DNA from: Cupriavidus alkaliphilus
Lineage (GTDB): Bacteria > Pseudomonadota > Gammaproteobacteria > Burkholderiales > Burkholderiaceae
Assembly: GCF_900094595.1 (NCBI RefSeq)
Contig: NZ_FMAD01000005.1
Coordinates: forward strand, 62,001-126,000
Direction of reading: 5' to 3'
Length of the DNA: 64,000 bases
Positions 1 through 64,000 of the stretch are shown piece after piece. The notes under the pieces were generated by a model. The model worked only from the letters and a program-made list of their open reading frames with translations. It had not been told where the DNA came from and did not search any database. Positions within the stretch are counted from its first letter, which is position 1; the number at the start of each line of letters is the position of its first letter. The position numbers and the translations under genes were made by a program.

Positions 1-675
1 GGGCGCGCGCGGCGCCAGGCCGATGGCGGCGCCGGCGCTGGCACGCTGGTCGAGGTGCCGATGTTCGAATCGATGGTGGCGTTCAACCTGGTCGAGCACT
101 TCTACGGCCACCACTTCGAGCCGCCGCGCGGCCCGAGCGGCTATCCGCGCGTGCTGGCGCCATTGCGCCGCCCCTACCGCAGCGCGGATGGCCACGTCTG
201 CATGATGCCGTACACCGACGCGCACTGGCGCGACTTCTTCCATGCCGCCGGACGCCCCGAGCTGGCTGCCGATGCGCGCTTTGCCGACATCGCCGCCCGC
301 ACCGAGCATATCGAGACCCTGTACGAACTGACCGGCGAGATCGTGCAAGGGCACAGCACCGCGCACTGGGCGGCGCTGTGCGAACGCCTGCAGATCCCGG
401 TGGCGCGCATCAATGCGCTGGACGACCTGCAGGACGATCCGCACCTGGCCGCGACGGGCTTCTTCGAGACCGCCGAGGATCCCGCCATGGGCACGCTGCG
501 CTTTCCCGGCGCGCCGGTGCGTTTCGATGGCCAGCGCGCGCCGCTGGCCGTGCCGCCGCGGCTGGGCGAGCACACCAGGGATGTGCTGGCACAGGCCGGC
601 CTGGGTGCCGACGAAATCGAGCAACTGCAACGCAGCGGTGCCGCACGCTGTGCGACCGCCAGGGAGACACCATGA
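1..675 (+). CDS. CaiB/BaiF family CoA-transferase, C-terminal part (5' end outside window)
   Basis: The reading frame is open from base 1, so the gene starts left of the window; about 224 C-terminal residues remain. The sequence around VEVPMFESMVAFNLVEHFYG and the ending with LGEHTRDVLAQAGLGADEIEQL are typical of the C-terminal half of class III (formyl-CoA transferase type) CoA-transferases, which move CoA between carboxylic acids. The catalytic Asp lies in the missing N-terminal half. Its stop overlaps the start of the next gene (ATGA), so it is translationally coupled to the MaoC gene and belongs to an operon with two acyl-CoA dehydrogenases. The acid substrate cannot be told from sequence. 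Confidence 0.9.
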   Translation, partial: GRARRQADGGAGAGTLVEVPMFESMVAFNLVEHFYGHHFEPPRGPSGYPRVLAPLRRPYRSADGHVCMMPYTDAHWRDFFHAAGRPELAADARFADIAARTEHIETLYELTGEIVQGHSTAHWAALCERLQIPVARINALDDLQDDPHLAATGFFETAEDPAMGTLRFPGAPVRFDGQRAPLAVPPRLGEHTRDVLAQAGLGADEIEQLQRSGAARCATARETP

Positions 676-1133
676 CGCATGCACAACTGCCCCGCCTGGG
701 CCAGGGCTTCTACTGGCAAGACCTGCACGAGGGCCAGGCCTTCCGCACCTTCGCCCGCACCGTGACCGAGACTGATCTGGTCAACTTCATCTCGGTCACC
801 GGCATGGTCGAGGCCATCTTTATCGAAGCCGGCTACGGCGGCGGCGCGATCCAGGGGCGGCCGGTGCCGGGGGCGCTGACCTACGCGCTGATCGAAGGCT
901 TCATCCTGCAGACCATGATCCAGGGCACCGGGCTGGCCATGCTGGAACTCACGCAGCAGATCCACGCCCCGGTGCTGGTGGGCGACACCATCCACGCCAC
1001 CGTGACCGTGACCGGCATCCGCCCGACCTCGCGCAGCGGCCGCGCGGTGGTGGATTCGCGCATCGAGGTGTTCAACCAGCGCGGGGAGCAGGTCATGACC
1101 TATACCGCGCGCCGGCTGCTGGCAGGACGGTGA
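672..1133 (+). CDS. MaoC-like hotdog-fold acyl-CoA hydratase/thioesterase
   Basis: A 153-residue single hotdog-domain protein. The central stretch with GRPVPGALTYALIEGF and the strand pair VGDTIHATVTVTG are characteristic of MaoC/R-hydratase proteins, which hydrate enoyl-CoA esters. The start ATG at 672 overlaps the stop of the preceding CoA-transferase gene (ATGA). It therefore works in a CoA-thioester pathway with that gene and the acyl-CoA dehydrogenase pair downstream. The hydratase D-x4-H signature is not clear, so a thioesterase-like or non-catalytic role is possible. Confidence 0.85.
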   Translation: MTHAQLPRLGQGFYWQDLHEGQAFRTFARTVTETDLVNFISVTGMVEAIFIEAGYGGGAIQGRPVPGALTYALIEGFILQTMIQGTGLAMLELTQQIHAPVLVGDTIHATVTVTGIRPTSRSGRAVVDSRIEVFNQRGEQVMTYTARRLLAGR

Positions 1134-1198
1134 ACCCATGAGCTTGCGCCTCGATGGCATCAAGGTTGCGGCGTGCCTGCGTCTTCCCTCACCCCCTG

Positions 1199-1224
1199 CC
1201 CCTCTCCCGCAAGCGGGAGAGGGG
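1199..1224 (+). repeat. Dispersed palindrome, copy 1 (forward)
   Basis: CCCCTCTCCCGC, a two-base loop, then GCGGGAGAGGGG. It is preceded by CCCTCACCCC and followed by AGCAA, as in other forward copies. It pairs with the inverted copy at 1289. Confidence 0.9.
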
Positions 1225-1288
1225 AGCAAGCCTTCGGCACGTGAAGACGCGCACCCTGTAGCAAGACCTTCTCCAGCGACGGTTTTCT

Positions 1289-1312
1289 CCCTCTCCCGCT
1301 TGCGGGAGAGGG
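1289..1312 (-). repeat. Dispersed palindrome, copy 2 (reverse)
   Basis: An 11-bp stem CCCTCTCCCGC/GCGGGAGAGGG with a TT loop, followed by TTGGGGTGAGGG, the reverse complement of the left flank of forward copies. It lies about 90 bp from copy 1, in a BIME-like inverted pair. Confidence 0.9.
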
Positions 1313-1463
1313 TTGGGGTGAGGGCCGGCGTGTCGACAAGGTCTTGCGCAGCGGCGTGCCACCGCCTTCCTTCTTCCCCAGCCCGTCACCCGCAAGCGGG
1401 GGACGGGCGCACGGCGCTGGCATCTGGAACCGACTTCAAAGTATCAAGCCACAGGATTTCACC

Positions 1464-2624
1464 GTGACCGCATTGCTCTCCACCTTCACCCTCACCACAC
1501 TGCCGCCGCGCGCCGTCGCGTTCCGCGCCGAGGTGCGGGCCTTCCTGGAACAACACCTGCCGGCGCTGCCGCCGGAAACACGCGCGCGCTCGTGGATGGG
1601 CTTCGATGCCGCATTCAGCCGGGCGCTGGCCGCGCGCGGCTGGGTCGGCATCACCTTGCCCGCGCAGTACGGCGGCGCGGGGCTGGATCCGTTCTCGCGC
1701 TTCGTGCTGGTGGAAGAGTTGCTGGCCTGCGGCGCGCCGGTGTCGGCGCACTGGATCGCCGACCGCCAGAGCGGCCCGCTGATCCTGCGCTACGGCAACG
1801 ACGCGCAGAAGGCGCGCTACCTGCCCGCGATCAGCCGCGGCGAGGCCTTTTTCTGCATCGGCATGAGCGAGCCCAATTCCGGCTCGGACCTGGCCAGCGT
1901 GGCCACGCGCGCGGTGCTTCAGCCGGATGGCAGCTGGCGCCTGAACGGGCGCAAGATCTGGACCACCAACGCCGACCGCTGCCACTTCATGATTGCGCTG
2001 GTACGCACCTCGGGCACGCCGCAGGACCGTCAGGCCGGGCTGTCGCAGTTCATCGTCGACCTGCACGCGCCCGGCGTCACGGTGCGGCCGATCCGCGACC
2101 TGGCCGGCGATGCGCACTTCTCGGAAGTGACCTTCGACGACGTGGCGCTGGCGCCGGATGCGCTGGTCGGCAACGAAGGCAGCGGCTGGGAGCAGGTCAA
2201 CGCCGAGCTGGCGTTCGAGCGCAGCGGCCCGGAACGGCTGTATTCGAGCGTGGTGCTGCTCGACACCTGGCTCGACGCCCTGCGCCAGCTGCCGCCGGCG
2301 CGCCGCGACACCGTCACCGCGGGCCGCCTCGCCGGCCACCTGGCGGTGCTGCGCGCAATGTCGCTGGCGGTCACGGCGCGCCTGGCCGCGGGCGAAAGCC
2401 CGGTGGTCGAGGCAGCGCTGGTGAAGGACCTGGGCACCACCTTCGAACAGTCGGTGCCGGCGCTGGTGGAAGCCGCGCTCGGCGACGAACCGGCATTCGC
2501 GGCCGATGGCGCGCTGTATCGCACCCTGGCCTATGTGACGCAGATCGCGCCGTCGTACTCGCTGCGCGGCGGCACCCGCGAAATCCTGCGCGGCATGATC
2601 GCGCGCGGGCTGGGCCTGCGCTGA
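1464..2624 (+). CDS. Acyl-CoA dehydrogenase, catalytic (large) subunit type
   Basis: FAD-dependent alpha,beta-dehydrogenation of an acyl-CoA. The 386-residue product has the usual N-terminal helical domain, the middle beta-domain motif MSEPNSGSDLAS and the NGRKIWTTNA segment. It keeps the helix-G glutamate (AFERSG) that serves as catalytic base in isovaleryl/FadE-type enzymes. A GTG start at 1464 is chosen because the frame upstream is repeat DNA and the next ATG would cut the N-terminal helix. The following gene is a shorter dehydrogenase lacking this glutamate, so the two probably form an alpha2beta2 enzyme, as known for FadE pairs in steroid and dicarboxylate metabolism. Confidence 0.88.
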   Translation: MTALLSTFTLTTLPPRAVAFRAEVRAFLEQHLPALPPETRARSWMGFDAAFSRALAARGWVGITLPAQYGGAGLDPFSRFVLVEELLACGAPVSAHWIADRQSGPLILRYGNDAQKARYLPAISRGEAFFCIGMSEPNSGSDLASVATRAVLQPDGSWRLNGRKIWTTNADRCHFMIALVRTSGTPQDRQAGLSQFIVDLHAPGVTVRPIRDLAGDAHFSEVTFDDVALAPDALVGNEGSGWEQVNAELAFERSGPERLYSSVVLLDTWLDALRQLPPARRDTVTAGRLAGHLAVLRAMSLAVTARLAAGESPVVEAALVKDLGTTFEQSVPALVEAALGDEPAFAADGALYRTLAYVTQIAPSYSLRGGTREILRGMIARGLGLR

Positions 2625-2662
2625 TCCGGCCCCGCCGGCCGCCATCCTGAACGAGATTGCCC

Positions 2663-3661
2663 ATGCATAACGCTTACTCCGATGCCCTCGACGCGCTGCT
2701 GCGCGACTGCTGCACGCCCGCCACGGTGCGCGCGCTGGAACAGCAGGCCGACCCGCAGCCGCTATGGCAAGCGCTGCAAGACAGCGGCTTCGCCGACTGC
2801 CTGTTGCCCGAATCCGCCGGCGGCGCCTCGCTGCCGCTGCGCGAGCTGGCGCCGGTGTTGTTTGTCACCGGCCGCCACGCCCTGCCGCTGCCGCTGGCGC
2901 AGACCGTTTTTGCGCGCGCGCTGCTGCATGCCAACGGCGTCGCGCTGCCAGACGGCCCGATCGCGCTGGCAAGCCTTGACGACGGCGCCGCCGCCACGCT
3001 GGTGGCGGACGCCCGCCATGCGCAGTGGTTCCTGGTGCAGGACGGCGAGCGTTGCCTGCTGCTGTCCGCCGCGGCGGCGCGCGCCGAGGCCACCGGCGCG
3101 CACGGCGACCTGACCCTGCGCGTGCCGCGACCGGACGCCGCCGCGCCCGCGGCGTTCCAGCTGCCGGCCGGCACCGTGCGCACGCTGGGCGCGTGCCTGC
3201 ATGCGGCGCAACTGGCCGGGGCCCTGTCGCATGTGCTTGACGTTACGCTGCAGTACGCCAACGACCGCCAGCAGTTCGGCCGCGCCATCGGCAAGTTCCA
3301 GGCGATCCAGCACCAGGTCAGCGAGATGGCCGAGCAGGTCGCCGCGGCGCGGGTGGCGGCGCAGCTGGCCTGCGACAGCGACGGCGCCACGCCCGACCCG
3401 CTGCGCGCGGCGATCGGCAAGCTGCGCGCCAGCGACGCGGTCACGCCGGTGGCCGCGATCGCGCATGCCGTGCACGGCGCCATCGGCATTACCGAGGAAT
3501 ATGACCTGCAGCTCTACACGCGCCGGCTGCATGCGTGGCGCGTGGCGGACGGGTCGGAACGCTGGTGGAGCCGGGTGCTGGGCGAAGCGGTGTGCGCCGG
3601 GGACGGCCGCAAGGCGGTGGAACTGGTGCGCGACTGGTGCGAGCCGGCGCCCGCCGCCTGA
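2663..3661 (+). CDS. Acyl-CoA dehydrogenase, non-catalytic (small) subunit type
   Basis: A 332-residue acyl-CoA dehydrogenase-fold protein 38 bases after its partner. The C-terminal domain is clear: NDRQQFGRAIGKFQAIQHQ, then GAIGITEEYDLQLYTRR. The helix-G position reads ACLHAAQLAGA, with no catalytic glutamate, and the middle domain is short. These traits fit the structural subunit of heterotetrameric FadE enzymes. The ATG at 2663 is preferred over a TTG six bases earlier because ACGAGA lies at ribosome-binding distance. It is the last gene of the operon and faces the spoVR gene tail to tail. Confidence 0.85.
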   Translation: MHNAYSDALDALLRDCCTPATVRALEQQADPQPLWQALQDSGFADCLLPESAGGASLPLRELAPVLFVTGRHALPLPLAQTVFARALLHANGVALPDGPIALASLDDGAAATLVADARHAQWFLVQDGERCLLLSAAAARAEATGAHGDLTLRVPRPDAAAPAAFQLPAGTVRTLGACLHAAQLAGALSHVLDVTLQYANDRQQFGRAIGKFQAIQHQVSEMAEQVAAARVAAQLACDSDGATPDPLRAAIGKLRASDAVTPVAAIAHAVHGAIGITEEYDLQLYTRRLHAWRVADGSERWWSRVLGEAVCAGDGRKAVELVRDWCEPAPAA

Positions 3662-3700
3662 AGCGGCGGGGCCCGGGTCGCCGCCTGCCGGTCAGGCGGC
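3650..3700. terminator. Back-to-back hairpins between convergent genes
   Basis: Two perfect 8-bp hairpins flank the convergent stop codons: CCCGCCGC/GCGGCGGG (3650-3657, 3663-3670) and GCCGCCTG/CAGGCGGC (3680-3687, 3693-3700). There is no T-run, so intrinsic termination is only a possibility. Confidence 0.35.
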
Positions 3701-5245
3701 CAGGCTCAGCCCGCTGCCGTGCGGGCGGCGGTGGCGGCGCTCAGGCTTGCATTCGTACTTCAGCTCGGTGCGGCCGTCTTCATAGGCCACTTCCAGCCGC
3801 ACGGTAAAGCCCCACAGCCGGGTCACGTGCCGCACCACCTCATCGAAGTTGTGCGCCAGCGGCCGCCGGTCGTTCTGCAGGTGGCGCAGCGTCAGCGAGC
3901 GGTCGCCGCCGACATCGACGTTGGTGACCTGGATGTTGGGCTCCATGCTGGACAGGTCATACTGCGCCGCCATCAGCTGGCGGATCGCGCGGTAGCCCTC
4001 GTCGTCGTGGATCGCGGTCACGCGCAGCTTGCCCTCGCGGTCATCGTCCAGCACCGAGAACAGCTTGAGCTCGCGGATCACGCGCGGCGACAGGAACTGC
4101 AGCAGGAAGCTCTCGTCCTTGAAGTTGCGCATGGCGAAGTCCAGCGTCTTGCGCCAGTCGGTGCCGGCGATCTCGGGCGCCCAGCGATAGTCCTCGTCGG
4201 TCGGGTTCTCGCACATGCGGCGCAGGTCCTGGAACATCAGGAAGCCTACCGTGTAGGGGTTCATGCCGCTGTAGTAGGGGCTGTGGTACGGCGGCTGGTA
4301 GATGACGTTGGTGTGCGCCTGCAGCAGCTCCATCATGAAGGCGTCGTTGACCAGCTTTTCCTCGTACAGCTGATTGATGATGGTGTAGTGCCAGAACGTG
4401 GCCCAGCCTTCGTTCATCACCTTGGTCTGGCGCTGCGGGTAGAAGTACTGCGCAATCTTGCGCACGATGCGCACGATCTCGCGCTGCCACGGCGCCAGCT
4501 TGGGCGCGTTCTTCTCGATGAAGTACAGCAGGTTCTCCTGCGGCTCGGGCGGGAACGGCACATCCGGCTCGGCCGTTTCGTCTTCCGACGCCAGCGCGTG
4601 CGGGCGGTGCTTGGGCAGCGTGCGCCACAGGTCGTTGACCTGCATCTGCAGGTAGTTCTCGCGGTCGGCCTGGCGCGCCTTTTCCTCGGTGATCGACAGC
4701 TTCTTGGGCCGCTTGTAGCGGTCCACGCCGTAGTTCTGCAGCGCGTGGCAGGAATCCAGCAGCAGCTCCACCTCCTGCTCGCCGTAGCGCTGCTCGCACT
4801 CGGCCACGTAGTTCTTCGCGAACAGCAGGTAGTCGACGATGGCGTCGGCGTTGGTCCAGGTGCGGAACAGGTAGTTGCCCTTGAAGAAGGAATTGTGGCC
4901 GTAGCAGGCATGCGCGATCGTCAGCGCCTGCATCGGCATGGTGTTCTCCTCCATCAGGTAGGCGATGCAGGGATTGGAGTTGATGACGATCTCGTAGGCC
5001 AGCCCCATGTGCCCGCGCTGGTAGCTGCGCTCCGACGCCAGGAAGTGCTTGCCGTAGGACCAGTGGCTGTAGCCCACCGGCAGCCCCGCCGACGCATAAG
5101 CGTCGAGCATCTGCTCCGCCGTGATGATCTCGATCTGGTTGGGATAGGTATCCAGGCCGAATTCGCCGGCGATGCGGGAAATCTCGCGGTCATACCGGTT
5201 GATCAGCTCGAAGGTCCATTCCGAACCCGTGGACAGATAAGCCAT
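3692..5245 (-). CDS. SpoVR family protein (YcgB-like)
   Basis: A 517-residue protein of the SpoVR family, whose biochemical role is unknown. Family features include AHACYGHNSFFKGNYLF (about residues 111-127) and NEGWATFWHYTIINQLYEE (about 278-296), histidine- and glutamate-rich blocks that suggest metal binding. The start MAYLSTGSEW at 5245 has an AAAGGGG upstream; longer starts run into the neighbouring gene. It is the third gene of the prkA-yeaH-spoVR set, conserved in proteobacteria and linked to stationary-phase and nitrogen-stress responses. A 130-base gap separates it from yeaH. The C-terminus runs into a GC-rich hairpin shared with the convergent operon. Confidence 0.95.
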   Translation of the reverse strand: MAYLSTGSEWTFELINRYDREISRIAGEFGLDTYPNQIEIITAEQMLDAYASAGLPVGYSHWSYGKHFLASERSYQRGHMGLAYEIVINSNPCIAYLMEENTMPMQALTIAHACYGHNSFFKGNYLFRTWTNADAIVDYLLFAKNYVAECEQRYGEQEVELLLDSCHALQNYGVDRYKRPKKLSITEEKARQADRENYLQMQVNDLWRTLPKHRPHALASEDETAEPDVPFPPEPQENLLYFIEKNAPKLAPWQREIVRIVRKIAQYFYPQRQTKVMNEGWATFWHYTIINQLYEEKLVNDAFMMELLQAHTNVIYQPPYHSPYYSGMNPYTVGFLMFQDLRRMCENPTDEDYRWAPEIAGTDWRKTLDFAMRNFKDESFLLQFLSPRVIRELKLFSVLDDDREGKLRVTAIHDDEGYRAIRQLMAAQYDLSSMEPNIQVTNVDVGGDRSLTLRHLQNDRRPLAHNFDEVVRHVTRLWGFTVRLEVAYEDGRTELKYECKPERRHRRPHGSGLSLAA

Positions 5246-5375
5246 CTTCGCCCCTTTCGTCCGCGCAAGCCAGGCAGGCCGGTGCTTGCGGCACGGGCGC
5301 GCCGCCAGGTCCCCTGTCTTGCCAATATTGCCCTTCTTCACCGCGGCTTGCCGGCAATCGGCCGGCCAGCACTGA

Positions 5376-6638
5376 TTATGCCGCGCGTTTCTGGAACAGG
5401 TCGTGCAGCACCGGGTAGATCTCGTCCGCGCCGATGATGCGCTGCATCGCAAAGTGATCGAACTGGCTCTTCACCGTCAGATACTCTTCCCAGAGGTTCT
5501 GCGGCTCTTCCGATGCTACCTCCACATAGGCGTAATACTGCACCAGCGGCAGGATCGACTCGCGCAGCAGCCGCCCGCACAACTCGGAGTCGCCGGCCCA
5601 GTTGTCCCCGTCGGAGGCCTGCGCGCAATAGATGTTCCACTGGCTGGGCGGGTAGCGGTCGTGGATGACCTCCACCATCAGCTTCAGCGCGCTCGACACC
5701 ACGGTGCCGCCGGACTCGCGCGAGTGGAAGAAATCTTCCTCTTCGACTTCCTTCGCCACGGTGTGATGGCGGATGAACACCACGTCGATGCGCTCGTAGT
5801 TGCGCTTCAGGAACAGGTACAGCAGCATGAAGAAGCGCTTGGCCAGGTCCTTGCGGCTCTCGTCCATCGAGCCGGACACGTCCATCAGGCAGAACATCAC
5901 CGCCTGCGCCTGCGGGCGCTTCTTCAGCACGCGGTTGTTGTAGCGCAGATCGAGCTTCTCGATAAACGGAACGCGGTCGATGCAGGCGCGCAGGTGCCGC
6001 ATCTTTTCCATCAGTTCGAGCGTGCCCTCGGCGTACGGTCCGTCCTTCTCCAGTGCCTCGGCATAGGCCAGCTCCAGCTGGCGCAGGCGCTTCTGGTAAG
6101 GGCTGGACAAGGCGATGCGCCGCCCCAGCGAACTGCGCATGGTGCGCAGGATCGACAGGTTGGACGGGGTGCCGTCGATGGAATAGCCGGCGCGCACCTT
6201 GCGCACCTCGGCAATCTTGGCGAGGTGGCGCTTGGCCAGGTCCGGCAGCGCCATGTCCTCGAAGAAGAAATTGAGGAAGTCCTCGCGCGACAGCGTGAAG
6301 ACGAAATCGTCCTCGCCCTCGCCGCTGTCGCTGGCGCGCGAACCGGTCCCGCCGCCGCCCTGCTGCTGGCGGTCGAAGGAATCACCCTTGACGAACTTCT
6401 TGTTGCCAGGGTGAATCCACTCGCGCCGCCCGCCCGGGCCGTGGTGGAAGATCGGTTCGCTGATGTCCTTGACCGGAATGGACACCTGCCCGCTCTGCTC
6501 GATGTCCATGATCTTCCGGCCGGACACCGCCTTTGCCACCGCTTGCCGGATCTGCTCGCGGTAGCGCTTGATGAAGCGTTGCTGGTTGACGGCACTCTTG
6601 TTGCCGCCGTTTTCGCGCCGATCGATGACCGTAGCCAT
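5376..6638 (-). CDS. yeaH: DUF444/YeaH-YhbH family protein with von Willebrand A-like domain
   Basis: A 420-residue cytoplasmic protein. The N-terminus MATVIDRRENGGNKSAVNQQ and the glycine-rich linker QQQGGGGTG (about 91-99) are typical of YeaH/YhbH. A MIDAS-type motif DVSGSMDES (about 253-261) marks the von Willebrand A-like fold. In Escherichia coli the yeaGH operon encodes the PrkA kinase and this protein, and they act together under nitrogen starvation and stress. Here it starts 37 bases after prkA ends, consistent with one transcript. The molecular function remains undefined. Confidence 0.95.
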   Translation of the reverse strand: MATVIDRRENGGNKSAVNQQRFIKRYREQIRQAVAKAVSGRKIMDIEQSGQVSIPVKDISEPIFHHGPGGRREWIHPGNKKFVKGDSFDRQQQGGGGTGSRASDSGEGEDDFVFTLSREDFLNFFFEDMALPDLAKRHLAKIAEVRKVRAGYSIDGTPSNLSILRTMRSSLGRRIALSSPYQKRLRQLELAYAEALEKDGPYAEGTLELMEKMRHLRACIDRVPFIEKLDLRYNNRVLKKRPQAQAVMFCLMDVSGSMDESRKDLAKRFFMLLYLFLKRNYERIDVVFIRHHTVAKEVEEEDFFHSRESGGTVVSSALKLMVEVIHDRYPPSQWNIYCAQASDGDNWAGDSELCGRLLRESILPLVQYYAYVEVASEEPQNLWEEYLTVKSQFDHFAMQRIIGADEIYPVLHDLFQKRAA

Positions 6639-6675
6639 ATGTTGCCCTCGTTGAGAGACCCGTTCCGCGGCGCCG

Positions 6676-8598
6676 TTACGATGACTTTCTTACGCGCAGA
6701 TACCACTCCACCAACAGTCTCACTTGCTTGGGCGTGTACCCCTTCTCGACCATGCGGTTGACGAAGTTCTCGTGCTTGTCCTGGTCTTCGCGGGAAGACT
6801 TGGCGTTGAACGAGATCACCGGCAGCAGGTCCTCCGTGGTGGAGAACATGCGCTTCTCGATCACCATCCGCAGCTTTTCATAGCTGGTCCAGACCGGGTT
6901 CTTGCCACCGTTGTTGGCCCGCGCCCGCAGCACGAAGTTGACGATCTCGTTGCGGAAGTCCTTGGGGTTCGAGATACCCGCGGGCTTTTCCACTTTCTCG
7001 AGTTCGTCGTTCAGCGCGTTGCGGTCGAGGATTTCGCCGGTGTTGGGATCGCGGTACTCCTGGTCCTGGATCCACAGGTCGGCGAACACCACATAGCGGT
7101 CGAAGATGTTCTGCCCGTATTCCGAATACGACTCCAGGTAGGCGGTCTGGATCTCCTTGCCGATGAACTCCACGAACGGCGTGGTCAGGTACTCCTTGAT
7201 ATACGACAGCAGCTTGGCTTCCTGTTCCGGCGGGAACTGCTCGCGCTCGATCTGCTGCTCGAGCACGTACAGCAGGTGCACCGGGTTGGCCGCCACTTCG
7301 GTGTTGTCGAAGTTGAAGACCTTGGACAGGACCTTGAACGCGAAGCGCGTCGACAGCCCGTTCATGCCCTCGTCGATGCCGGCGTAGTCGCGGTATTCCT
7401 GGTACGACTTCGCCTTCGGGTCCACGTCCTTCAGGCTCTCGCCGTCGTAGACGCGCATCTTCGAGAAGATGTTGGAGTTCTCGGGCTCCTTGATGCGCGT
7501 GAGCACGGCGAACTGCGCCATCATCTTCAGCGTGTTGGGCGCGCACGGGGCGGCCGACAGCGAACTGCTGCGCAACAGCTTGTCGTAGATCTTGACTTCG
7601 TCGGACACGCGCAGGCAGTACGGCACCTTGACGATATAGATCCGGTCGAGGAAAGCCTCGTTGTTCTTGTCCGCCTTGAAGGTCTGCCACTCGGCCTCGT
7701 TCGAGTGCGCCAGGATGACGCCGTCGAACGGGATCGCGCCGAAGCCTTCCGTGCCCTTGTAGTTGCCTTCCTGGGTCGCGGTCAGCAGCGGGTGCAGCAC
7801 CTTGATCGGCGCCTTGAACATTTCGACGAACTCGAGCAGGCCGCGGTTGGCCAGGCACAGGCCGCCGGAATACGAGTACGCGTCCGGGTCGTCCTGCGGG
7901 AAGTCCTCGAGCTTGCGGATATCAACCTTGCCCACCAGCGACGAGATGTCCTGGTTGTTCTCGTCGCCCGGCTCAGTCTTCGAGATCGCGATCTGCGACA
8001 GCACCGACGGGCGCAGCTTCACCACCTTGAACTTGGTGATGTCGCCATTGAACTCGTGCAGGCGCTTCACTGCCCATGGCGAGGCAATGGTATTGAGATA
8101 GCGCAGCGGGATGCCGTAATCCTCTTCCAGGATCTTGCCGTCTTCTTCCGGTGAGAACAGACCCAGGGGCGACTCGTGGATGGGCGAACCCTTCAGCGCG
8201 TAGATGGGGATCTGTTCCATCAGCGCCTTGAGCTTTTCCGCGAGCGAGGACTTGCCGCCGCCGGGAGGCCCGAGCAGATACAGGATCTGCTTGCGCTCTT
8301 CCAGGCCCTGCGCCGCGTGCTTGAAGAACGAGACGATCTGCTCGATCGTGTCCTCCATGCCGTAGAAGTCGCGGAAGGCCGGATAGATGCGAATGACCTT
8401 GTTGAAAAACAGGCGGGACAGCCTGGGATCATGGTGGGTATCCACCAGCTCAGGCTGACCGATCGCGGCGAGCATGCGTTCGGCAGCGGTCGCGTAGGCA
8501 GTCGGATCCTTCTTGCAGATCTCCAGGTATTCCTGGATGCTGTATTCCTCTTCCTTGCGAGCTTCGAACCGCGTAGCGTAATGGCCAAAAATGTCCAT
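6676..8598 (-). CDS. prkA: PrkA family serine protein kinase / AAA+ protein (YeaG)
   Basis: A 640-residue protein of the usual family length. The N-terminal AAA+ domain has a Walker A GPPGGGKSS at residues 110-118. The C-terminal PrkA domain follows, with the distantly kinase-like region. PrkA proteins have been reported as serine kinases and, in some species, ATP-dependent proteases; the substrate here is unknown. It is the promoter-proximal gene of prkA-yeaH-spoVR. A 467-base gap upstream must hold the promoter. Such operons are often under RpoS or RpoN control, but no convincing -24/-12 element was found. Confidence 0.95.
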   Translation of the reverse strand: MDIFGHYATRFEARKEEEYSIQEYLEICKKDPTAYATAAERMLAAIGQPELVDTHHDPRLSRLFFNKVIRIYPAFRDFYGMEDTIEQIVSFFKHAAQGLEERKQILYLLGPPGGGKSSLAEKLKALMEQIPIYALKGSPIHESPLGLFSPEEDGKILEEDYGIPLRYLNTIASPWAVKRLHEFNGDITKFKVVKLRPSVLSQIAISKTEPGDENNQDISSLVGKVDIRKLEDFPQDDPDAYSYSGGLCLANRGLLEFVEMFKAPIKVLHPLLTATQEGNYKGTEGFGAIPFDGVILAHSNEAEWQTFKADKNNEAFLDRIYIVKVPYCLRVSDEVKIYDKLLRSSSLSAAPCAPNTLKMMAQFAVLTRIKEPENSNIFSKMRVYDGESLKDVDPKAKSYQEYRDYAGIDEGMNGLSTRFAFKVLSKVFNFDNTEVAANPVHLLYVLEQQIEREQFPPEQEAKLLSYIKEYLTTPFVEFIGKEIQTAYLESYSEYGQNIFDRYVVFADLWIQDQEYRDPNTGEILDRNALNDELEKVEKPAGISNPKDFRNEIVNFVLRARANNGGKNPVWTSYEKLRMVIEKRMFSTTEDLLPVISFNAKSSREDQDKHENFVNRMVEKGYTPKQVRLLVEWYLRVRKSS

Positions 8599-9065
8599 AC
8601 CTCACTCCCGTCAGAGTTCACGTCCGAGGCGTAGGTAGTGCTACCCCAAAGGCTTCGCGCAACGTTCGCGGTACACCACCCCGGCCTGGCGACCTGTCAT
8701 GTTGCGAAGTCTTTACTTCATCATAGTCAAATAACGGCGATGGTGGAGTCCGAGTTGACGACGCTGGCATCGATGCAACGGATGTTTCGGTGCTGCCTTC
8801 CCGCTGCATTGACTCCGGATGTTGCTGTCAGCTTTTGGCTGATTTTGACTCGGGCTTCGCCCCCGCGCGCGACGGGCCATTGACCATGCTTGTGACAAAC
8901 CTTACACCTTTCCCGCGATCCGTGCACATCCGGTTTTGTAACCATAAGCACAAAAGCCGGCACGGGTGCCGGCTTTCATTTTTGGGCAGGTTCTTATGCG
9001 TTTTGCACGGCTTGCGCGCACTAGCACACAGACAGTGCTGATAGCGCAGCGCCGGTGCAGGCGGC
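8599..9065. other. Intergenic region: prkA upstream region and a terminator
   Basis: No gene is visible. The part near 8600-8760 should carry the prkA promoter on the minus strand. An isolated TATGAT lies there without a good -35 partner. The 8953-8983 part is an intrinsic terminator serving the acyl-CoA dehydrogenase gene to the right. Confidence 0.5.
8953..8983 (-). terminator. Intrinsic terminator of the 9066-10253 gene
   Basis: A perfect 10-bp stem AAAGCCGGCA/TGCCGGCTTT with a CGGG loop (8953-8976). There is a T-rich stretch after the stem when read on either strand, so it can act bidirectionally. Confidence 0.8.
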
Positions 9066-10253
9066 TCAGAGCGTGCGCGCAACCAGCTCTTTCATGATCT
9101 CGTTGGAGCCACCGAAGATCTTGCTGACGCGTGCGTTCGCATACATGCGCGCGATCGGGTATTCCAGCATGTAGCCATAGCCGCCGTGCAACTGCAGGCA
9201 CTCGTCGATGACCTGGCAGTTCTGTTGGGTACACCACCATTTGGCCATCGCCGCGGTCGCCGCGTCGAGCTGGCCGTCCATCAGGCGCTGCATGCAGTCA
9301 TCGACGAAGGTGGCGGCAATGGTGGCCACGGTCTTGCATTCGGCCAGCTTGAAGCGGGTGTTCTGCAGGTCGCCGAGCGGCTGGCCGAACACCTTGCGCT
9401 GGCGCACGTAGTCGGTGGTCAGTTCGATCGCGCGCTGCATGGTGGCGACCGCGCCCAGCGCAATGATCATGCGCTCCTGCGGCAGCTGCTGCATCAGCTG
9501 GTAGAAGCCCTGGCCCTCCTGCGTGCCGAGCAGGTTGTCGCACGGCACCAACACGTCGTCGAAGAACAGTTCGGCGGTGTCCTGGCCCTTCTGCCCGATC
9601 TTCTCGAGGATGCGGCCGCGACGGAAGCCCGGCAGGTCGCGGGTTTCCACCATGACCAGCGACACCCCGCGCGAGCCGGCTTCCGGATCGGTCTTGGCCA
9701 CCACGCAGATCAGGTCGGCGTGGTAACCGTTCGTAATAAAAGTCTTGGCGCCGTTGATGCGATAGCACTCTCCGTCCGGGGTCTGTTCCCGCAGCGCGCG
9801 GGTGCGTATCGCTTTGAGGTCGGAACCGGCGCCGGGTTCCGACATGGCGATGGCGGCCACCAGTTCGCCGCTGGCCATCTGCGGCAGCCACTTCTGCTTC
9901 TGCGCTTCGGTGCCGTAGCGCAGCAGGTAATGCGCCACGATGCCGCTGTGCACGTTGTTGCCCAGACTGGTGCAGACCGCGCGCGACATCTCCTGGGTGA
10001 TGATGGCCTCGTGGGCAAAGGTGCCGCCGCCGCCGCCGTATTCCTCGGGGATGCTGGCGCACAGCAGTCCGATCTGGCCGGCGCGGCGCCACACGTCGCG
10101 GTCAATGTAGCCTTGCCCGGCCCAGCGGGCCTCGTGGGGCGCGAGTTCGCGCTCGACGAAGCGGCGCACGGTGTCCTGGAACATTTCCAGCTCTTCGTTC
10201 ATCCAGGGGGTCTGGCGGGCGGCAGGCGCCGCGTATTGGTCTTGGGATCCCAT
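9066..10253 (-). CDS. Acyl-CoA dehydrogenase
   Basis: A 395-residue full-length FAD acyl-CoA dehydrogenase. The middle-domain motif AMSEPGAGSDLKAIRT and the INGAKTFITNG segment are clear. The helix-G glutamate is present (LPQERMIIALG). The C-terminal LHGGYGYMLEYPIARMYANAR and KIFGGSNEIMKELVAR complete the fold. Unlike the paired enzymes elsewhere in the window it looks like a self-sufficient homotetramer of the long-chain/isovaleryl type. It lies downstream of an enoyl-CoA hydratase, CoA ligase and two Bug genes in the same orientation, a beta-oxidation-like operon. The start could be at the internal MNEELEMF (10202). A strong terminator follows. Confidence 0.9.
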   Translation of the reverse strand: MGSQDQYAAPAARQTPWMNEELEMFQDTVRRFVERELAPHEARWAGQGYIDRDVWRRAGQIGLLCASIPEEYGGGGGTFAHEAIITQEMSRAVCTSLGNNVHSGIVAHYLLRYGTEAQKQKWLPQMASGELVAAIAMSEPGAGSDLKAIRTRALREQTPDGECYRINGAKTFITNGYHADLICVVAKTDPEAGSRGVSLVMVETRDLPGFRRGRILEKIGQKGQDTAELFFDDVLVPCDNLLGTQEGQGFYQLMQQLPQERMIIALGAVATMQRAIELTTDYVRQRKVFGQPLGDLQNTRFKLAECKTVATIAATFVDDCMQRLMDGQLDAATAAMAKWWCTQQNCQVIDECLQLHGGYGYMLEYPIARMYANARVSKIFGGSNEIMKELVARTL

Positions 10254-10389
10254 AAGTCGTGCTGGTATCAGGGTAAACGTGGAGAATGAAGTGGCAGGCT
10301 TCGACCGATGCCGGACACCTGCCTATATAAGTAAGGGCGAACGCCGGGGCGGTGCCGATGCTGCAGAGCAGCACGCGCCGCCGCGCCCG

Positions 10390-11169
10390 TCAGTCCGGCC
10401 AGCGGTAGCGCAGCGGCTGCTTGGCCATGAAGCGGTCGGCGGCCTCGCGGCGGTAGCCGGTGGAGAAGGCGATGCCCTGCGCGTCGGCCTCCATTGCCAG
10501 CATCGTGCCCAGGTCCTGGCCCAGCGATGCGTTCAGCGCCTGCTTGGTCAGGCTGAGCGCCACCGGCGAGGCCTCGGTGAACGCCTGCGCGAGCGCCCGC
10601 GCGCGTGCCTGCAGGCCGTCGGCCGGGACGATTTCCATGACGATGCCAAGGTCTTGCGCGGCCTGGGCGTTGAGCTCGCGCATCGAGAACATCAGCGCCT
10701 TGGCCCGCTGCAGGCCGATCATCCGCGGCAGCGTGTAGAACACGCCACAGTCCGGCACCAGGCCCATGCGCAGGAACGGCAGCCCGAAGCGCGCGCGCGG
10801 CGTGGCCAGGATGATGTCGGCCGTCAGCGCCAGGCTGAAACCTGCGCCATAAGCCGCCCCGTCGACCGCGGCGATGACCGGCACGTCCAGTTGGATCAGT
10901 TCTTCGAGCCAGCCGTGGAGCTTGCGCAGGCGCCTGCGGCCCTGCTCGGCGCTGATCTCGACCTGCATCGAGCTGATGTCGCCGCCCGACGAGAAATCGG
11001 TGCCGGCCGCGGTCAGGATCAGGGCGCGCACGCTGTCGTCGTCCCGTATCCGGCGAATCACTTCGCCGATCTCCTCGCGCATCGGCAGCGACAGCGCGTT
11101 CTTGCGCGCCGGCGCGTCCAGCGTCAGCGTGGCGACGCCGTCCTCGACGGCAAAGCGGATGGTTTCCAT
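10390..11169 (-). CDS. Enoyl-CoA hydratase/isomerase family protein
   Basis: A 259-residue crotonase-fold protein. The first oxyanion-hole segment is GTDFSSGGDISSMQ and the second is AAVDGAAYGAGFSLALTADI. The downstream LPFLRMGLVPDCGVFYTLPR is typical of hydratases/isomerases. It would hydrate or isomerise the product of the neighbouring acyl-CoA dehydrogenase. It is separated by 136 bases from the dehydrogenase and by 21 bases from the upstream Bug gene. The second catalytic glutamate is not obvious (PDCG), so isomerase activity or a special substrate is possible. Confidence 0.88.
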   Translation of the reverse strand: METIRFAVEDGVATLTLDAPARKNALSLPMREEIGEVIRRIRDDDSVRALILTAAGTDFSSGGDISSMQVEISAEQGRRRLRKLHGWLEELIQLDVPVIAAVDGAAYGAGFSLALTADIILATPRARFGLPFLRMGLVPDCGVFYTLPRMIGLQRAKALMFSMRELNAQAAQDLGIVMEIVPADGLQARARALAQAFTEASPVALSLTKQALNASLGQDLGTMLAMEADAQGIAFSTGYRREAADRFMAKQPLRYRWPD

Positions 11170-11190
11170 GACGAGGCCTCCGGTACGGTG

Positions 11191-12174
11191 TCAGTCCAGC
11201 TGGATGTTGGCGTCGCGCACGATCTTCGCCCACTTGGGCGCGTCGCCCGCCACCACGGCAGCCAGTTCCTGCGGCGTGGACCCGACCGGCTGCAAACCCA
11301 TGCCCGCCAGCTTCTGCGTCACTTCGGGCAGGCGCACGATGCGCGCGGTCTCGGCGGCCAGCTTTGCCGTCACGTCCCGGGGCGCGTTGCCCGGCAGGAA
11401 CAGCCCGAACCAGCCATTGGGCTCGAATCCCGCCAGGCCCAGCTCGGAAAAGGTCGGCACATTGGGCAGCGCCTTGTAGCGCTGGGTCCCGGTGATGCCC
11501 AGGATCCTGAACTTGTTGCTGCTGAGGTGGGGATTGGCCGAGGTCACGTCGACAAAGGCGCTGTCCACCTGGCCGCCCAGCAGGTCGCTCATCAGCGGCG
11601 CCGCGCCCTTGTACGGGATATGCGCGATCTCGATGCCGGTCTGCTGCCGCAGCAGTTCGCCGTGCAGGTGCGACGAGGTGCCGTTGCCGTACGAGCCGTA
11701 GCTGAGCTTGCCGGCCTTGGCCAGCGCCAGGAACTCGCGCAGGGTGCTGGCGGGCACGCGGTTGGGCACCACGAACAGGTCGGACGACTTGGCGATCAGC
11801 GAAACCGGGGTGAAGTCTTTGGCCACGTCGTAGGGGGTGCGCTTGTACAGCGCCGGCGACTGGATCAGCGCGGTGATCGCCAGCAGCACGGTGTAGCCGT
11901 CGGCCGGCGCCTTGGCGACAGTGTCGTTGCCGAGCATGCCGCTGGCGCCGGGCTTGTTTTCGACCACCACCGGCTGGCCCAGGCTTTCGGCCAGGCGCTG
12001 GCCGATCAGGCGGCCCACGGTGTCGGTGCCGCCGCCGGCCGGATACGGCACGATCATGCGGATCGGCTTGGCGGGGTACGGCTGCTGGGCGAAGGCCTGG
12101 CCCATGCCGCCGAGGACGGCCGCGCCGGCCAGGGTGCCGGCCTGCGCCAGCCAGTTGCGTCTGCTTTGCTGCAT
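11191..12174 (-). CDS. Bug/TctC-family periplasmic solute-binding protein
   Basis: A 327-residue protein with a signal peptide (QSRRNWLAQAGTLAGAAVLG... ending near AFAQQ, about residue 30). The Bug-family hallmarks are IRMIVPYPAGGGTDTVGR and VENKPGASGMLGNDTVAKAPADGY. Bug proteins bind carboxylic acids in the periplasm and are greatly expanded in Cupriavidus and Bordetella. No TctA/TctB membrane subunits are encoded nearby, so it may feed a distant transporter or sense substrate. It lies 34 bases downstream of a CoA ligase gene, suggesting that the bound acid is the one activated and degraded by this operon. Confidence 0.92.
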   Translation of the reverse strand: MQQSRRNWLAQAGTLAGAAVLGGMGQAFAQQPYPAKPIRMIVPYPAGGGTDTVGRLIGQRLAESLGQPVVVENKPGASGMLGNDTVAKAPADGYTVLLAITALIQSPALYKRTPYDVAKDFTPVSLIAKSSDLFVVPNRVPASTLREFLALAKAGKLSYGSYGNGTSSHLHGELLRQQTGIEIAHIPYKGAAPLMSDLLGGQVDSAFVDVTSANPHLSSNKFRILGITGTQRYKALPNVPTFSELGLAGFEPNGWFGLFLPGNAPRDVTAKLAAETARIVRLPEVTQKLAGMGLQPVGSTPQELAAVVAGDAPKWAKIVRDANIQLD

Positions 12175-12208
12175 GCTGTCTCTCTCTTTGCTGGGGGTCC
12201 CGCCGGCG

Positions 12209-13921
12209 TCAGGCGCGCGGGTTGCTGGCCTGCATCTCGCGCTCTTGCAGGGCGCGCCACAGGATCTTGCCGGTGGCCGACTTGGGCAGCGCGTCGACCA
12301 CGTCGATGATGCGCGGCACCTTGTACGCCGCCATGTGCTCGCGGCACCAGGCCATGATGCGTTCGGGCTCGGCTTCGGCCGTGCCGCGCGCGCCGGGGCG
12401 CAGCGCCACTACCGCCTTGACGGTTTCGCCGCGGCGCTCGTCGCGCGCCGCGATCACGCAGGCCTCGTGGATGGCCGGGTGGCCGTACAGCATGTTTTCC
12501 ACCTCGGCCGGCCAGACCTTGTAGCCCGATGCGTTGATCATGCGCTTGAGGCGGTCGCGCATGAAGAAGTAGCCCTCCTCGTCCATGAAGCCGAGGTCGC
12601 CGGTGCGCAGGAAGCGCTTGCCGTCGAGCTCGATGAAGATGGCGGCGTTGGCGTCTTCGTTGTGCCAGTAGCCCTGCATCACCTGGCCGCCGTGGACCAC
12701 GATCTCGCCGGTCTCGCCGTGGGGCAGTTCGCGCAGCGTCTCGGGGTCGACCACGCGCGCGTCCACGCCGAAGGTGGCGATGCCCAGGCATTCGCGCTTG
12801 GGCTGGTTGCGCGGGTTCGACAGGATGAAGGCCGCGGTCTCGGTCATGCCGTAGGCCTCGACGTAGGGCAGGCCGAAGCGCTCCTGCAGCATGTTGGCCA
12901 CCGCTTCGGGCATGGCCGCGCCACCGCCGCCGACGTAGGCCAGGCTGGACAGGTCGCGCGCGTCGATGCCGGGCTGCGAGAAGAAGTCCACCATCATCGC
13001 CGGTGGCGCGCCCCACACCGAGACGCGGTAGCGCTCGATCAGGTCGGCGGCCAGCGCCCGCTCCCAGCGCGGCATCAGCACCACCGTCGCGCCCAGGTAG
13101 AGCGGCGAATTCATGCAGTTCTGCATGCCCAGCAGGTGGAACATCGGCGCCACCGCCAGCACCGCCGATTCGGGCGTGGCGCCGCGCCAGATCACCGAGC
13201 CGGCGGCCGCGGTCATCAGCGTGCCATGGGTATGCATGCAGCCCTTGGGGTTGCCGGTGGTGCCGGAGGTATAGGCCAGCATGCACAGCGTGTCGTAGCC
13301 CGCCTGGTGCGGCTGCGGCCGGTGTCCGGCGTGGCTGGCCGCGTCCCAGGCCACCGGCATCGCGCCCGAGGGCGCGGCCTGCGGTGCGGGCGGCGGCTCG
13401 CGCAGCCAGGCCGGCACCGGCAGGCCGCCGTCGTCGCGCAGCATGCCCGCGTAGTCGTGCAGGATCACGTGGCGCAGCGCCGGGCCGTGCAGCGGCGCCA
13501 TGCGCGGGTACAGCTCGCTGCCGGCGAAGGCCGCGACCGCGCCGCTGTCCTGCACCACGTGAGCCAGTTCGGCTTCCAGCCACATCGGGTTGGCGGGCAC
13601 CACCACGCCTTCGGCGCGCAGGATGGCGTAATAGGCAATGATGAACTGCGGGCAGTTCTGGCTGAACAGCACCACGCGGTCGCCCGGCTGGATGCCGCAG
13701 GCCTGCTGCAGGTAGCCGGCCATCCGTTCGATCTCGTCGCGCAGCTCGCCATACGAGATCGCGGTGCCGAAATACTGGATCGCGGTCTTGTCCGGATAGC
13801 GCTGCGCCGCGACCTCGACGTTGTAGAACAGGCTGGTGCGCGGCGTATGCAGCGTGGCAGGCAGGCCGGGCGGCCAGGCGGGGGAACGGAACGGCTGGGT
13901 GGTGCGTGTGGCAGGATTCAT
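12209..13921 (-). CDS. AMP-forming acyl-CoA synthetase (fatty-acid CoA ligase type)
   Basis: A 570-residue member of the ANL superfamily. Motifs in order are the P-loop YTSGTTGNPKG, the aromatic-acyl pocket region APMFHLLGMQNCMNSP, the A5 motif EAYGMTETAAF, the hinge TGDLGFMDEEGYFFMRDRLKRMI and the C-terminal catalytic lysine in LPKSATGKILWR. It adenylates a carboxylic acid and transfers it to CoA, starting the pathway served by the downstream dehydrogenase and hydratase. It lies in a five-gene minus-strand operon with Bug genes on both sides. The acid cannot be named; medium/long or alicyclic acids are plausible. Confidence 0.9.
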   Translation of the reverse strand: MNPATRTTQPFRSPAWPPGLPATLHTPRTSLFYNVEVAAQRYPDKTAIQYFGTAISYGELRDEIERMAGYLQQACGIQPGDRVVLFSQNCPQFIIAYYAILRAEGVVVPANPMWLEAELAHVVQDSGAVAAFAGSELYPRMAPLHGPALRHVILHDYAGMLRDDGGLPVPAWLREPPPAPQAAPSGAMPVAWDAASHAGHRPQPHQAGYDTLCMLAYTSGTTGNPKGCMHTHGTLMTAAAGSVIWRGATPESAVLAVAPMFHLLGMQNCMNSPLYLGATVVLMPRWERALAADLIERYRVSVWGAPPAMMVDFFSQPGIDARDLSSLAYVGGGGAAMPEAVANMLQERFGLPYVEAYGMTETAAFILSNPRNQPKRECLGIATFGVDARVVDPETLRELPHGETGEIVVHGGQVMQGYWHNEDANAAIFIELDGKRFLRTGDLGFMDEEGYFFMRDRLKRMINASGYKVWPAEVENMLYGHPAIHEACVIAARDERRGETVKAVVALRPGARGTAEAEPERIMAWCREHMAAYKVPRIIDVVDALPKSATGKILWRALQEREMQASNPRA

Positions 13922-13963
13922 TGCAGCAATTGGTGGTTCAGATACAGGTCAAGCGGAGAAGCC

Positions 13964-14992
13964 TCAGTCCAGGCGGATGTTGCGCGTGCGGATCACCTTG
14001 CCCCAGCGCACGTAGTCGGCCTGGATGGTCTGGGCAAACGCATCCGGCGTGCTGCCGGTCAGGATCACGCCAAGGTCGTTCATGCGCTTGCGCACGTCGG
14101 GCTGGGCCAGCACGCGGTTGACGTCGGCGGAAAACTTCTCGACGATCGGGCGCGGCGTGGCGGCCGGCAGCAGCAGCCCGAACCAGCCCATGGCGTCCAT
14201 GCCCTCGATACCGGCCTCGCGGAAGGTCGGCACGTCCGGCAATTGCGGCGCGCGCGCGGGTCCGGTCACCGCCAGCGCGCGCAGGCGGCCGGTGGCGACA
14301 TGGGGCTTGGCCCCCATCACCGAGATCACCGCGGCCGGCACCTGGCCGCCGAGCAGGTCGTTCAGTTCCGGCGCCTCGCCCTTGTACGAGACATGGAGCA
14401 TGTCGATCTTGGCGGCGTCGTTGAAGACCTCGCCATACAGGTGGCCGCTGGAGCCCGCGCCAAACGAGCCATAGGAGAACTGCCCGGGCTTGGTGCGCAC
14501 CAGCGCGATGAAGTCCTTCAGGTTGGTGGCCGGCACGGCGTTGGTGTTGACCGCGAACACCAGGTTGGTGGTGCCGAGCTCGGACACGGCGGCAAAGTCC
14601 TTCACCGGGTCGTACGGCGCGCGGGCGTACAGGCTGGGCGCCTGCACCAGCGGCGTGATCGTCAGCAGCGCGGTATGGCCGTCGGCCTCGGCACGGGCGA
14701 CCACTTCGGCGCCCAGCATGCCGCTGGCGCCCGGGCGGTTCTCCACCACCACCGGGCGCTTCCACTGCTTGCCCAGGCCCTCGGCCAGGGCGCGCGCCAA
14801 CACGTCGGTGGCGCCGCCGGCCGGGAACGGCACCACCATGCGCACGGTGCGTGCCGGGAATTCCTGCGCATGCGCCATGCCCGCGCCCAGCATGCCGGCG
14901 GCCAACCCGCTCCACGCCAGCAATCCGGCGCCCAGGCGGCCGAGGGTACGGCGACGCGGACTACGCTCCCCACTACGACGATCTGCCTGCAT
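13964..14992 (-). CDS. Bug/TctC-family periplasmic solute-binding protein
   Basis: A 342-residue protein. The N-terminus has twin arginines (RSPRRRTLGRLGAGLLAW), a hydrophobic core and a likely cleavage after AHAQ, consistent with export, possibly by Tat. The Bug hallmarks VRMVVPFPAGGATDVLAR and VENRPGASGMLGAEVVARAEADGH follow. The start at 14992 is chosen for the AAAGGAGAC upstream; a longer frame to 15139 has no such site. It is the first gene of the operon containing a CoA ligase, a second Bug protein, an enoyl-CoA hydratase and an acyl-CoA dehydrogenase. The AraC-family gene starts divergently 313 bases away and is its likely regulator. Confidence 0.92.
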   Translation of the reverse strand: MQADRRSGERSPRRRTLGRLGAGLLAWSGLAAGMLGAGMAHAQEFPARTVRMVVPFPAGGATDVLARALAEGLGKQWKRPVVVENRPGASGMLGAEVVARAEADGHTALLTITPLVQAPSLYARAPYDPVKDFAAVSELGTTNLVFAVNTNAVPATNLKDFIALVRTKPGQFSYGSFGAGSSGHLYGEVFNDAAKIDMLHVSYKGEAPELNDLLGGQVPAAVISVMGAKPHVATGRLRALAVTGPARAPQLPDVPTFREAGIEGMDAMGWFGLLLPAATPRPIVEKFSADVNRVLAQPDVRKRMNDLGVILTGSTPDAFAQTIQADYVRWGKVIRTRNIRLD

Positions 14993-15305
14993 GTGCTGTC
15001 TCCTTTGGTTTTTTCCGTGGGCGGGCACGGGCTTTTGCCGCGTTGCATGATCCGCCCGGGCCGGTGGGCCGGCCTTGTAGAGGTGCTTGCCGGAGAGTGC
15101 GCGATGCTGCGGTGCGTGGACAATGACCAGACGCGCCAAAATGATTGGCCGAATCGCTCAGGCAGAAGGCAGGCTTTGGCAAATCCCGATTGTGCGGCGC
15201 CACGCGGGCTTGGTAAGGTGGCGCCATGATGTGGCCAGAGGCCCGCAACAGCCGGCAAACGCTTGAAAAAAGCGGTACCGGCGCGTCGCCGTGACGAGGA
15301 GACCC

Positions 15306-16493
15306 ATGCAAACAGCCGTTCTGCCATCGCTGCGCCCGCCGATGCCGGGCAAGCCGCACATTTCCGGCCACGCGCTGCCGGGGGCGCGCCTGCGCGACGG
15401 CGGCAGCCGGGGCGCGCCGGGCACCTCGGGCATGTCGGTTGAATCCGCCGCGCCCGCGCCGGCCCGCCACACCATCGCTATCCAGCATGTGACCCACATC
15501 CTGCAGGGCGCGCGGCGGCTCGGCTACGACATCGATGCGCTGCTGCGCCGCGCCGACATCTCGCCGGCGCTGCCGGCCTCGCCCAGCGCGCGCGTGTCCC
15601 AGGGCCAGTACGCGGCGCTGATCCGCACGCTGCGCCGGGTCACGCGCGATGAACTGTGGGGCCTGCTGGACCGGCCCGTGCCCCCTGGCGTGTTTGCGCA
15701 GGTGTGCCGCAGCCTGGTCCATTGCGCCACGCTCGAGGACGCCATCCGCACCGGGCTGCGCCTGTACCGGCAGCATATCGACGCCTTTGCGCCGCGCCTG
15801 CATGTGGGCGCCGACGGCAAGACCGCGGCGGTGGTGCTGCACCCGCGCGCGCCCGCCTCGGCATGCCGCAGCTTTGCCGAATCCACCTTCGTGTTCCATG
15901 CCTATGCGCTGGTCAGCTGGCTGGTCGCCGGGCAGATCCCGCTCGCGCGGGTTGACCTGAGCGCCGCCGCGTCGCCGGGCCGCACCGATACCGAGCGCGT
16001 GTTCAAGGCCGCGGTCAGCTACGGCCAGCCCGTCACCGCCCTGCACTTCGACGCCGCCTCGCTGCGCCTGCCGGTGATGCAGGACGCCGCCAGCCTGCGC
16101 GACTTCCTGCGCGAGACTCCACGCAACCTGCTGATCCGCTACCGCGACAACAGCTGCCTGGCGGAACGCATCCGGCAGCACCTGCGCTCGCACCTGGACC
16201 ACGAACTGCCCTCGCTCGAGCAGATGGCGCAGTTGCTGCGGCTCACGCCGCAGACCCTGCGCCGCCGCCTGCGCGACGAAGGCCGCGGCTACCAGAGCAT
16301 CAAGGACAGCCTGCGGCGCGACGTGGCCATCGGCATGATGGAGCGCCCCGGCATGACGCTGCAGGACGTGGCGCTGCGGCTAGGCTTTTCCGAGCCGAGC
16401 ACGTTCCACCGCGCCTTCAAGAAATGGACCGGCGTGGCGCCGGGGGAATACCGGATGCGCGGCATGCGCAAGGAAGGCGTGCCGGCGGCGTAG
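15306..16493 (+). CDS. AraC family transcriptional regulator
   Basis: A 395-residue regulator. An N-terminal ligand-binding region of the Arabinose_bd type (PF12625-like, with the QHVTHILQGARRLGYDIDALL start) precedes the C-terminal AraC double helix-turn-helix (about residues 290-385). The latter includes LEQMAQLLRLTPQTLRRRL and the second helix block LQDVALRLGFSEPSTFHRAF, WTGVAPGEYR. The ATG at 15306 follows GAGGAG. It is divergent from the Bug/CoA-ligase operon and presumably senses that operon's acid or CoA ester. The first 40 residues are low-complexity and poorly conserved. Confidence 0.93.
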   Translation: MQTAVLPSLRPPMPGKPHISGHALPGARLRDGGSRGAPGTSGMSVESAAPAPARHTIAIQHVTHILQGARRLGYDIDALLRRADISPALPASPSARVSQGQYAALIRTLRRVTRDELWGLLDRPVPPGVFAQVCRSLVHCATLEDAIRTGLRLYRQHIDAFAPRLHVGADGKTAAVVLHPRAPASACRSFAESTFVFHAYALVSWLVAGQIPLARVDLSAAASPGRTDTERVFKAAVSYGQPVTALHFDAASLRLPVMQDAASLRDFLRETPRNLLIRYRDNSCLAERIRQHLRSHLDHELPSLEQMAQLLRLTPQTLRRRLRDEGRGYQSIKDSLRRDVAIGMMERPGMTLQDVALRLGFSEPSTFHRAFKKWTGVAPGEYRMRGMRKEGVPAA

Positions 16494-16515
16494 CCGGCGT
16501 GGTGCGGCCGCCGGC

Positions 16516-16722
16516 TTACTCGAGCCGGATCTCGCCGTCGAAGCGCGCCTGCAGCTTCACCGCCGCCAGCTCCAGCGTCACCGACACCGGCAGGTGTTCG
16601 TTGCCGGCCAGCGTGCCGTCGGCCACGGCCCGGGCGATGGCCTGCTCGATCTCGCGCTGGGAATTCACGCCGACCACCTTCAGGAACTTGCGGATGCTGA
16701 GGTTGAAGGTTTCTTCGTCCAT
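16516..16722 (-). CDS. Small DUF6494-like protein
   Basis: A 68-residue cytoplasmic protein beginning MDEETFNLSIRKFLKVVGV, with the continuing SQREIEQAIARAVADGTL. This resembles the small DUF6494 family, whose function is unknown. A clear CGGAGAC ribosome-binding site precedes the ATG. It sits between the convergent AraC gene and a CoA-transferase operon. No membrane segment or cysteine pair is seen. Confidence 0.8.
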   Translation of the reverse strand: MDEETFNLSIRKFLKVVGVNSQREIEQAIARAVADGTLAGNEHLPVSVTLELAAVKLQARFDGEIRLE

Positions 16723-16837
16723 GGCTGTCTCCGGGAAGGACGCGGCATGCCGCCGCTACCCGGACAGCGTACGCCAGTGACGCCATCCCTGCAGCGGCCG
16801 GCCGGGCCGCGTGAATGACGCGCCGGCCGGCACGCGC

Positions 16838-18082
16838 TCAGACCACGCCCTGCTCGCGCAGCCGGGCGATGCGCTCGGCCGACAGGCCCAGAACCGTCTG
16901 CAGCACCTGCCCGGTATGCTGGCCCAGCCGCGGCGGCGGCGCATCGTATTGCACCGGGGTGGCCGACAGCCGCAGCGGGCTCTTGACGGTTGGGCACAGG
17001 CTGCCGTCTTCGCGCACCAGGTCGACCTGCAGCTCGCGATGCCGCACCTGCGGATCTTCCAGCACCTGGCCGTAGTCGTTGATCGGCCCGCACGGGATGC
17101 CCTGCGCTTCCAGCGCCTGCACCCAGTGCGCGGTCGGCCGCGTGCGCATATGCGCTTCGAGCAGCGGCACCAGCGTGTCGCGGTGGATGATGCGGCCGGG
17201 ACCGGTGGCAAAGCGCTCGTCGGCGCCCAGGTCGGGACGCTCTACACCGCGGCAATACGCCTGCCACTGCCCGTCATTGCCGGCCGCGACGATCATGTAG
17301 CCGTCGGCGGTGGCGAACACATGGTAGGGCACCATGTTGGCATGCGCGTTGCCGTAGCGCGGCATGGCCTGGCCGGTGACGCGCTGCGCGATGATGGGGG
17401 TGGCGCCGACCGCCACCACCGCGTCGAGCAGCGCCATGTCGATATGCTGGCCCTCGCCGGTGCGTTCGGCATGGCGCAGCGCGGCCAGCACGGCCACGGT
17501 GGCGTACATGCCGGTCAGCATGTCGACCACCGCCACGCCCACCTTCTGCGGCCCGCCGCCGGGCAGGTCGTCGCGCTCGCCGGTGACGCTCATCAGGCCG
17601 CCCAGGCCCTGGAAGATAAAGTCGTAGCCGGGCTTGTGCGCGCTCGGTCCGGTCTGGCCATAGCCCGTGATCGAACAATAGACCAGCGCCGGGTTGACGG
17701 CCTTCAGGCTGTCATAGTCCAGCCCGTAGCGCTTGAGGTCGCCGACCTTGTAGTTCTCCAGCACGATCTGCGACTTCGCGGCCAGCTCGCGCACGATCTG
17801 CTGCCCTTGCGGGCTGGCGATATCCAGCGTGACCGACTGCTTGCCGCGGTTGGCACCGGCAAAGTAGGTGGCGTCGCGCGACGGCTGGCCGTCCGCGCCG
17901 GGCAGCCACGGCGGCCCCCACGAACGGGTATCGTCGCCGGCGCCGGGGCGCTCCACCTTGATCACCTCGGCGCCCAGGTCCGCCAGGTTCTGCGCGCACC
18001 ACGGGCCGGCCAGGATGCGCGACAGGTCCAGCACGCGCACGCCGGCAAGCGCGCCGCGCGCCGGGGCTTGGCCGCCCGTCAT
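16838..18082 (-). CDS. CaiB/BaiF family CoA-transferase
   Basis: A 414-residue class III CoA-transferase. The N-terminal GVRVLDLSRILAGPWCAQNLADLGAEVIK and the catalytic aspartate in PGYDFIFQGLGG (D154) are clear, and the dimer-interlock C-terminal domain is complete. It transfers CoA from a donor thioester to an organic acid. The start at 18082 overlaps the stop of the upstream SDR gene (ATGA), so the two are co-translated. A longer frame upstream is only the shadow of the SDR gene. The pairing suggests activation of an acid followed or preceded by oxidation of a hydroxyl group. Confidence 0.92.
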   Translation of the reverse strand: MTGGQAPARGALAGVRVLDLSRILAGPWCAQNLADLGAEVIKVERPGAGDDTRSWGPPWLPGADGQPSRDATYFAGANRGKQSVTLDIASPQGQQIVRELAAKSQIVLENYKVGDLKRYGLDYDSLKAVNPALVYCSITGYGQTGPSAHKPGYDFIFQGLGGLMSVTGERDDLPGGGPQKVGVAVVDMLTGMYATVAVLAALRHAERTGEGQHIDMALLDAVVAVGATPIIAQRVTGQAMPRYGNAHANMVPYHVFATADGYMIVAAGNDGQWQAYCRGVERPDLGADERFATGPGRIIHRDTLVPLLEAHMRTRPTAHWVQALEAQGIPCGPINDYGQVLEDPQVRHRELQVDLVREDGSLCPTVKSPLRLSATPVQYDAPPPRLGQHTGQVLQTVLGLSAERIARLREQGVV

Positions 18083-18996
18083 CAGATCGGGTCCCAGCTG
18101 ATCACGTCGGGCGAGCGCTCCAGCTTGAAGAAGCTGCTGCGCATCGCCGGCATGGCGACCTCGCCCACCGACTCCGGCGTCCAGCCTTCGCTCATGTGGA
18201 CCGAGCGCACCGGACGCGGCTGGCTCATCAGGATGATCTCGTTGGCGCGCACCGCGAAGATCTGGCCGTTGACCTCGCTCGCCGCCGGGCTGGCCAGGTA
18301 GACCGCGACCGGGCCGATCTTGCCGGCTTCCATCTTCTGCAGCTTGGCCACGCGCGCCTTTTCTTCCGGGGTCTCGGCCGGAATCGAGCTGGTCATGCGG
18401 CTCCACGCGAACGGTGCGATGCAGTTCGAGCGCACGTTGAAGCGCTGCATGTCCAGCGCGATCGACTTCGACAGCGCGGCGATGCCCAGCTTGGCCGCCG
18501 AATAGTTGGCCTGGCCCAGGTTGCCGATCAGGCCCGAGGTGGAGGTCATGTGCACGTAGGCGCCGCTCTCCTGGTCCTTGAAGTAGTTAGCCGCGGCGCG
18601 GCTGACGAAGAAGGTGCCGTTCAGGTGCACGTCGATCACCGAGCGCCATTCTTCCTCGTTCATCTTGAAGAACATGCGGTCGCGCAGGTTGCCGGCGTTG
18701 TTGACCACGGCGTCGATGCGGCCGAAGTTGTCGAGCGCGCATTGCACGATGGCGTTGGCGCCGGCCCAGGTCGACACGCTGTCGGTGTTGGCCACGGCTT
18801 CGCCGCCGGCGGCGCGGATTTCCTCCACCACGCGCTGCGCGGGGCCGGCGTCGCCGCCCTCGCCGGACATCGACACGCCCAGGTCATTGACCACCACCCT
18901 GGCACCGGCGGCCGCCATGGCCAGCGCGATGCCGCGTCCGATCCCACCCCCGGCGCCCGTCACCAGCGCAACCTTGCCTGCCATCAAACCGCTCAT
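18082..18996 (-). CDS. SDR family oxidoreductase (3-hydroxyacyl-CoA dehydrogenase-like)
   Basis: A 304-residue short-chain dehydrogenase. The cofactor motif TGAGGGIG lies at residues 13-20 and the catalytic Ser152, Tyr165 and Lys169 (YSAAK) are present. The insert NDLGVSMSGEGGDAGPAQ and the long C-terminus resemble the dehydrogenase domain of peroxisomal multifunctional enzyme 2 and related bacterial enzymes acting on 3-hydroxyacyl-CoA esters. The start at 18996 is preceded by AGAGGAGAC. It is the first gene of a two-gene operon with a CoA-transferase; a LysR gene is divergent 190 bases away. The last 45 residues extend beyond the common SDR core. Confidence 0.9.
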   Translation of the reverse strand: MSGLMAGKVALVTGAGGGIGRGIALAMAAAGARVVVNDLGVSMSGEGGDAGPAQRVVEEIRAAGGEAVANTDSVSTWAGANAIVQCALDNFGRIDAVVNNAGNLRDRMFFKMNEEEWRSVIDVHLNGTFFVSRAAANYFKDQESGAYVHMTSTSGLIGNLGQANYSAAKLGIAALSKSIALDMQRFNVRSNCIAPFAWSRMTSSIPAETPEEKARVAKLQKMEAGKIGPVAVYLASPAASEVNGQIFAVRANEIILMSQPRPVRSVHMSEGWTPESVGEVAMPAMRSSFFKLERSPDVISWDPI

Positions 18997-19138
18997 TGCA
19001 TGTCTCCTCTGAATACATTTTGTGCGGTCACCGACCGCAAACCCGGTGAAACAGCCCCCGCGCAGCGGGCAACGCCCGCCGGTGCGGTCAATCCGGATGT
19101 CCACGCCGCAGCGGATACGATAAATTGACACCCGACCC

Positions 19139-19160
19139 TTTGGAATTCACGAATCACAAA
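19139..19160. promoter_or_regulatory. Candidate LysR-type operator in divergent intergenic region
   Basis: TTTG-N14-CAAA, an imperfect dyad between the divergent SDR and LysR genes, overlapping the 12-mer TTTGGAATTCAC that recurs at 31933. A TTGACA lies just upstream at 19125. Weak evidence. Confidence 0.3.
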
Positions 19161-19186
19161 ACTGGCCTTTGGCCTGACAGAAGCCC

Positions 19187-20089
19187 ATGCATTACGACCT
19201 GACCGACCTCCGCCTCTTTCTGAATGTCGGCGAGACGGAGAACCTGACCCGTGCCGCCGAGCGCAGCTTTCTGTCGCTGCCCGCCGCCAGCACGCGGATC
19301 AAGCAGCTGGAAGAGGCGTTCCAGACACAATTGCTGATCCGCCAGGTCAAGGGCGTGCGGCTCACGCCGGCGGGCGACGCGCTGCTGCGGCACGCGCGCG
19401 AGGTCTTCCGCGAACTCGAATGCCTGCACGCGGACCTGCGGCCGTATGCCAAGGGCGTGAAGGGCCGCGTGCGGCTGCTGGCCAACACCACCGCGACCAA
19501 CTCGTTCCTCGCCACCGGCGTGTCGCGCTTCCTCAGCGAGAACCCGGACGTGGACATCGAGCTGGAAGAGCACCTGTCGCAGGAGATCGTGTCGGCGATC
19601 AGCGCCGGCGCGGCGGACCTCGGCATCGTCGCCGGCGAGGTCGCCACGCAGGACCTGGATGCGATGCACCTGTGCAGCGACGCGCTGATCGTGATCGCTC
19701 CCGTCAACCATCCGCTGCCGACCTTCAAGCGGCTGCATTTCGCCGACCTGCTCGATACCTGCCGCTTTGTCGGGCTGAACCAGTTCAGCGCGATCCAGTC
19801 CTTCCTCGACCGCATTGCCGCCGGCATGGGCAAGCGCATCAGCCTGCGCATCCAGGTGGGCAGCTTCGATGCGGTATGCCGCATGGTCGAGGCCGGCGCG
19901 GGCATCGCCATCGTGCCCAACAGCTGCGCGCGCCGCTATGCCAGCCGCAAGGTGCTGCGCTTTATCCCGCTGGAAGACGAATGGGCCAGGCGCGAGCTGC
20001 GCCTGGTACGCCGGCCGGGACGCGAGCTGCCGCAGTTCGCCGAAACCCTGATCCAGTACCTGGTCGACGCCGCGCGCGAGCCCGTGTAG
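19187..20089 (+). CDS. LysR family transcriptional regulator
   Basis: A 300-residue LysR regulator. The N-terminal winged helix-turn-helix (residues 4-62: DLRLFLNVGETENLTRAAER, then ASTRIKQLEEAFQTQLLIR) is followed by an effector-binding domain of the periplasmic-binding-protein fold starting near residue 92 (GRVRLLANTTATNSFL). It is divergent from the SDR/CoA-transferase operon, the usual arrangement for a LysR activator and its target. The effector is unknown. Confidence 0.93.
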   Translation: MHYDLTDLRLFLNVGETENLTRAAERSFLSLPAASTRIKQLEEAFQTQLLIRQVKGVRLTPAGDALLRHAREVFRELECLHADLRPYAKGVKGRVRLLANTTATNSFLATGVSRFLSENPDVDIELEEHLSQEIVSAISAGAADLGIVAGEVATQDLDAMHLCSDALIVIAPVNHPLPTFKRLHFADLLDTCRFVGLNQFSAIQSFLDRIAAGMGKRISLRIQVGSFDAVCRMVEAGAGIAIVPNSCARRYASRKVLRFIPLEDEWARRELRLVRRPGRELPQFAETLIQYLVDAAREPV

Positions 20090-20104
20090 CGCGGCGCGCG
20101 GATT

Positions 20105-20611
20105 TCAGCCGGCGCCCGGAACGCCGCCCTGGACCATCAGCGCCGCCAGCGGACGCAGCGACACCACCATCACCAGCAGCAGCAACCCCATGGCAAAGAC
20201 GCCCGGCCAGCTGGTGCGGCCGCGGCGCTCCAGCGAGTCGTTCACCAGTTCGGGCGAGTAGTGGTACTCGCGCACATGCCGGATGGTTGCCTCGGCGTGC
20301 CAGCGGTACAGCTCGTTGCCGTAGAGCCCGAGCAGCAGCGCCATCGCATACAGCAGCGGCCGGCCCGCCATCGGCAACTGCAGGCCGAACCATGCGTGCA
20401 GCAACGGTTCGGTGCCGACGATCAGCGCATAGACGCCCACCTGCCAGTACATGCGCCGGTACGCCATCCAGAATGGCCCCAGCAGGCACGCCGCCCAGTT
20501 CCACGAGATGCCGCCGTGGGTTTCCGCCGCCGACCAGCGCTCGCCGTAGTACGGAAATCGCGGCCCCACGAATGCGGCCAGCGCCGCGTCGTCACGGATC
20601 GATGCATGCAT
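20105..20611 (-). CDS. DUF2628 family membrane protein
   Basis: A 168-residue protein with a conserved SWNWAACLLGPFWMAYRRMYW block, characteristic of DUF2628 proteins. About three hydrophobic segments lie at residues 45-65, 75-105 and 130-155. Function is unknown. The start at 20611 has GGGGAGG at good distance; the longer frame upstream lacks family similarity. The gene stands alone between a convergent LysR gene and an MgtC-like gene. Confidence 0.85.
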   Translation of the reverse strand: MHASIRDDAALAAFVGPRFPYYGERWSAAETHGGISWNWAACLLGPFWMAYRRMYWQVGVYALIVGTEPLLHAWFGLQLPMAGRPLLYAMALLLGLYGNELYRWHAEATIRHVREYHYSPELVNDSLERRGRTSWPGVFAMGLLLLVMVVSLRPLAALMVQGGVPGAG

Positions 20612-20806
20612 GCCAACCTCCCCTCTGCTGCGTCGGCAGCGCCCTGGCTTCCCCGCGCGGCCTGAGCCACAGCATAGGGCGCGCGTGGCCCTGGCTGTGT
20701 GCGCCGGCGCGCATTCGGCGCGCGTTAGCCCCACCAACGCCAAGGAAAAGGGGTGGATTGGCGCGCAAGGGCACAGACCGGCGCACCGGTCCGTGTCCCG
20801 GCGACG

Positions 20807-21274
20807 CTACTTCCAGCGCTGCAGGATCTGCAGGATGACCAGCGTGAACACCGTGGCGATCACCGCCGTGGTGTCGCGACCGAGCCCGGCCGCCACGCCG
20901 ATGGCCGCCACCATCCAGATGCTGGCCGCGGTGGTCAGGCCCTTGATATGGGCCTCGTCGTTCTGCTTGAGGATGGCGCCCGCGCCGAGGAAACCGATGC
21001 CGGCGATCAGCCCCTGCAGCACCCGGCTCATGTCGGCCAGCGGCACGCCCGCCTGCAACGGCACCAGCACGAACAGCGCCGAGCCCAGCGCCACCAGCAT
21101 ATGGGTGCGCAGCCCCGCGGCCTTGCCGGAAGACTCGCGCTCATAGCCGATCAGGCCGCCGAGCAGCACCGCCATGCACAGCCGCACCATGATGCGGGTT
21201 GCCTCGGCCGCGTCCGGCACATCGGCAAATTCCGCGCGAAAGGTACGGAAGATATCGGTCCAGACAGACTCCAT
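20807..21274 (-). CDS. MgtC/SapB family membrane protein
   Basis: A 155-residue inner-membrane protein with four to five hydrophobic helices. The MgtC hallmark LLGGLIGYERESSGKAAGLRTH (residues 36-57) and the later GIGFLGAGAIL and GLTTAASIWMVAAIGVAAGLG are clear. MgtC proteins support growth at low magnesium and modulate ATP synthase in some species. This one lacks the C-terminal ACT-like soluble domain found in longer members. The start at 21274 follows CGGAGG. Confidence 0.92.
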   Translation of the reverse strand: MESVWTDIFRTFRAEFADVPDAAEATRIMVRLCMAVLLGGLIGYERESSGKAAGLRTHMLVALGSALFVLVPLQAGVPLADMSRVLQGLIAGIGFLGAGAILKQNDEAHIKGLTTAASIWMVAAIGVAAGLGRDTTAVIATVFTLVILQILQRWK

Positions 21275-21486
21275 CGCCAACCTCCGGGGACTAGGGTGCA
21301 GGCCTGAGCGTAGCACGCCACACCTGGCCCGCGGCAAGACTTGTGCGCCACATCGGCGGGCCGTCCGGGCTGCGCGGGTCCTGTGCGGCGGCGTCCTACA
21401 CGGCAAGCGGAAGCTCCCCGACAGTCCCGCCGGCGCGGCATTCCTATATTGGAATCACCAACAACAGTCCTCCATGGAGTTGCACC

Positions 21487-21561
21487 ATGCCCTATATCCT
21501 CGCCTGGCTACTTGGTGTTCCGGCCTTTGTCCTGGTCCTGATCTGGCTCTTCGTCCATTGA
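21487..21561 (+). CDS. 24-residue hydrophobic membrane peptide
   Basis: A short gene encoding one transmembrane helix, beginning MPYILAWLLGVPAF and ending LFVH. GGAG lies 8-9 bases before the ATG. A hairpin with a TTCG loop lies 60 bases downstream, giving a complete small transcription unit. I do not recognise the family. The hydrophobic, charge-poor composition resembles small stress membrane proteins. It could be a chance frame, but the combination of start signal, hydrophobic helix and terminator argues for a real gene. Confidence 0.5.
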   Translation: MPYILAWLLGVPAFVLVLIWLFVH

Positions 21562-21622
21562 CGGCAGGCGGTGCCATGGCACCAGCCCACCCTCCACCGG
21601 CGCCCCGCGCGCCTCCCCTGCA

Positions 21623-21646
21623 CGCCCGGTTCGCCGGGCGTCTTGC
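21623..21646 (+). terminator. TTCG-loop hairpin, probable terminator
   Basis: A 7-bp GC stem CGCCCGG/CCGGGCG with a TTCG tetraloop, followed by TCTTGC. It lies 60 bases after the 24-residue peptide gene. Confidence 0.5.
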
Positions 21647-21778
21647 ATGGTGGCACGGCGCCGCTGCGACGCTTGCTGCCCACCTAAGCCGCCCCTAAGC
21701 CGCTCTTTCGCAAATCCGAATTTCAGCGTGCAGGGGGCTCGGGAATAATGGCCTCCAGTTCCAATCGACCCGGCGACC

Positions 21779-22948
21779 ATGCACGCAGACCAGGATCCCG
21801 ACCAGCTGTACCCCGAAATCCGCGAGGCCGTGCGCAGCCTGTGCGCGGGCTTCGATTCGGCGTACTGGCAACGGGTGGAAGAGCAGGAAGCCTTTCCCGA
21901 GAGCTTTGTCCAGGCGCTGACGCAGGCGGGCTGGCTGTCGGCGCTGATCCCGGAAGCCTATGGCGGCTCGGGGCTGTCGCTGACCGCGGCCTCGGTCATC
22001 ATGGAAGAAATCAACCGCAGCGGCGGCAATTCCGGCGCCTGCCACGGGCAGATGTACGTGATGGGCTGCCTGCTGCGCCATGGCTCCGACGCGCAGAAGC
22101 AGCGCTGGCTGCCGGCCATCGCGTCGGGCGAGCTGCGCATGCAGTCGATGGCCGTGACCGAGCCCACCACCGGCACCGACACCACCAAGCTCAAGACCAC
22201 CGCGGTGCGCCACGGCGACAAGTACATCGTCAATGGCCAGAAGGTCTGGATTTCGCGCGTGCAGCACTCGGACCTGATGCTGCTGCTGGCGCGCACCACG
22301 CCGCTGGACCAGGTCAAGCGCAAGTCGGACGGCCTGTCGGTATTCGTGGTCGACCTGCGCGATGCCATCGGCAAGGGCCTGACGGTCAAGCCGATCCGCA
22401 ACATGGTCAACCACGAGACCAACGAGCTGTTCTTCGACAACCTGGAAGTCCCCGCCGATAACCTGATCGGCGAGGAAGGCAAGGGCCTCAAGTACATCCT
22501 CGACGGCCTCAACGCCGAGCGCATCCTGATCGCCGCCGAGTGCATCGGCGACGGCTACTGGTTCGTCGAGCGCGCCGGCAACTACGCGCGCGACCGCATC
22601 GTGTTCGACCGCCCGATCGGCCAGAACCAGGCCGTGCAGTTTCCGATCGCGCGCGCTTACGTCAACGTCGAGGCTGCCAGCCTGATGCGCTACAAGGCGG
22701 CGCGGCTGTTCGACGCCGGCAGGCCGTGCGGCAAGGAAGCCAATATCGCCAAGCTGCTGGCCGCCGACGCCTCGTGGGAAGCCGCCAACGTCTGCCTGCA
22801 GACGCACGGCGGCTTCGGCTTCGCCGCCGAATACGACATCGAGCGCAAGTTCCGCGAGACCCGCCTGTACCAGGTGGCGCCGATCTCCACCAACCTGATC
22901 CTGTCCTACGTGGCCGAGCACGTGCTCGAGTTGCCGCGTTCGTTCTGA
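21779..22948 (+). CDS. Acyl-CoA dehydrogenase of itaconate/mesaconate-type cluster
   Basis: A 389-residue FAD acyl-CoA dehydrogenase. The middle-domain motif reads AVTEPTTGTDTTKLKT, followed by NGQKVWISRV. A helix-G glutamate is present in GLNAERILIAAE. The ending LQTHGGFGFAAEYDIERKFRETR is complete. It is the first of five plus-strand genes with CoA-transferase, MmgE/PrpD, CitE-like lyase and HTD2-type hydratase, the same set as the Pseudomonas itaconate locus, where an acyl-CoA dehydrogenase of unclear role also occurs. It might oxidise a C5-dicarboxylyl-CoA such as methylsuccinyl-CoA; this is inference. Confidence 0.9.
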   Translation: MHADQDPDQLYPEIREAVRSLCAGFDSAYWQRVEEQEAFPESFVQALTQAGWLSALIPEAYGGSGLSLTAASVIMEEINRSGGNSGACHGQMYVMGCLLRHGSDAQKQRWLPAIASGELRMQSMAVTEPTTGTDTTKLKTTAVRHGDKYIVNGQKVWISRVQHSDLMLLLARTTPLDQVKRKSDGLSVFVVDLRDAIGKGLTVKPIRNMVNHETNELFFDNLEVPADNLIGEEGKGLKYILDGLNAERILIAAECIGDGYWFVERAGNYARDRIVFDRPIGQNQAVQFPIARAYVNVEAASLMRYKAARLFDAGRPCGKEANIAKLLAADASWEAANVCLQTHGGFGFAAEYDIERKFRETRLYQVAPISTNLILSYVAEHVLELPRSF

Positions 22949-22957
22949 GAATCCTAC

Positions 22958-24154
22958 ATGTCTCACTCCTCCCAAGGCATCCGCCCGCTCGACGGCATCC
23001 GCGTGGTCTCGCTCGAGCACGCCGTGGCCGCGCCCTTCGCCACGCGCCAGCTGGCCGACCTGGGCGCGCGCGTGATCAAGGTCGAGCGTCCCGGCGTGGG
23101 CGACTTCGCGCGCGGCTATGACCAGTCCGTGCACGGCCAGGCCTCTTACTTCGTCTGGCTCAACCGGGGCAAGGAAAGCCTGGCCCTGGACCTGAAGGAC
23201 AATGAAGCGCAGGCCATCCTGCACCGCCTGCTGGCCGACGCCGACGTGCTGGTGCAGAACCTTGCCCCCGGCGCCGCCGCGCGCATGGGCCTGGATTTCG
23301 ACACCCTGCACGGCAAGTACCAGAAGCTGATCGTGTGCGACATCTCCGGCTACGGCGATTCGGGCCCCTATCGCGACAAGAAGGCCTACGACCTGCTGAT
23401 CCAGGCCGCAGCGGGCCTGGTGGGCCTGACCGGCGGCCCCAACGAGCCGTCGCGCGCCGGGGTGTCGATCGCCGACATCTCGGCCGGCATGTACGCCTAC
23501 AGCGGGATCCTGTCGGCGCTGCTGCAGCGCGGCCGCACCGGCAAGGGCCTGCGCGTGCAGGTGACCATGTTCGAGGCGATGGCGGAGTGGATGAACCAGG
23601 TGCTCTATTTCGGCCACTACGGCGGCACTACGCCGGCGCGCGTCGGCGCCTCGCACCCGACCATCGCCCCGTATGGCGTGCATCGCACCAGCAATGGCAG
23701 CGTGATCTTCAGCGTGCAGAACGAGCGCGAGTTCGCCAATTTTTGCGAGATCGTGCTCGGCGACCGCGCGCTGGCGCAGGACGAGCGCTATGCCAGCAAT
23801 ACCGCGCGCGTGCGCAACCGCCCCGAACTGACCGCGCTGATCGAAGCCCGCTTTGCCTCGCTGACGGTGGCGCAGGCCGAGGCGCTGCTGGACCAGGCGC
23901 AGATCGCCAATGCGCCGATGAACGACATCGAAGCAGTCTGGAACCATCCGCAGCTGCAGGCACGCCAGCGCTGGCGCGAAGTCAATACGCCGAACGGCCC
24001 GATCGGCGCGCTGCTGCCGCCGGCCAACCTGTCGGGCGTGGAACCCGTCATGGGCGACGTGCCGGCGCTGGGCGCGCACAGCCGCAGCATCCTGGCAGAA
24101 CTGGGCTACGGCGCGGGCGATATCGACGCCCTGGCGGCAAAGCGCACCATCTGA
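22958..24154 (+). CDS. CaiB/BaiF CoA-transferase, likely itaconate/mesaconate CoA-transferase
   Basis: A 398-residue class III CoA-transferase: LDGIRVVSLEHAVAAPFATRQ at the N-terminus and the catalytic aspartate in KAYDLLIQAAAG (D145). The early ending of the active-site loop and the neighbourhood (CitE-like lyase, HTD2 hydratase, MmgE/PrpD) match succinyl-CoA:itaconate or mesaconate CoA-transferases. It would charge a C5-dicarboxylate with CoA from succinyl-CoA. It begins nine bases after the dehydrogenase stop. The exact acid is inferred from context. Confidence 0.88.
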   Translation: MSHSSQGIRPLDGIRVVSLEHAVAAPFATRQLADLGARVIKVERPGVGDFARGYDQSVHGQASYFVWLNRGKESLALDLKDNEAQAILHRLLADADVLVQNLAPGAAARMGLDFDTLHGKYQKLIVCDISGYGDSGPYRDKKAYDLLIQAAAGLVGLTGGPNEPSRAGVSIADISAGMYAYSGILSALLQRGRTGKGLRVQVTMFEAMAEWMNQVLYFGHYGGTTPARVGASHPTIAPYGVHRTSNGSVIFSVQNEREFANFCEIVLGDRALAQDERYASNTARVRNRPELTALIEARFASLTVAQAEALLDQAQIANAPMNDIEAVWNHPQLQARQRWREVNTPNGPIGALLPPANLSGVEPVMGDVPALGAHSRSILAELGYGAGDIDALAAKRTI

Positions 24155-24227
24155 ACCCGACCCCAGCGTCCGGGCACACCGGGCGCCATTCTCTTTCCGC
24201 AAGCACTGTTCAATCTCCGGAGCCGGC

Positions 24228-25610
24228 ATGAGCCAAGCCGCAGACACCACTTACCCGACCCGCCAGCTTTGCGAATTCCTGGCCAACCTCAAGCTGGCCG
24301 ACGTGCCCGCGCCCGTGATCGAGCGCACCAAGGACCTGTTTCTCGACTGGATCGCCTCGGCCATCGCCGGCAAGGACGCCCCGGCCGTACGCAAGCTGCA
24401 GGAATTCGCCGCGGCCATGGGCCCGTCCGACGGCGACGCCGAAGTGCTGGTCGACCGCCGCCGTACCTCGCCCTACTTCGCCGCGCTGATCAACGGCGCG
24501 TCTTCGCACGTGGTCGAACAGGACGACGTGCACAACGGCTCGGTGCTGCATCCGGCCGCGGTGGTATTCCCCGCCGTGGTCGCGGCCGCGCAGGCCGAGG
24601 GCAAGACCGGTGCCGAGGTGCTGCTGGCCTCGATCGCCGGCTATGAAGCCGGCATCCGCATCGGCGAGTTCATGGGCCGCTCGCACTACCGCGTGTTCCA
24701 CACCACCGGCACCGTCGGCACGCTCGCCGCCGCCGCCGCGGTGGCCAAGCTGTTCGGCCTCGATGCCGAAGGCATCAACCAGGCACTGGGCTCGGCCGGC
24801 ACGCAAGCCGCCGGCCTGTGGGAATTCCTGCGCGACGCCGCCGACTCCAAGCAGCTGCACACCGCCAAGGCCGCCGCCGACGGCCTGCAGTCGGCGTGGC
24901 TGGCGCGCGCCGGCTTTACCGGCGCGAAGCAGATCCTCGAAGGCGCCCAGGGCATGGCCGCCGGCATGTCGAGCGATGCCAATCCCGCCTGCCTGACCGA
25001 TGGCCTGGGCACGCGCTGGGCCACCGCCGAGACCTCGTTCAAGTTCTTCGCCTCGTGCCGCCACACCCACCCGGCCGCTGATGCGCTGAAGGCACTGATG
25101 CAGAGCGAAGGCGTTGCCGCCGACCAGATCGCCAGCGTCACCACGCACGTGCACCAGGGCGCCATCGACGTGCTCGGCCCCGTGGTCAATCCCGCCACCA
25201 TCCACCAGGCCAAGTTCTCGATGGGCACGGTGCTTGGGCTGGTGGCCGTGCATGGCCATGCCGGCCTGGGCGAGTTCGAGCAGCATGCGCTGCAGGACCC
25301 CGCGGTGGCCGCGTTCCGTGGCAAGGTCGACATGGAACTGGATGCCGAGATCAACGCCGCCTACCCGCGCCAGTGGATCGGCCGCGTGACCGCCAGGACC
25401 ACCGACGGCCGCACGCTGGCCGCGCGCGTGGACGTGCCCAAGGGCGATCCCGACAACACCCTGTCGCGCCCGGAACTGGAAGCCAAGGCACTGCAACTGG
25501 GCGCGTTCCGCCAGGGCGCGAGCGAGGCCGAGATGCGCGCCATCATCGCGCGCGTGTGGTCGCTGGAGCAGGCGCCCAACGTCAACGACTGGCTGCCCGC
25601 CGCGCGCTGA
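24228..25610 (+). CDS. MmgE/PrpD family protein
   Basis: A 460-residue protein of the MmgE/PrpD fold, which includes 2-methylcitrate dehydratase and cis-aconitate decarboxylase. The family segment INGASSHVVEQDDVHNGSVLHPAAVVFPAVVA (about residues 88-119) supplies the active-site Asp and His. It starts 73 bases after the CoA-transferase, with CGGAG before the ATG. In Pseudomonas itaconate clusters a member of this family also lies between the CoA-transferase and the dehydrogenase, its role not settled. Here it could decarboxylate, dehydrate or isomerise a tricarboxylate or branched dicarboxylate. Confidence 0.9.
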   Translation: MSQAADTTYPTRQLCEFLANLKLADVPAPVIERTKDLFLDWIASAIAGKDAPAVRKLQEFAAAMGPSDGDAEVLVDRRRTSPYFAALINGASSHVVEQDDVHNGSVLHPAAVVFPAVVAAAQAEGKTGAEVLLASIAGYEAGIRIGEFMGRSHYRVFHTTGTVGTLAAAAAVAKLFGLDAEGINQALGSAGTQAAGLWEFLRDAADSKQLHTAKAAADGLQSAWLARAGFTGAKQILEGAQGMAAGMSSDANPACLTDGLGTRWATAETSFKFFASCRHTHPAADALKALMQSEGVAADQIASVTTHVHQGAIDVLGPVVNPATIHQAKFSMGTVLGLVAVHGHAGLGEFEQHALQDPAVAAFRGKVDMELDAEINAAYPRQWIGRVTARTTDGRTLAARVDVPKGDPDNTLSRPELEAKALQLGAFRQGASEAEMRAIIARVWSLEQAPNVNDWLPAAR

Positions 25611-25618
25611 GGATCCCC

Positions 25619-26443
25619 ATGTCAACTGCCGTCACTTACCTGTTCGTGCCGGGCGACCGGCCCGAGCGCTTCGACAAAGCCGCAGCCGCCGGCCCCGATG
25701 TGATGATCCTCGACCTCGAGGACGCGGTCCATCCGGACGCCAAGCCCGCCGCGCGCGCAGCCATCGCCGCATGGCTGGCCGGCCGGCCCGGCGCCAACGC
25801 CTTCGTGCGCATCAACGACAGCGCCTCGCCCGCCTTTGCCGCGGACCTGGCCTGGCTGCGGGCCTTGCCTGCCGGCACGGCACTGGCCGGGCTGCTGGTG
25901 CCCAAGGCCGAGGATGCCGCCGCGCTGAGCACCATCGCGCAGGCCCTGCAGGCGCTCAACCCGCGGGGCGAGCTGGTCGCCATCATCGAGACTGCGCTCG
26001 GCCTGCACCAGGTCGATGCCGTGGCTTCGGCAGGCGGCGTGGCGCGCCTGGCCTTCGGCTCGCTCGACTATGCGGTGGACCTGGGCTGCAGCCATACCCG
26101 CGACGCGCTGGCGTTCGCGCGCGCGCGCATCGTGCTGGCCTCGCGCGTGGCCGGGCTGCCGCCGCCGGTAGACGGCGTGACCACCGCGTTGAAAGATGAA
26201 GCCGTACTGGCCAGCGACGTCGCCTACGCACGCGAACTCGGCTTTGCCGGCAAGCTGTGCATCCATCCGGCGCAGCTGGGCGCGGTGCGCGCCGGCTTCC
26301 TGCCCGGCGAAGAACAGCTGGACTGGGCCCGCCGCGTGCTCGAAGCCACCGCCAGCGGCAGCCATGCCGTGCAGGTCGACGGCAAGATGGTCGACCGGCC
26401 CGTGATCGAGCAGGCCAGGCGCCTGCTGGCGCTGGCGCAATAG
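25619..26443 (+). CDS. CitE-like HpcH/HpaI family lyase (citramalyl-CoA lyase-like)
   Basis: A 274-residue TIM-barrel lyase. YLFVPGDRPERFDKAAAAG at the N-terminus, MILDLEDAVHPDAK (metal-binding acidic residues), VRIN and the later IIETALGLHQVDA and FGSLDYAVDLG are typical of CitE/malyl-CoA lyases. Such enzymes split citramalyl-CoA to acetyl-CoA and pyruvate. It starts eight bases after MmgE/PrpD. With the upstream CoA-transferase and downstream hydratase it completes itaconate or mesaconate breakdown. Substrate specificity is inferred from context. Confidence 0.9.
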   Translation: MSTAVTYLFVPGDRPERFDKAAAAGPDVMILDLEDAVHPDAKPAARAAIAAWLAGRPGANAFVRINDSASPAFAADLAWLRALPAGTALAGLLVPKAEDAAALSTIAQALQALNPRGELVAIIETALGLHQVDAVASAGGVARLAFGSLDYAVDLGCSHTRDALAFARARIVLASRVAGLPPPVDGVTTALKDEAVLASDVAYARELGFAGKLCIHPAQLGAVRAGFLPGEEQLDWARRVLEATASGSHAVQVDGKMVDRPVIEQARRLLALAQ

Positions 26444-26480
26444 CGCCGGCCTTTCCTGTCCAACCCGAACCTGCAAGCCC

Positions 26481-27347
26481 ATGACTGACGCCACTTCCGA
26501 ACTCGAACGCCTGCGCGGCTGGATCGGCCGCAGCGAATCGCGCACCGAAACGCTGTCGCCCGAACCGGTCGCCGGCCTGGCCGCCACCTTCGATCTTGAC
26601 GCCGAGGCCATTGCCGCGGGACCGCTGCCGCCGCTGTGGCACTGGCTCTATTTCCTGCCGCGCGCCCCGCAGCACGAACTGGGCCGCGATGGCCACCCCA
26701 CGCTCGGCGGCTTCATGCCGCCGGTGCCGCTGCCGCGCCGCATGTGGGCCGGCAGCGAACTGAGCTTCAGCCATCCGCTGCATATCGGCGATACCGTCAC
26801 GCGTACCTCCACCATCGCCGACGTGCAGTACAAGACCGGCCGCAGCGGCGAACTGTGGTTCGTCGCCGTCGACCATGAACTGACCGTCAACGGCAAGACC
26901 GCGATCAACGAGCGCCACGACATCGTCTACCGCGCCATGCCGGACCCGTCCAAGCCGCAGCCGCCGCGCCCGCGCCTGGAACACACCGCGCAATGGCAAC
27001 GCACGCTGCAGGCCGACGCCGTCATGCTGTTCCGCTATTCCGCGCTGACCTTCAACGGCCACCGCATCCACTACGACCGCAGCTATACGCGCGATGTCGA
27101 AGGCTATCCCGGGCTGGTGGTGCATGGTCCGATGCAGGCCATGCTGATGCTGGACCTGGTGGCACGCGAGCAGCCGCGGGCGCGCGTGAAGCGCTTTGGG
27201 TTCCGGGGGCTGGCGCCGCTGTTTGATCAGGACACCATCACTGTTGGTGGCGCCGCCGATTCGGCGCAGCCGGGGCGGTTGGTGCTGTGGACGGGGGATG
27301 ATGCTGGCGGGCAGGCGATGCAGGGGTGGGCGGAGGTGGAGGGGTAA
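26481..27347 (+). CDS. HTD2/MaoC-type hydratase (itaconyl-CoA or mesaconyl-C4-CoA hydratase-like)
   Basis: A 288-residue double-hotdog protein. The C-terminal hotdog carries the hydratase-2-like motif LFRYSALTFNGHRIHYDRSY (about residues 182-201), with catalytic Asp/Asn and His. The N-terminal half includes GGFMPPVPLPRRMWAGSELSF. Mesaconyl-C4-CoA hydratase of the 3-hydroxypropionate cycle and Pseudomonas itaconyl-CoA hydratase belong here. It closes the five-gene cluster; the product would be citramalyl-CoA, the substrate of the CitE-like lyase before it. Codon usage in the last 150 bases is less GC-rich at third positions. Confidence 0.88.
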   Translation: MTDATSELERLRGWIGRSESRTETLSPEPVAGLAATFDLDAEAIAAGPLPPLWHWLYFLPRAPQHELGRDGHPTLGGFMPPVPLPRRMWAGSELSFSHPLHIGDTVTRTSTIADVQYKTGRSGELWFVAVDHELTVNGKTAINERHDIVYRAMPDPSKPQPPRPRLEHTAQWQRTLQADAVMLFRYSALTFNGHRIHYDRSYTRDVEGYPGLVVHGPMQAMLMLDLVAREQPRARVKRFGFRGLAPLFDQDTITVGGAADSAQPGRLVLWTGDDAGGQAMQGWAEVEG

Positions 27348-27437
27348 AGCCAAGGGCGGCCAGGGATGCTGCGGGCGGACTCATGCATCCGTTTGCCAGC
27401 TTTGCGCCGCCTCGCTAATGCGCGCCCCAGGCTTACC

Positions 27438-27773
27438 TTATTGCCCGATCGCCAGGCGAACGGGCTTGCCAATACGGCTCAACATCTCGACCAGTGTGTC
27501 GATGGTGAACTTGGACGTCTTTCGGTTCACCACGTCCGACACGCGCGGACGAGACACCATCAGGATTTCGGCAGCGTCCGCCTGTTTCAGCTGATGCTGC
27601 TCTATCCATGCCACCAGCTCGTCCATGAGCTGTTCCTTCAGCTGCTTGGTGTCGTTGATCTGCTTTTTCGACGCAGCCTGCAGCCGCTTGGCTTCCGCGG
27701 GCGGAAAACCAAGTTCCAGGAACAGGTTGGCGCCCGGCTTGGTGACGTGGCGGATCTGGGTGTCGATCTTCAT
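27438..27773 (-). CDS. higA: XRE-family antitoxin, HigA-like
   Basis: A 111-residue antitoxin with a C-terminal helix-turn-helix: LKQADAAEILMVSRPRVSDVVNRKTSKFTIDTLVEMLSRIGK (about residues 65-106). Its ATG overlaps the stop of the upstream toxin frame (ATGA), the usual toxin-first HigBA order. Xre antitoxins of this type neutralise a RelE/HigB ribosome-dependent RNase and repress their own promoter. The gene is intact although the partner toxin carries a nonsense codon. Base composition is less GC-rich than the flanks, suggesting acquisition. Confidence 0.88.
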   Translation of the reverse strand: MKIDTQIRHVTKPGANLFLELGFPPAEAKRLQAASKKQINDTKQLKEQLMDELVAWIEQHQLKQADAAEILMVSRPRVSDVVNRKTSKFTIDTLVEMLSRIGKPVRLAIGQ

Positions 27774-28108
27774 GGTTTGCCTTTCCTCGCGTTGGCGATA
27801 GCTCGATAGCGAGCTTCGGCGATGCGCTTGTCCGTCAGATTCGTCGCCTGCGACTTCTTCTGGAAGCAATGCAACACGTACACGGCTTCCTCGAACCTTG
27901 CGACATATATCACACGAAATGCGCCGCTCGCATCACGCAGGCGAATTTCGCGGGTGCCCGGTCCCAGGTCATCAAAGGGCTTCCAGTCTTCTGGTTCCAG
28001 TCCCGCCTGGATCCTGCCCAACTGGAACCCCGCCTGCTAGCGGGCCTGCGCGGGGAAAGCCAGCAGGTCGTGGTAGGCTGACCCGACCCAGCGAATCTCT
28101 TTCTCCAT
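27770..28108 (-). pseudogene. higB: HigB/RelE-type (Gp49-like) toxin with in-frame amber codon
   Basis: Reading back from the antitoxin, the same frame continues beyond the apparent start at 28021 through codon 24, which is TAG (28037-28039), to an ATG at 28108. Upstream of the stop the frame gives MEKEIRWVGSAYHDLLAF; downstream it gives QAGFQLGRIQAGLEPEDWKP and ends in the typical FRVIYVARFEEAVYVLHCFQKKSQ toxin core. Both halves fit a full 112-residue phage Gp49/HigB-like toxin, so one C-to-T change of a CAG codon would explain the loss. A TTG restart at 28021 could give an 83-residue remnant. The antitoxin remains intact. Confidence 0.8.
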
Positions 28109-28117
28109 CGCGCGCCT

Positions 28118-28133
28118 GTATAAAATTTTATAC
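28118..28133. promoter_or_regulatory. 16-bp perfect palindrome: toxin-antitoxin promoter/operator
   Basis: GTATAAAATTTTATAC is a perfect palindrome ending ten bases before the toxin ATG on the minus strand. It contains TATAAAAT, a good -10 element, so the antitoxin would cover the promoter. There is no Shine-Dalgarno between it and the ATG, so a leaderless or nearly leaderless mRNA is likely. Confidence 0.75.
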
Positions 28134-28227
28134 CAAAATTGCGGCCAGCAGAACATCATGCACATACGGCAACAAGGTGGTTCTACCGCCCCTCGGTAAG
28201 TCAACTTCCTGGACGAGTCCGCGGCTC

Positions 28228-28249
28228 GCTTCGTGCGGGGGCACGAAGC
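28228..28249. other. Inverted repeat GCTTCGTGC/GCACGAAGC
   Basis: A 9-bp perfect inverted repeat with a GGGG loop lies just after the stop of the small gene at 28268. It has no T-run. It may be a Rho-independent-like 3' hairpin. Confidence 0.4.
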
Positions 28250-28267
28250 CTCGTGGGCCGCGACTGG

Positions 28268-28618
28268 CTATCCGATCAGCGCGTCCTCAATCCCATCCGC
28301 GACGTCCTCTACCCTTTCAGCCAGCAATCCAAGGGAGGCTCGGCACAGCTCTCGCAAGGCATCCAACGTAGCTGCCTGCAAGGCTACGCTTCCCTCTTCC
28401 TGCGCATCGCATTCGCTGTGGGTCACCAACGTCAGCACGCAGGCTGTCCCTCGCGCAATCGCATCGGCTTGATCCAACAGATTCAATAGCAAGAGCTGTC
28501 GGGGAACAGGCAGCGCATCCTCGCGCGCTGCGCGGCGGGTTTCAGGGCTGAACCGCGAAAGGGAATCATCAAGTCGGAGCGGGATGAAGACGTCGGATTC
28601 GATGGTGGACTGGTGCAT
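28268..28618 (-). CDS. Hypothetical 116-residue helical protein
   Basis: I do not recognise a family. The product is leucine/alanine-rich and acidic (VPRQLLLLNLLDQADAIARG, then LDALRELCRASLGLLAERVEDV), predicted to be two amphipathic helices joined by a loop with EEGS. The ATG at 28618 is preceded by GGAGGTCAACA, an excellent ribosome-binding site, so translation is likely. It sits next to the toxin-antitoxin remnant and has lower GC than the flanks, so this stretch may be an acquired island. The 62-residue gene at 36161 has a loosely similar helical layout. Confidence 0.65.
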   Translation of the reverse strand: MHQSTIESDVFIPLRLDDSLSRFSPETRRAAREDALPVPRQLLLLNLLDQADAIARGTACVLTLVTHSECDAQEEGSVALQAATLDALRELCRASLGLLAERVEDVADGIEDALIG

Positions 28619-28919
28619 TGTTGACCTCCGTAAGGTAGAAGAAGAGGTAGCGCAACCAGGTTCTCACTCCCGGCTCCTGCTGTGTCAGAAGACCACCCAG
28701 TCTAGAGCCGCTTGTCGTTCACAATCAAGGCGCAGATTGTGAAGGATGGATACGTCAGATCAATCGCAGAAGTTGCCAAAGTTCTCAGGGCGGACAAGCC
28801 GCGCTTTGGCGAAGGCGCCGCCATGGTTGACAGGCGTTGCCTCGAAAACTGGCGAGTCCCTGAAGGCGCGTGGATGATTTCGACGCCTGGCTTCGTGGAT
28901 GCGCCGGCCCTCTCCCCCG

Positions 28920-28945
28920 CCCCTCTCCCGCAAGCGGGAGAGGGG
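28920..28945 (+). repeat. Dispersed palindrome, copy 3 (forward)
   Basis: CCCCTCTCCCGC-AA-GCGGGAGAGGGG followed by AGCAAACCGG. The left flank contains CTTCGTGGATGCGCCGGCCCT, an extended arm shared with other copies. Confidence 0.9.
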
Positions 28946-29019
28946 AGCAAACCGGCAGTGGCAAGCAATCTCTCAGCCGTTTCATTTGCCTCCGGCTTTC
29001 AAACTCCCGCTTGCGTACT

Positions 29020-29043
29020 CCCTCTCCCGCTTGCGGGAGAGGG
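29020..29043 (-). repeat. Dispersed palindrome, copy 4 (reverse)
   Basis: CCCTCTCCCGC-TT-GCGGGAGAGGG followed by TTGGGGTGAGGG and ATCAACGAAGC. It is the inverted partner of copy 3, about 100 bp away. Confidence 0.9.
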
Positions 29044-29230
29044 TTGGGGTGAGGGCGGGAGTATCAACGAAGCGAAGGCTATCGCTTTTGCCACCGCTTT
29101 CAGCGGCAGCAGCGCTACGAAATGCGACCAGCTCAATTGTCGTGACAGCGTCGCGACAATTGGCTCTTGCGGAAACGCGGTGGCGAATTGCACCATTTTG
29201 CGCAGGTTCTATGCACCTCTCCAGAAACGA

Positions 29231-29256
29231 AAAAGCCGGCGTTCTCGCCGGCTTTT
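29231..29256 (-). terminator. Intrinsic terminator of the 29276-30247 gene
   Basis: An 11-bp perfect stem AAAAGCCGGCG/CGCCGGCTTTT with a 4-base loop; on the minus strand it is followed by TCGTTT. Confidence 0.85.
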
Positions 29257-29275
29257 CCGCAACATCCACAAGCGA

Positions 29276-30247
29276 TCAATCCGCCTGGATCCCTCCCTTC
29301 TTCACCACCCCACCCCACAACGCCAACTCCCGCTGAATCCGATCCCCCAGCGCCTTCGGCGTGCTGATATTGACGTCATAGCCGCCAGCGGTCATCCGTT
29401 GCCGGAAAGCAGCATCCTCCCCCACCGCCTTCTGCGCCTTGACCAGCTTGTCGACCACATCGGCCGGCAGCTTCTGCGGCCCCACCAGCGCATACCAGCC
29501 GGTCAGGTCATAGTCCTTCTGCCCGGACTCGATCATGGTCGGCACCGTAGGCAGCGCGGGATTGCGGGTCTTCGAGGTGACCGCCAGCGCGCGCACCTTG
29601 CCGCCGTTGATATGGCCGATGGCGGTGCCGGTGATGTCGAACATGAAGGTGACCTTGCCGCTCATCACGTCGGCCATCGCGGGCGCGTTGCCCTTGTACG
29701 GCACGTGCAGCATCTTCACGTTGTTCATCTGCGCCAGCAATTCCGCCGACAGGTGGTTCGACGCCCCCACGCCCGCTGAGCCGAACGACACGCCTTCAGG
29801 ATTCTTGCGCGCGTAGGCGACCAGCTCGCCCACGTTCTTCGCCGGGAAATCCTTGTTCACCAGCAGCACGTTGGTGTAGTCGGTGATCAGCCCGATGTAG
29901 GTGAAGTCCTTGGCCGGATTGAAGTTGACCGAGTGCTGGATCAACGGCGTCATGGTCATGGTCGGGCTGGCGACGAAATACAGCGTGTAGCCGTCCGGCG
30001 CCGCCTTGGCGGTCATGTCGGCGGCGATCGCGCCGCTGGCGCCGGCGCGGTTGTCCACCACCACCGGCTGCTTGAGCACGCGGCCGAGCTGCTCGGCGTA
30101 GATGCGCGCGGCGGTGTCGACCGGGCCGCCGGGGGCGTAGCCCACCAGCAGCTTGACCGGGCGCGACGGATAAGCGTCGGCGGCCCACGCCGCGCCTTGC
30201 AGCAACAGCGTGGCAGTCAGCGCGGCCAGCGTCTTCCATGTTTTCAT
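29276..30247 (-). CDS. Bug/TctC-family periplasmic solute-binding protein
   Basis: A 323-residue protein with a classical signal peptide (TLAALTATLLLQGAAWAADAY, cleavage near residue 22). Family hallmarks are VKLLVGYAPGGPVDTAAR, VDNRAGASGAIAADMTAKAAPDGY and MLHVPYKGNAPAM. It should bind a carboxylate in the periplasm. It lies 55 bases downstream of a CoA ligase gene in the same direction, so the acid captured is probably the one activated by that ligase. A strong ribosome-binding site (GGAGGAG) precedes the ATG and an intrinsic terminator follows. Confidence 0.92.
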   Translation of the reverse strand: MKTWKTLAALTATLLLQGAAWAADAYPSRPVKLLVGYAPGGPVDTAARIYAEQLGRVLKQPVVVDNRAGASGAIAADMTAKAAPDGYTLYFVASPTMTMTPLIQHSVNFNPAKDFTYIGLITDYTNVLLVNKDFPAKNVGELVAYARKNPEGVSFGSAGVGASNHLSAELLAQMNNVKMLHVPYKGNAPAMADVMSGKVTFMFDITGTAIGHINGGKVRALAVTSKTRNPALPTVPTMIESGQKDYDLTGWYALVGPQKLPADVVDKLVKAQKAVGEDAAFRQRMTAGGYDVNISTPKALGDRIQRELALWGGVVKKGGIQAD

Positions 30248-30302
30248 TTATGTTCTCCTCCAGGGATGGCTGTAGTGCCCGGGACCCCGTGCCCCGGGGG
30301 CT

Positions 30303-31823
30303 TTAGTCGAGCATGGCGCGCAGCGGCTGCTTGAGCAGCTTGCCGCTCGCCGTGGTCGGAATCACGTCGACGGTGCGGACTTCGGCGGGCCGCTTGTACG
30401 GCGCGAGGCTGTCGCGCAGGTAGGTGTCCAGCGCCTTGCGGTCAAGCTCGGCGCCTTCCTGCAGTTCGATGAAGGCCACTACCTCTTCGTTGCCGTCGCC
30501 CGTGGTGCGCCCCACCACCGCGGACTGGCGCACGCCGGCAAAGGCGTTGATGACCGACTCCACCTCGATCGGGTACACGTTGAAGCCGGAACGGATGATC
30601 AGGTCCTTGGAGCGGCCGGAAATAAACAGCGCGCCGTCGGCGTCGAGATAGCCAAGGTCGCCGGTATTGAGCCAGCCGCCGGGCAGCAGCGCCTCGGCCG
30701 TCTGTTCGGGATTGCGGTAGTAGCCGACCATGACGCCCGGGCCGCGCACGCGGATCTGGCCGCGTTCGCCTGCGGGCAGCGGCTTGCCTTCGGCATCGGT
30801 GATGGCGATCTCCACGCCTTCGACGATATAGCCGGCCGAGCAATCGGCGCGCGGCGCGTCCATGCGCGTGATGAAGAGGGAGCCGGCGTATTCGGTAATG
30901 CCGTAGCCGTGGTGCAGCGGCTGGCCGAACAGCGTTTCGACGTCGCGCTTGAGCGTGGGATCGAGCGGCGCGCCGCCGGTATAGAGGTAGCGCAGGCGCG
31001 GATAGGCGCCGGGCTTCGCGCCCAGCGCGGGCGCCACCGCCATGATGCGCGTGAACATGGTCGGCACGCCCTGCAGGATGGTGACGCCCGGCGCAGCCAG
31101 GGCCCCGAACACTTCATTGGCGTCGAAGCGCGGGCGCAGGAACAGGCCGGCGCCGGCGTACAGCGTGGCCATCAGGACTGTGGCGATGCCGAAGATATGC
31201 GACATCGGCAGCGCGCCGTAGGCCACGTCGGCCGGGCCCATGTCGCGCGAGGTGGCGGAGATGCGCGCGAACTGCGTCAGCCCGGCGTGCGGCACCATCA
31301 CGCCCTTGGGCGCGCCGGTAGTGCCAGAGGTATAGATCAGCGTGGCGACGCGGCGGGCCAGTTCGGCGGGCTCGCGCTGCGGCGCGGTAGCTGCAAGGCA
31401 GACGACCATGCCATCGTCGTAGACCGAGCAGCCGGTGGCCTGTGCGCCCAGCCGCTCGCCATGCGCCGCGGCCACGTCGGAAACATGGCCGGTGAACAGC
31501 ACCAGCGCCGGCTGGGCGTGGTCGCGGATATTGTCGATCTCGCGCGCGGACAGGCGCGCGTTGACGTTGATCGGCCAGGCGTGCAGCAGGCTGCAGGCGA
31601 ACAGCGTGACCACCATCTCGTTGCAGTTCTCGCCCACGACCATTACACGGTCGCCCTCGCCTACGCCCTGCCCCGCCAGCCAGTCACGCGCGGCTTCGAT
31701 GCGCCGCCACAAATCGCCATAGCTGATGACGGTGCCGTTCTCGTACAGGCAGGGTGCCTGCGGTGTCTGCGCGGCCCAGTGGGCGGGGATCTCGTGGATG
31801 AATTGGGGGCGGAAGGAAGACAT
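30303..31823 (-). CDS. AMP-forming acyl-CoA synthetase
   Basis: A 506-residue ANL-superfamily ligase. The P-loop LIYTSGTTGAPKGVMVPH, the A5 motif HHGYGITEYAGS, the hinge TGDLGYLDADGALFISGRSKDLII and the C-terminal lysine motif IPTTASGKLLKQPLR are complete. It activates an organic acid to its acyl-CoA. It is divergent from a large/small acyl-CoA dehydrogenase pair (363-base gap) and co-directional with a Bug gene, so the three units may process one acid, from uptake through activation to dehydrogenation. A start at 31877 is possible but lacks a better site. The substrate is unknown. Confidence 0.9.
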   Translation of the reverse strand: MSSFRPQFIHEIPAHWAAQTPQAPCLYENGTVISYGDLWRRIEAARDWLAGQGVGEGDRVMVVGENCNEMVVTLFACSLLHAWPINVNARLSAREIDNIRDHAQPALVLFTGHVSDVAAAHGERLGAQATGCSVYDDGMVVCLAATAPQREPAELARRVATLIYTSGTTGAPKGVMVPHAGLTQFARISATSRDMGPADVAYGALPMSHIFGIATVLMATLYAGAGLFLRPRFDANEVFGALAAPGVTILQGVPTMFTRIMAVAPALGAKPGAYPRLRYLYTGGAPLDPTLKRDVETLFGQPLHHGYGITEYAGSLFITRMDAPRADCSAGYIVEGVEIAITDAEGKPLPAGERGQIRVRGPGVMVGYYRNPEQTAEALLPGGWLNTGDLGYLDADGALFISGRSKDLIIRSGFNVYPIEVESVINAFAGVRQSAVVGRTTGDGNEEVVAFIELQEGAELDRKALDTYLRDSLAPYKRPAEVRTVDVIPTTASGKLLKQPLRAMLD

Positions 31824-32186
31824 GGTGCTGGGGGGTCTCTCGAATGCGAGCTGAGTCGGATATGCGGCGGAATGCACCCGGCCACATCAAAACTGGCTGC
31901 ATCAGTTTGCGGCAAGCCCCGCGCCACAGCCATTTGGAATTCACTAAGGTCGTGTTCGTCCACGCCGCGGTCCGCACGCTGGCGCCCATGCGCAGGCGTT
32001 GCCGCGTGCTGCTGGTTCCACCTGCGCGAAGGACGCCTTCCGGATTGATAAAGCAACGAATCCCGGCCCGCCAATACAATCGGCCGGCACAGCAAGGGCT
32101 TGCGCCATGACGCGCCGCACAACCCGGCAACACCGCCGGTTCGCGCGCCGGCACCGCGCAGCCCGCGTACCACAGGGGACATTCAG
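31824..32186. other. Divergent intergenic region (CoA ligase / dehydrogenase pair)
   Basis: This region should hold both divergent promoters. The 12-mer TTTGGAATTCAC at 31933-31944 also occurs between the divergent LysR/SDR genes at 19139. No regulator gene is adjacent. No gene is visible in it. Confidence 0.4.
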
Positions 32187-33380
<1,194 letters not shown>

Positions 33381-33393
33381 AGGGATAGCTGAC

Positions 33394-34521
33394 ATGGACT
33401 TCACCTACAGCGAAGAGCAACAGATGCTGGCGGACAGCCTGCGCCGCTTCATCGATACCGAATACACCTTCGAGGCCCGCCGCAAGAGCGCGCGCCAGGG
33501 CGAAAGCCTGGACCGCGGCGTGTGGAACAAGCTGGCAGAGATGGGCGTGCTGGGCCTGACCGTGCCGGCCGACTTCGGCGGCTTCGGCGAAGGCCCGGCC
33601 AGCCAGCTGGTGGTGCAGCGCGAGCTGGGCCGCGGCCTGGTGCTGGAGCCGGTCACGCCCAGCGGCGTGATGGCCGCCGCCGTCCTGTCAGCCCACGGCA
33701 GCGATGCGCAAAAGCAGCAATGGCTGCCGGCGATCGCCTCGGGCGAGCGCATCGTCACGCTGGCCTACCTGGAGCCGACCACGCGCTACCGCCCGGAATC
33801 GGCCCGCGCCAGCGCCGAGCGCAGCGGCGACGGCTACGTGATCAGCGGCACCAAGAGCGTGGTCTGGCACGGCGCCGCCGCCGACGCCTACCTGCTGACC
33901 GCGCGCGTATCGGGCAGCAACGAGATCGCGCTGTTCCTGGTGCCGCGCGACAGCAAGGGCCTGGGCGTGACCGCCTACCCGACCATCGACGGCCTGCGCG
34001 CCGCCGACCTGTCGCTGCAGAACGTTGCCGTGCCGGCCAGCGCGCTGGTGGGCCAGCCCGCCGACGGCCTGGCGGCGCTGGGTGTCGGTTTGGAACATGG
34101 CATCGCCGCGCTGTGCGCCGAGGGCGCGGGCGCGATGGAAAGGCTGATCCAGATCACCGGCGAATACCTGGGTACGCGCCAGCAGTTCGGCAAGCCGCTG
34201 GCCAGCTTCCAGGCGCTGCAGCACCGCATGGCCGACATGCTGGTGCAGAAGGAGCTGGCGCTGTCGATGGCCTACGTCGCCGCGCAGGCGCTGGATGAAA
34301 CCGACCCCGCCGCGCGCCGCCGCATGCTGTCGGCCGCCAAGGTGACGGTGGCCCGCGCCGGCCGCTTTGTCGGCCAGCAGGCGGTGCAGCTGCACGGCGG
34401 CATGGGCATGACCGACGAGCTGTCGGTGGGCGACTACTTCAAGCGCCTGACCATGCTGGACCAGTTGCTGGGCGACAGCGACTACCATCTGCAGCGATTT
34501 GGGGAAGTGATGGAGGCTTGA
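33394..34521 (+). CDS. pimD: Acyl-CoA dehydrogenase, small subunit (PimD-like)
   Basis: A 375-residue partner of the preceding gene. MDFTYSEEQQMLADSLRRFI and the C-terminal GTRQQFGKPLASFQALQHRMADM with QLHGGMGMTDELSVGDYFKRL match PimD-type small subunits. The region aligned with the catalytic glutamate reads GLEHGIAALCAEG, so catalysis is likely by the large subunit. A strong intrinsic terminator 32 bases after the stop ends the two-gene operon. Confidence 0.9.
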   Translation: MDFTYSEEQQMLADSLRRFIDTEYTFEARRKSARQGESLDRGVWNKLAEMGVLGLTVPADFGGFGEGPASQLVVQRELGRGLVLEPVTPSGVMAAAVLSAHGSDAQKQQWLPAIASGERIVTLAYLEPTTRYRPESARASAERSGDGYVISGTKSVVWHGAAADAYLLTARVSGSNEIALFLVPRDSKGLGVTAYPTIDGLRAADLSLQNVAVPASALVGQPADGLAALGVGLEHGIAALCAEGAGAMERLIQITGEYLGTRQQFGKPLASFQALQHRMADMLVQKELALSMAYVAAQALDETDPAARRRMLSAAKVTVARAGRFVGQQAVQLHGGMGMTDELSVGDYFKRLTMLDQLLGDSDYHLQRFGEVMEA

Positions 34522-34552
34522 TTCAAGCTCTGGCGATCCGTCACAACTACAG

Positions 34553-34578
34553 AGGCCGGGCACTTGCCCGGCCTTTTT
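34553..34578 (+). terminator. Intrinsic terminator after the PimC/PimD-like pair
   Basis: A 9-bp stem AGGCCGGGC/GCCCGGCCT with an ACTT loop, followed by a run of Ts. Confidence 0.9.
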
Positions 34579-34610
34579 GTTGCCTGCTCCCCAGCCTAGG
34601 GGAAATCCAC

Positions 34611-34628
34611 TAGTCCGTTCCAACGATT
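34611..34628 (+). promoter_or_regulatory. Candidate steroid-regulon operator upstream of DUF1329 gene
   Basis: TAGTCC-GTTC-CAACGATT matches the motif TAGTCC-N4-GGACGATG found before kshA, tesB/hsaC and the ethD-like gene: six of six in the first half and five of eight in the second. It lies 77 bases upstream of the DUF1329 start, oriented toward it. Confidence 0.5.
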
Positions 34629-34704
34629 CCCGGCCGCGGCGCCGTCACTACCCTGTGTCCACAGGCACGGACGTCGCCGGCCATTCCCAAGGAGCGAGAC
34701 TGCA

Positions 34705-36084
34705 ATGACATCCACTACACATCGACTGCTGCGCGGCGGCCTGCTGGTGACCAGCATGGCACTAGCCGCGGCATCGTGGGCGAAGGTCACACCCGAAGAA
34801 CTCAAGCAGCTTGACGGCAACCTCACGCCGATGGGCGCCGAGCGCGCCGCCAGCAAGGACGGCGATGTGCCGGCGTGGAGCGGAAAGTGGCTGGGTGCGC
34901 CGCCCCACGTCAAGTATCAGCGCGGTGACCGCTATCCGGACCCGTATGCCGACGAGAAGCCGCTGTTCGTCATCACCGCGCAGAACATGGCGCAGTATGC
35001 CGAGCGGCTGACCGAAGGCCAGAAAGCGCTGTTCAAGAAGTACCCCGACACCTTCAAGATGCCGGTGTACCCCAGCCATCGCGACTTCCGCTTCGAGGAC
35101 GCCGCCTACAAGGACATCCGCACCTACGCCACCACCGTCAGCATGACGAGCGATGGCAACGGCCTGAAGGACGCCGGGCCCCAGGTCCCCTACCCGATCC
35201 CGAAGACCGCCATGGAGTTGCTGTGGAACCAGCGTTTCTCGGCGGCCATTGGCACCGAGAAGGCGCAGTACGACCAGGCCGTGGTCTATCCGAACGGCTC
35301 GATCGCCTGGGGGCGCGTCTCGTACAGCATCTTTTCGCCGCGCAACCACGGCAAGTTCGAGCCCAACAACCCCCTTAACGAGCGGACCTTCTTCCGCACC
35401 GCCACCGACCTGCCCCTGCGTGACCGCGGCCAGGTGATCGTCGGGTATGCCGTCTGGGACCAGGAAGGCTCGGATACCAACCGCACGTGGATCTACAACC
35501 CGGGCACCCGGCGCGTGCGCCAGGCGCCGGAATTCGGCTTCGACCAGCCCCAGGGCCCCGGCGGCTTCCGCACGGTGGATGACGACCGCCTCTTCAACGG
35601 CTCCGGCGAGCGCTACAACTGGAAGATCGTCGGCAAGAAGGAGTTCTACGTTCCGTACCACAGCTACAAGCTGATGAGCGCCGCAGTCAAGTACAAGGAC
35701 CTGCTGACCAACGGGCACGCCAATCCGGACGTCATGCGCTACGAACTCCATCGGGTATGGATCCTGGAGGCCACGCTGAAACCCGGCTTCCGCCACCAGT
35801 ATGCGAAGCGCGTGCTGTATCTCGACGAAGACACCTGGCAATCGGTTGCCGCCGACAACTACGACGGCCGCGGCCAGCTGTGGCGCACCAACCTGCAGGC
35901 GCTGGTCTACGCCTACGACGCGCGCCGCTTCTCCGCCGCTACGGTGTTCTACCATGACCTGATCTCGGGCGCCTACCTGGCAGACCGCCTGACCAACGAA
36001 GGGCCGATGGCAAAGCTGAACAACAGCCCCGAGTTCAACGAGGCCTTCTTCTCGCCCGACGCGGCGCGCGGTTCAGGCACCTGA
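34705..36084 (+). CDS. DUF1329 family outer-envelope protein
   Basis: A 459-residue exported protein. A signal peptide covers about residues 1-26 (LLRGGLLVTSMALAAASWAK). The rest is the DUF1329 domain, a LolB-like beta-rich fold, with VTPEELKQLDGNLTPMGAERAAS near the start and WIYNPGTRRVRQAPEFGFD in the middle. DUF1329 genes commonly occur with DUF1302, YCF48-like and RND genes in organisms that degrade lipophilic compounds; the function is unknown. The motif upstream links it to the steroid genes. A strong terminator follows. No DUF1302 partner is in the window. Confidence 0.9.
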   Translation: MTSTTHRLLRGGLLVTSMALAAASWAKVTPEELKQLDGNLTPMGAERAASKDGDVPAWSGKWLGAPPHVKYQRGDRYPDPYADEKPLFVITAQNMAQYAERLTEGQKALFKKYPDTFKMPVYPSHRDFRFEDAAYKDIRTYATTVSMTSDGNGLKDAGPQVPYPIPKTAMELLWNQRFSAAIGTEKAQYDQAVVYPNGSIAWGRVSYSIFSPRNHGKFEPNNPLNERTFFRTATDLPLRDRGQVIVGYAVWDQEGSDTNRTWIYNPGTRRVRQAPEFGFDQPQGPGGFRTVDDDRLFNGSGERYNWKIVGKKEFYVPYHSYKLMSAAVKYKDLLTNGHANPDVMRYELHRVWILEATLKPGFRHQYAKRVLYLDEDTWQSVAADNYDGRGQLWRTNLQALVYAYDARRFSAATVFYHDLISGAYLADRLTNEGPMAKLNNSPEFNEAFFSPDAARGSGT

Positions 36085-36101
36085 TCGCATCGTGATTGGC
36101 T

Positions 36102-36131
36102 GGGCGCCCTTTGGGGCGCCCTTCTTTTTTT
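36102..36131 (+). terminator. Intrinsic terminator after the DUF1329 gene
   Basis: An 8-bp self-complementary stem GGGCGCCC with a TTTG loop (36102-36121), then TTCTTTTTTT. Confidence 0.9.
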
Positions 36132-36160
36132 GGTTCTTTTCGATTTCAATGCCGCCAACA

Positions 36161-36349
36161 TCAAGAAGCCGGCAGCTCCTCCTCCACCACCCGTTCCAAC
36201 TGGGCCTTCACCAACCCCAGCAAGCAAAACGCCCCCAAGCTTCCTTCCCACCATTCGCTCTGCTGTTCCAGCAATGCAAGCACCCCATCAATACCGGCTG
36301 CCACCGCCGGAAGACTGTACCGCACCGAGGATAGATCGATTTCCGACAT
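36161..36349 (-). CDS. Hypothetical 62-residue helical protein
   Basis: I do not recognise the family. The product starts MSEIDLSSVRYSLPAVAAGI and continues with an alpha-helical, acidic sequence (LLEQQSEWWEGS, AQLERVVEEELPAS). AGGAGATCCT immediately before the ATG is a strong ribosome-binding site. No membrane segment is clear. It is convergent with the DUF1329 gene and stands at the edge of a 940-base gene-free stretch. It may be related in layout to the 116-residue gene at 28268. Confidence 0.6.
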   Translation of the reverse strand: MSEIDLSSVRYSLPAVAAGIDGVLALLEQQSEWWEGSLGAFCLLGLVKAQLERVVEEELPAS

Positions 36350-36816
36350 AGGATCTCCTATCGTTGCATGAAGGTCCACCGCACGACGCTATCGGAGGGC
36401 GGCGGGCCTGACGACGAGGGTGGAAACCGGGCACTTACCCCAATCCCGGTCAGCCTGTTGGCTGCCTCGCCCGGCCCGCCATGGAGGTGGGTGCGCGCGT
36501 ATGCGGACGCGGGCAACCGCAAGAGCGATTGCCCGGGGGTAAGGCTTCGAGTTTCCACACTCGGTCACCGTTGTTCGATGACAGCCCCAGTCTCCCGCGC
36601 TACGACGTGTGACGCGATAGGACGTTTCGCATTCCCATACGGACGCCGCATCCTGCCCTAACCTGACCGGCCAGCCAATAGCCAATCACCGAAACGCATC
36701 CTCACCGTGAAGCGCACGTTGGATTTTGAATGAATCTGGCAGCCTCTGTTCTGGAGCAACAGCGCATGCATGGATTCGGGGGCCTCCCTTCGTGGATACG
36801 CAGGCCCTCACCCCCG

Positions 36817-36842
36817 CCCCTCTCCCGCACGCGGGAGAGGGG
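36817..36842 (+). repeat. Dispersed palindrome, copy 5 (forward)
   Basis: CCCCTCTCCCGC-AC-GCGGGAGAGGGG, with the CTTCGTGGATACGCAGGCCC arm on its left. It stands without an obvious inverted partner. Confidence 0.9.
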
Positions 36843-37152
36843 CGCAAACAAGCGGGAGAGAAAAGCCGTTGGGCAAGCCCGCGACAGCGCCGTGCGAGCG
36901 CAGCGACGCACTCCGTGCCAGAGCCCAAAACCTGAGATAGGGAGCGCGCGCAGCGCAGCCGAAGGCGTCCCACCAATAACGTCGTTAGCAGGTTGCCACC
37001 GACCTAAAGTCGGGTTCGTCCATCCGCCCTCGAACGCCAGGCACATCCAGGTAGCGTCAGCAGGGTCGAACCACCAACCGCCGGACCGTAAGTCACCGCC
37101 ACTGGAAACACCAACGTCGCCTTAGCCAGCCGCTCAGGCGACGCGTTTCTTG

Positions 37153-37202
37153 CCTACTTCTTGTCGCTCGGACAAGAAGTAGGTCGCCGGCTACGCCGGC
37201 GA
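37153..37202. repeat. Tandem double-hairpin element
   Basis: A perfect 13-bp inverted repeat CCTACTTCTTGTC/GACAAGAAGTAGG with a 5-base loop (37153-37183) is followed directly by TCGCCGGC/GCCGGCGA with a 3-base loop (37184-37202). It resembles dispersed extragenic elements of Burkholderiales. It lies just after the last gene of the steroid operon and may also stop transcription. Confidence 0.7.
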
Positions 37203-37289
37203 AACAGCCACGCCAGTCAAGCACGACGGCCGTCCGCAGAGCCGAAGCCCGTTCCCATGACACCGCGCGCACTACCCGATCCGGGCGGA

Positions 37290-38081
37290 TCAGAACGTCA
37301 GCGGACGCTGCGCGGCATCGAGGCCGCCGTCGACGAAGACCACATTGCCGTGCATATAGGCCGCCTGCGGCCCACACAGGAAAGCGATCAGCGCAGCCAC
37401 CTCTTCCGCTTGCGCACGGCGGCGCAGCGGCGGCAGGAAATCGCGGATGGCATCGCCGTAGCGCGGGTCCGCCAGCCCCGCCTGCAGCAGCGGCGTTTCC
37501 ACCGCGCCCGGGGCCACCACGTTGAGGCGCACACCAGCCTGGCCCCAGGCGGCGGCACGCTGCCGGGCCGCCGCCGTCACCGCATGCTTGGAGCTGGCGT
37601 AGGCGATGTATCCGGCCTGCTCGCGCGTGGCTTCGGCTTGCGCGGCAGCGGCCAGCATGGCCAGCACCCCGGCCTCGTCATTGGCGAGGTAGGCATCGCG
37701 CAGCGGACTGCCCTCCCATGACTGCAGCGTCGCCGAGCTGGAAGACACCACCACGGCGCACGGCTGCGTGCCCTCGCGCAACGCATCGAACAAGCCATCC
37801 AGCAACGCCACCACGCCGAAGTAGTTGACCGACGCCACCAGCGTGGCGGGATCGACATGCGGCCCCAGGCCGGCGCAGCAGACCAGCTGGTCGATGCGGC
37901 CGCCCGACTGCGACAGCACCGCATCGATGGCGCCCGCGCGGCCCTGCGCAGTGGACAGGTCGGCCAGGATGTCCGCGTCGCGCAGGTCGACGCCGATCAC
38001 GCGGCAGCCGTCGGCCAGCATGCGCTGGCGCACCGCCGCGCCCATGCCGGAAGCGGCGCCGGTTACCACCACCGTTCTCAT
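37290..38081 (-). CDS. hsdA: 3alpha-hydroxysteroid dehydrogenase-like SDR
   Basis: A 263-residue short-chain dehydrogenase strongly resembling Comamonas testosteroni 3alpha-HSD/carbonyl reductase. It shares CAGLGP, SVNYFG, RAAAWGQAGVRLN, APGAVETPLLQAGL, DPRYG and the end VDGGLDAAQRP. The cofactor motif TGAASGMG is at 7-14 and the catalytic Tyr161/Lys165 (YASSK) are present. It oxidises the 3alpha-hydroxyl of steroids to the ketone. The gene starts two bases after kshA and is the last of the long minus-strand run. Confidence 0.88.
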   Translation of the reverse strand: MRTVVVTGAASGMGAAVRQRMLADGCRVIGVDLRDADILADLSTAQGRAGAIDAVLSQSGGRIDQLVCCAGLGPHVDPATLVASVNYFGVVALLDGLFDALREGTQPCAVVVSSSSATLQSWEGSPLRDAYLANDEAGVLAMLAAAAQAEATREQAGYIAYASSKHAVTAAARQRAAAWGQAGVRLNVVAPGAVETPLLQAGLADPRYGDAIRDFLPPLRRRAQAEEVAALIAFLCGPQAAYMHGNVVFVDGGLDAAQRPLTF

Positions 38082-38083
38082 GG

Positions 38084-39160
38084 TCAGTCCTCGAACACGT
38101 GCCGCAGCACCGGCGGCTCGATGTTGGCCAGGTTCATCTCGACCACGCGCCGCGCCACGCTGGACGGGCGTACCTGCTCCACGTCGGTATAGAACTGCTG
38201 GTACCAGTCGCGCATCTGGTACATCGGCCCGTCGCCTTCGCACAGCAGCGGGTTGTCGATGCGGATCTTGCTGTCCCAGATCGCCACGTCCTCGTAGAAC
38301 GCGGCGCGGGCCTGGTCCACATAGGCTTGCGCCATGGCCCGGTTCTGTTCATCGGACAGCCCGGGCACCTTCTTCACCAGCACGCCGTAGCGCAGCACGA
38401 AGCTGTTCAGGTCGATCGGCACATGGCAGTTCAGCAGCACCGAGTGGATCTCCTGGTCGCCCATGCGGCCGCTCATGTCGGTGATGTGGTAGGCCGGGCC
38501 GAAGTACGTCGACAGCGCCGTCAGCTGCGAGTCGCCGGAGAGCCGGGCGCTGCGCCCGATCATCAGCTGCGTGGCCTTGTGGTCTTCGAACAGGTTGGCG
38601 AAGTAGTCCACCGGCGCGCCATGGACCACGCCGAAGTGCGCCATGTCGGAGATGTTGTCGACCAGCTCGCGGCAGTTGGTGCGGATCACCATCTCGTCCA
38701 TGGCCCAGTCGGACCACTCGTCCGAGAAGCAGGCATCAATGCGCGGAATGGCAACTTCCGGCGGCGCCGGCCGGCCTTCGGGATCGTGCCAGATAAACAG
38801 CAGGCGGTTCTGCTCGCAGGTCTCCCAGGCGCCGATGCGCGCCTTGGGCGGCACCCGCTTGCAATAGGGGATGGACTTGCAGGCACCGTCGCCGCCCCAT
38901 TGCCAGCCGTGGAACGGGCACACCAGGTTGTCGCCCTGCACGGTGCCGGTGCTGAGGTCGGCGCCCATGTGCGGACAGTGGCCGTCGATCACGCGAATCG
39001 CGCCGGTCGAGTCGGAAAACGCCGCCAGGCGCCTGCCGAAGATGTCCAGCGTGTGCGGCATGCCGTCGCGGTAGCTGTCGGCCAGGCCCAGGCAATGCCA
39101 GCCGCGCGCGTAGCGGGCCTCGGGCGGGCGCGATTCGATCTTGTAGCCTTGTACGCTCAT
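38084..39160 (-). CDS. kshA: Rieske oxygenase, KshA-like 3-ketosteroid 9alpha-hydroxylase component
   Basis: A 358-residue Rieske non-heme-iron oxygenase. The [2Fe-2S] ligands are C62-x-H64 and C81-x2-H84 (CPHMGADLS, CPFHGWQWGGDG). The mononuclear iron site is D172-M-A-H175-F-G-V-V-H180. Shared blocks with actinobacterial KshA include RYARGWHCLG, the GTVQGD region and RIDNPLLCEGDGPMYQMR. KshA hydroxylates C9 of 3-keto-1,4-diene steroids, opening ring B. A reductase (KshB) is not encoded here. The start at 39160 follows AAGGAGAC, and a copy of the proposed operator lies 60 bases upstream. Confidence 0.88.
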   Translation of the reverse strand: MSVQGYKIESRPPEARYARGWHCLGLADSYRDGMPHTLDIFGRRLAAFSDSTGAIRVIDGHCPHMGADLSTGTVQGDNLVCPFHGWQWGGDGACKSIPYCKRVPPKARIGAWETCEQNRLLFIWHDPEGRPAPPEVAIPRIDACFSDEWSDWAMDEMVIRTNCRELVDNISDMAHFGVVHGAPVDYFANLFEDHKATQLMIGRSARLSGDSQLTALSTYFGPAYHITDMSGRMGDQEIHSVLLNCHVPIDLNSFVLRYGVLVKKVPGLSDEQNRAMAQAYVDQARAAFYEDVAIWDSKIRIDNPLLCEGDGPMYQMRDWYQQFYTDVEQVRPSSVARRVVEMNLANIEPPVLRHVFED

Positions 39161-39220
39161 GGCGTCTGTCTCCTTGAAATCCCGTGGGACCTTCAAGATA
39201 GGGGCGTCCGGCCCTGGCCT

Positions 39221-39238
39221 CATCGTCCCATCGGACTA
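39221..39238 (-). promoter_or_regulatory. Candidate steroid-regulon operator upstream of kshA
   Basis: On the minus strand: TAGTCC-GATG-GGACGATG, followed by AG. The dyad GTCC-N4-GGAC is perfect. It lies 60 bases before the kshA start in the 75-base gap after the flavin oxidoreductase gene. Confidence 0.6.
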
Positions 39239-40477
39239 CTGCAGCGCAACCATGCGGGTCAGTGCCGGGTCGTTGCCCGGGCCATGCACGCAGCTGACGC
39301 CGGCGGGATCGTAGATGCGCGCCACGCAGCCGTTGCAGCTGTCGCAGGCCGAACGCTGCAGCGTGCCGGCGCGCCAGCCTGCGACCAGCGCCGGGTCATG
39401 GATCAGCGCACGCGCCAAAGCCACGGCGTCGAAGCCCTCCCCCATCAGCTGCGCCACGTTGCCGAGCGACTTGACCCCGCCGATATAGGCCAGCGGCATC
39501 CGCACCGCCTGGCGCACCACGCGCGAGGCTTCGAGGAAATACAGTTCGCGGAAGGCCAGGTCGCGCGGCGTGCGCCGTTCCAGCATGGTGATGCCCAGGC
39601 GCGCCAGCGCGGTCGGCGCGGCGGCCTTCATCTGCGCGGTCGGCATCGGGCTGCCGAACAGCGCCCATGGGCTTTCCACGTTGCGCCCGCCGCTGAGCGT
39701 CAGCAGGTCGGCGCCCTCGGCTTCCAGCAGGCGCGCGGTCAGCGCCGAGTCGGCGGCCTCGTTGCCGCCCGGCACGCCGTCGCTGACGCTGAGCTTGCAG
39801 CACACCGCAAGCCCGGCGCCGACCGCGTCCTTGACCCGGCGCAGCACCGCGGCCGGAAAGCGGGTCCGGTTCTCCACGCTGCCGCCGAAGGCATCGCGCC
39901 GCCGGTTGCTCAGCGGCGACAGGAACTGATTGAGCAGGTAGCCGTGCCCCATGTGGATTTCCACCGCGTCGAAGCCGGCGTCGCGCGCCAGCCGCGCCGC
40001 CGCGGCAAACTGGCCGGCCACGCGCTCCATGTCCGGCGCGCGCATGGCGCGCTGGAAATACACGCCGTGCATCATGCCGAAGGCATTGAGGCCCGACGAG
40101 GCACTGCCCGGCGCCCGGCTGCCGCGGTGGCGCATGGTGGTGAACGAACCCGCGTGCGTGATCTGCAGGCAGGCCGCCGCGCCTTCGCGATGGACCGCGT
40201 CGGTCAGCACGCGCAGGTGCGGCACCTGCTCGGCGCGCATGCTGAGCTGGTGCGCGAAGGTCAGCCCGTCGTCGGCGACCGCCGCGTAGGCCACCGTGGT
40301 CATGCCGACGCCGCCCGCGGCCAGGTCGCGATGATGCTCGACCAGCGCCCGGGTCGGCAGGCCCTGCGGCGTCATGCCTTCATTCGCGCCGGCCTTGATA
40401 AAGCGGTTGCGCAGCGTCAGCGGGCCAATGCGAAGCGGCGTAAAGGCCGGCGCGGCGGAGGTCTGGATCGCGGGCAT
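39236..40477 (-). CDS. Old-yellow-enzyme-like NADH:flavin oxidoreductase
   Basis: A 413-residue FMN TIM-barrel protein. LTLRNRFIKAGANEGMTPQG, ITHAGSF, the DAVEIHMGHGYLLNQFLSPLSNRR block and CKLSVSDGVPGGN are typical of the 2,4-dienoyl-CoA reductase/BaiCD branch. A C-terminal cysteine cluster (CDSCNGCVARI) suggests an iron-sulfur site. The FAD/NAD(P) half of the long enzymes is absent. In this locus it could reduce an enone or dienone of a steroid or acyl-CoA; that is inference. It lies 22 bases after the RND exporter gene in the same operon. A separate promoter for kshA seems likely beyond it. Confidence 0.85.
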   Translation of the reverse strand: MPAIQTSAAPAFTPLRIGPLTLRNRFIKAGANEGMTPQGLPTRALVEHHRDLAAGGVGMTTVAYAAVADDGLTFAHQLSMRAEQVPHLRVLTDAVHREGAAACLQITHAGSFTTMRHRGSRAPGSASSGLNAFGMMHGVYFQRAMRAPDMERVAGQFAAAARLARDAGFDAVEIHMGHGYLLNQFLSPLSNRRRDAFGGSVENRTRFPAAVLRRVKDAVGAGLAVCCKLSVSDGVPGGNEAADSALTARLLEAEGADLLTLSGGRNVESPWALFGSPMPTAQMKAAAPTALARLGITMLERRTPRDLAFRELYFLEASRVVRQAVRMPLAYIGGVKSLGNVAQLMGEGFDAVALARALIHDPALVAGWRAGTLQRSACDSCNGCVARIYDPAGVSCVHGPGNDPALTRMVALQ

Positions 40478-40499
40478 GCGTTTTCTCCGGCAGCGAGGT

Positions 40500-42953
40500 T
40501 CAGGCCGTGTCGGACTTCAGGCCATGCGTCACCGGGCTCGGCTCGGCCCCGGCGGCAGCCCCGGCCGGCCGCGCGGCCGCGCCGCGGGCGCGGGCGCGCT
40601 CTTCCTGCTCCACGCCCAGCCAGGCCGCCAGCGCCGGCAGCAGCGACACCGCGCCGAACAGGTTCACCAGGAACATGAACGCCAGCAGGATGCCCATGTC
40701 GGCTTGGAACTTGAGCGCGGCAAAGGCCCACGTGCCCACGCCGATGCACATCGTCAGGGCGGTGAACAGCGCCGCCGAGCCGCGCTGGCGCATGGCCTCG
40801 GCAAAGGCCTGCGGCAGCGCCTGACCTTCCTCGCGGATCTGGTGCTGGATGCGCTCGTACAGGTAGATGCCGTAGTCCACGCCCACGCCCACGCCCAGCG
40901 TGATCACCGGCAGCGTCGACACCTTCAGGCCGATGCCCAGGCGCGCCATCAGCGCATTGCACAGTACCGACACCAGCGTCAGCGGCACGATGATGCACAG
41001 CACCGCGCGCCACGAGCGGAACGTCAGCAGGCACAGCAGCGTGATCGCGCCGAAGATCGCCAGCAGCATCGCCACTTCGGCCTCTTCCACCGCCTCGTTG
41101 GTCGCCGCCATCACGCCGATATTGCCGCCCGCCAGGCGGAAGGCCACGTTCGGGGTCTTGTCGCTGGCATTGAAGCGGCGGATCTCGCGGATGATGTGGG
41201 CGATGGTCGCGCCTTCGTGGTTGGCGGTGTAGATCAGCACCTGGATCGCCTGGCAGTTCGGCGTATTCATGCCGTTGTCGGGGTCGAAGGCCTTGGCGCC
41301 CTGGCTCAGGCCGGCGCTGTTGCGCGGCAGCGCCTCCCAGCGCGGGTTGCCCTCGTTGTACGCGCCGATCACCACCTTGGCCAGCGACGACACGCTCACC
41401 ACCGACTGCACGCCGGACACGCCGCGCATATGCATCTCGAAGCGCTCCACCGCACTCATCACCGGATAGTGCAGGCAGCCGTCGTCGAAGCCGGAGGGCT
41501 CGACCACCACGGTCAGCGCATCCGAACCGATGTTGTACTGGCTGACGATGCTGGCGCTGTCGCGGTTATAGCGCGAATCCGCGCGCAGCTCCGGCGCGCC
41601 GGTGCCGACATCGCCGATCTTCAGGTCGCGCGACTCGATCGCGCCGAAGGCCAGCAGCGCCAGCGCCGCGACGAACACGCCCAGCGCCGGCGCCGGGCGC
41701 GCCAGCGCGCCGAACCTGTGCCACAGGCTTCCCTGGCCGCTGGCGTGCGCTGCACGCGACGCGCGCGCCAGCGCCGACGGCTCCAGCCGCGTGTACGACA
41801 GCAGGATCGGCAGGAACACCTTGTTGGTCACGATCATCAGCAGCACGCCCAGGCAGGCGGTGATGCCGAGCTCGCGCACGATATCGATCTCGATGCGCAT
41901 GATCACCATGAAACCCAGCGCATTGGTCAGCAGCGCCACGGTGCCGGGAATGAACAGCTTGCGGAACGCCGCGCTGGCGCTGTCGGCCGGGCCATGCCCT
42001 TGCGCCACCTCCTGCTTCCACGCATTGGTCATCTGCACCGCATGCGAGACCCCGATCGAGAAGATCAGGAACGGCACCAGGATCGACATCGGGTCGATGC
42101 CATAGCCAAGCAGCGGCAGCAGCCCCAGCAGCCAGCCCACCGGCAGCAGCGCCACCACCAGCGCCAGCGCGGTGATGCGCAGCGAGCGCGTGTACAGCCA
42201 CAGCAGCAGCGCGGTGACGGCAAACGCCAGCGCGAAGAAGCCCATCACGCCGGCGATGCCGGCCTCGACATCGCCCACCAGCTTGGCGAAGCCGACGATA
42301 TTGACTTCGACATCGGTGCCGCCGAACTGCGCGCGGATCTTCTCGAGCTGGCGCGCCACCGAGCCGTAGTCGATGGTCTTGCCGGTGGCCGGATCGGTCT
42401 CGCGCAGCTCCGCGCGGATCAGCGCGGACTTCAGGTCATTGCTGACCAGGCGGCCGATCTGGCCGGAACGGGCCACGTTGCGCCGCACCTTGTCGAGCTC
42501 GTCCGGCGCGCCGGAAAAGCGGCCCGGCACTACCACGTCGCCGCGGAAGCCGGCTTCGGTGACCTCGGTGTAGCGCACGTTGGGCGTGAACAGCGAGAAC
42601 ACGCGCGAACGGTCCACGCCGGGGATGAAGAACACTTCATCGGTGGCGTGGCGCAGCTTGTCCATGAAGGCGGCGTTGTAGATATCGCCGTCGCCCTTCC
42701 AGCGCAGGCTCACCAGCACGGTATTGGCACCGGAGAAGGTGCTGGCGTACTTGGTGAACACCTGCATGTACGGGTGCTGCAGCGGGATCATCTTGTTGAA
42801 GCCGGGATCGAGCCGCAGGCGCGTGGCGGAAAAGCCCAGCGCCACGGTCACGGCCAGGCACAGCAACAGCAGCAGGCGACGCCGGCGCATCAGCGCGCCG
42901 GCGCAGGCATCGACGAAGTGGCCCAGGCGGCCGGAGGATTGGGGGCGGGTCAT
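40500..42953 (-). CDS. RND (MMPL, HAE3-type) exporter
   Basis: An 817-residue inner-membrane transporter of the RND superfamily with about 12 transmembrane helices in the usual 1+5, 1+5 layout. TM1 is LLLLLCLAVTVALGFSATRL; the conserved loop GVSHAVQMTNAW and the second-half GVGVGVDYGIYLYERIQHQI are hallmarks. Two large periplasmic domains lie between. HAE3/MMPL members move hydrophobic lipids or hopanoids. No membrane-fusion or outer-membrane partner is adjacent. It lies 26 bases after a YCF48-like gene, a pairing seen in lipophilic-substrate catabolic loci, so steroid traffic is plausible. Confidence 0.9.
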   Translation of the reverse strand: MTRPQSSGRLGHFVDACAGALMRRRRLLLLLCLAVTVALGFSATRLRLDPGFNKMIPLQHPYMQVFTKYASTFSGANTVLVSLRWKGDGDIYNAAFMDKLRHATDEVFFIPGVDRSRVFSLFTPNVRYTEVTEAGFRGDVVVPGRFSGAPDELDKVRRNVARSGQIGRLVSNDLKSALIRAELRETDPATGKTIDYGSVARQLEKIRAQFGGTDVEVNIVGFAKLVGDVEAGIAGVMGFFALAFAVTALLLWLYTRSLRITALALVVALLPVGWLLGLLPLLGYGIDPMSILVPFLIFSIGVSHAVQMTNAWKQEVAQGHGPADSASAAFRKLFIPGTVALLTNALGFMVIMRIEIDIVRELGITACLGVLLMIVTNKVFLPILLSYTRLEPSALARASRAAHASGQGSLWHRFGALARPAPALGVFVAALALLAFGAIESRDLKIGDVGTGAPELRADSRYNRDSASIVSQYNIGSDALTVVVEPSGFDDGCLHYPVMSAVERFEMHMRGVSGVQSVVSVSSLAKVVIGAYNEGNPRWEALPRNSAGLSQGAKAFDPDNGMNTPNCQAIQVLIYTANHEGATIAHIIREIRRFNASDKTPNVAFRLAGGNIGVMAATNEAVEEAEVAMLLAIFGAITLLCLLTFRSWRAVLCIIVPLTLVSVLCNALMARLGIGLKVSTLPVITLGVGVGVDYGIYLYERIQHQIREEGQALPQAFAEAMRQRGSAALFTALTMCIGVGTWAFAALKFQADMGILLAFMFLVNLFGAVSLLPALAAWLGVEQEERARARGAAARPAGAAAGAEPSPVTHGLKSDTA

Positions 42954-42979
42954 GATGGTTCGCGTCCGGTCGGTCGAGT

Positions 42980-43942
42980 TCAGTGATTGGCGGCGAGCGT
43001 GGCGCCGGCCAGGCCGCCGTTGCCGCCGAGCGCCAGCGTGTCCTTGCCGGTGGCCGCCAGCGCGGCCAGGGTCTGCGGGCTGCCCGCCGGCAGCACCGCG
43101 AAGCGGCGCCCGCCGTCGGCGGACATCACCAGCACGCCGCCCTGCCCGGCCAGCACGATACGGCCATCGGCAAGCTCGGCGGCACCGAAGAACGAGGTCC
43201 TGAGGCCGGTCTCCGCCGCGCGCCAGGTGGTGCCGAAGTCTTCGCTGCGCAGGGCGTTGCCGCGCATGCCGTAGGCCAGCCAGGCGCCGTCGCGCAGCGG
43301 CAGCACGCCGTAGAGCGAGCCTTCATAAGGGGTCTTGACCGGCTCCCACTGGCTGCCGCCGTCGGTCGAGCGCAGCACCAGCCCGGCCTCGCCGACCAGC
43401 ATCAGCCGCCCCTGCCCGTCGCTGGCGATGGCGTTGAGGTGGCGGTCCTGCATGGCCTTGCCGCCGGCCTCCTCCCAGTGCCGGCCCTGGTCGCGCGACA
43501 CCAGGAAACGGCCGAAGCTACCCACCGCGAACCACGGCCCGCTGGCCTGCGCCAGCGCTCCGAGCAGCGGATCCGACGATTCCGGATCGAATGCGACCTG
43601 CTGCCAGTGCGCGCCGCCGTCTTCGGTGCGCAGGATCTGGCCGCTGTGCCCGACCGCGATGCCCCGGCGGCTGTCGGCAAAGGCGACCTGCGTCAGCGTG
43701 GCGCCTTGCGGCTTGTCCACCGCTGCCGGGCGCCAGTTGCGCCCCTGGTCATCGCTGAACAGGATCTTGCCGCGCTCGCCCACGGCGACCAGGCGCTCGC
43801 CGGCGCGGGCGATGCCGTTGACCTGCAGGCCGTCCGGGCGCAGCGCGGTGGCCGGGAACGGCGGCAGCGGACGCGGCGCGAAGGCCCATACCGCGGTGGC
43901 CAGCACGGCCAGCGACATGGCAATGCCGATCAGTCGTTTCAT
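42980..43942 (-). CDS. Exported YCF48-like beta-propeller protein
   Basis: A 320-residue protein with a signal peptide/anchor (LIGIAMSLAVLATAVWAF). Repeating blades of the type GERLVAVGERGKILFSDDQGRNWR, GHSGQILRTEDGGAHWQ and VGEAGLVLRSTDGGSQWE identify the YCF48/BNR beta-propeller family. The ATG at 43942 follows GGAGGAGACATC. It precedes the RND exporter by 26 bases, and the two are probably co-expressed. Such proteins near RND and DUF1329 genes are thought to help assemble an envelope transport complex; this is inference. The upstream gap of 200 bases carries two dispersed palindromes. Confidence 0.85.
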   Translation of the reverse strand: MKRLIGIAMSLAVLATAVWAFAPRPLPPFPATALRPDGLQVNGIARAGERLVAVGERGKILFSDDQGRNWRPAAVDKPQGATLTQVAFADSRRGIAVGHSGQILRTEDGGAHWQQVAFDPESSDPLLGALAQASGPWFAVGSFGRFLVSRDQGRHWEEAGGKAMQDRHLNAIASDGQGRLMLVGEAGLVLRSTDGGSQWEPVKTPYEGSLYGVLPLRDGAWLAYGMRGNALRSEDFGTTWRAAETGLRTSFFGAAELADGRIVLAGQGGVLVMSADGGRRFAVLPAGSPQTLAALAATGKDTLALGGNGGLAGATLAANH

Positions 43943-43993
43943 GATGTCTCCTCCGTTTTGGAGTGATGGCACGTGGCCTCGTGATTGTTTGCT

Positions 43994-44019
43994 CCCCTCT
44001 CCCGCGTGCGGGAGAGGGG
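43994..44019 (-). repeat. Dispersed palindrome, copy 6 (reverse)
   Basis: CCCCTCTCCCGC-GT-GCGGGAGAGGGG followed by CGGGGGTGAGGG. It lies in the 200-base gap inside the operon. Confidence 0.9.
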
Positions 44020-44089
44020 CGGGGGTGAGGGCCGGCGCTCTCAATGCTGACGCCCATGACTTCGTGGAGGCTCTGGCCCTCACCCCCAG

Positions 44090-44117
44090 CCCCTCTCCCA
44101 CTGGCGTTGGAGAGGGG
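44090..44117 (+). repeat. Dispersed palindrome, copy 7 (forward, degenerate)
   Basis: CCCCTCTCC...GGAGAGGGG with a diverged centre, the CTTCGTGGAGGCTCTGGCCCT arm on the left and AAAACCGGC on the right. It is inverted relative to copy 6. Confidence 0.8.
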
Positions 44118-44142
44118 AGAAAACCGGCAGCGCTACCTCTGT

Positions 44143-45348
44143 TTATGGCAATACGTCAAACAACGCCGCCGCCCCCATCCCCCCACCAATGCACATCGTC
44201 ACCACCGCCTGCTGCACACCACGGCGGCGGCCTTCGATCAATGCATGCGCGGTCATGCGCGCACCCGACATGCCGAACGGATGCCCGACGGAAATCGCGC
44301 CGCCATTCACGTTCAGCCGCGCATCGGCAATGCCCAGCTTCTGCTGGCAGTACAGCACCTGGCAGGCAAAGGCCTCGTTCAGCTCCCACAGCCCCACATC
44401 CGCCACCGTCATGCCGTGGCGCGCCAGCAGCTTCGGCACCGCGAACACCGGGCCGATGCCCATCTCGTCCGGCGCGCAGCCCGTCACCGCCATGCCGCGA
44501 TAGCGCCCTAGCGGACGCAGGCCGCGGCGGCGCGCCTCGTCGGCGCTCATCAGCAGCACCGCGGCGGCGCCGTCGGACAGCTGCGAGGCATTGCCCGCGG
44601 TGATGTGCTCGCCCGCGGCGACGGCCTGCCCGCCGCTCCAGACCGGCTTGAGCGCCTCCAGGCTGGCAGCCGTGGTGTCGGGCCGGTTGCATTCATCCTG
44701 CGCCAGCCGCACGGTCTCGTGACCGGTCAGCGCGCCGGCCTTGTCGAACAGCGCGCGGCGCGTTTCCAGCGGCACGATCTCGTCATCGAAGGCGCCGCGC
44801 CGCTGCGCCTCGGCGGTGCGCTGCTGGCTGCGCCAGGCGTAGGCGTCCTGCTCGGCGCGGCTGATGCCATAGCGGCGCGCCACCACCTCGGCGGTCTCGA
44901 TCATCGCCATGTAGGCGGCCGGCTGGCGCGCCAGCACCGCTTCGGACTGGGCGCGATAGCTGTTCTTGTGCTTGTTCTGCGTCAGCGAGATCGACTCCGC
45001 GCCGCCGGCGACGATGATGTCGGCCTCGCCGCACTGAATCGCGCGCGCGCCCGCCGCGATCGTCATCAGGCCGGAGCCGCACATGCGGTCCATGGTCATG
45101 CCGGGAACGCTGTCGGGCAGGCCCGCCGCCACCGCGCACAGGCGGCCCAGGTTGTAGCCCTGGGTGCCCTGCTGTGCGGCCGCGCCGATCAGCACATCGT
45201 CGACCTCGGCCGGGTCCACGCCGGCGCGCTCCACCACCGCGCGCACCACGTGGCCGCCCAGCACCGGGGCTTCGGTATCGTTGAAGGCGCCGCGGAAGGC
45301 CTTGCCGATGGGGGTGCGCGCGACGGCGACGATGACTGCGTCTTTCAT
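44143..45348 (-). CDS. Acetyl-CoA acyltransferase (thiolase)
   Basis: A 401-residue thiolase. The nucleophile Cys90 sits in [29 protein letters not shown] carries the general-base His and [10 protein letters not shown] the second Cys. It removes acetyl-CoA or propionyl-CoA from a 3-ketoacyl-CoA. It differs from the FadA6-like thiolase of the same run and looks like a general beta-oxidation thiolase; in a steroid locus it could act on side-chain intermediates. It is 15 bases downstream of a MaoC gene. Confidence 0.9.
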
Positions 45349-45363
45349 GCTGTGTGTTCCTGT

Positions 45364-45819
45364 TCAGAAGTAGTAGCGGCTGATGGTTTCAGCCACGCAG
45401 GCGGGCTTGGGCTCGCCTTCGATTTCCACGGTCATGCGCACCACCGACTGCACGCCGCCATCCAGGGTCTCGGCGCGCACCACCTCTCCCACGCCGCGCA
45501 CGCGTGCACCGACACGCACCGGCGCCGGGAAACGCACCTTGTCGCAGCCGTAGTTGACGCCGAACTTCATGCCTTTGACGGCGACCAGCTCGGGCAGGAA
45601 CTGGTTGACCAGCGCCAGCGTCAGGTAGCCGTGCGCGATGCAGGCGCCGTAGGGGCCCTGCGCGGCGCGTTCGGGGTCGACGTGCAGCCACTGGTGGTCG
45701 CCGGTGGCATGGGCAAACTGGTCGACCTGTTGCTGGGTGATGCGGGTCCAGGCGCTGGCGCCGAGGTGTTGGCCGACGGCGGCGTGGATGTCTTCGGCGC
45801 AGCGGAAGATTCTTGGCAT
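45364..45819 (-). CDS. MaoC family (R)-hydratase
   Basis: A 151-residue hotdog protein with the hydratase motif QFAHATGDHQWLHVDPERAA (about residues 34-53), containing the catalytic Asp and His, and the family strand PYGACIAHGYLTLALV. It should hydrate a 2-enoyl-CoA. AGGAAAC precedes the ATG. It stands in front of the thiolase gene, so together they would do hydration and thiolysis of one substrate. A 141-base gap with a palindrome separates it from the ipdF-like gene. Confidence 0.9.
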   Translation of the reverse strand: MPRIFRCAEDIHAAVGQHLGASAWTRITQQQVDQFAHATGDHQWLHVDPERAAQGPYGACIAHGYLTLALVNQFLPELVAVKGMKFGVNYGCDKVRFPAPVRVGARVRGVGEVVRAETLDGGVQSVVRMTVEIEGEPKPACVAETISRYYF

Positions 45820-45889
45820 TGCTGTTTCCTGTGTTTCCTCACCATGTCAGCCGACTTGCCGACGAGCCCATCACTCCCGCTTGTTCGCT

Positions 45890-45915
45890 CCCCTCTCCCG
45901 CCTGCGGGAGAGGGG
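45890..45915. repeat. Dispersed palindrome, copy 8
   Basis: CCCCTCTCCCGC-CT-GCGGGAGAGGGG, with GTTCGCT before and AGCC after. Its outer flanks have lost the GGGGTGAGGG arm. Confidence 0.85.
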
Positions 45916-45960
45916 AGCCTATGCGAGCGGTGGTGGCTAATCCCGGCACTTGTCAGCGCT

Positions 45961-46764
45961 TCAAGCCCGCTGACTACTCACCGGCAACACCTCCCCGGTC
46001 ATATACGACGCATAATCGCTGGCCAGGAACACCATCACATTGGCCACCTCCCACACCTCCGCCGCGCGCCCGAAGGCCTCGCGCTCGCTCAGTTGCCGCA
46101 GCAGATCCGCCGGCGCCGACTTCTTCAGGAAGTCGTGCAGCGCAATGCTCGGCGCCACCGCGTTGATGCGCACGCCAAACTCGGCGGCCTCCATCGCGCT
46201 GCAGCGCGTCAGCGCCATCACCCCGGCCTTGGCCGCGGCATAGTGCGACTGCTCCTTCTGCGCCCGCCAGCCCAGCACCGAGGCGTTGTTGACGATGGCG
46301 CCGCGGCGGCGCGCCTGCATGTGCGGCAGCATCGCGCGCGTCATGCGGAAGGTGCCGGTGAGAGAAATATCGATGACGCGCGACCACTCGGCATCGTCCA
46401 TATCAACTAGGCGGCGCGAGCCGCCCAGGCCGGCGTTGTTGATCAGCACATCGGTGCCGCCGAGTGCCTCCTCTGCCGCGGCCACGAGTGCGCGCACCTG
46501 CGCTTCGTCGGACACATCGCACAGCTGGCCATGGATGGCCTGCAGCCCGGTTTCCGCGCGCAGGCGCTCGACCGCCTCGTCCAGCCGCTTGGGATGGATG
46601 TCGGAGATCATCAGCGCGCGGCAGCCTTCCTCGGCGCAGCGGCGCGCGGCGGCAAAGCCGATGCCGGCGCCGGCGGCGGCGGTGATCAGCACGCTCCTGC
46701 CGGCGAGCAGTTCGTGACCCGGCACATAGGCCGGGGCGCTGGGGATTTCTGCATGAAGGGTCAT
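45961..46764 (-). CDS. ipdF: IpdF-like SDR (hydroxy-HIP-CoA dehydrogenase)
   Basis: A 267-residue SDR closely resembling Mycobacterium Rv3559c/IpdF. It shares NNASVLGWRAQ, SHYAAAKAGVMALTRCSA, GVRINAV, the EAFGRAAE segment and YMTGEVLPVSSQRA. The cofactor region TAAAGAGIG (28-36) and catalytic Ser162, Tyr175 and Lys179 are present. IpdF oxidises the 5-hydroxyl of the steroid C/D-ring remnant as CoA ester. Its start overlaps the stop of the FadE30-like gene (ATGA). The same adjacency exists in Mycobacterium (Rv3559c-Rv3560c), strengthening the call. Confidence 0.88.
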   Translation of the reverse strand: MTLHAEIPSAPAYVPGHELLAGRSVLITAAAGAGIGFAAARRCAEEGCRALMISDIHPKRLDEAVERLRAETGLQAIHGQLCDVSDEAQVRALVAAAEEALGGTDVLINNAGLGGSRRLVDMDDAEWSRVIDISLTGTFRMTRAMLPHMQARRRGAIVNNASVLGWRAQKEQSHYAAAKAGVMALTRCSAMEAAEFGVRINAVAPSIALHDFLKKSAPADLLRQLSEREAFGRAAEVWEVANVMVFLASDYASYMTGEVLPVSSQRA

Positions 46765-47963
46765 AACTGTCCTCGGGCCTCGCGCGGCATGCCCAGCCCG
46801 CGTTCGGCGATGATGTTGAGCTGGATTTCGTTGGTGCCGGCGTAGATGGTGTCGGCGCGCGAGAACAGCGCCATCTGCTGCAGCCGCGTGCGGCGCGTGT
46901 CGGCCGGGTCCAGCACGTTGGCGAGCGGGCCCAGCACGTCGAGCGCCAGTTGCCCGAGGTCGCGGTGCCAGTTGGACCAGTAGTACTTGTAGATCAGCGC
47001 CTCGCGCTGCAAGGCAGTGCCGCCGTCCTGGCTGGCCTGCGCGGCGCCGGCCAGCATGCGCAAGGCGTTGGCGCGCATCACGCGCAGGCCGGCCCAGGCG
47101 CGCGCGATGCGCTGGCGCACCAGCGCGTCGCGGCTGCTGCCGTTGTCGCGCGCGGCCTGCGCCACCCATTCCAGCTCATGCGTGAACTGCATCTGCTGGC
47201 CCAGCGTGGAGATGCCACGCTCGAAGCCGAGCAGCGCCATGGCGATGCGCCAGCCGTCGCCGGGCTCGCCCAGCACGTCGGCGGCCGCGGCGCGCGCGCC
47301 GTCGAAGAAGACCTCGTTGAACTCCGCGCCGCCGCCCATCTGGCGGATCGGGCGGATTTCGATGCCGGGCTGGTCCAGCGGCAGCATCAGGAAGATCAAA
47401 CCCTTGCTGCCGCGCGAGCCGGGCTCGCAGCGCGCCAGCACGAAGATCCAGTCGGATTCGTGCGCCAGCGAGGTCCAGACCTTCTGCCCGCTGACCAGCC
47501 AGTCGCCGCTGGCGGCATCGCGCACCGCGCGCGTGCGTACGTTGGCCAGGTCCGAGCCCGCCCCAGGTTCCGAATAGCCCTGGCACCAGAACGTGGTGCC
47601 GTTGCGGATGCCGGGCAGCAGCCGCGCCTTCTGGTCCTCGGTGCCGAAGGCGATCAGCGTCGGGCCGATCAGACCCTCGCCGATATGCCCCATGCGGCCC
47701 GGGCCGCCGGCGCGCGCGTATTCCTCGTGGAAGATCACCTGCTGCATCACCGGCAGTTCGCGCCCGCCATGCGCGCGCGGCCAGCCCAGCCCGGTCCAGC
47801 CGCCTTCGGCCAGCCGCCGCTCCCACGCCTTGCGCAGCTCGGGATAGGCTTCTTCGTCGCCGGGGCCGCCGCGGTGTTTCAGGCATTCGAATTCGCCGGC
47901 CAGGTTCCCGGCCAGCCAACCCGCCACCTCGGCGCGGAATGCCGACTCGTCGTTCGCTTTCAT
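46761..47963 (-). CDS. fadE30: FadE30-like acyl-CoA dehydrogenase (catalytic subunit)
   Basis: A 400-residue dehydrogenase strongly similar to Mycobacterium FadE30, which acts on the CoA ester of the steroid C/D-ring propanoate (HIP). Diagnostic blocks are GWLAGNLAGEFECLK, GPTLIAFGT, CQGYSEPGAGSDLANVRT and SGQKVWTSLAHESDWIFVLAR. The helix-G glutamate is present in LLGFERGISTLG. The start at 47963 follows GGAGGAC and overlaps the stop of the preceding dehydrogenase gene; it overlaps ipdF downstream in the same way. This tight block of three coupled genes suggests one complex or sequential steps. Confidence 0.88.
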   Translation of the reverse strand: MKANDESAFRAEVAGWLAGNLAGEFECLKHRGGPGDEEAYPELRKAWERRLAEGGWTGLGWPRAHGGRELPVMQQVIFHEEYARAGGPGRMGHIGEGLIGPTLIAFGTEDQKARLLPGIRNGTTFWCQGYSEPGAGSDLANVRTRAVRDAASGDWLVSGQKVWTSLAHESDWIFVLARCEPGSRGSKGLIFLMLPLDQPGIEIRPIRQMGGGAEFNEVFFDGARAAAADVLGEPGDGWRIAMALLGFERGISTLGQQMQFTHELEWVAQAARDNGSSRDALVRQRIARAWAGLRVMRANALRMLAGAAQASQDGGTALQREALIYKYYWSNWHRDLGQLALDVLGPLANVLDPADTRRTRLQQMALFSRADTIYAGTNEIQLNIIAERGLGMPREARGQL

Positions 47964-49108
47964 GCTGTCCTCCATGCCTGCGGGCCATTGGCGGCAACGT
48001 AGGCAAGCGCGGCACCGGCACCGCCGAGCCACTGGCCGGCGGCCTGCGCGCGCTTGAAATAGAGCTGGGGGTCGTATTCCCAGGTGAAGCCGACCCCGCC
48101 ATGCAGCTGGATGGCTTCCTGCGCGCAGAAGCGCAGGGCGTCGTCGGCGGCGACGGCGGCAGCGCAGATCTCGAGCCGCGCGTCGGCGACAGCCGCCGCC
48201 TCCCACGCCTGCGCCGCGCCATACACGGCCGAGCGCGCCGCCTCGACCAGCACCATCATTTGCGCGCAGCGATGCTTGACCGCCTGGAACGAGCCGACGG
48301 CGCGGCCGAACTGGATGCGCTCCGAGGCATAGGCAACGGTCAGGTCCAGGCATTGCTGGGCGGCGCCGAGCTGCTCGGCCGCCAGCATCAGCTTGCCGTG
48401 CCACCACGCCTGGGCCAGGCCCTGGACGGCGGCGTTCCCCCGCGCCAGGCAGGCGCCTGCGGCAACGGCCAGGCCGTCGAGCCGCAGCGACGCCAGCGGC
48501 CGCGTGCGGTCGAGCGTGTCCAGCGGCGCGATAGCGAAGCGCGCGTCCTGCGCCAGCGCGGGCGGCTCCAGCAGGAACAGCGCCGGCTCGCCATCGGCGG
48601 CGCGCGCCGGCACCAGCAGCCAGTCGGTGCCGGCGACGTCGGCCACCTGGGCGGCGCTGCCGCGCAGCACGAAGCCGTCCGCGCCGGCCCGCGCAGTGAT
48701 CGGGACACTGTCGTAGTGCCAGCCGCCATGGTCCGGCAGCACCGCCGCGGCGCGGCACTCGCCCGTGGCCAGCCGCTCCAGCCACGGCCCGCTGTGGCCG
48801 ACGCTGCCTTGCAGCCACGGCGCCACCACGCATGCCGTCGACCAGAACGGCACGCACGCCAGGCGCTGGCCCAGTTGCTCCTGCAGCAGCACCAGCCCCG
48901 GCGCGCCCAGGGCGGCGCCGCCCACGGCTTCGGGCAGCGCGATGCCGCACCAGCCAAGCTCGCCCGCGATCGCACGCCACAGCGCGTCGTCGTGAGCCGG
49001 CCCGGCCTCGGTCACGCGCCGCACCGCCGCCGAATCGCTGTGCGCGGCGAGGTAGTCGCGCGCGCTGTCGCGGACCATCTGGTGTTCGACTGAAAGAGAA
49101 AAATCCAT
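47960..49108 (-). CDS. Acyl-CoA dehydrogenase, small/non-catalytic subunit type
   Basis: A 382-residue dehydrogenase-fold protein: MDFSLSVEHQMVRDSARDYL at the start, SERIQFGRAVGSFQAVKHRCAQM and LHGGVGFTWEYDPQLYFKRAQ at the end. The helix-G region reads WWHGKLMLAAEQLG and the middle domain is degenerate, so it lacks the usual catalytic base. It is coupled by ATGA overlap to the FadE30-like gene and is probably its partner. Actinobacterial steroid FadE enzymes form alpha2beta2 complexes of this kind. It starts 11 bases after the next SDR. Confidence 0.85.
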   Translation of the reverse strand: MDFSLSVEHQMVRDSARDYLAAHSDSAAVRRVTEAGPAHDDALWRAIAGELGWCGIALPEAVGGAALGAPGLVLLQEQLGQRLACVPFWSTACVVAPWLQGSVGHSGPWLERLATGECRAAAVLPDHGGWHYDSVPITARAGADGFVLRGSAAQVADVAGTDWLLVPARAADGEPALFLLEPPALAQDARFAIAPLDTLDRTRPLASLRLDGLAVAAGACLARGNAAVQGLAQAWWHGKLMLAAEQLGAAQQCLDLTVAYASERIQFGRAVGSFQAVKHRCAQMMVLVEAARSAVYGAAQAWEAAAVADARLEICAAAVAADDALRFCAQEAIQLHGGVGFTWEYDPQLYFKRAQAAGQWLGGAGAALAYVAANGPQAWRTA

Positions 49109-49119
49109 GGCCGTCGCGC

Positions 49120-49995
49120 TCAGCTGCCGTACACCGCCTGGGGCGGCTGCGCCTGTGCCAGCAGCCCCGCCACTGCCGCGCCGACTTCAGCCGGTTGCCA
49201 GCGCCCGCCCTTGTCGGCCTTGGGGCCGGTGCGCCAGCCGTCGGCCACCGACACCATGCCGCCGGCCGCCTCGAACATGCGGCCATTGACCTGCGCGGAG
49301 CCGGCGCTGCCCAGCCACACCACCAGCGGCGCGACGTTGGCCGGGTCGTAGTAGTCGAAGCCGCCCTCCGGCGCCTTCATCATGTCGGCGAACACGTCTT
49401 CGGTCATGCCGGTGCGTGCGGCCGGCGCGAGGGCGTTGGCGGTGATGCCGTAGCGGCCCAGTTCCGCGGCCTGCACCAGCGTCAGCGCGGCAATTCCGGC
49501 CTTGGCCGCGGCATAGTTGGACTGGCCGACCGAGCCTTGCAGGCCCGCGCCGGAGCTGGTGTTGATGATGCGCGCGTCGACCGTGCGGCCGGCCTTGGCG
49601 GCATCGCGCCAGCGCCGCGCCAGCAGGTTGGCCAGGCAGAAGTGGCCGCGCAGGTGCACGCGCATGACCTCGTCCCAGTCCGACTCGGTCAGGCTGACGA
49701 ACATGCGGTCGCGGCAGATGCCGGCGTTGTTGATCAGCACATGCACTTCGCCGTAGGCCGCGACCGCGGCATCGACGATGCGCTGCGCGGTGGCAATCTG
49801 CGTGATGTCGTCGTCGCTGGCCAGGGCGCTGCCGCCGGCGGCGCGGATCTCCGCGCAGACCGCCTCGGCCGCGTCGCGCCGGATGTCGTTGACGACCACG
49901 TTGGCGCCCTCGGCGCCGAAGGCCAGCGCATAGGCACGGCCCAGCCCGCCGCCGGCGCCGGTGATGATGACGGTGCGTCCGTCGCAAATGCCCAT
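49120..49995 (-). CDS. SDR family oxidoreductase, steroid-cluster type
   Basis: A 291-residue SDR. The cofactor motif TGAGGGLG is at 12-19 and catalytic Ser148, Tyr161, Lys165 (YAAAK) are present. NAGICRDRMFVSLTESDWDEVM is typical of the 3-hydroxyacyl-CoA dehydrogenase-like group that includes Rv3548c, part of the mycobacterial steroid C/D-ring regulon. It would oxidise a hydroxyacyl-CoA before the thiolase step; the adjacent FadA6-like thiolase gene ends ten bases upstream. AAGGAGCAC precedes the ATG at 49995. Confidence 0.87.
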   Translation of the reverse strand: MGICDGRTVIITGAGGGLGRAYALAFGAEGANVVVNDIRRDAAEAVCAEIRAAGGSALASDDDITQIATAQRIVDAAVAAYGEVHVLINNAGICRDRMFVSLTESDWDEVMRVHLRGHFCLANLLARRWRDAAKAGRTVDARIINTSSGAGLQGSVGQSNYAAAKAGIAALTLVQAAELGRYGITANALAPAARTGMTEDVFADMMKAPEGGFDYYDPANVAPLVVWLGSAGSAQVNGRMFEAAGGMVSVADGWRTGPKADKGGRWQPAEVGAAVAGLLAQAQPPQAVYGS

Positions 49996-50005
49996 GATGT
50001 GCTCC

Positions 50006-51157
50006 TTACAACCGTTCGATGATGGTGACGTTGGCCAGCCCGCCGCCTTCGCACATGGTCTGCAGGCCGTAGCGGCCACCGGTGCGTTCCAGTTCGTGCA
50101 GCAGCGTGGTCATCAGGCGCGCGCCGGTGGCGCCGAGCGGGTGGCCCAGCGCGATGGCGCCGCCGTTGGGGTTGGTGCGCTCGGGTGCATAGCCGGTCTC
50201 GGCCAGCCATGCCATCGCCACCGAGGCGAAGGCCTCGTTGATCTCGACCACATCGATATCGGCCAGGCGCAGGCCGCTGCGCTCCAGCGCGCGCTTGGTT
50301 GCCGGAATCGGCGCGGTCAGCATCCACAGCGGGTCGTCGCCCAGCACGCTCATATGCGCGATGCGCGCGCGCGGCGTCAGGCCGTAGCGCTTGAGCGCGT
50401 CCTCGGACACGATCAGCAGCGCGGCGGCGGCATCGGCGGTCTGGCTGGACACGGCAGCGGTCAGCGAACTGCCCGGCATCAGCGGTTCGAGTGCGGCCAT
50501 CCTGGCCAGCGTGGTATCGGGACGCGGGGTTTCGTCCCGGGTCACGCCTTCGCACGGCACGATCTCGCGCGCGAAGCGGCCGGCCTCGATCGCCGCGGCC
50601 GCGCGCTGGTGGCTCTCCAGCGCATAGGCCTCCATGGCCTCGCGCGACAGCTTCCAGTGCTCGGCAATGCGCTGCGCCGCGTGGAACTGCGACACCGGCG
50701 CATCGCCGAAGCGCGCCTGCCAGCCCTTGCTGCCCGAGAACGGGTCGGCAAAGCCGAGCGCCTGACCGGCCAGCATCGCCGACGAGATCGGGATCTGGGT
50801 CATGGTCTGCACGCCGCCGGCGATCACCACGTCCTGCGTGCCGCTCATCACCGCCTGCGCGGCGAAGTGCACGGCCTGCTGCGACGAGCCGCACTGGCGG
50901 TCCACCGTCACGCCCGGCACGGTCAGCGGCAGCCCGGCCGCCAGCCACGCGCTGCGCGCGATATTGCCGGCCAGCGGGCCGATGGTGTCGACGCAGCCGA
51001 ACACCACGTCGTCATAGTCTTCTGCGGGAATGCCGTTGCGGCGCACCAGCTCGGCCAGCACGAAGCCGCCCAGGTCGGCGCCGTGCAGGTGCGACAGTCC
51101 ACCCTTGCGGCGCCCGGTGGGGGTGCGCAGGGCATCAACGATATAGGCGTGGTTCAT
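50006..51157 (-). CDS. fadA6: FadA6-like steroid-pathway thiolase
   Basis: A 383-residue thiolase strongly matching Mycobacterium FadA6 (Rv3556c). Shared blocks are VPGVTVDRQCGSSQQA (nucleophile Cys89), ISSAM, VEINEAFA, NPNGGAIALGHPLGATGA and YGLQTMCEGGG. FadA6 thiolyses 3-keto-acyl-CoA intermediates of C/D-ring breakdown. It lies in the middle of the minus-strand run between a dehydrogenase pair and an SDR. The start MNHAYIVDALRTPTG at 51157 follows AAGGAGAAC. Confidence 0.9.
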   Translation of the reverse strand: MNHAYIVDALRTPTGRRKGGLSHLHGADLGGFVLAELVRRNGIPAEDYDDVVFGCVDTIGPLAGNIARSAWLAAGLPLTVPGVTVDRQCGSSQQAVHFAAQAVMSGTQDVVIAGGVQTMTQIPISSAMLAGQALGFADPFSGSKGWQARFGDAPVSQFHAAQRIAEHWKLSREAMEAYALESHQRAAAAIEAGRFAREIVPCEGVTRDETPRPDTTLARMAALEPLMPGSSLTAAVSSQTADAAAALLIVSEDALKRYGLTPRARIAHMSVLGDDPLWMLTAPIPATKRALERSGLRLADIDVVEINEAFASVAMAWLAETGYAPERTNPNGGAIALGHPLGATGARLMTTLLHELERTGGRYGLQTMCEGGGLANVTIIERL

Positions 51158-51186
51158 GGTCTTGGTTCTCCTTGGGATCGGGCGAT

Positions 51187-52260
51187 TCAGGCAAAGGTGG
51201 CGCCGGCGCCGATCGCGTGCTCGCCGTCCAGGATGTGCGCGCCCAGGCGTGCCTTGTGGAAGGCGCGGTCGCCCCAGCTTCCCGCCAGAGCCCAGGCGCG
51301 CTTGGTGAAGATCTGCAGGTCCAGCTCCCAGGTGTAGCCCATCGCGCCATGCACCTGGATCGCCTGGCGCGCCGCGCTCCACGCGCAACGCGCGGCGGCG
51401 ACGCGGGCATGCGAGACATGCAGCCCGGCGTGCGGCAGGTTGTGTGCCAATGCGGCAGCGGCGCGCAGCAGCACCGGCTTGGCAAACTCCAGCTGGATCG
51501 CCACGTCCGCCAGCAGGTGCTTGACCGCCTGGTAGGCGCCGATGGCCTTGCCGAACTGCTTGCGCTGCGCGCTGTAGTCGATCGCCAGGTCGAGCATGCG
51601 CTGGGTCAGGCCCAGCTGCTGCGCGGCCACGCCGAGCGCCCCCCGGTTCAGCGCCGCATCCCACAGGCCAGCGCCGGCCGCCGCCGGGACCAGCCGGGTC
51701 CCGGCGCCCGGCGTCCACGCCAGCTCGAACAGCCGGCGCGACGGATCCAGGCCCGTGCGCGCCGTCAACCTGGCCTGGTCCGGCCGCAGCAGGTGCACGG
51801 CCCCGTCATGCGCGCACAGGACGGCGTCGGCGACATGGGCGTCCGCCACCAGCCGGTCCTGCGGGTGCGCGACCGCCACGCGCGCCTCGCCGGCGGCGAT
51901 GCGTTCCAGCAGCGCAGCGCAGCGCTCGCGCGTTGCGGCATCGGGCGCGGCATCGAGTGCATCGCGCAGCAGGCCAGCCGCCACCAGCGCGGTATCGAGC
52001 AGCGGCTCAGGCAGCGCAAAATAGCCGCACGCCTGCGCCAGCGGCGCCCATTCGAGCTCGGCCAGACCGAGCCCGCCCTGCTCCGCCGGCACCATCACGG
52101 CGGTCATGCCCTGGTCGGCCAGTTGCCGCCACAGCGCATCGGAGCGGCCGGTCTCGGTCGCCCACAACTCGCGCGTCAGCTCCGGCGTCATCTCGGTCAT
52201 CAGGAAGCGCCGGATCGCCTCGGCAAACTGTTCCTGCTCTTCGGTCAATGCGAAATCCAT
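51187..52260 (-). CDS. Acyl-CoA dehydrogenase, small/non-catalytic subunit type
   Basis: A 357-residue dehydrogenase-fold protein beginning MDFALTEEQEQFAEAIRRFL and ending with SAQRKQFGKAIGAYQAVKHLLADV and VHGAMGYTWELDLQIFTKRAW. The helix-G equivalent is NRGALGVAAQQLG, with no glutamate. Its gene lies 19 bases after the FadE31-like gene, so the two probably make an alpha2beta2 enzyme like FadE31-FadE32. It is followed by the FadA6-like gene after 29 bases. Confidence 0.85.
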   Translation of the reverse strand: MDFALTEEQEQFAEAIRRFLMTEMTPELTRELWATETGRSDALWRQLADQGMTAVMVPAEQGGLGLAELEWAPLAQACGYFALPEPLLDTALVAAGLLRDALDAAPDAATRERCAALLERIAAGEARVAVAHPQDRLVADAHVADAVLCAHDGAVHLLRPDQARLTARTGLDPSRRLFELAWTPGAGTRLVPAAAGAGLWDAALNRGALGVAAQQLGLTQRMLDLAIDYSAQRKQFGKAIGAYQAVKHLLADVAIQLEFAKPVLLRAAAALAHNLPHAGLHVSHARVAAARCAWSAARQAIQVHGAMGYTWELDLQIFTKRAWALAGSWGDRAFHKARLGAHILDGEHAIGAGATFA

Positions 52261-52279
52261 GTGTATTCCCCGGGTGCCG

Positions 52280-53446
52280 TCATGCGCGCGGCATGCCGAG
52301 CAGGCGCTCGGCGACGATGTTGCGCTGGATCTCGTTGGTGCCGGCGTAGATCGGCCCGGCCTGCGAGAACAGGAAGCCATCCAGCCAGTGGCCGAGCGAA
52401 CCCGGCGGCTGGCCGGCGGGCGCGACTTCGGCGGCCTGCCCCAGGATGGCCAGCGCGGTATCGTGCATATGGATGTCCAGCTCGGACCAGAACACCTTGT
52501 TGGTGCTCGATTCCGCGCCGATGTGGCCGCCCTTTACCAGCCGGCTCGCGGTGGCGTAGGTCGACAGCGTGTAGGCCTCGGCATCCATCCACGCGCGCAG
52601 CACCGCTTCGCGCAGCGACGGGTCGCGGTCCGCGGCCTCGCGGTTGGCCTGGTACAGCCGCACCAGCGCGCGCGCGGTTTCCTGGAAGCGGGCGGGCGAG
52701 CGCAGCATCAGGCCACGCTCGAAGCCGGCGGTGGCCATCGCCACCTGCCAGCCGGCGCCTTCGGCGGCCAGGCGGTTTTCCACCGGCACGCGCACGTCGT
52801 CGAAGAAGATTTCGGCAAAGCCGGTCTGGCCGTTGAGCTGGCGGATCGGGCGCACGGTGATGCCGGGCGTATTCAGCGGCACCAGCACGAAGGTCAGCCC
52901 GTGGTGGCGCGTCGACGCCGGGTCGGTGCGGAACAGCCCGAACAGCCAGTCGGCCCACACCGCGCGCGTCGACCAGATCTTCTGGCCGTTGATCACATAG
53001 TCATCGCCGTCGCGGATCGCACTGCAGCGGATCGCGGCCATGTCGGAGCCGGCGTTGGGCTCGGACCAGCCCTGCGCCCAGATATGCTCGCCGGCGGCCA
53101 TGCGCGGCAGGAAGCGTGCTTTCTGCGCCTCGGTGCCGAATTCCATCAGCGTGGGGCCGAGGAGGAAGATGCCGTTCTGGTTCACGCGCATCGGCGCGCC
53201 GGCGCGCCAGTACTCTTCCTCGAAGATCAGCCATTCGATCAGGTCGCAGCCGCGCCCGCCCAGTTCTGCGGGCCACGTGACCATGCTCCAGCGGCCCTGG
53301 TTGAGGGTGGCCTCCCAGGCGCGGTGCTGGGCAAAGCCGGCTTCCGTGTCGAAGCTTTCCAGCGGCGTGCGCGGCACGTGCGCGGCCATCCAGTCGCGTA
53401 CCTCGGCGCGGAAGGCGCGCTGGGCGTCGGTGTACTCAAGCTGCAT
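52280..53446 (-). CDS. fadE31: FadE31-like acyl-CoA dehydrogenase (catalytic subunit)
   Basis: A 388-residue dehydrogenase resembling mycobacterial FadE31: VITWP-like VTWPAELGGRGCDLIEW, EEEYWRAGAPMR, GEHIWAQGWSEPNAGSDMAAI, NGQKIWSTRAVWADWLFGLFR, and the helix-G glutamate in AGFERGLMLRSPARF. The ending IYAGTNEIQRNIVAERLLGMPRA is typical of large FadE subunits. It would dehydrogenate a C/D-ring-derived acyl-CoA. It overlaps the stop of the EchA20-like gene by 11 bases, and GGGAGC precedes the ATG. Confidence 0.88.
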   Translation of the reverse strand: MQLEYTDAQRAFRAEVRDWMAAHVPRTPLESFDTEAGFAQHRAWEATLNQGRWSMVTWPAELGGRGCDLIEWLIFEEEYWRAGAPMRVNQNGIFLLGPTLMEFGTEAQKARFLPRMAAGEHIWAQGWSEPNAGSDMAAIRCSAIRDGDDYVINGQKIWSTRAVWADWLFGLFRTDPASTRHHGLTFVLVPLNTPGITVRPIRQLNGQTGFAEIFFDDVRVPVENRLAAEGAGWQVAMATAGFERGLMLRSPARFQETARALVRLYQANREAADRDPSLREAVLRAWMDAEAYTLSTYATASRLVKGGHIGAESSTNKVFWSELDIHMHDTALAILGQAAEVAPAGQPPGSLGHWLDGFLFSQAGPIYAGTNEIQRNIVAERLLGMPRA

Positions 53447-54239
53447 CGCGTGCTCCCTGGGCGAAGGAAGCTTCCCGGCCTTCGACGAACGCGGCGCGCG
53501 CCTCGCCGGAGTCGGCGCTCATGTACGCCTGCAGCGTGAAGCCTTGCTCCCAGCGGTACTTGTCTTCCAGGTTGCCGTCTTCCACGCCGTTGAGCGCTTC
53601 CTTGGCCAGCTGCAGCATGGCCGGGCTCTTGGCCGCGATCTGGCGCGCCAGCGCCATGGCGGCATCGCGCAGTCCGGCGCGCGGCACCACGCGCTCGACC
53701 GCGCCCAGGCGAAAGGCTTCGGCGGCGTCGATCATCTCCCCGGTGAAGTACATGGCCCGGACCTTCTGCACGCCGAACATGCGCTGCAGGTGCGCGCCGC
53801 CGCCCATGGCGCCGCGGTCGATCTCGGGCACGCCAAAGCGCGCGCACTCCGACGCGACGATGATGTCGGCCGCGCCGCAGATGCCGATGCCGCCGCCCAG
53901 CACGAAGCCGTGCACGGCAACGATGACCGGCTTGGGATTGCGGTGCACGGCGCGAAAGGTCGCGTAGTTGCCGGCGTTGACGTCGACGATGCGTTCCGGG
54001 TGCGCCGACAGTTCCTTGATATCGACGCCCGCGCAAAAGCCGCGGCCTTCTCCGCGCAGCACGATCACGCGCACGGCGGGATCGGTGCCGAGGCGGTCGA
54101 TGGCCGCGGCCAGCGCGTGCCAGCCGGCGTTGTCGAGCGCGTTGACGGGCGGGTGGTCGATCACCAGTTCGGCGATGCCGTCGGCGGTGTCGATGCGGAA
54201 GGGTTGGTGCGTCGCTTGCATGGTTGAATTGGCTATCAT
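53436..54239 (-). CDS. echA20: EchA20-like enoyl-CoA hydratase/hydrolase (steroid D-ring opening)
   Basis: A 267-residue crotonase-family protein. Shared blocks with Mycobacterium EchA20 (Rv3550) are DHPPVNAL, EGRGFCAGVDIKE, VDVNAGNYATFRAV, VIVAVHGFVLGGGIG, IVASECARFGVPEIDRGAMGG and YRWEQGFTLQ. EchA20 hydrolyses the D ring of the bicyclic CoA intermediate. The start is uncertain: MIANST (54239) and MQATHQ (54221) both lack a clear ribosome-binding site. A repeat-filled 193-base gap separates it from the ipdC-like gene, which may contain a second promoter. Confidence 0.88.
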   Translation of the reverse strand: MIANSTMQATHQPFRIDTADGIAELVIDHPPVNALDNAGWHALAAAIDRLGTDPAVRVIVLRGEGRGFCAGVDIKELSAHPERIVDVNAGNYATFRAVHRNPKPVIVAVHGFVLGGGIGICGAADIIVASECARFGVPEIDRGAMGGGAHLQRMFGVQKVRAMYFTGEMIDAAEAFRLGAVERVVPRAGLRDAAMALARQIAAKSPAMLQLAKEALNGVEDGNLEDKYRWEQGFTLQAYMSADSGEARAAFVEGREASFAQGARDAA

Positions 54240-54305
54240 GTTGTTGATGCGTTGGTTCGGGCGTTGACGGCTCGCTGCTGCGGTAGCGCCTGCCCTCACC
54301 CCCTG

Positions 54306-54331
54306 CCCCTCTCCCGCGAGCGGGAGAGGGG
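54306..54331 (+). repeat. Dispersed palindrome, copy 9 (forward)
   Basis: CCCCTCTCCCGC-GA-GCGGGAGAGGGG, preceded by CCCTCACCCCCTG and followed by AGCAAACCGG. Confidence 0.9.
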
Positions 54332-54387
54332 AGCAAACCGGCGGCGCTTGCAACGCACGCAGTCCTGACCGCTTCGGTCGGGGTACT

Positions 54388-54411
54388 CCCTCTCCCGCTT
54401 GCGGGAGAGGG
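54388..54411 (-). repeat. Dispersed palindrome, copy 10 (reverse)
   Basis: CCCTCTCCCGC-TT-GCGGGAGAGGG followed by CCGGGGTGAGGG and the ATCAACGAAGCCC arm. It is the inverted partner of copy 9, about 80 bp away. Confidence 0.9.
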
Positions 54412-54432
54412 CCGGGGTGAGGGCCGGGCGCA

Positions 54433-55512
54433 TCAACGAAGCCCACCCTGCCGCAATGCCAGCGCCTCCATCCGCGCTCGCGCCGCGGTGACCATCCCGG
54501 CCACGATCTGCTCGCACGACTCGATCGCGCCGATCGCCGCGGCCGCCTGCCCGCTGGGCAGCACCCCTTCATCCGGGCACCCCTCCACCATCGCGCGCTG
54601 GATCAGCACTGGCGCATTGGCGGCCATCAGCGTCTGCGCGGCGCTGTAGTCCTGCTCGCGCATCGCGCGCCAGGCCGTCGCCAGCAGCTGCGTGCTGCGC
54701 ATGCCGGTACGCGCCTGCCATTTGCGCGCGGCCGCCAGTGCCAGCCAGGTGCGCCGCAACGGGCCGGCCTTTTCCAGCCCGACCAGCAAATCGTTGTCGA
54801 TCATCCGCTGCGGCAGCCCGTCGATTGCCAGCGAGACGCGGATGTGGGCCGGGTCGCGCACCTTGACGTAGCGCTCCAGCGTCTGCGCCGGCACCGGCGA
54901 CTCGGCCGACATCAGGAAGCGCGTGCCCATGGCCACGCCGGCGGCGCCATAGGCCAGCGCCGCGGCCAGCCCGCGGCCGTCGAAGAAGCCGCCCGCCGCC
55001 ACCACCGGCACGCTGACGCTGTCCAGCACCTGTGGCAGCAGCAGCGTGGTGGGCGTGCCGCCGGTATGGCCGCCGCCCTCGCCGCCCTGCACCGTGACCA
55101 CGTCCGCGCCCATTTCCACGGCCTTGGCCGCGTGCTTGGCGGCGCCCACGGTCGGCATGCAGACGATGCCTGCCGCCTTGAGCCGGCCGACCATCTTCGC
55201 GTCCGGGCCGCGCCCGTAGCTGACCGCACGCAGCCGGTGGCGGATCGCCATCTCGATGACTTCGTGCGCGTTGGGCTGGAACATGTGGAAGTTGATGCCG
55301 AAGGGCCGGTCGCTGAGCGCCTTCACGCGCAGGATCTCCTGCTCGACCTCGCCGGGCGGAATGGTCGCGCCGGCAAGAAAGCCGAAGGCCCCGGCGTTGC
55401 CGCTGGCAGCGACCAGCTTCGCGTCCGCCACCCAGCCCATCGCCGTCTGCACGATCGGATAGCGGCAACCCAGCAGGTCGCACAGCACTGTGTGCAGGCT
55501 CGCGTTGCTCAT
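54433..55512 (-). CDS. ipdC: IpdC-like nitronate monooxygenase-family flavoprotein
   Basis: A 359-residue FMN TIM-barrel protein annotated by family as 2-nitropropane dioxygenase. The blocks YPIVQTAMGWVADAKLVAAS, DRPFGIN, PTVGAAKHAAKAVEMGAD, VVTVQGGEGGGHTG, PVVAAGGFFDGRGLAAAL and GVAMGTRFLM match Mycobacterium IpdC (Rv3553). IpdC is a flavin-dependent reductase acting on a C/D-ring CoA intermediate. It overlaps the crotonase gene upstream (ATGA) and is followed by a repeat-filled gap. Neighbouring IpdA/IpdB homologues support the assignment over nitronate oxidation. Confidence 0.88.
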   Translation of the reverse strand: MSNASLHTVLCDLLGCRYPIVQTAMGWVADAKLVAASGNAGAFGFLAGATIPPGEVEQEILRVKALSDRPFGINFHMFQPNAHEVIEMAIRHRLRAVSYGRGPDAKMVGRLKAAGIVCMPTVGAAKHAAKAVEMGADVVTVQGGEGGGHTGGTPTTLLLPQVLDSVSVPVVAAGGFFDGRGLAAALAYGAAGVAMGTRFLMSAESPVPAQTLERYVKVRDPAHIRVSLAIDGLPQRMIDNDLLVGLEKAGPLRRTWLALAAARKWQARTGMRSTQLLATAWRAMREQDYSAAQTLMAANAPVLIQRAMVEGCPDEGVLPSGQAAAAIGAIESCEQIVAGMVTAARARMEALALRQGGLR

Positions 55513-56399
55513 GCCTTGTCCTCGCCGCCGGTGCGTTGCGACGCCGCCATCGCGCGCGCGTCGTAGCCGCCCAGCTTGTCGCCGCTGACCAGTTCGTTGT
55601 GCGCATGGGCAAAGTGGTGCCAGGCAAAGACCGCATCCATCGCGGTGCGCTTGCCCTGCAGGTCCTCCACGTGGTTGACCGCCTGCTTGGTCAGCGTCAG
55701 GCCCAAGCGCGGCATCTGCGCGACCTTGGCGGCCATGCCGTAGACGGTATCCTCCAGCACGTCGCGCGGCACGACGCGGTTGACCATGCCCATGCGCTCG
55801 GCGCGCTCGGCGCCCATGCGCTCGCCCAGGAACAGGAATTCCTTGGCGATGCGCGGGTGCAGCTCATACGCATGCGCGAAGTACTCGACGCCGGGAATCC
55901 CCATGCGCACCACCGGATCGGCAAAGAAGGCATCGTCGGAGGCCACGATCAGGTCGCACACCCAGGCCAGCATCAGGCCGCCGGCGATGCAGGCGCCGTG
56001 CACCATGGCGATGGTGGGCTTGGGCAGCTCGCGCCAGCGCCGGCACATGCCCAGGTAGACCTCCTGCTCGCGCGCATAGAGGAACTCGCCGCCGGGCTTG
56101 TTGACGTGGTCATACCAGAGCGAGGCGCGCTCGAAGGTCTCGTTGATATCGCGCCCCGGCGTGCCGATGTCGTGCCCGGCCGAGAAATGCTTGCCGGCGC
56201 CGCGCAGCACGATCACCTTGACCGCGTCGTCGGCGGCGGCGCGCCGGTAGGCCTCGTCCAGCGCATACGTCATCTTCGAGTTCTGCGCGTTGTGGAACTG
56301 CGGCCGGTTCATGGTCACGGTGGCAATGCCGTCCGCGACCTGGTAGAGCACTTCGGCGTTGGGGCCCAGTTCGATGGCTTCGGTAGCTGGCGATGTCAT
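55509..56399 (-). CDS. Enoyl-CoA hydratase family protein
   Basis: A 296-residue crotonase-fold protein. The first oxyanion segment is GKHFSAGHDIGTPGRD and the second is MVHGACIAGGLMLAWVCDLIVAS; VVRMGIPGVEYFAHAYELHPR follows. The acidic pair of hydratases is not evident, so the reaction (hydration, isomerisation or C-C hydrolysis) is open. It lies between ipdB and ipdC, coupled to ipdC by an ATGA overlap, so it should act in C/D-ring degradation. It is distinct from the EchA20-like protein. The start at 56399 has CGGAG upstream. Confidence 0.87.
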   Translation of the reverse strand: MTSPATEAIELGPNAEVLYQVADGIATVTMNRPQFHNAQNSKMTYALDEAYRRAAADDAVKVIVLRGAGKHFSAGHDIGTPGRDINETFERASLWYDHVNKPGGEFLYAREQEVYLGMCRRWRELPKPTIAMVHGACIAGGLMLAWVCDLIVASDDAFFADPVVRMGIPGVEYFAHAYELHPRIAKEFLFLGERMGAERAERMGMVNRVVPRDVLEDTVYGMAAKVAQMPRLGLTLTKQAVNHVEDLQGKRTAMDAVFAWHHFAHAHNELVSGDKLGGYDARAMAASQRTGGEDKA

Positions 56400-56415
56400 G
56401 GCTTGGATCTCCGTG

Positions 56416-57216
56416 TCACGCGCGTCCGGCAGGATTGCCGCGCACGATCGCGGCGCGCAGGTTGTGCGGATCGAGCTGCGCAATCAGCCGCAACTCTTCC
56501 GGCGTCGGCGCCGCCGTCTCCGGCAGCGCTTCACCGGGCGCGTTGGCCAGGGCGAAACCGGTGGCTGCCTGCACCTGGTCCAGGCTCACGCCGGGGTGCA
56601 GCGAACGCACGCGGATGGCATGTTCCGGCCCGCCGAAATCCATCACGCACAGGTCGGTGACGATCACGCGCAGGTCGACGAAGCTGCGCATGCCTTCGAT
56701 CCGCCGCGCCGGGTTGTAGCCGACGCTGCAGACCATGTCGACTTCGCCGGCGACAAAGGCGCGCGTGCTGTGCCCGGGCACGAAGTAGGAGTTGGCGTGG
56801 TGGATGCTGTTGCCCGGGAAGCCGCGCGCGCCGAGCAGCTGCGTCTTGGGCTGCGCATGGGTGCCGCCCAGGCAGGAGATATTGGCCTGGCCGAAGCGGT
56901 CGATCTGCGTCGGCATCACCAGCGCGTGGCGGCGCCCGCCCCACAGGCAGTCGAACACGCGCGCATAGCCCATCCAGCCGCTCGCGCGCACCTGGTAGTC
57001 CGGTTCGCGCGGGCCCAGCGGCACCGGCGTTTCGACCAGGTAGGCCTCGCCGTCGGTCAGCAGCAGGCCCGGGTTGTGCGCAAGCCGCGCCAGACCGGCG
57101 GCGATGCGCGGGCCGGTGCCGATGCCGGTGGCCAGCACCTCGCCGTCGTCGCGCCAGGCGCGGGCGGCGACGGCAATCATCAGCTCGGCGCGGGTGAATT
57201 CATAAGTGGCGCTCAC
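56416..57216 (-). CDS. ipdB: IpdB-like subunit of COCHEA-CoA hydrolase
   Basis: A 266-residue family-I CoA-transferase beta-subunit fold. LMIAVAARAWRDDGEVLATGIGTGPRIAAGLA, then GGRRHALVMPTQIDRFGQANIS and CSVGYNPARRIEGMRSFVDLR are seen. The glutamate-containing SENG motif of true CoA-transferases is absent (LLTDGEAYLV instead), as in IpdB. IpdAB opens the last steroid ring by retro-Claisen hydrolysis. The start is a GTG at 57216 with AAGGAGCGACC before it. It follows ipdA by 16 bases. Confidence 0.88.
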   Translation of the reverse strand: MSATYEFTRAELMIAVAARAWRDDGEVLATGIGTGPRIAAGLARLAHNPGLLLTDGEAYLVETPVPLGPREPDYQVRASGWMGYARVFDCLWGGRRHALVMPTQIDRFGQANISCLGGTHAQPKTQLLGARGFPGNSIHHANSYFVPGHSTRAFVAGEVDMVCSVGYNPARRIEGMRSFVDLRVIVTDLCVMDFGGPEHAIRVRSLHPGVSLDQVQAATGFALANAPGEALPETAAPTPEELRLIAQLDPHNLRAAIVRGNPAGRA

Positions 57217-57232
57217 GGTCGCTCCTTGGGGA

Positions 57233-58123
57233 TCAAAGTACGGGCAGCGGCAGGTCGTGCACGTGGCCAGGGCCGCCGATGCACGCCAGGTAGTGCGCCT
57301 CGCTGTCGCCCACCACCTCGTCGCGGTAGGCGCGGAAGCCGTCTTCCGCGTCGGCGCTGGCGCAGTAGGACTTCAGCGCCGGCAGGTCCCAGCCATAGGC
57401 CGGCGCGCACGAAGTGGGATGGGCTCCCGCCGGCGCGTGGACCACGCCGCTCACCAGCGCGCGTTCGAACGGGTTGTTGCGGGCGCGCGCCAGGTCGATG
57501 TCTTCGAGGCGCGGGTGCAGCGTTTCGCAGCTGACATAGCAGCGCTGCGCGGCGCGCGCGAACCACTCGTCGAAGAACGGATCGGGGCCGTCGATGCGGG
57601 TGTTGCCGAGCACATCGCTTTCGTTCACGTGCAGCAGCGCCGCGTCCAGCGGGATCGCCGGCATCGCCAGCAGGACTTCGCCATCGTCGTACGGCGAACG
57701 GACCGTCTTCAGGTGCGGGTTGCGGTCCAGCACATCGGTGCCCAGCGCGGCGCGCGTCGGCAGGAACGGCAGGCGCGCGGCGGCGGCGCGCAGGCCCAGT
57801 TGCAGCATGCCTTCGTCCAGTTCCGTCACCGCCAGCAGGCCGCGCTCGCGCGCCTGGCGGAAGTACGGCTCGAGCGGGATCACGTCGAGCGAGACAAAGC
57901 CGAACACCAGCCGGCGCACCTTGCCGGCGGCGCACAGCATGCCCACCTCGGGGCCGCCGTAGGCGACCACCGTCAGGTCTTTCAGCGGCGAGCGCAGGAT
58001 CTCGCGCACCAGCGCCATGGGCTTGCGGCGCGGGCCCCAGCCACCGATGCCGATGGTCATGCCGTCGGCGAGCTGGCCGACCACGTCGGCCGCGCTCATG
58101 GTCTTGTCGATCGTCTTGGTCAT
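57233..58123 (-). CDS. ipdA: IpdA-like subunit of COCHEA-CoA hydrolase
   Basis: A 296-residue family-I CoA-transferase alpha-subunit fold. The GIGGWGPRRKPMALVREIL glycine loop (residues 25-44), the central VSLDVIPLEPYFRQAR and ELDEGMLQLGLRAAAARLPF with LPTRAALGTD are seen. The acidic residues near 101-104 correspond to the catalytic glutamate region of IpdA. It pairs with the next gene as IpdAB, which hydrolyses the ring of a steroid-derived CoA ester. A start at the internal MSAADVV (58099) is possible. Confidence 0.88.
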   Translation of the reverse strand: MTKTIDKTMSAADVVGQLADGMTIGIGGWGPRRKPMALVREILRSPLKDLTVVAYGGPEVGMLCAAGKVRRLVFGFVSLDVIPLEPYFRQARERGLLAVTELDEGMLQLGLRAAAARLPFLPTRAALGTDVLDRNPHLKTVRSPYDDGEVLLAMPAIPLDAALLHVNESDVLGNTRIDGPDPFFDEWFARAAQRCYVSCETLHPRLEDIDLARARNNPFERALVSGVVHAPAGAHPTSCAPAYGWDLPALKSYCASADAEDGFRAYRDEVVGDSEAHYLACIGGPGHVHDLPLPVL

Positions 58124-58138
58124 AGGTCTGTGCCGCGC

Positions 58139-59035
58139 TTAGCGGTATCCGATGCTGAAGTCATGGCCCCACAGGCTTACCCGCGTGGCCTCGTAGGCGG
58201 CGTGCTGGCTCCAGTCCACCGCCAGCCCGCCGTGCCCGAACTCGAGGTCGAAGCCGCCGGGGGTCTTCATGTAGAAGGAAGTCATGCGGTCATTGCAGTG
58301 CTGCCCCAGCGTGGCCGACAGCTTCACGCCGTGCTGCTGCACGCGGTCCAGCGCGCGGCCCACCTCGGCCATGTCGGGCACCTCGGCCATCACGTGGATG
58401 CAGCCTGCTTCGGACGGCATCTCGAAGATCGCCAGGCTGTGGTGGCGGGCGTTGGCGCAGTGCAGGAAGTGGATGCGCTTCTCCGGCTCGTTGGGGTCGC
58501 TGGTGAAGCGCACGCGGAAGATGTCGGACAGGCCGAAGCCCATCACGTCGCGCAGGAAGGCATAGGTCTGGTCGAAGGCCGGTGCCGGCAGCACGGTATG
58601 GCCCGCGCCCATCGGGTCGGTGATGAAGCGCGGCACGCCAACCGGCGAGACAAAGCGCAGGAAGTCGGAGCGCATGCCCCACGAGACCTCGTGGCGGTTG
58701 CCGGACGGATCGGCAAACCAGGCCATCGCCTGCACGCGGCGCTGCGCCAGTTCCGCGGGGCTGGCGTGCACGACTTCGACGTTGGCCTGGCGCAGCGTCT
58801 CGAGCGCATGGCGATAGGCAGGCTCGTCGGCCAGCTCCCAGCCCGATGCCAGGTAGCGGTCGCGCGCACCGGGCACTACCAGGTAGCGGTAGTCGCGCTC
58901 ATCCATCTTCACGTACAGCGCACCGCCGGGCGCGCCGGAACAGGCCATGCCGAGCACCTGCTCGGCATAGCCTCGCCACTGCCCGATGTCGGTGGACTCG
59001 ACCACGATGTAGCCAAGCGCACGAATATCCAACAT
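58139..59035 (-). CDS. tesB: TesB/HsaC-like extradiol catechol dioxygenase
   Basis: A 298-residue type I extradiol dioxygenase with two vicinal-oxygen-chelate modules. Predicted Fe(II) ligands are His146 (GAGHTVL), His199 (NARHHSLAIFE) and Glu265 (GFDLEFG). The ending VSLWGHDFSIGYR matches steroid meta-cleavage enzymes TesB of Comamonas and HsaC of Mycobacterium, which open the aromatised ring A of secosteroid catechols. The start MLDIRALGYIVVE at 59035 follows GAGGAGACC. A copy of the proposed operator lies 69 bases upstream. Confidence 0.9.
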   Translation of the reverse strand: MLDIRALGYIVVESTDIGQWRGYAEQVLGMACSGAPGGALYVKMDERDYRYLVVPGARDRYLASGWELADEPAYRHALETLRQANVEVVHASPAELAQRRVQAMAWFADPSGNRHEVSWGMRSDFLRFVSPVGVPRFITDPMGAGHTVLPAPAFDQTYAFLRDVMGFGLSDIFRVRFTSDPNEPEKRIHFLHCANARHHSLAIFEMPSEAGCIHVMAEVPDMAEVGRALDRVQQHGVKLSATLGQHCNDRMTSFYMKTPGGFDLEFGHGGLAVDWSQHAAYEATRVSLWGHDFSIGYR

Positions 59036-59104
59036 GCCGGTCTCCTCAGGTTCGTTGCCACTGCTGGCTGATGGGACCATTCTTCCGTGCGCTGCAGCCC
59101 GGCA

Positions 59105-59122
59105 CATCGTCCAGTGGGACTA
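59105..59122 (-). promoter_or_regulatory. Candidate steroid-regulon operator upstream of tesB/hsaC
   Basis: On the minus strand: TAGTCC-CACT-GGACGATG, followed by TG. It lies 69 bases before the dioxygenase start, in the 105-base gap after the ethD-like gene, so tesB may have its own promoter. Confidence 0.6.
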
Positions 59123-59140
59123 GCCGGTCCGGCGCGGGCG

Positions 59141-59857
59141 TCAGGCCGCTGCCGGGCGCACGAGGTACTGGCTGGTGGGGATCACGTCGATCTTGTCGAA
59201 GTCGATGAAGCGCTGGCAGCTTTCCATCATGGCCTGCAGGTTGCGCTGGAACTTGTCTTCGTCGCCGGCCGCGTCGAAGAACGCCTGCGGGTCGGTCATC
59301 GCCGCATCGGGGAAGCCCTCTTCGACAATGGCGTCGTAGTGCGGCGCGGCGTAGGTGAGCGGGCGCACCACCACGTTCTGCACGTAGAGGAAGTTGTCCT
59401 GGGTCTCGACCGCCACCGGCGTATGGTGGTTGTGCCAGAGGTCCAGCCAGGCCTGCGGCGTAAGCCGGGGCGGCCGGGTAAGGAAGGCAAGCTGCGCGAA
59501 GCCGGGCGTGCGTGCGCCCGGCGCGGCCGGGAAACGTGTATTGCGGATGGGCTGGGACTCCGTCACAAGGTAGCCGGCCATGCGGCCCACGGCGGCCTCG
59601 ATCGCCTGGTCGAACGGCTGCCGCAGGCGGTCGATGGCGCTGTCCATCCAGACCGAGACCAGCCCTTCCATCTGTGGACGGGTATTCGCCTGGCGCAGGC
59701 CCGCGGCCGGCAACACCGCGTCATCCGCCACGTTCACCTGCAGTCCGCGCGCGCCCAGCGCCAATAGCTTGTCCGCAAGCGTCGTGCGCAGCCGGCGCGC
59801 GAACTCCCCCGGCTCGGTCTGGGAATCGCGCCAGACGATATAGATGACTTTTTCCAT
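59141..59857 (-). CDS. EthD-domain (dimeric alpha/beta-barrel) protein
   Basis: A 238-residue protein. The first half resembles a degenerate ferredoxin-like repeat (MEKVIYIVWRDSQTEPGEFA); the second carries the EthD pattern PRLTPQAWLDLWHNHHTPVAVE and YVQNVVVRPLT. EthD-type proteins occur with P450 or steroid genes and may bind or tautomerise hydrophobic intermediates; the role here is unknown. It is the first gene of the long minus-strand run. Two hairpins lie just before its start and a candidate operator 165 bases upstream. Confidence 0.8.
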   Translation of the reverse strand: MEKVIYIVWRDSQTEPGEFARRLRTTLADKLLALGARGLQVNVADDAVLPAAGLRQANTRPQMEGLVSVWMDSAIDRLRQPFDQAIEAAVGRMAGYLVTESQPIRNTRFPAAPGARTPGFAQLAFLTRPPRLTPQAWLDLWHNHHTPVAVETQDNFLYVQNVVVRPLTYAAPHYDAIVEEGFPDAAMTDPQAFFDAAGDEDKFQRNLQAMMESCQRFIDFDKIDVIPTSQYLVRPAAA

Positions 59858-59867
59858 GCTCCACGCT

Positions 59868-59897
59868 CCCTGGTACAGGGTCCGGCCGGGGCCGGAC
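59868..59897 (-). other. Two adjacent hairpins in the leader of the ethD-like gene
   Basis: CCCTG/CAGGG (59868-59880, 3-base loop) lies next to GTCCGGCC/GGCCGGAC (59880-59897). The first overlaps the GGGAG ribosome-binding region of the gene starting at 59857. Confidence 0.4.
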
Positions 59898-60021
59898 AGG
59901 TTGATGCGTGCGCGGAACAGGAGCGGGCGCGGACAGCACGCGTCGCTGCGTCCGTCTGAGGTGCCATCCGTGTGCCGCGCCCGCTTGTCGAATGCATGCT
60001 AGCGGCGCGGATGGCGGGACT

Positions 60022-60039
60022 CATCCTCCATTCGGACTA
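60022..60039 (-). promoter_or_regulatory. Candidate steroid-regulon operator upstream of the ethD-like gene
   Basis: On the minus strand: TAGTCC-GAAT-GGAGGATG, followed by AG. Seven of eight positions match in the second half. It lies in the 256-base gap between the LuxR-type regulator and the operon. Confidence 0.55.
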
Positions 60040-60113
60040 GGAGAACCGAACATCGGGCCACAAGGGAGTTACGCGTGCCCTGGAACACGCGTGCGTAGAT
60101 GGCGCCCCGGCGC

Positions 60114-61301
60114 TCAGCCGAGCGTTACCACACTGCTCAGCAGCATGCGCACCAGTGTGGCCTGCCGCGTGACCCCCGTCTTGGAGAAGATCGCGCGCAG
60201 GTGGGCGCGCGCCGTGTTCTTGCTGGTGCCCAGCGCCTCGGCGGCTTCGTCGAGCGTCATGCCGTCGGCAAGCACCAGCGCCAGCGCGGTTTCGGCGGGC
60301 GTGAGGTCGAACAGCTTGCGCACCACCTCATGCGAGGCGCGCGACTTGCGCTCGGGATCGCGGATAAAGACCGCGCAGGCCGGGCGATGGCGGTGGTCTT
60401 CGGACCATTCGCTGAGCGGAATGGTGCGGATCAGCACGCCCAGCTTGCCGCGCCCCGAGGGGCGGGTGATCGACATGGCTTCGGCCAGCGCCGGCGCGCT
60501 GCCGTGGTGCCCCATCTGGGCGCGGCGCAGCAGGTACTGGAACTTGCGGCTTTCCTGTGCGTAGGCGATCTCGAAGCTGGCGCCGTTGAGGCGGATGCCA
60601 TCGTTCTCCGCAAGGATCTCGTCGGCTTCCGCATTCTTCTTCAGGATTGCGCCGGCTGCGTCGAGGATGACCATGCCCACCAGCATGCGGTCGATCGCGC
60701 CAGCATAGAGGCTGCGCTCCGATTCGACCACATCCAGCCTGGAATGCAGCCGGACCGCGCGCCGCAGGTGCGGCAGGATGGTAGCGCACGCCGCCTTGTC
60801 CACCTCGGAGAAGTCCTGCGCGTCGTGCTGGCGGCAGACGCGCAGCCGGCACTCGACCCCGTCTTCGGTGCAGATGTCCGCGCCCAGCAGGTAGCGCACG
60901 CCAAGCGGCTGCAGGAACTGCCGGTAGATCTCGCTGCGGCACCAGTTGCCGGCGCCCATCGCTTCGTCGACCGTCACGGCCCGGTCGGTGGGCAGGTTGA
61001 TAAAGGGATCGATGGCGTAGTAGTAGGTGTTGTACGACGCCTCGGCCTCGAGCGAAGTGCCGTGCTGCGACGCATGCACCGCGATGCCACTGCGGTCGCT
61101 CGCGGGCGAGCGCAGGATGAAGCTCACATAGCTGGCATCAAGTTGATTGCGCAGCATTTCCAGCGCGCGGCCCCAGGGTACGGGCTCCATCGGCCCTTCG
61201 TAGACCGCCGCCAGCAGCGCGCTGAAATGCGGCAGGCTCAGTCCGGACTGCGCAAACCAGGGCGACGCCGCCCCTTGCGCCTCTACGGTCGCCATCAACA
61301 T
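60114..61301 (-). CDS. LuxR-family transcriptional regulator (TeiR-like)
   Basis: A 395-residue regulator. The C-terminal LuxR helix-turn-helix (LTPAETALALVLADGMTLDEAAEALGTSKNTARAHLRAIFSKTG, about 335-380) is clear. The N-terminal 330 residues have PAS/GAF-like character (MLVGMVILDAAGAILKKNAEADEIL). Length and layout match TeiR, the testosterone-inducible activator of Comamonas steroid genes. The gene is next to the ethD-like operon in the same direction. The start at 61301 is chosen for AGGAGAC seven bases before; MATV at 61295 is an alternative. It is the best candidate to bind the TAGTCC motif. Confidence 0.85.
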   Translation of the reverse strand: MLMATVEAQGAASPWFAQSGLSLPHFSALLAAVYEGPMEPVPWGRALEMLRNQLDASYVSFILRSPASDRSGIAVHASQHGTSLEAEASYNTYYYAIDPFINLPTDRAVTVDEAMGAGNWCRSEIYRQFLQPLGVRYLLGADICTEDGVECRLRVCRQHDAQDFSEVDKAACATILPHLRRAVRLHSRLDVVESERSLYAGAIDRMLVGMVILDAAGAILKKNAEADEILAENDGIRLNGASFEIAYAQESRKFQYLLRRAQMGHHGSAPALAEAMSITRPSGRGKLGVLIRTIPLSEWSEDHRHRPACAVFIRDPERKSRASHEVVRKLFDLTPAETALALVLADGMTLDEAAEALGTSKNTARAHLRAIFSKTGVTRQATLVRMLLSSVVTLG

Positions 61302-61450
61302 TGTCTGTCTCCTGTTTCCACACTCCATGCGTGGACTGACCGGTGCTCTGCGGCACCTGGGCAGCGCAGATTATAGGGAGGCTGCCTGCCGATGTCCGGC
61401 ACTCGGCGCCCTTGTTTGCCCTGGTTTGCGCCCTCTCGGTGTTTTCCCTG

Positions 61451-61468
61451 ACCTGCAATCGGACGATG
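61451..61468 (+). promoter_or_regulatory. Half-match to the steroid-regulon motif upstream of the SDR gene
   Basis: GGACGATG at 61461-61468 is an exact match to the second half, while the first half (ACCTGC) is poor. It lies 66 bases before the SDR start, the same distance as for kshA and tesB. Confidence 0.35.
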
Positions 61469-61533
61469 CCGGTCGCGCCTGCCGCCGATCAAATGGCCGT
61501 ACACCACAGGGCAACCGAAGGAGAACGACTCAG

Positions 61534-62366
61534 ATGGATTTCACCGACAAGACCGTGCTGGTCACCGGCGGCGGCGCCGGCATCGGGCTCGCCAGCGCGC
61601 AAGCCTTCCAGGAACAGGGGGCGCGCGTGGCGCTGATCGAGATCGACGCACAGCGCGCCGGGCAGGCCCGGGGGCGCTGCTGGGCAAGACCGGCACGGAA
61701 GTGCTGGTGGTACAGGGCGATGCCACCGATGCCGGCACCGTGCGCGAACTGGCTGCGCAGGTCGAACAGCGTTTCGGGGTGCTGGACGTGCTGGTCAACA
61801 ACGTCGGCGATTTCCTGCGCATCGCCAAACCGTTCGAGCACTATGCCGACGACGAGATCGCGAGCCTCTACGCCGCCAACCTGGGCCACGTGTTCACCGT
61901 CACGCGCGCCATGCTGCCGCTGCTGCGGCGCAGTGCCGCCGGCAGCATCGTCACGGTGTCGTCGATCGAGGCGTTCCGCGGCATTCCCTACTGCAGCGTC
62001 TATGGCGCCTTCAAGGCCGCCATCACCGGCTTCACGCAGAGCCTGGCGCTGGAACTGGCGCCGGCGGGCATCCGCGTCAACCTGATCGCCCCCGAGACCA
62101 CCGAAACGCCGCAGGTTCCGGTGTCGCAGATGGTCGCGGCGGAACACCGGCACCATATCCCGCGCTGGATTCCGCTGGGCCGCTTCGGCACGCCGCGCGA
62201 CATTGCCGACGGCATCCTGTTCCTGGTCGGCCCGCGCGCGGCCTGGATCACCGGCACGGCGCTGCATGTCAATGGCGGCGCGCTGGCCGCGGCCGGCTGG
62301 TATCGCGACCCCAGGGGCGCGTGGACCAACATGCCGGTCATCGGCGGCAACGGCATGAACCTCTGA
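61534..62366 (+). pseudogene. SDR family oxidoreductase with a frameshift
   Basis: The first part from ATG 61534 gives MDFTDKTVLVTGGGAGIGLA and a normal cofactor site. Near the G-run at 61670-61674 the frame changes: the continuation in a second frame gives LLGKTGTEVLVVQGDAT, NNVGDFLRIAKPF, the catalytic SVYGAFKAAI (Tyr-x3-Lys) and the end, stopping at 62366. One missing base between about 61667 and 61676 restores a normal SDR of about 277 residues. Either the gene is inactivated or the assembly has an error in the G-run. GAAGGAGAACG precedes the ATG. The epimerase-like gene follows by 42 bases. Confidence 0.8.
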
Positions 62367-62408
62367 TGGCCGCGCACCGCGGCCACACCACCCCACCAGG
62401 AGACAAGC

Positions 62409-63308
62409 ATGAAGATACTGATCGTCGGCGGCACCGGCATGATCGGGGGCCACGCGGCCCTGCACCTGCGCAGCCACGGGCACGACGTCACCATCGCGGG
62501 GCGCAACCGCCCCGCGCCTGGCACGGCGCTGGGCGGGCTGGACTTCCTGCGCTGCGACTACATCGCCAATGACGTCCCGGCCGCGCAGCTCGGCGCCTTC
62601 GACGCGCTGGTCTTCGCCGCCGGCAACGATGTGCGCCACGTGCCGCCCGGCGGCGACGAAGCCGCGCACTGGGAGCGCGCCAACATCGAGGGCGTGCCGC
62701 GTTTCCTGCGCGCGGCGCGCGCTGCCGGGATCCGGGTCGCCGTCTACGTCGGCAGCTTCTACCCGCAGGCGCAGCCGCAGCTGGCCGAGGACAACGCCTA
62801 TATCCGCTCGCGCAAGCTGGCCGACGAAGGCGTGCGGGCGCTGGCCACGGATGCCTTCCGCGTGTGCAGCGTGAACGCGCCGTTCGTCGTGGGCACGGTG
62901 CCGGGCCTGATGGTCCCGATGTTCAAGGCCTATACCGACTACGCCCGCGGCAACTTTGCGCCGATGCCGGATTTCGCGCCGCCCGGCGGCGTCAACTTCA
63001 TCTCGGCCACTTCGCTCGCGGAAGCGATCGAAGGCGCCCTGCTGCGCGGTGAAAACGGCAAGGCTTACCTGGTAGGTGACGAGAACCTGTCGTTCCAGGA
63101 CTATTTCGGTGCCTTCTTCCGCGACGCGGGCCGCCCGGTGCCGCCTGTCATCGACCAGGAGCATCCGTTGCTGCCGGACTCGGCCATCTGCTTCGGCCGG
63201 GGCAATACGCTCTACTACGAGCCGGATGCGGCCGAGACCGCCCTGCTCGGCTATCGCCGCCGCGACATCCTGCGCACGGTCGGCGAGATCGTGACGCAGT
63301 ACAGCTAG
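62409..63308 (+). CDS. NAD-dependent epimerase/dehydratase family protein
   Basis: A 299-residue extended SDR. The Rossmann motif GGTGMIGG lies at residues 7-14, and NAYIRSRKLADEGVRAL carries the active-site Tyr and Lys region. DENLSFQDYFGAFFRDAG is typical of the later substrate part. AGGAGAC precedes the ATG. It is in an operon with the frameshifted SDR and divergent from the LuxR regulator. The substrate is unknown; location suggests an oxidised steroid or hydroxy acid. Confidence 0.87.
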   Translation: MKILIVGGTGMIGGHAALHLRSHGHDVTIAGRNRPAPGTALGGLDFLRCDYIANDVPAAQLGAFDALVFAAGNDVRHVPPGGDEAAHWERANIEGVPRFLRAARAAGIRVAVYVGSFYPQAQPQLAEDNAYIRSRKLADEGVRALATDAFRVCSVNAPFVVGTVPGLMVPMFKAYTDYARGNFAPMPDFAPPGGVNFISATSLAEAIEGALLRGENGKAYLVGDENLSFQDYFGAFFRDAGRPVPPVIDQEHPLLPDSAICFGRGNTLYYEPDAAETALLGYRRRDILRTVGEIVTQYS

Positions 63309-63314
63309 CCTGGC

Positions 63315-63348
63315 GCTGCGGCGGCCTGCTTCCACGGGCCGCCGCAGC
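63315..63348. terminator. Strong bidirectional hairpin between convergent genes
   Basis: A 12-bp perfect stem GCTGCGGCGGCC/GGCCGCCGCAGC with a 10-base loop lies between the epimerase and SDR stops. It lacks a T-run. Confidence 0.5.
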
Positions 63349-63353
63349 GGGCC

Positions 63354-64000
63354 TTACAGCCCCGAGATCAACTGCGCGTTATCGATGCGCAATTCCGCGC
63401 CATTGATAAAGCGCGACGCGTCCGAAGCCAGGAACAGGACCAGCTTGGCCACATCCTCCGGCTGGCACATCCGTGCCATCGGGTCGGTGCCGATACCGAG
63501 CGTGGCCGGGTCCAGGTCCGGCACCAGCGCCTGCGTCATCGGCGTCCAGACGCCATCGGGATGGATCGAGTTGCAGCGGATCCGGTAGCCGTTCTGCTTG
63601 CAGTGCACGGCCACGCTGCGCGTCAGCGCGGTAACGGCGCCTTTGGCGCCGCTGTACGCGCACATCATCGGCAGCCCACCCAGCGCCGCCACCGACGACA
63701 TCACCACGATGGAGCCCCCGGCGGGGTTGCCCTTCATCGCCTGCACACCGAACCTGCAACCAAGGAAATAGCCGTCGGCATTGACCCGCATGACCTCCCG
63801 CCAGCTGTCGAGCGAGGTTTCCTCGATCGACCCGAGCGGACAGATGGCCGCATTATTGACCAGCACGTCGAGCCGGCCGAAGCGGTCCTGTGTGGCGGCC
63901 ATGGCCTTGCGCCAGTCCTCCTCGCTGGCAATGTCGTGGCGCACGAACATGGCCGCGTCCCCGATCTCGCGGGCCAGTGCCTGCCCGGCCTCCTGGTTGA
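63354..64000 (-). CDS. 3beta/17beta-hydroxysteroid dehydrogenase-like SDR (5' end outside window)
   Basis: The frame is open to the right edge: INQEAGQALAREIGDAAM can be read before the internal Met at 63950, so the N-terminus with the cofactor loop lies beyond the window. Visible blocks AMFVRHDIASEEDW, LVNNAAICPLGSIE, VMSSVAALGG, the catalytic CAYSGAKGAVTALTRS and GYRIRCNSIHPDGVWTPM closely match 3beta/17beta-HSD of Comamonas testosteroni. It would oxidise hydroxyls of steroids. A 12-bp hairpin separates it from the convergent epimerase gene. Confidence 0.88.
   Translation of the reverse strand, partial: NQEAGQALAREIGDAAMFVRHDIASEEDWRKAMAATQDRFGRLDVLVNNAAICPLGSIEETSLDSWREVMRVNADGYFLGCRFGVQAMKGNPAGGSIVVMSSVAALGGLPMMCAYSGAKGAVTALTRSVAVHCKQNGYRIRCNSIHPDGVWTPMTQALVPDLDPATLGIGTDPMARMCQPEDVAKLVLFLASDASRFINGAELRIDNAQLISGL

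What the first reader, a model, noticed from the sequence alone, without database searches (positions are those of the whole stretch)
27770..28133. HigB-like toxin inactivated by an amber codon while the antitoxin stays intact
The toxin frame runs from ATG 28108 to 27770 with a single TAG at codon 24 (28037-28039). The sequence on both sides fits the toxin family. The antitoxin gene, the ATGA overlap and the operator palindrome are preserved. This looks like a recent loss of the toxin, leaving a free antitoxin that may act as an anti-toxin decoy or regulator. A TTG restart at 28021 could still make a short product.
Basis: seen in the sequence. Interest (0 to 1): 0.6.

Follow-up and report, generated by a model that had tools for sequence, protein, structure and literature searches.

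The report
Broken bacterial toxin gene, antitoxin kept
A Cupriavidus bacterium carries a toxin-antitoxin gene pair whose toxin gene is cut short by a stop codon while the antidote gene is intact; relatives have lost the same toxin in other ways and kept the antidote, a pattern already known from other bacteria.

Summary
The minus-strand frame 28108-27770 is a GP49-type (PF05973) toxin, read with X at the stop (84.4 bits). It has one in-frame TAG at codon 24 (28037-28039). The antitoxin (27438-27773, PF13744), the ATGA overlap and a perfect 16-bp palindrome (28118-28133) are intact. The genus is Cupriavidus. Six of 60 genus genomes hold the antitoxin at this site. Two have an open toxin frame; four have lost it, by this TAG or by deletions, in at least three events. 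A further genome keeps only a scar. In 398 genomes of the bacterial family, 19 of 62 antitoxin matches have a missing or damaged toxin. All 47 toxins of at least 160 bits have an adjacent antitoxin. None of the 55 tRNA loci found reads UAG. The TAG is not shared by the relatives seen, so recoding is unlikely. This is a decaying addiction module with a surviving antitoxin, a pattern in print for Xanthomonas, Klebsiella and E. coli. Protection against related incoming toxins is plausible but untested. The operator is unique in the genome: no sign of a wider regulon.

The parts
27770..28108 (-). toxin pseudogene: 112-codon GP49/PF05973 frame with one in-frame stop
28037..28039 (-). in-frame TAG, codon 24; leaves a 23-residue product
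   Evidence: not seen at this codon in the relatives read
27770..28021 (-). possible TTG restart frame, 83 aa, lacking 11 of 29 family-invariant columns
27438..27773 (-). intact antitoxin, 111 aa, PF13744 helix-turn-helix; overlaps the toxin stop by ATGA
27780..27788 (-). Shine-Dalgarno-like GAGGAAAGG, 6 nt before the antitoxin start, inside the last codons of the toxin; retained in the toxin-deleted relatives G020 and G013 and, with one change, G056
   Evidence: by eye; role inferred
28118..28133 (.). perfect 16-bp palindrome GTATAAAATTTTATAC, presumed operator, covering a TATAAAAT -10-like element (by eye)
   Evidence: the consensus promoter scan found nothing here

Best explanation
A toxin-first type II toxin-antitoxin module of the GP49/PF05973 + HTH_37 kind is decaying in this Cupriavidus. 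The toxin is inactivated by a nonsense codon at position 24. The intact antitoxin can be made from its own ribosome-binding site, presumably still from the palindrome-covered promoter, which it presumably represses. Because losing the antitoxin first would be lethal, decay goes toxin first, and the orphan antitoxin then persists for a time. In some lineages it persists under purifying selection, most likely because it neutralises related toxins arriving on other DNA (anti-addiction). Shown: the stop, the intact antitoxin frame and operator, repeated independent toxin losses in relatives, the one-sidedness of loss in the family surveyed, and no suppressor tRNA found. Inferred: expression of the antitoxin, autorepression, lethality of losing the antitoxin first, and neutralisation of other toxins (I give the last about 0.35).
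For: Toxin and antitoxin families. Same site in relatives: G037 and G018 have an open toxin frame; G056 and G020 have deleted toxin plus operator; G013 has deleted most of the toxin but kept the operator; all keep a 111-codon antitoxin. G017 has the G020 junction and has then lost the antitoxin. In 398 family genomes, of 62 antitoxin matches 43 have an uninterrupted toxin, 12 have none and 7 have a damaged one; 47 of 47 toxins of at least 160 bits have an adjacent antitoxin. In 80 GTDB loci, 64 have an open toxin frame and 16 are flagged as broken, absent or partial. L054 and L084 share one internal toxin deletion (by eye), and their antitoxins differ by 13 synonymous and 4 amino-acid changes, P = 3e-5 for neutral drift. 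No CTA anticodon at any of the 55 tRNA loci found. Related toxins exist on 308 plasmid records.
Against: The base call could not be checked against reads or other strains. Neither expression nor neutralisation was tested. Loci with a deleted or damaged toxin have a somewhat higher omega in nearest-neighbour comparisons than paired ones (median 0.080 and 0.084 against 0.051, P = 0.0085 for deleted against paired), so constraint may be partly relaxed; these comparisons also include time before the loss. The window antitoxin has 0 synonymous and 2 amino-acid changes unique to it, too few to show selection here. No plasmid toxin is 80% or more identical to the intact relative.
Confidence: 0.8

Rival explanations
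1. Passive decay only: the orphan antitoxin has no function and is an intermediate on the way to complete loss of the module. The one-sidedness arises because antitoxin-first loss is lethal. This shares the first half of the best explanation and differs only in denying the antitoxin a role.
For: G017 keeps only a 38-bp scar after the same toxin deletion as G020. G124 has a truncated antitoxin with a stop behind a toxin scar, and G177, G200 and G196 have altered antitoxin starts. Median omega is higher in loci without an intact toxin.
Against: L054 and L084 antitoxins diverged after a shared toxin deletion with omega 0.08. G056 and G020, both without toxin, differ with omega 0.10, which counts fully only if their deletion is shared.
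Confidence: 0.45
2. Sequencing or assembly error: the toxin is intact in the living strain.
For: A single stop in a draft genome (34 contigs); reads not available; the frame is otherwise open.
Against: Sister species lost the same toxin by clear deletions, so loss is common at this site. Nothing else in the frame suggests local error: no frameshift.
Confidence: 0.1
3. The orphan antitoxin has been recruited as a regulator of other genes.
For: It is an intact helix-turn-helix protein; such roles are proposed in print for orphan antitoxins (passages).
Against: The operator occurs only at this locus, even allowing two mismatches. It is absent at that stringency from the whole genomes of G056 and G020, which keep the antitoxin. 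Sites of another sequence were not searched for.
Confidence: 0.1
4. The TAG is read through or recoded, and the full toxin is made at a low level.
For: The frame downstream stays open to the normal stop, and omega against G037 is low.
Against: No CTA anticodon at the 55 tRNA loci found. No relative read has a stop at this codon; stops in L092, L102 and L106 lie elsewhere.
Confidence: 0.03

Closest known systems
GP49-domain (PF05973) toxin-first TA modules: A. baumannii higBA, M. tuberculosis Rv2022c-Rv2021c and Rv3182-Rv3183, Tad-Ata (PMC5906591, passages; the name Ata is recalled)
   Same: Toxin domain family, toxin-first order and, for A. baumannii, an HTH antitoxin that represses its own operon alone and with the toxin.
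   Different: Here the toxin has an internal stop. No direct alignment to those named proteins was made; no PDB chain matched an intact relative's toxin at E 0.01.
Toxin loss with antitoxin retention in Xanthomonas ('anti-addiction' reading; PMC4861877, passages)
   Same: Toxin gone or truncated while the antitoxin is kept; toxin loss in at least 7 of 26 systems against 1 antitoxin loss in that paper; same one-sidedness.
   Different: Another genus and a set of TA families. Here one homologous family is followed with breakpoints, operator fate and a codon test.
Orphan antitoxins in Klebsiella and E. coli (PMC7192599, PMC10790755; passages)
   Same: Antitoxins without a functional partner are abundant; proposed anti-addiction or regulatory roles.
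   Different: Those are strain surveys across many families. The E. coli survey also counted many orphan toxins (40,506), unlike the 0 of 47 found here.

Membership tests
GP49/HTH_37 type II toxin-antitoxin module | toxin-frame domain PF05973 | tested here: met
   84.4 bits read with X at the stop; 42 of 42 intact relatives scanned match
GP49/HTH_37 type II toxin-antitoxin module | uninterrupted toxin frame | tested here: not met
   TAG at codon 24
GP49/HTH_37 type II toxin-antitoxin module | toxin first, antitoxin second, adjacent or overlapping, HTH antitoxin | tested here: met
   ATGA overlap; PF13744, 62.6 bits
GP49/HTH_37 type II toxin-antitoxin module | palindromic operator at the promoter | tested here: met
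   16-bp palindrome; core conserved in 64 of 64 open relatives; binding and promoter activity untested, promoter scan empty
GP49/HTH_37 type II toxin-antitoxin module | RelE-like fold of the toxin | tested here: inconclusive
   models of pLDDT 55.8 and 64.4; no Foldseek match at E 0.001 or better, top hits beta-lactamases at E 0.1
GP49/HTH_37 type II toxin-antitoxin module | toxicity and neutralisation | not testable with these tools
   needs bench assay
Canonical HigB (PF09907; accession recalled) | match to that domain | tested here: not met
   only PF05973 reported at E 0.001
Orphan or anti-addiction antitoxin | intact antitoxin without a functional toxin | tested here: met
   that the toxin is non-functional is inferred from the stop
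Orphan or anti-addiction antitoxin | purifying selection after toxin loss | tested here: inconclusive
   met for L054/L084; not assessable for the window
Orphan or anti-addiction antitoxin | neutralises an incoming related toxin | not testable with these tools
   related plasmid toxins exist, below 80% identity
Amber suppression or recoding | tRNA reading UAG | tested here: not met
   no CTA anticodon at 55 of 55 tRNA loci found; the list holds no Ile, Ala(TGC) or Leu(TAA) tRNA, so some tRNAs were missed
Amber suppression or recoding | in-frame stop conserved among relatives | tested here: not met

The most novel reading that the evidence does not exclude
In this TA family toxin loss is recurrent and one-sided, and the freed antitoxin is kept as an immunity gene, even after its operator and promoter are gone, with deletion breakpoints that repeatedly spare the last toxin codons carrying the antitoxin's ribosome-binding site.
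Probability: 0.35. Interest if true: 0.5.

Novelty: new member of a known kind. Interest (0 to 1): 0.3.

Why it matters
By itself it is one more decayed addiction module. The value is the graded series at one site (intact, nonsense, deletion with operator, deletion without operator, scar only) and the one-sided loss in one homologous family. These make the open question of whether orphan antitoxins protect against incoming toxins testable with natural variants.

Tried and rejected
Recoding or suppression: rejected (no suppressor tRNA found, stop not conserved). Wider regulon of the palindrome: no second site. A three-gene module with the upstream 116-aa gene: rejected, because that gene occurs in 16 of 60 genus genomes and the antitoxin group in 7, and five genomes inspected have the gene without the pair (G055, G038, G049, G024; G025). 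Solved structures: no chain for the toxin and two HTH chains for the antitoxin. Structure models were too poor to use. PADLOC gave only weak hits of 18 and 20 bits, not pursued; PHROGs matched the toxin of an intact relative to phrog_2523 (101 bits, unknown function) and the antitoxin to HTH families, which adds nothing on function; NCBIfam gave nothing. A promoter and terminator scan found nothing. A literature search for Cupriavidus, antitoxin and pseudogene showed nothing on this locus among the 10 listed of 656 (listing only).

Rows dropped or debatable: of the 16 flagged GTDB loci, L050 (only the C-terminus altered), L084 (contig edge), L092 and L102 (stop near the start, restart possible) are debatable. 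In one search, L266 was left out (translation with a stop when padded), L258 was not included, one of two identical sequences was merged (L046/L051), and only codons 11-109 were compared. The 80 GTDB loci are the best 80 of 187 and were found by antitoxin patterns, so they favour intact antitoxins. In one search the labels 'uninterrupted', 'partial' and 'other' were given by me from the stop and coverage columns; three toxins of 145-151 bits without an adjacent A3 match were treated as another subgroup (G017's has a weak antitoxin match next to it). The table was cut ('more matches are not listed') below about 63 bits. In one search the reversed control pattern had a match in one of eight genomes (G013). 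Genomes are not independent samples.

Full report
What is there. On the minus strand, 28108-27770 is a 112-codon frame ending in TGA, with one internal stop, TAG at 28039-28037, codon 24. With X at the stop it matches PF05973 (Gp49, DUF891) at 84.4 bits, cut-off 23.9, residues 14-101. The next gene, 27773-27438, overlaps it by ATGA and matches PF13744 (HTH_37) at 62.6 bits. Nine bases separate the toxin ATG from a perfect 16-bp palindrome, 28133-28118. It occurs once in the 6,125,055-base genome even with two mismatches. Its 14-bp core, with at most two mismatches, lies upstream of 64 of 64 relatives with open toxin frames (26 perfect); 74 control segments had 6 or more mismatches. The first-stage observation is confirmed.

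The organism. Three genomes with the module at the same site can be named, because their contig lengths agree with records: Cupriavidus necator UYPR2.512 (G037), C. lacunae S23 (G013) and C. necator SHC 2-3 (G020). The window is from another member of that genus; rpoB identity to the 13 other genomes compared is 93.5-98.1%.

The same site in sister species. Of 60 genus genomes, 7 hold an antitoxin of this group at 222 bits or more. Six of these lie next to the same 116-aa gene; the seventh, G007, has no match to that gene. On the other side the window's next gene (26481-27347) is directly next in G000, G056, G013, G037 and G018; in G020 it lies about 13 kb further on (L019). At the site, G037 and G018 have an open toxin frame. 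G000 (the window) has the TAG. G056 and G020 lack toxin and operator. G013 lacks the DNA matching window 28055-27801 but keeps the operator and the first toxin codons. All six antitoxins are 111 aa with no stop. G017 has the G020 junction and then loses the antitoxin after its first codons. Five inspected genomes with the 116-aa gene have no pair at the site (G055, G038, G049, G024; G025). The G056 junction lies a few bases from that of G020 and may or may not be the same event, so at least three separate toxin losses are needed: the TAG, the G013 deletion and the G020/G017 deletion. In an rpoB tree (supports 64-100) G017 and G020 fall in different groups, so the locus has either decayed since an old ancestor or moved between species.

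Is the loss one-sided? I searched 398 genomes of the bacterial family with a toxin profile (A2) and an antitoxin profile (A3). Pairing by position gave 62 antitoxin matches: 43 with an uninterrupted toxin, 12 with no toxin match, 7 with a toxin carrying a stop, a split or a partial match. One of the 62 (G124) is itself a broken antitoxin; G177, G200 and G196 have altered antitoxin starts. In the other direction, 47 of 47 toxins of 160 bits or more have an adjacent antitoxin. Fifteen of the 19 loci lie outside the genus and were read. The last toxin codons often remain just before the antitoxin (for example G083, G166, G124), G273 lacks the middle of the toxin, G289 keeps a central piece and the end, and G151 and G179 lack the start. 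In the 80 GTDB loci (best 80 of 187, chosen by antitoxin patterns), 64 have an open toxin frame and 16 are flagged as broken, absent or partial; four of the 16 are debatable. In-frame stops in L092, L102 and L106 are at other codons than the window's.

Is it suppression? ARAGORN called a tRNA at each of the 55 tRNA loci found in the genome, none with a CTA anticodon. The list holds no Ile, Ala(TGC) or Leu(TAA) tRNA, so some tRNAs were missed in this draft assembly. With no conserved stop and no suppressor found, readthrough is unlikely.

How old is it? Against G037 the toxin frame has 12 synonymous and 6 amino-acid differences (omega 0.14, stop codon left out) and no frameshift. Changes unique to the window toxin, with three relatives agreeing, are 1 synonymous and 3 amino-acid changes besides the stop; with G037 and G018 alone, 6 and 5. 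That is too few to date the loss, and the first count does not reject neutrality. 'Recent' is likely but not shown.

Is the free antitoxin under selection? L054 and L084 share the same internal toxin deletion (by eye), and their antitoxins differ by 13 synonymous and 4 amino-acid changes, omega 0.08; P = 3e-5 for at least 13 of 17 synonymous at a neutral synonymous share of 0.27. G056 and G020 differ by 24 and 9 (omega 0.10), which counts fully only if their deletion is one event. Against this, nearest-neighbour omega is higher for loci with a deleted toxin (median 0.080, 15 loci) or damaged toxin (0.084, 14 loci) than for paired loci (0.051, 64 loci); P = 0.0085 for deleted against paired. 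The honest reading is purifying selection in at least one clade, perhaps partly relaxed overall, and unknown in the window.

What could the antitoxin do? Of 31 damaged or toxin-less loci scanned, 11 keep the operator core within 600 bases (at most 2 mismatches), among them the window and mostly point-damaged or frameshifted loci; of loci with deletions, G013 (L037) and L041 keep it, L060 and L260 have a 3-mismatch match, and most others have lost it. Of 65 control stretches none had fewer than 5 mismatches. G056 and G020 keep the antitoxin with no such site in the genome at two mismatches. So repression of this operator is not what is being kept in those lineages, and no wider regulon is indicated. 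Related toxins are carried by 308 of 72,556 plasmid records, best 75% identical to the G037 toxin, 66% on two Cupriavidus plasmids. Homologues of the antitoxin are on 18 plasmid records. Seventeen phage records carry a toxin relative below 60% identity. Anti-addiction is therefore possible but has no close target in that collection. In the window genome the only other PF05973 match is weak (23 bits, below the cut-off).

Could the remnant still be toxic? The TTG frame at 28021 (83 aa) starts at residue 30. Eleven of the 29 columns invariant in 42 intact relatives lie before it. I expect no activity; this is an inference. Two AlphaFold models were of low confidence (pLDDT 55.8 and 64.4) and Foldseek returned only chance-level hits, so no structural argument is made.

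What is known. GP49-type modules are toxin-first in the cases studied and described as little similar to the well-studied HigB toxins (PMC5906591, passages). Toxin loss with antitoxin retention is in print: Xanthomonas, at least 7 of 26 systems against one antitoxin loss, with an anti-addiction reading (PMC4861877, passages); Klebsiella, 2,253 orphan antitoxins (PMC7192599, passages); E. coli (PMC10790755, passages); a review (PMC7354431, passages). The finding is therefore a new member of a known kind.

Noticed in passing
window 28268-28618 (-): 116-aa gene upstream of the pair, without any Pfam, NCBIfam, PADLOC or PHROG match, found in 16 of 60 genus genomes, in 12 of them (the window's included) at 84% identity or more; function unknown.
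   Followed up: partly
window 28921-28944 and 29020-29043: REP-like inverted copies of a ccctctcccgc-type palindrome; similar copies occupy the gap in genomes that lack the pair (L117, L122, L124, L119).
   Followed up: partly
L118 (G017) 1905-1942: 38-bp scar of the module: end of the toxin and start codon of the antitoxin, then unrelated DNA.
   Followed up: yes
L019 (G020), 1449-1543 and 1680-2632: In G020 a second copy of the end of the 116-aa gene and the window's downstream gene lie about 13 kb beyond the orphan antitoxin, which suggests a duplication or insertion there.
   Followed up: no
L044, about 420 bases before 3001: In a Lautropia MAG the orphan antitoxin stands behind a frame that looks like a PIN/VapC-type protein (by eye); perhaps a partner swap.
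   Followed up: no
alignments A2 and A3: The antitoxin is more conserved than the toxin across relatives (mean column identity 89% against 80%), which I recall as the reverse of the usual pattern.
   Followed up: no
L054 and L084: Two MAGs (labelled Comamonas and Comamonadaceae) share one internal deletion of the toxin with intact antitoxins.
   Followed up: partly
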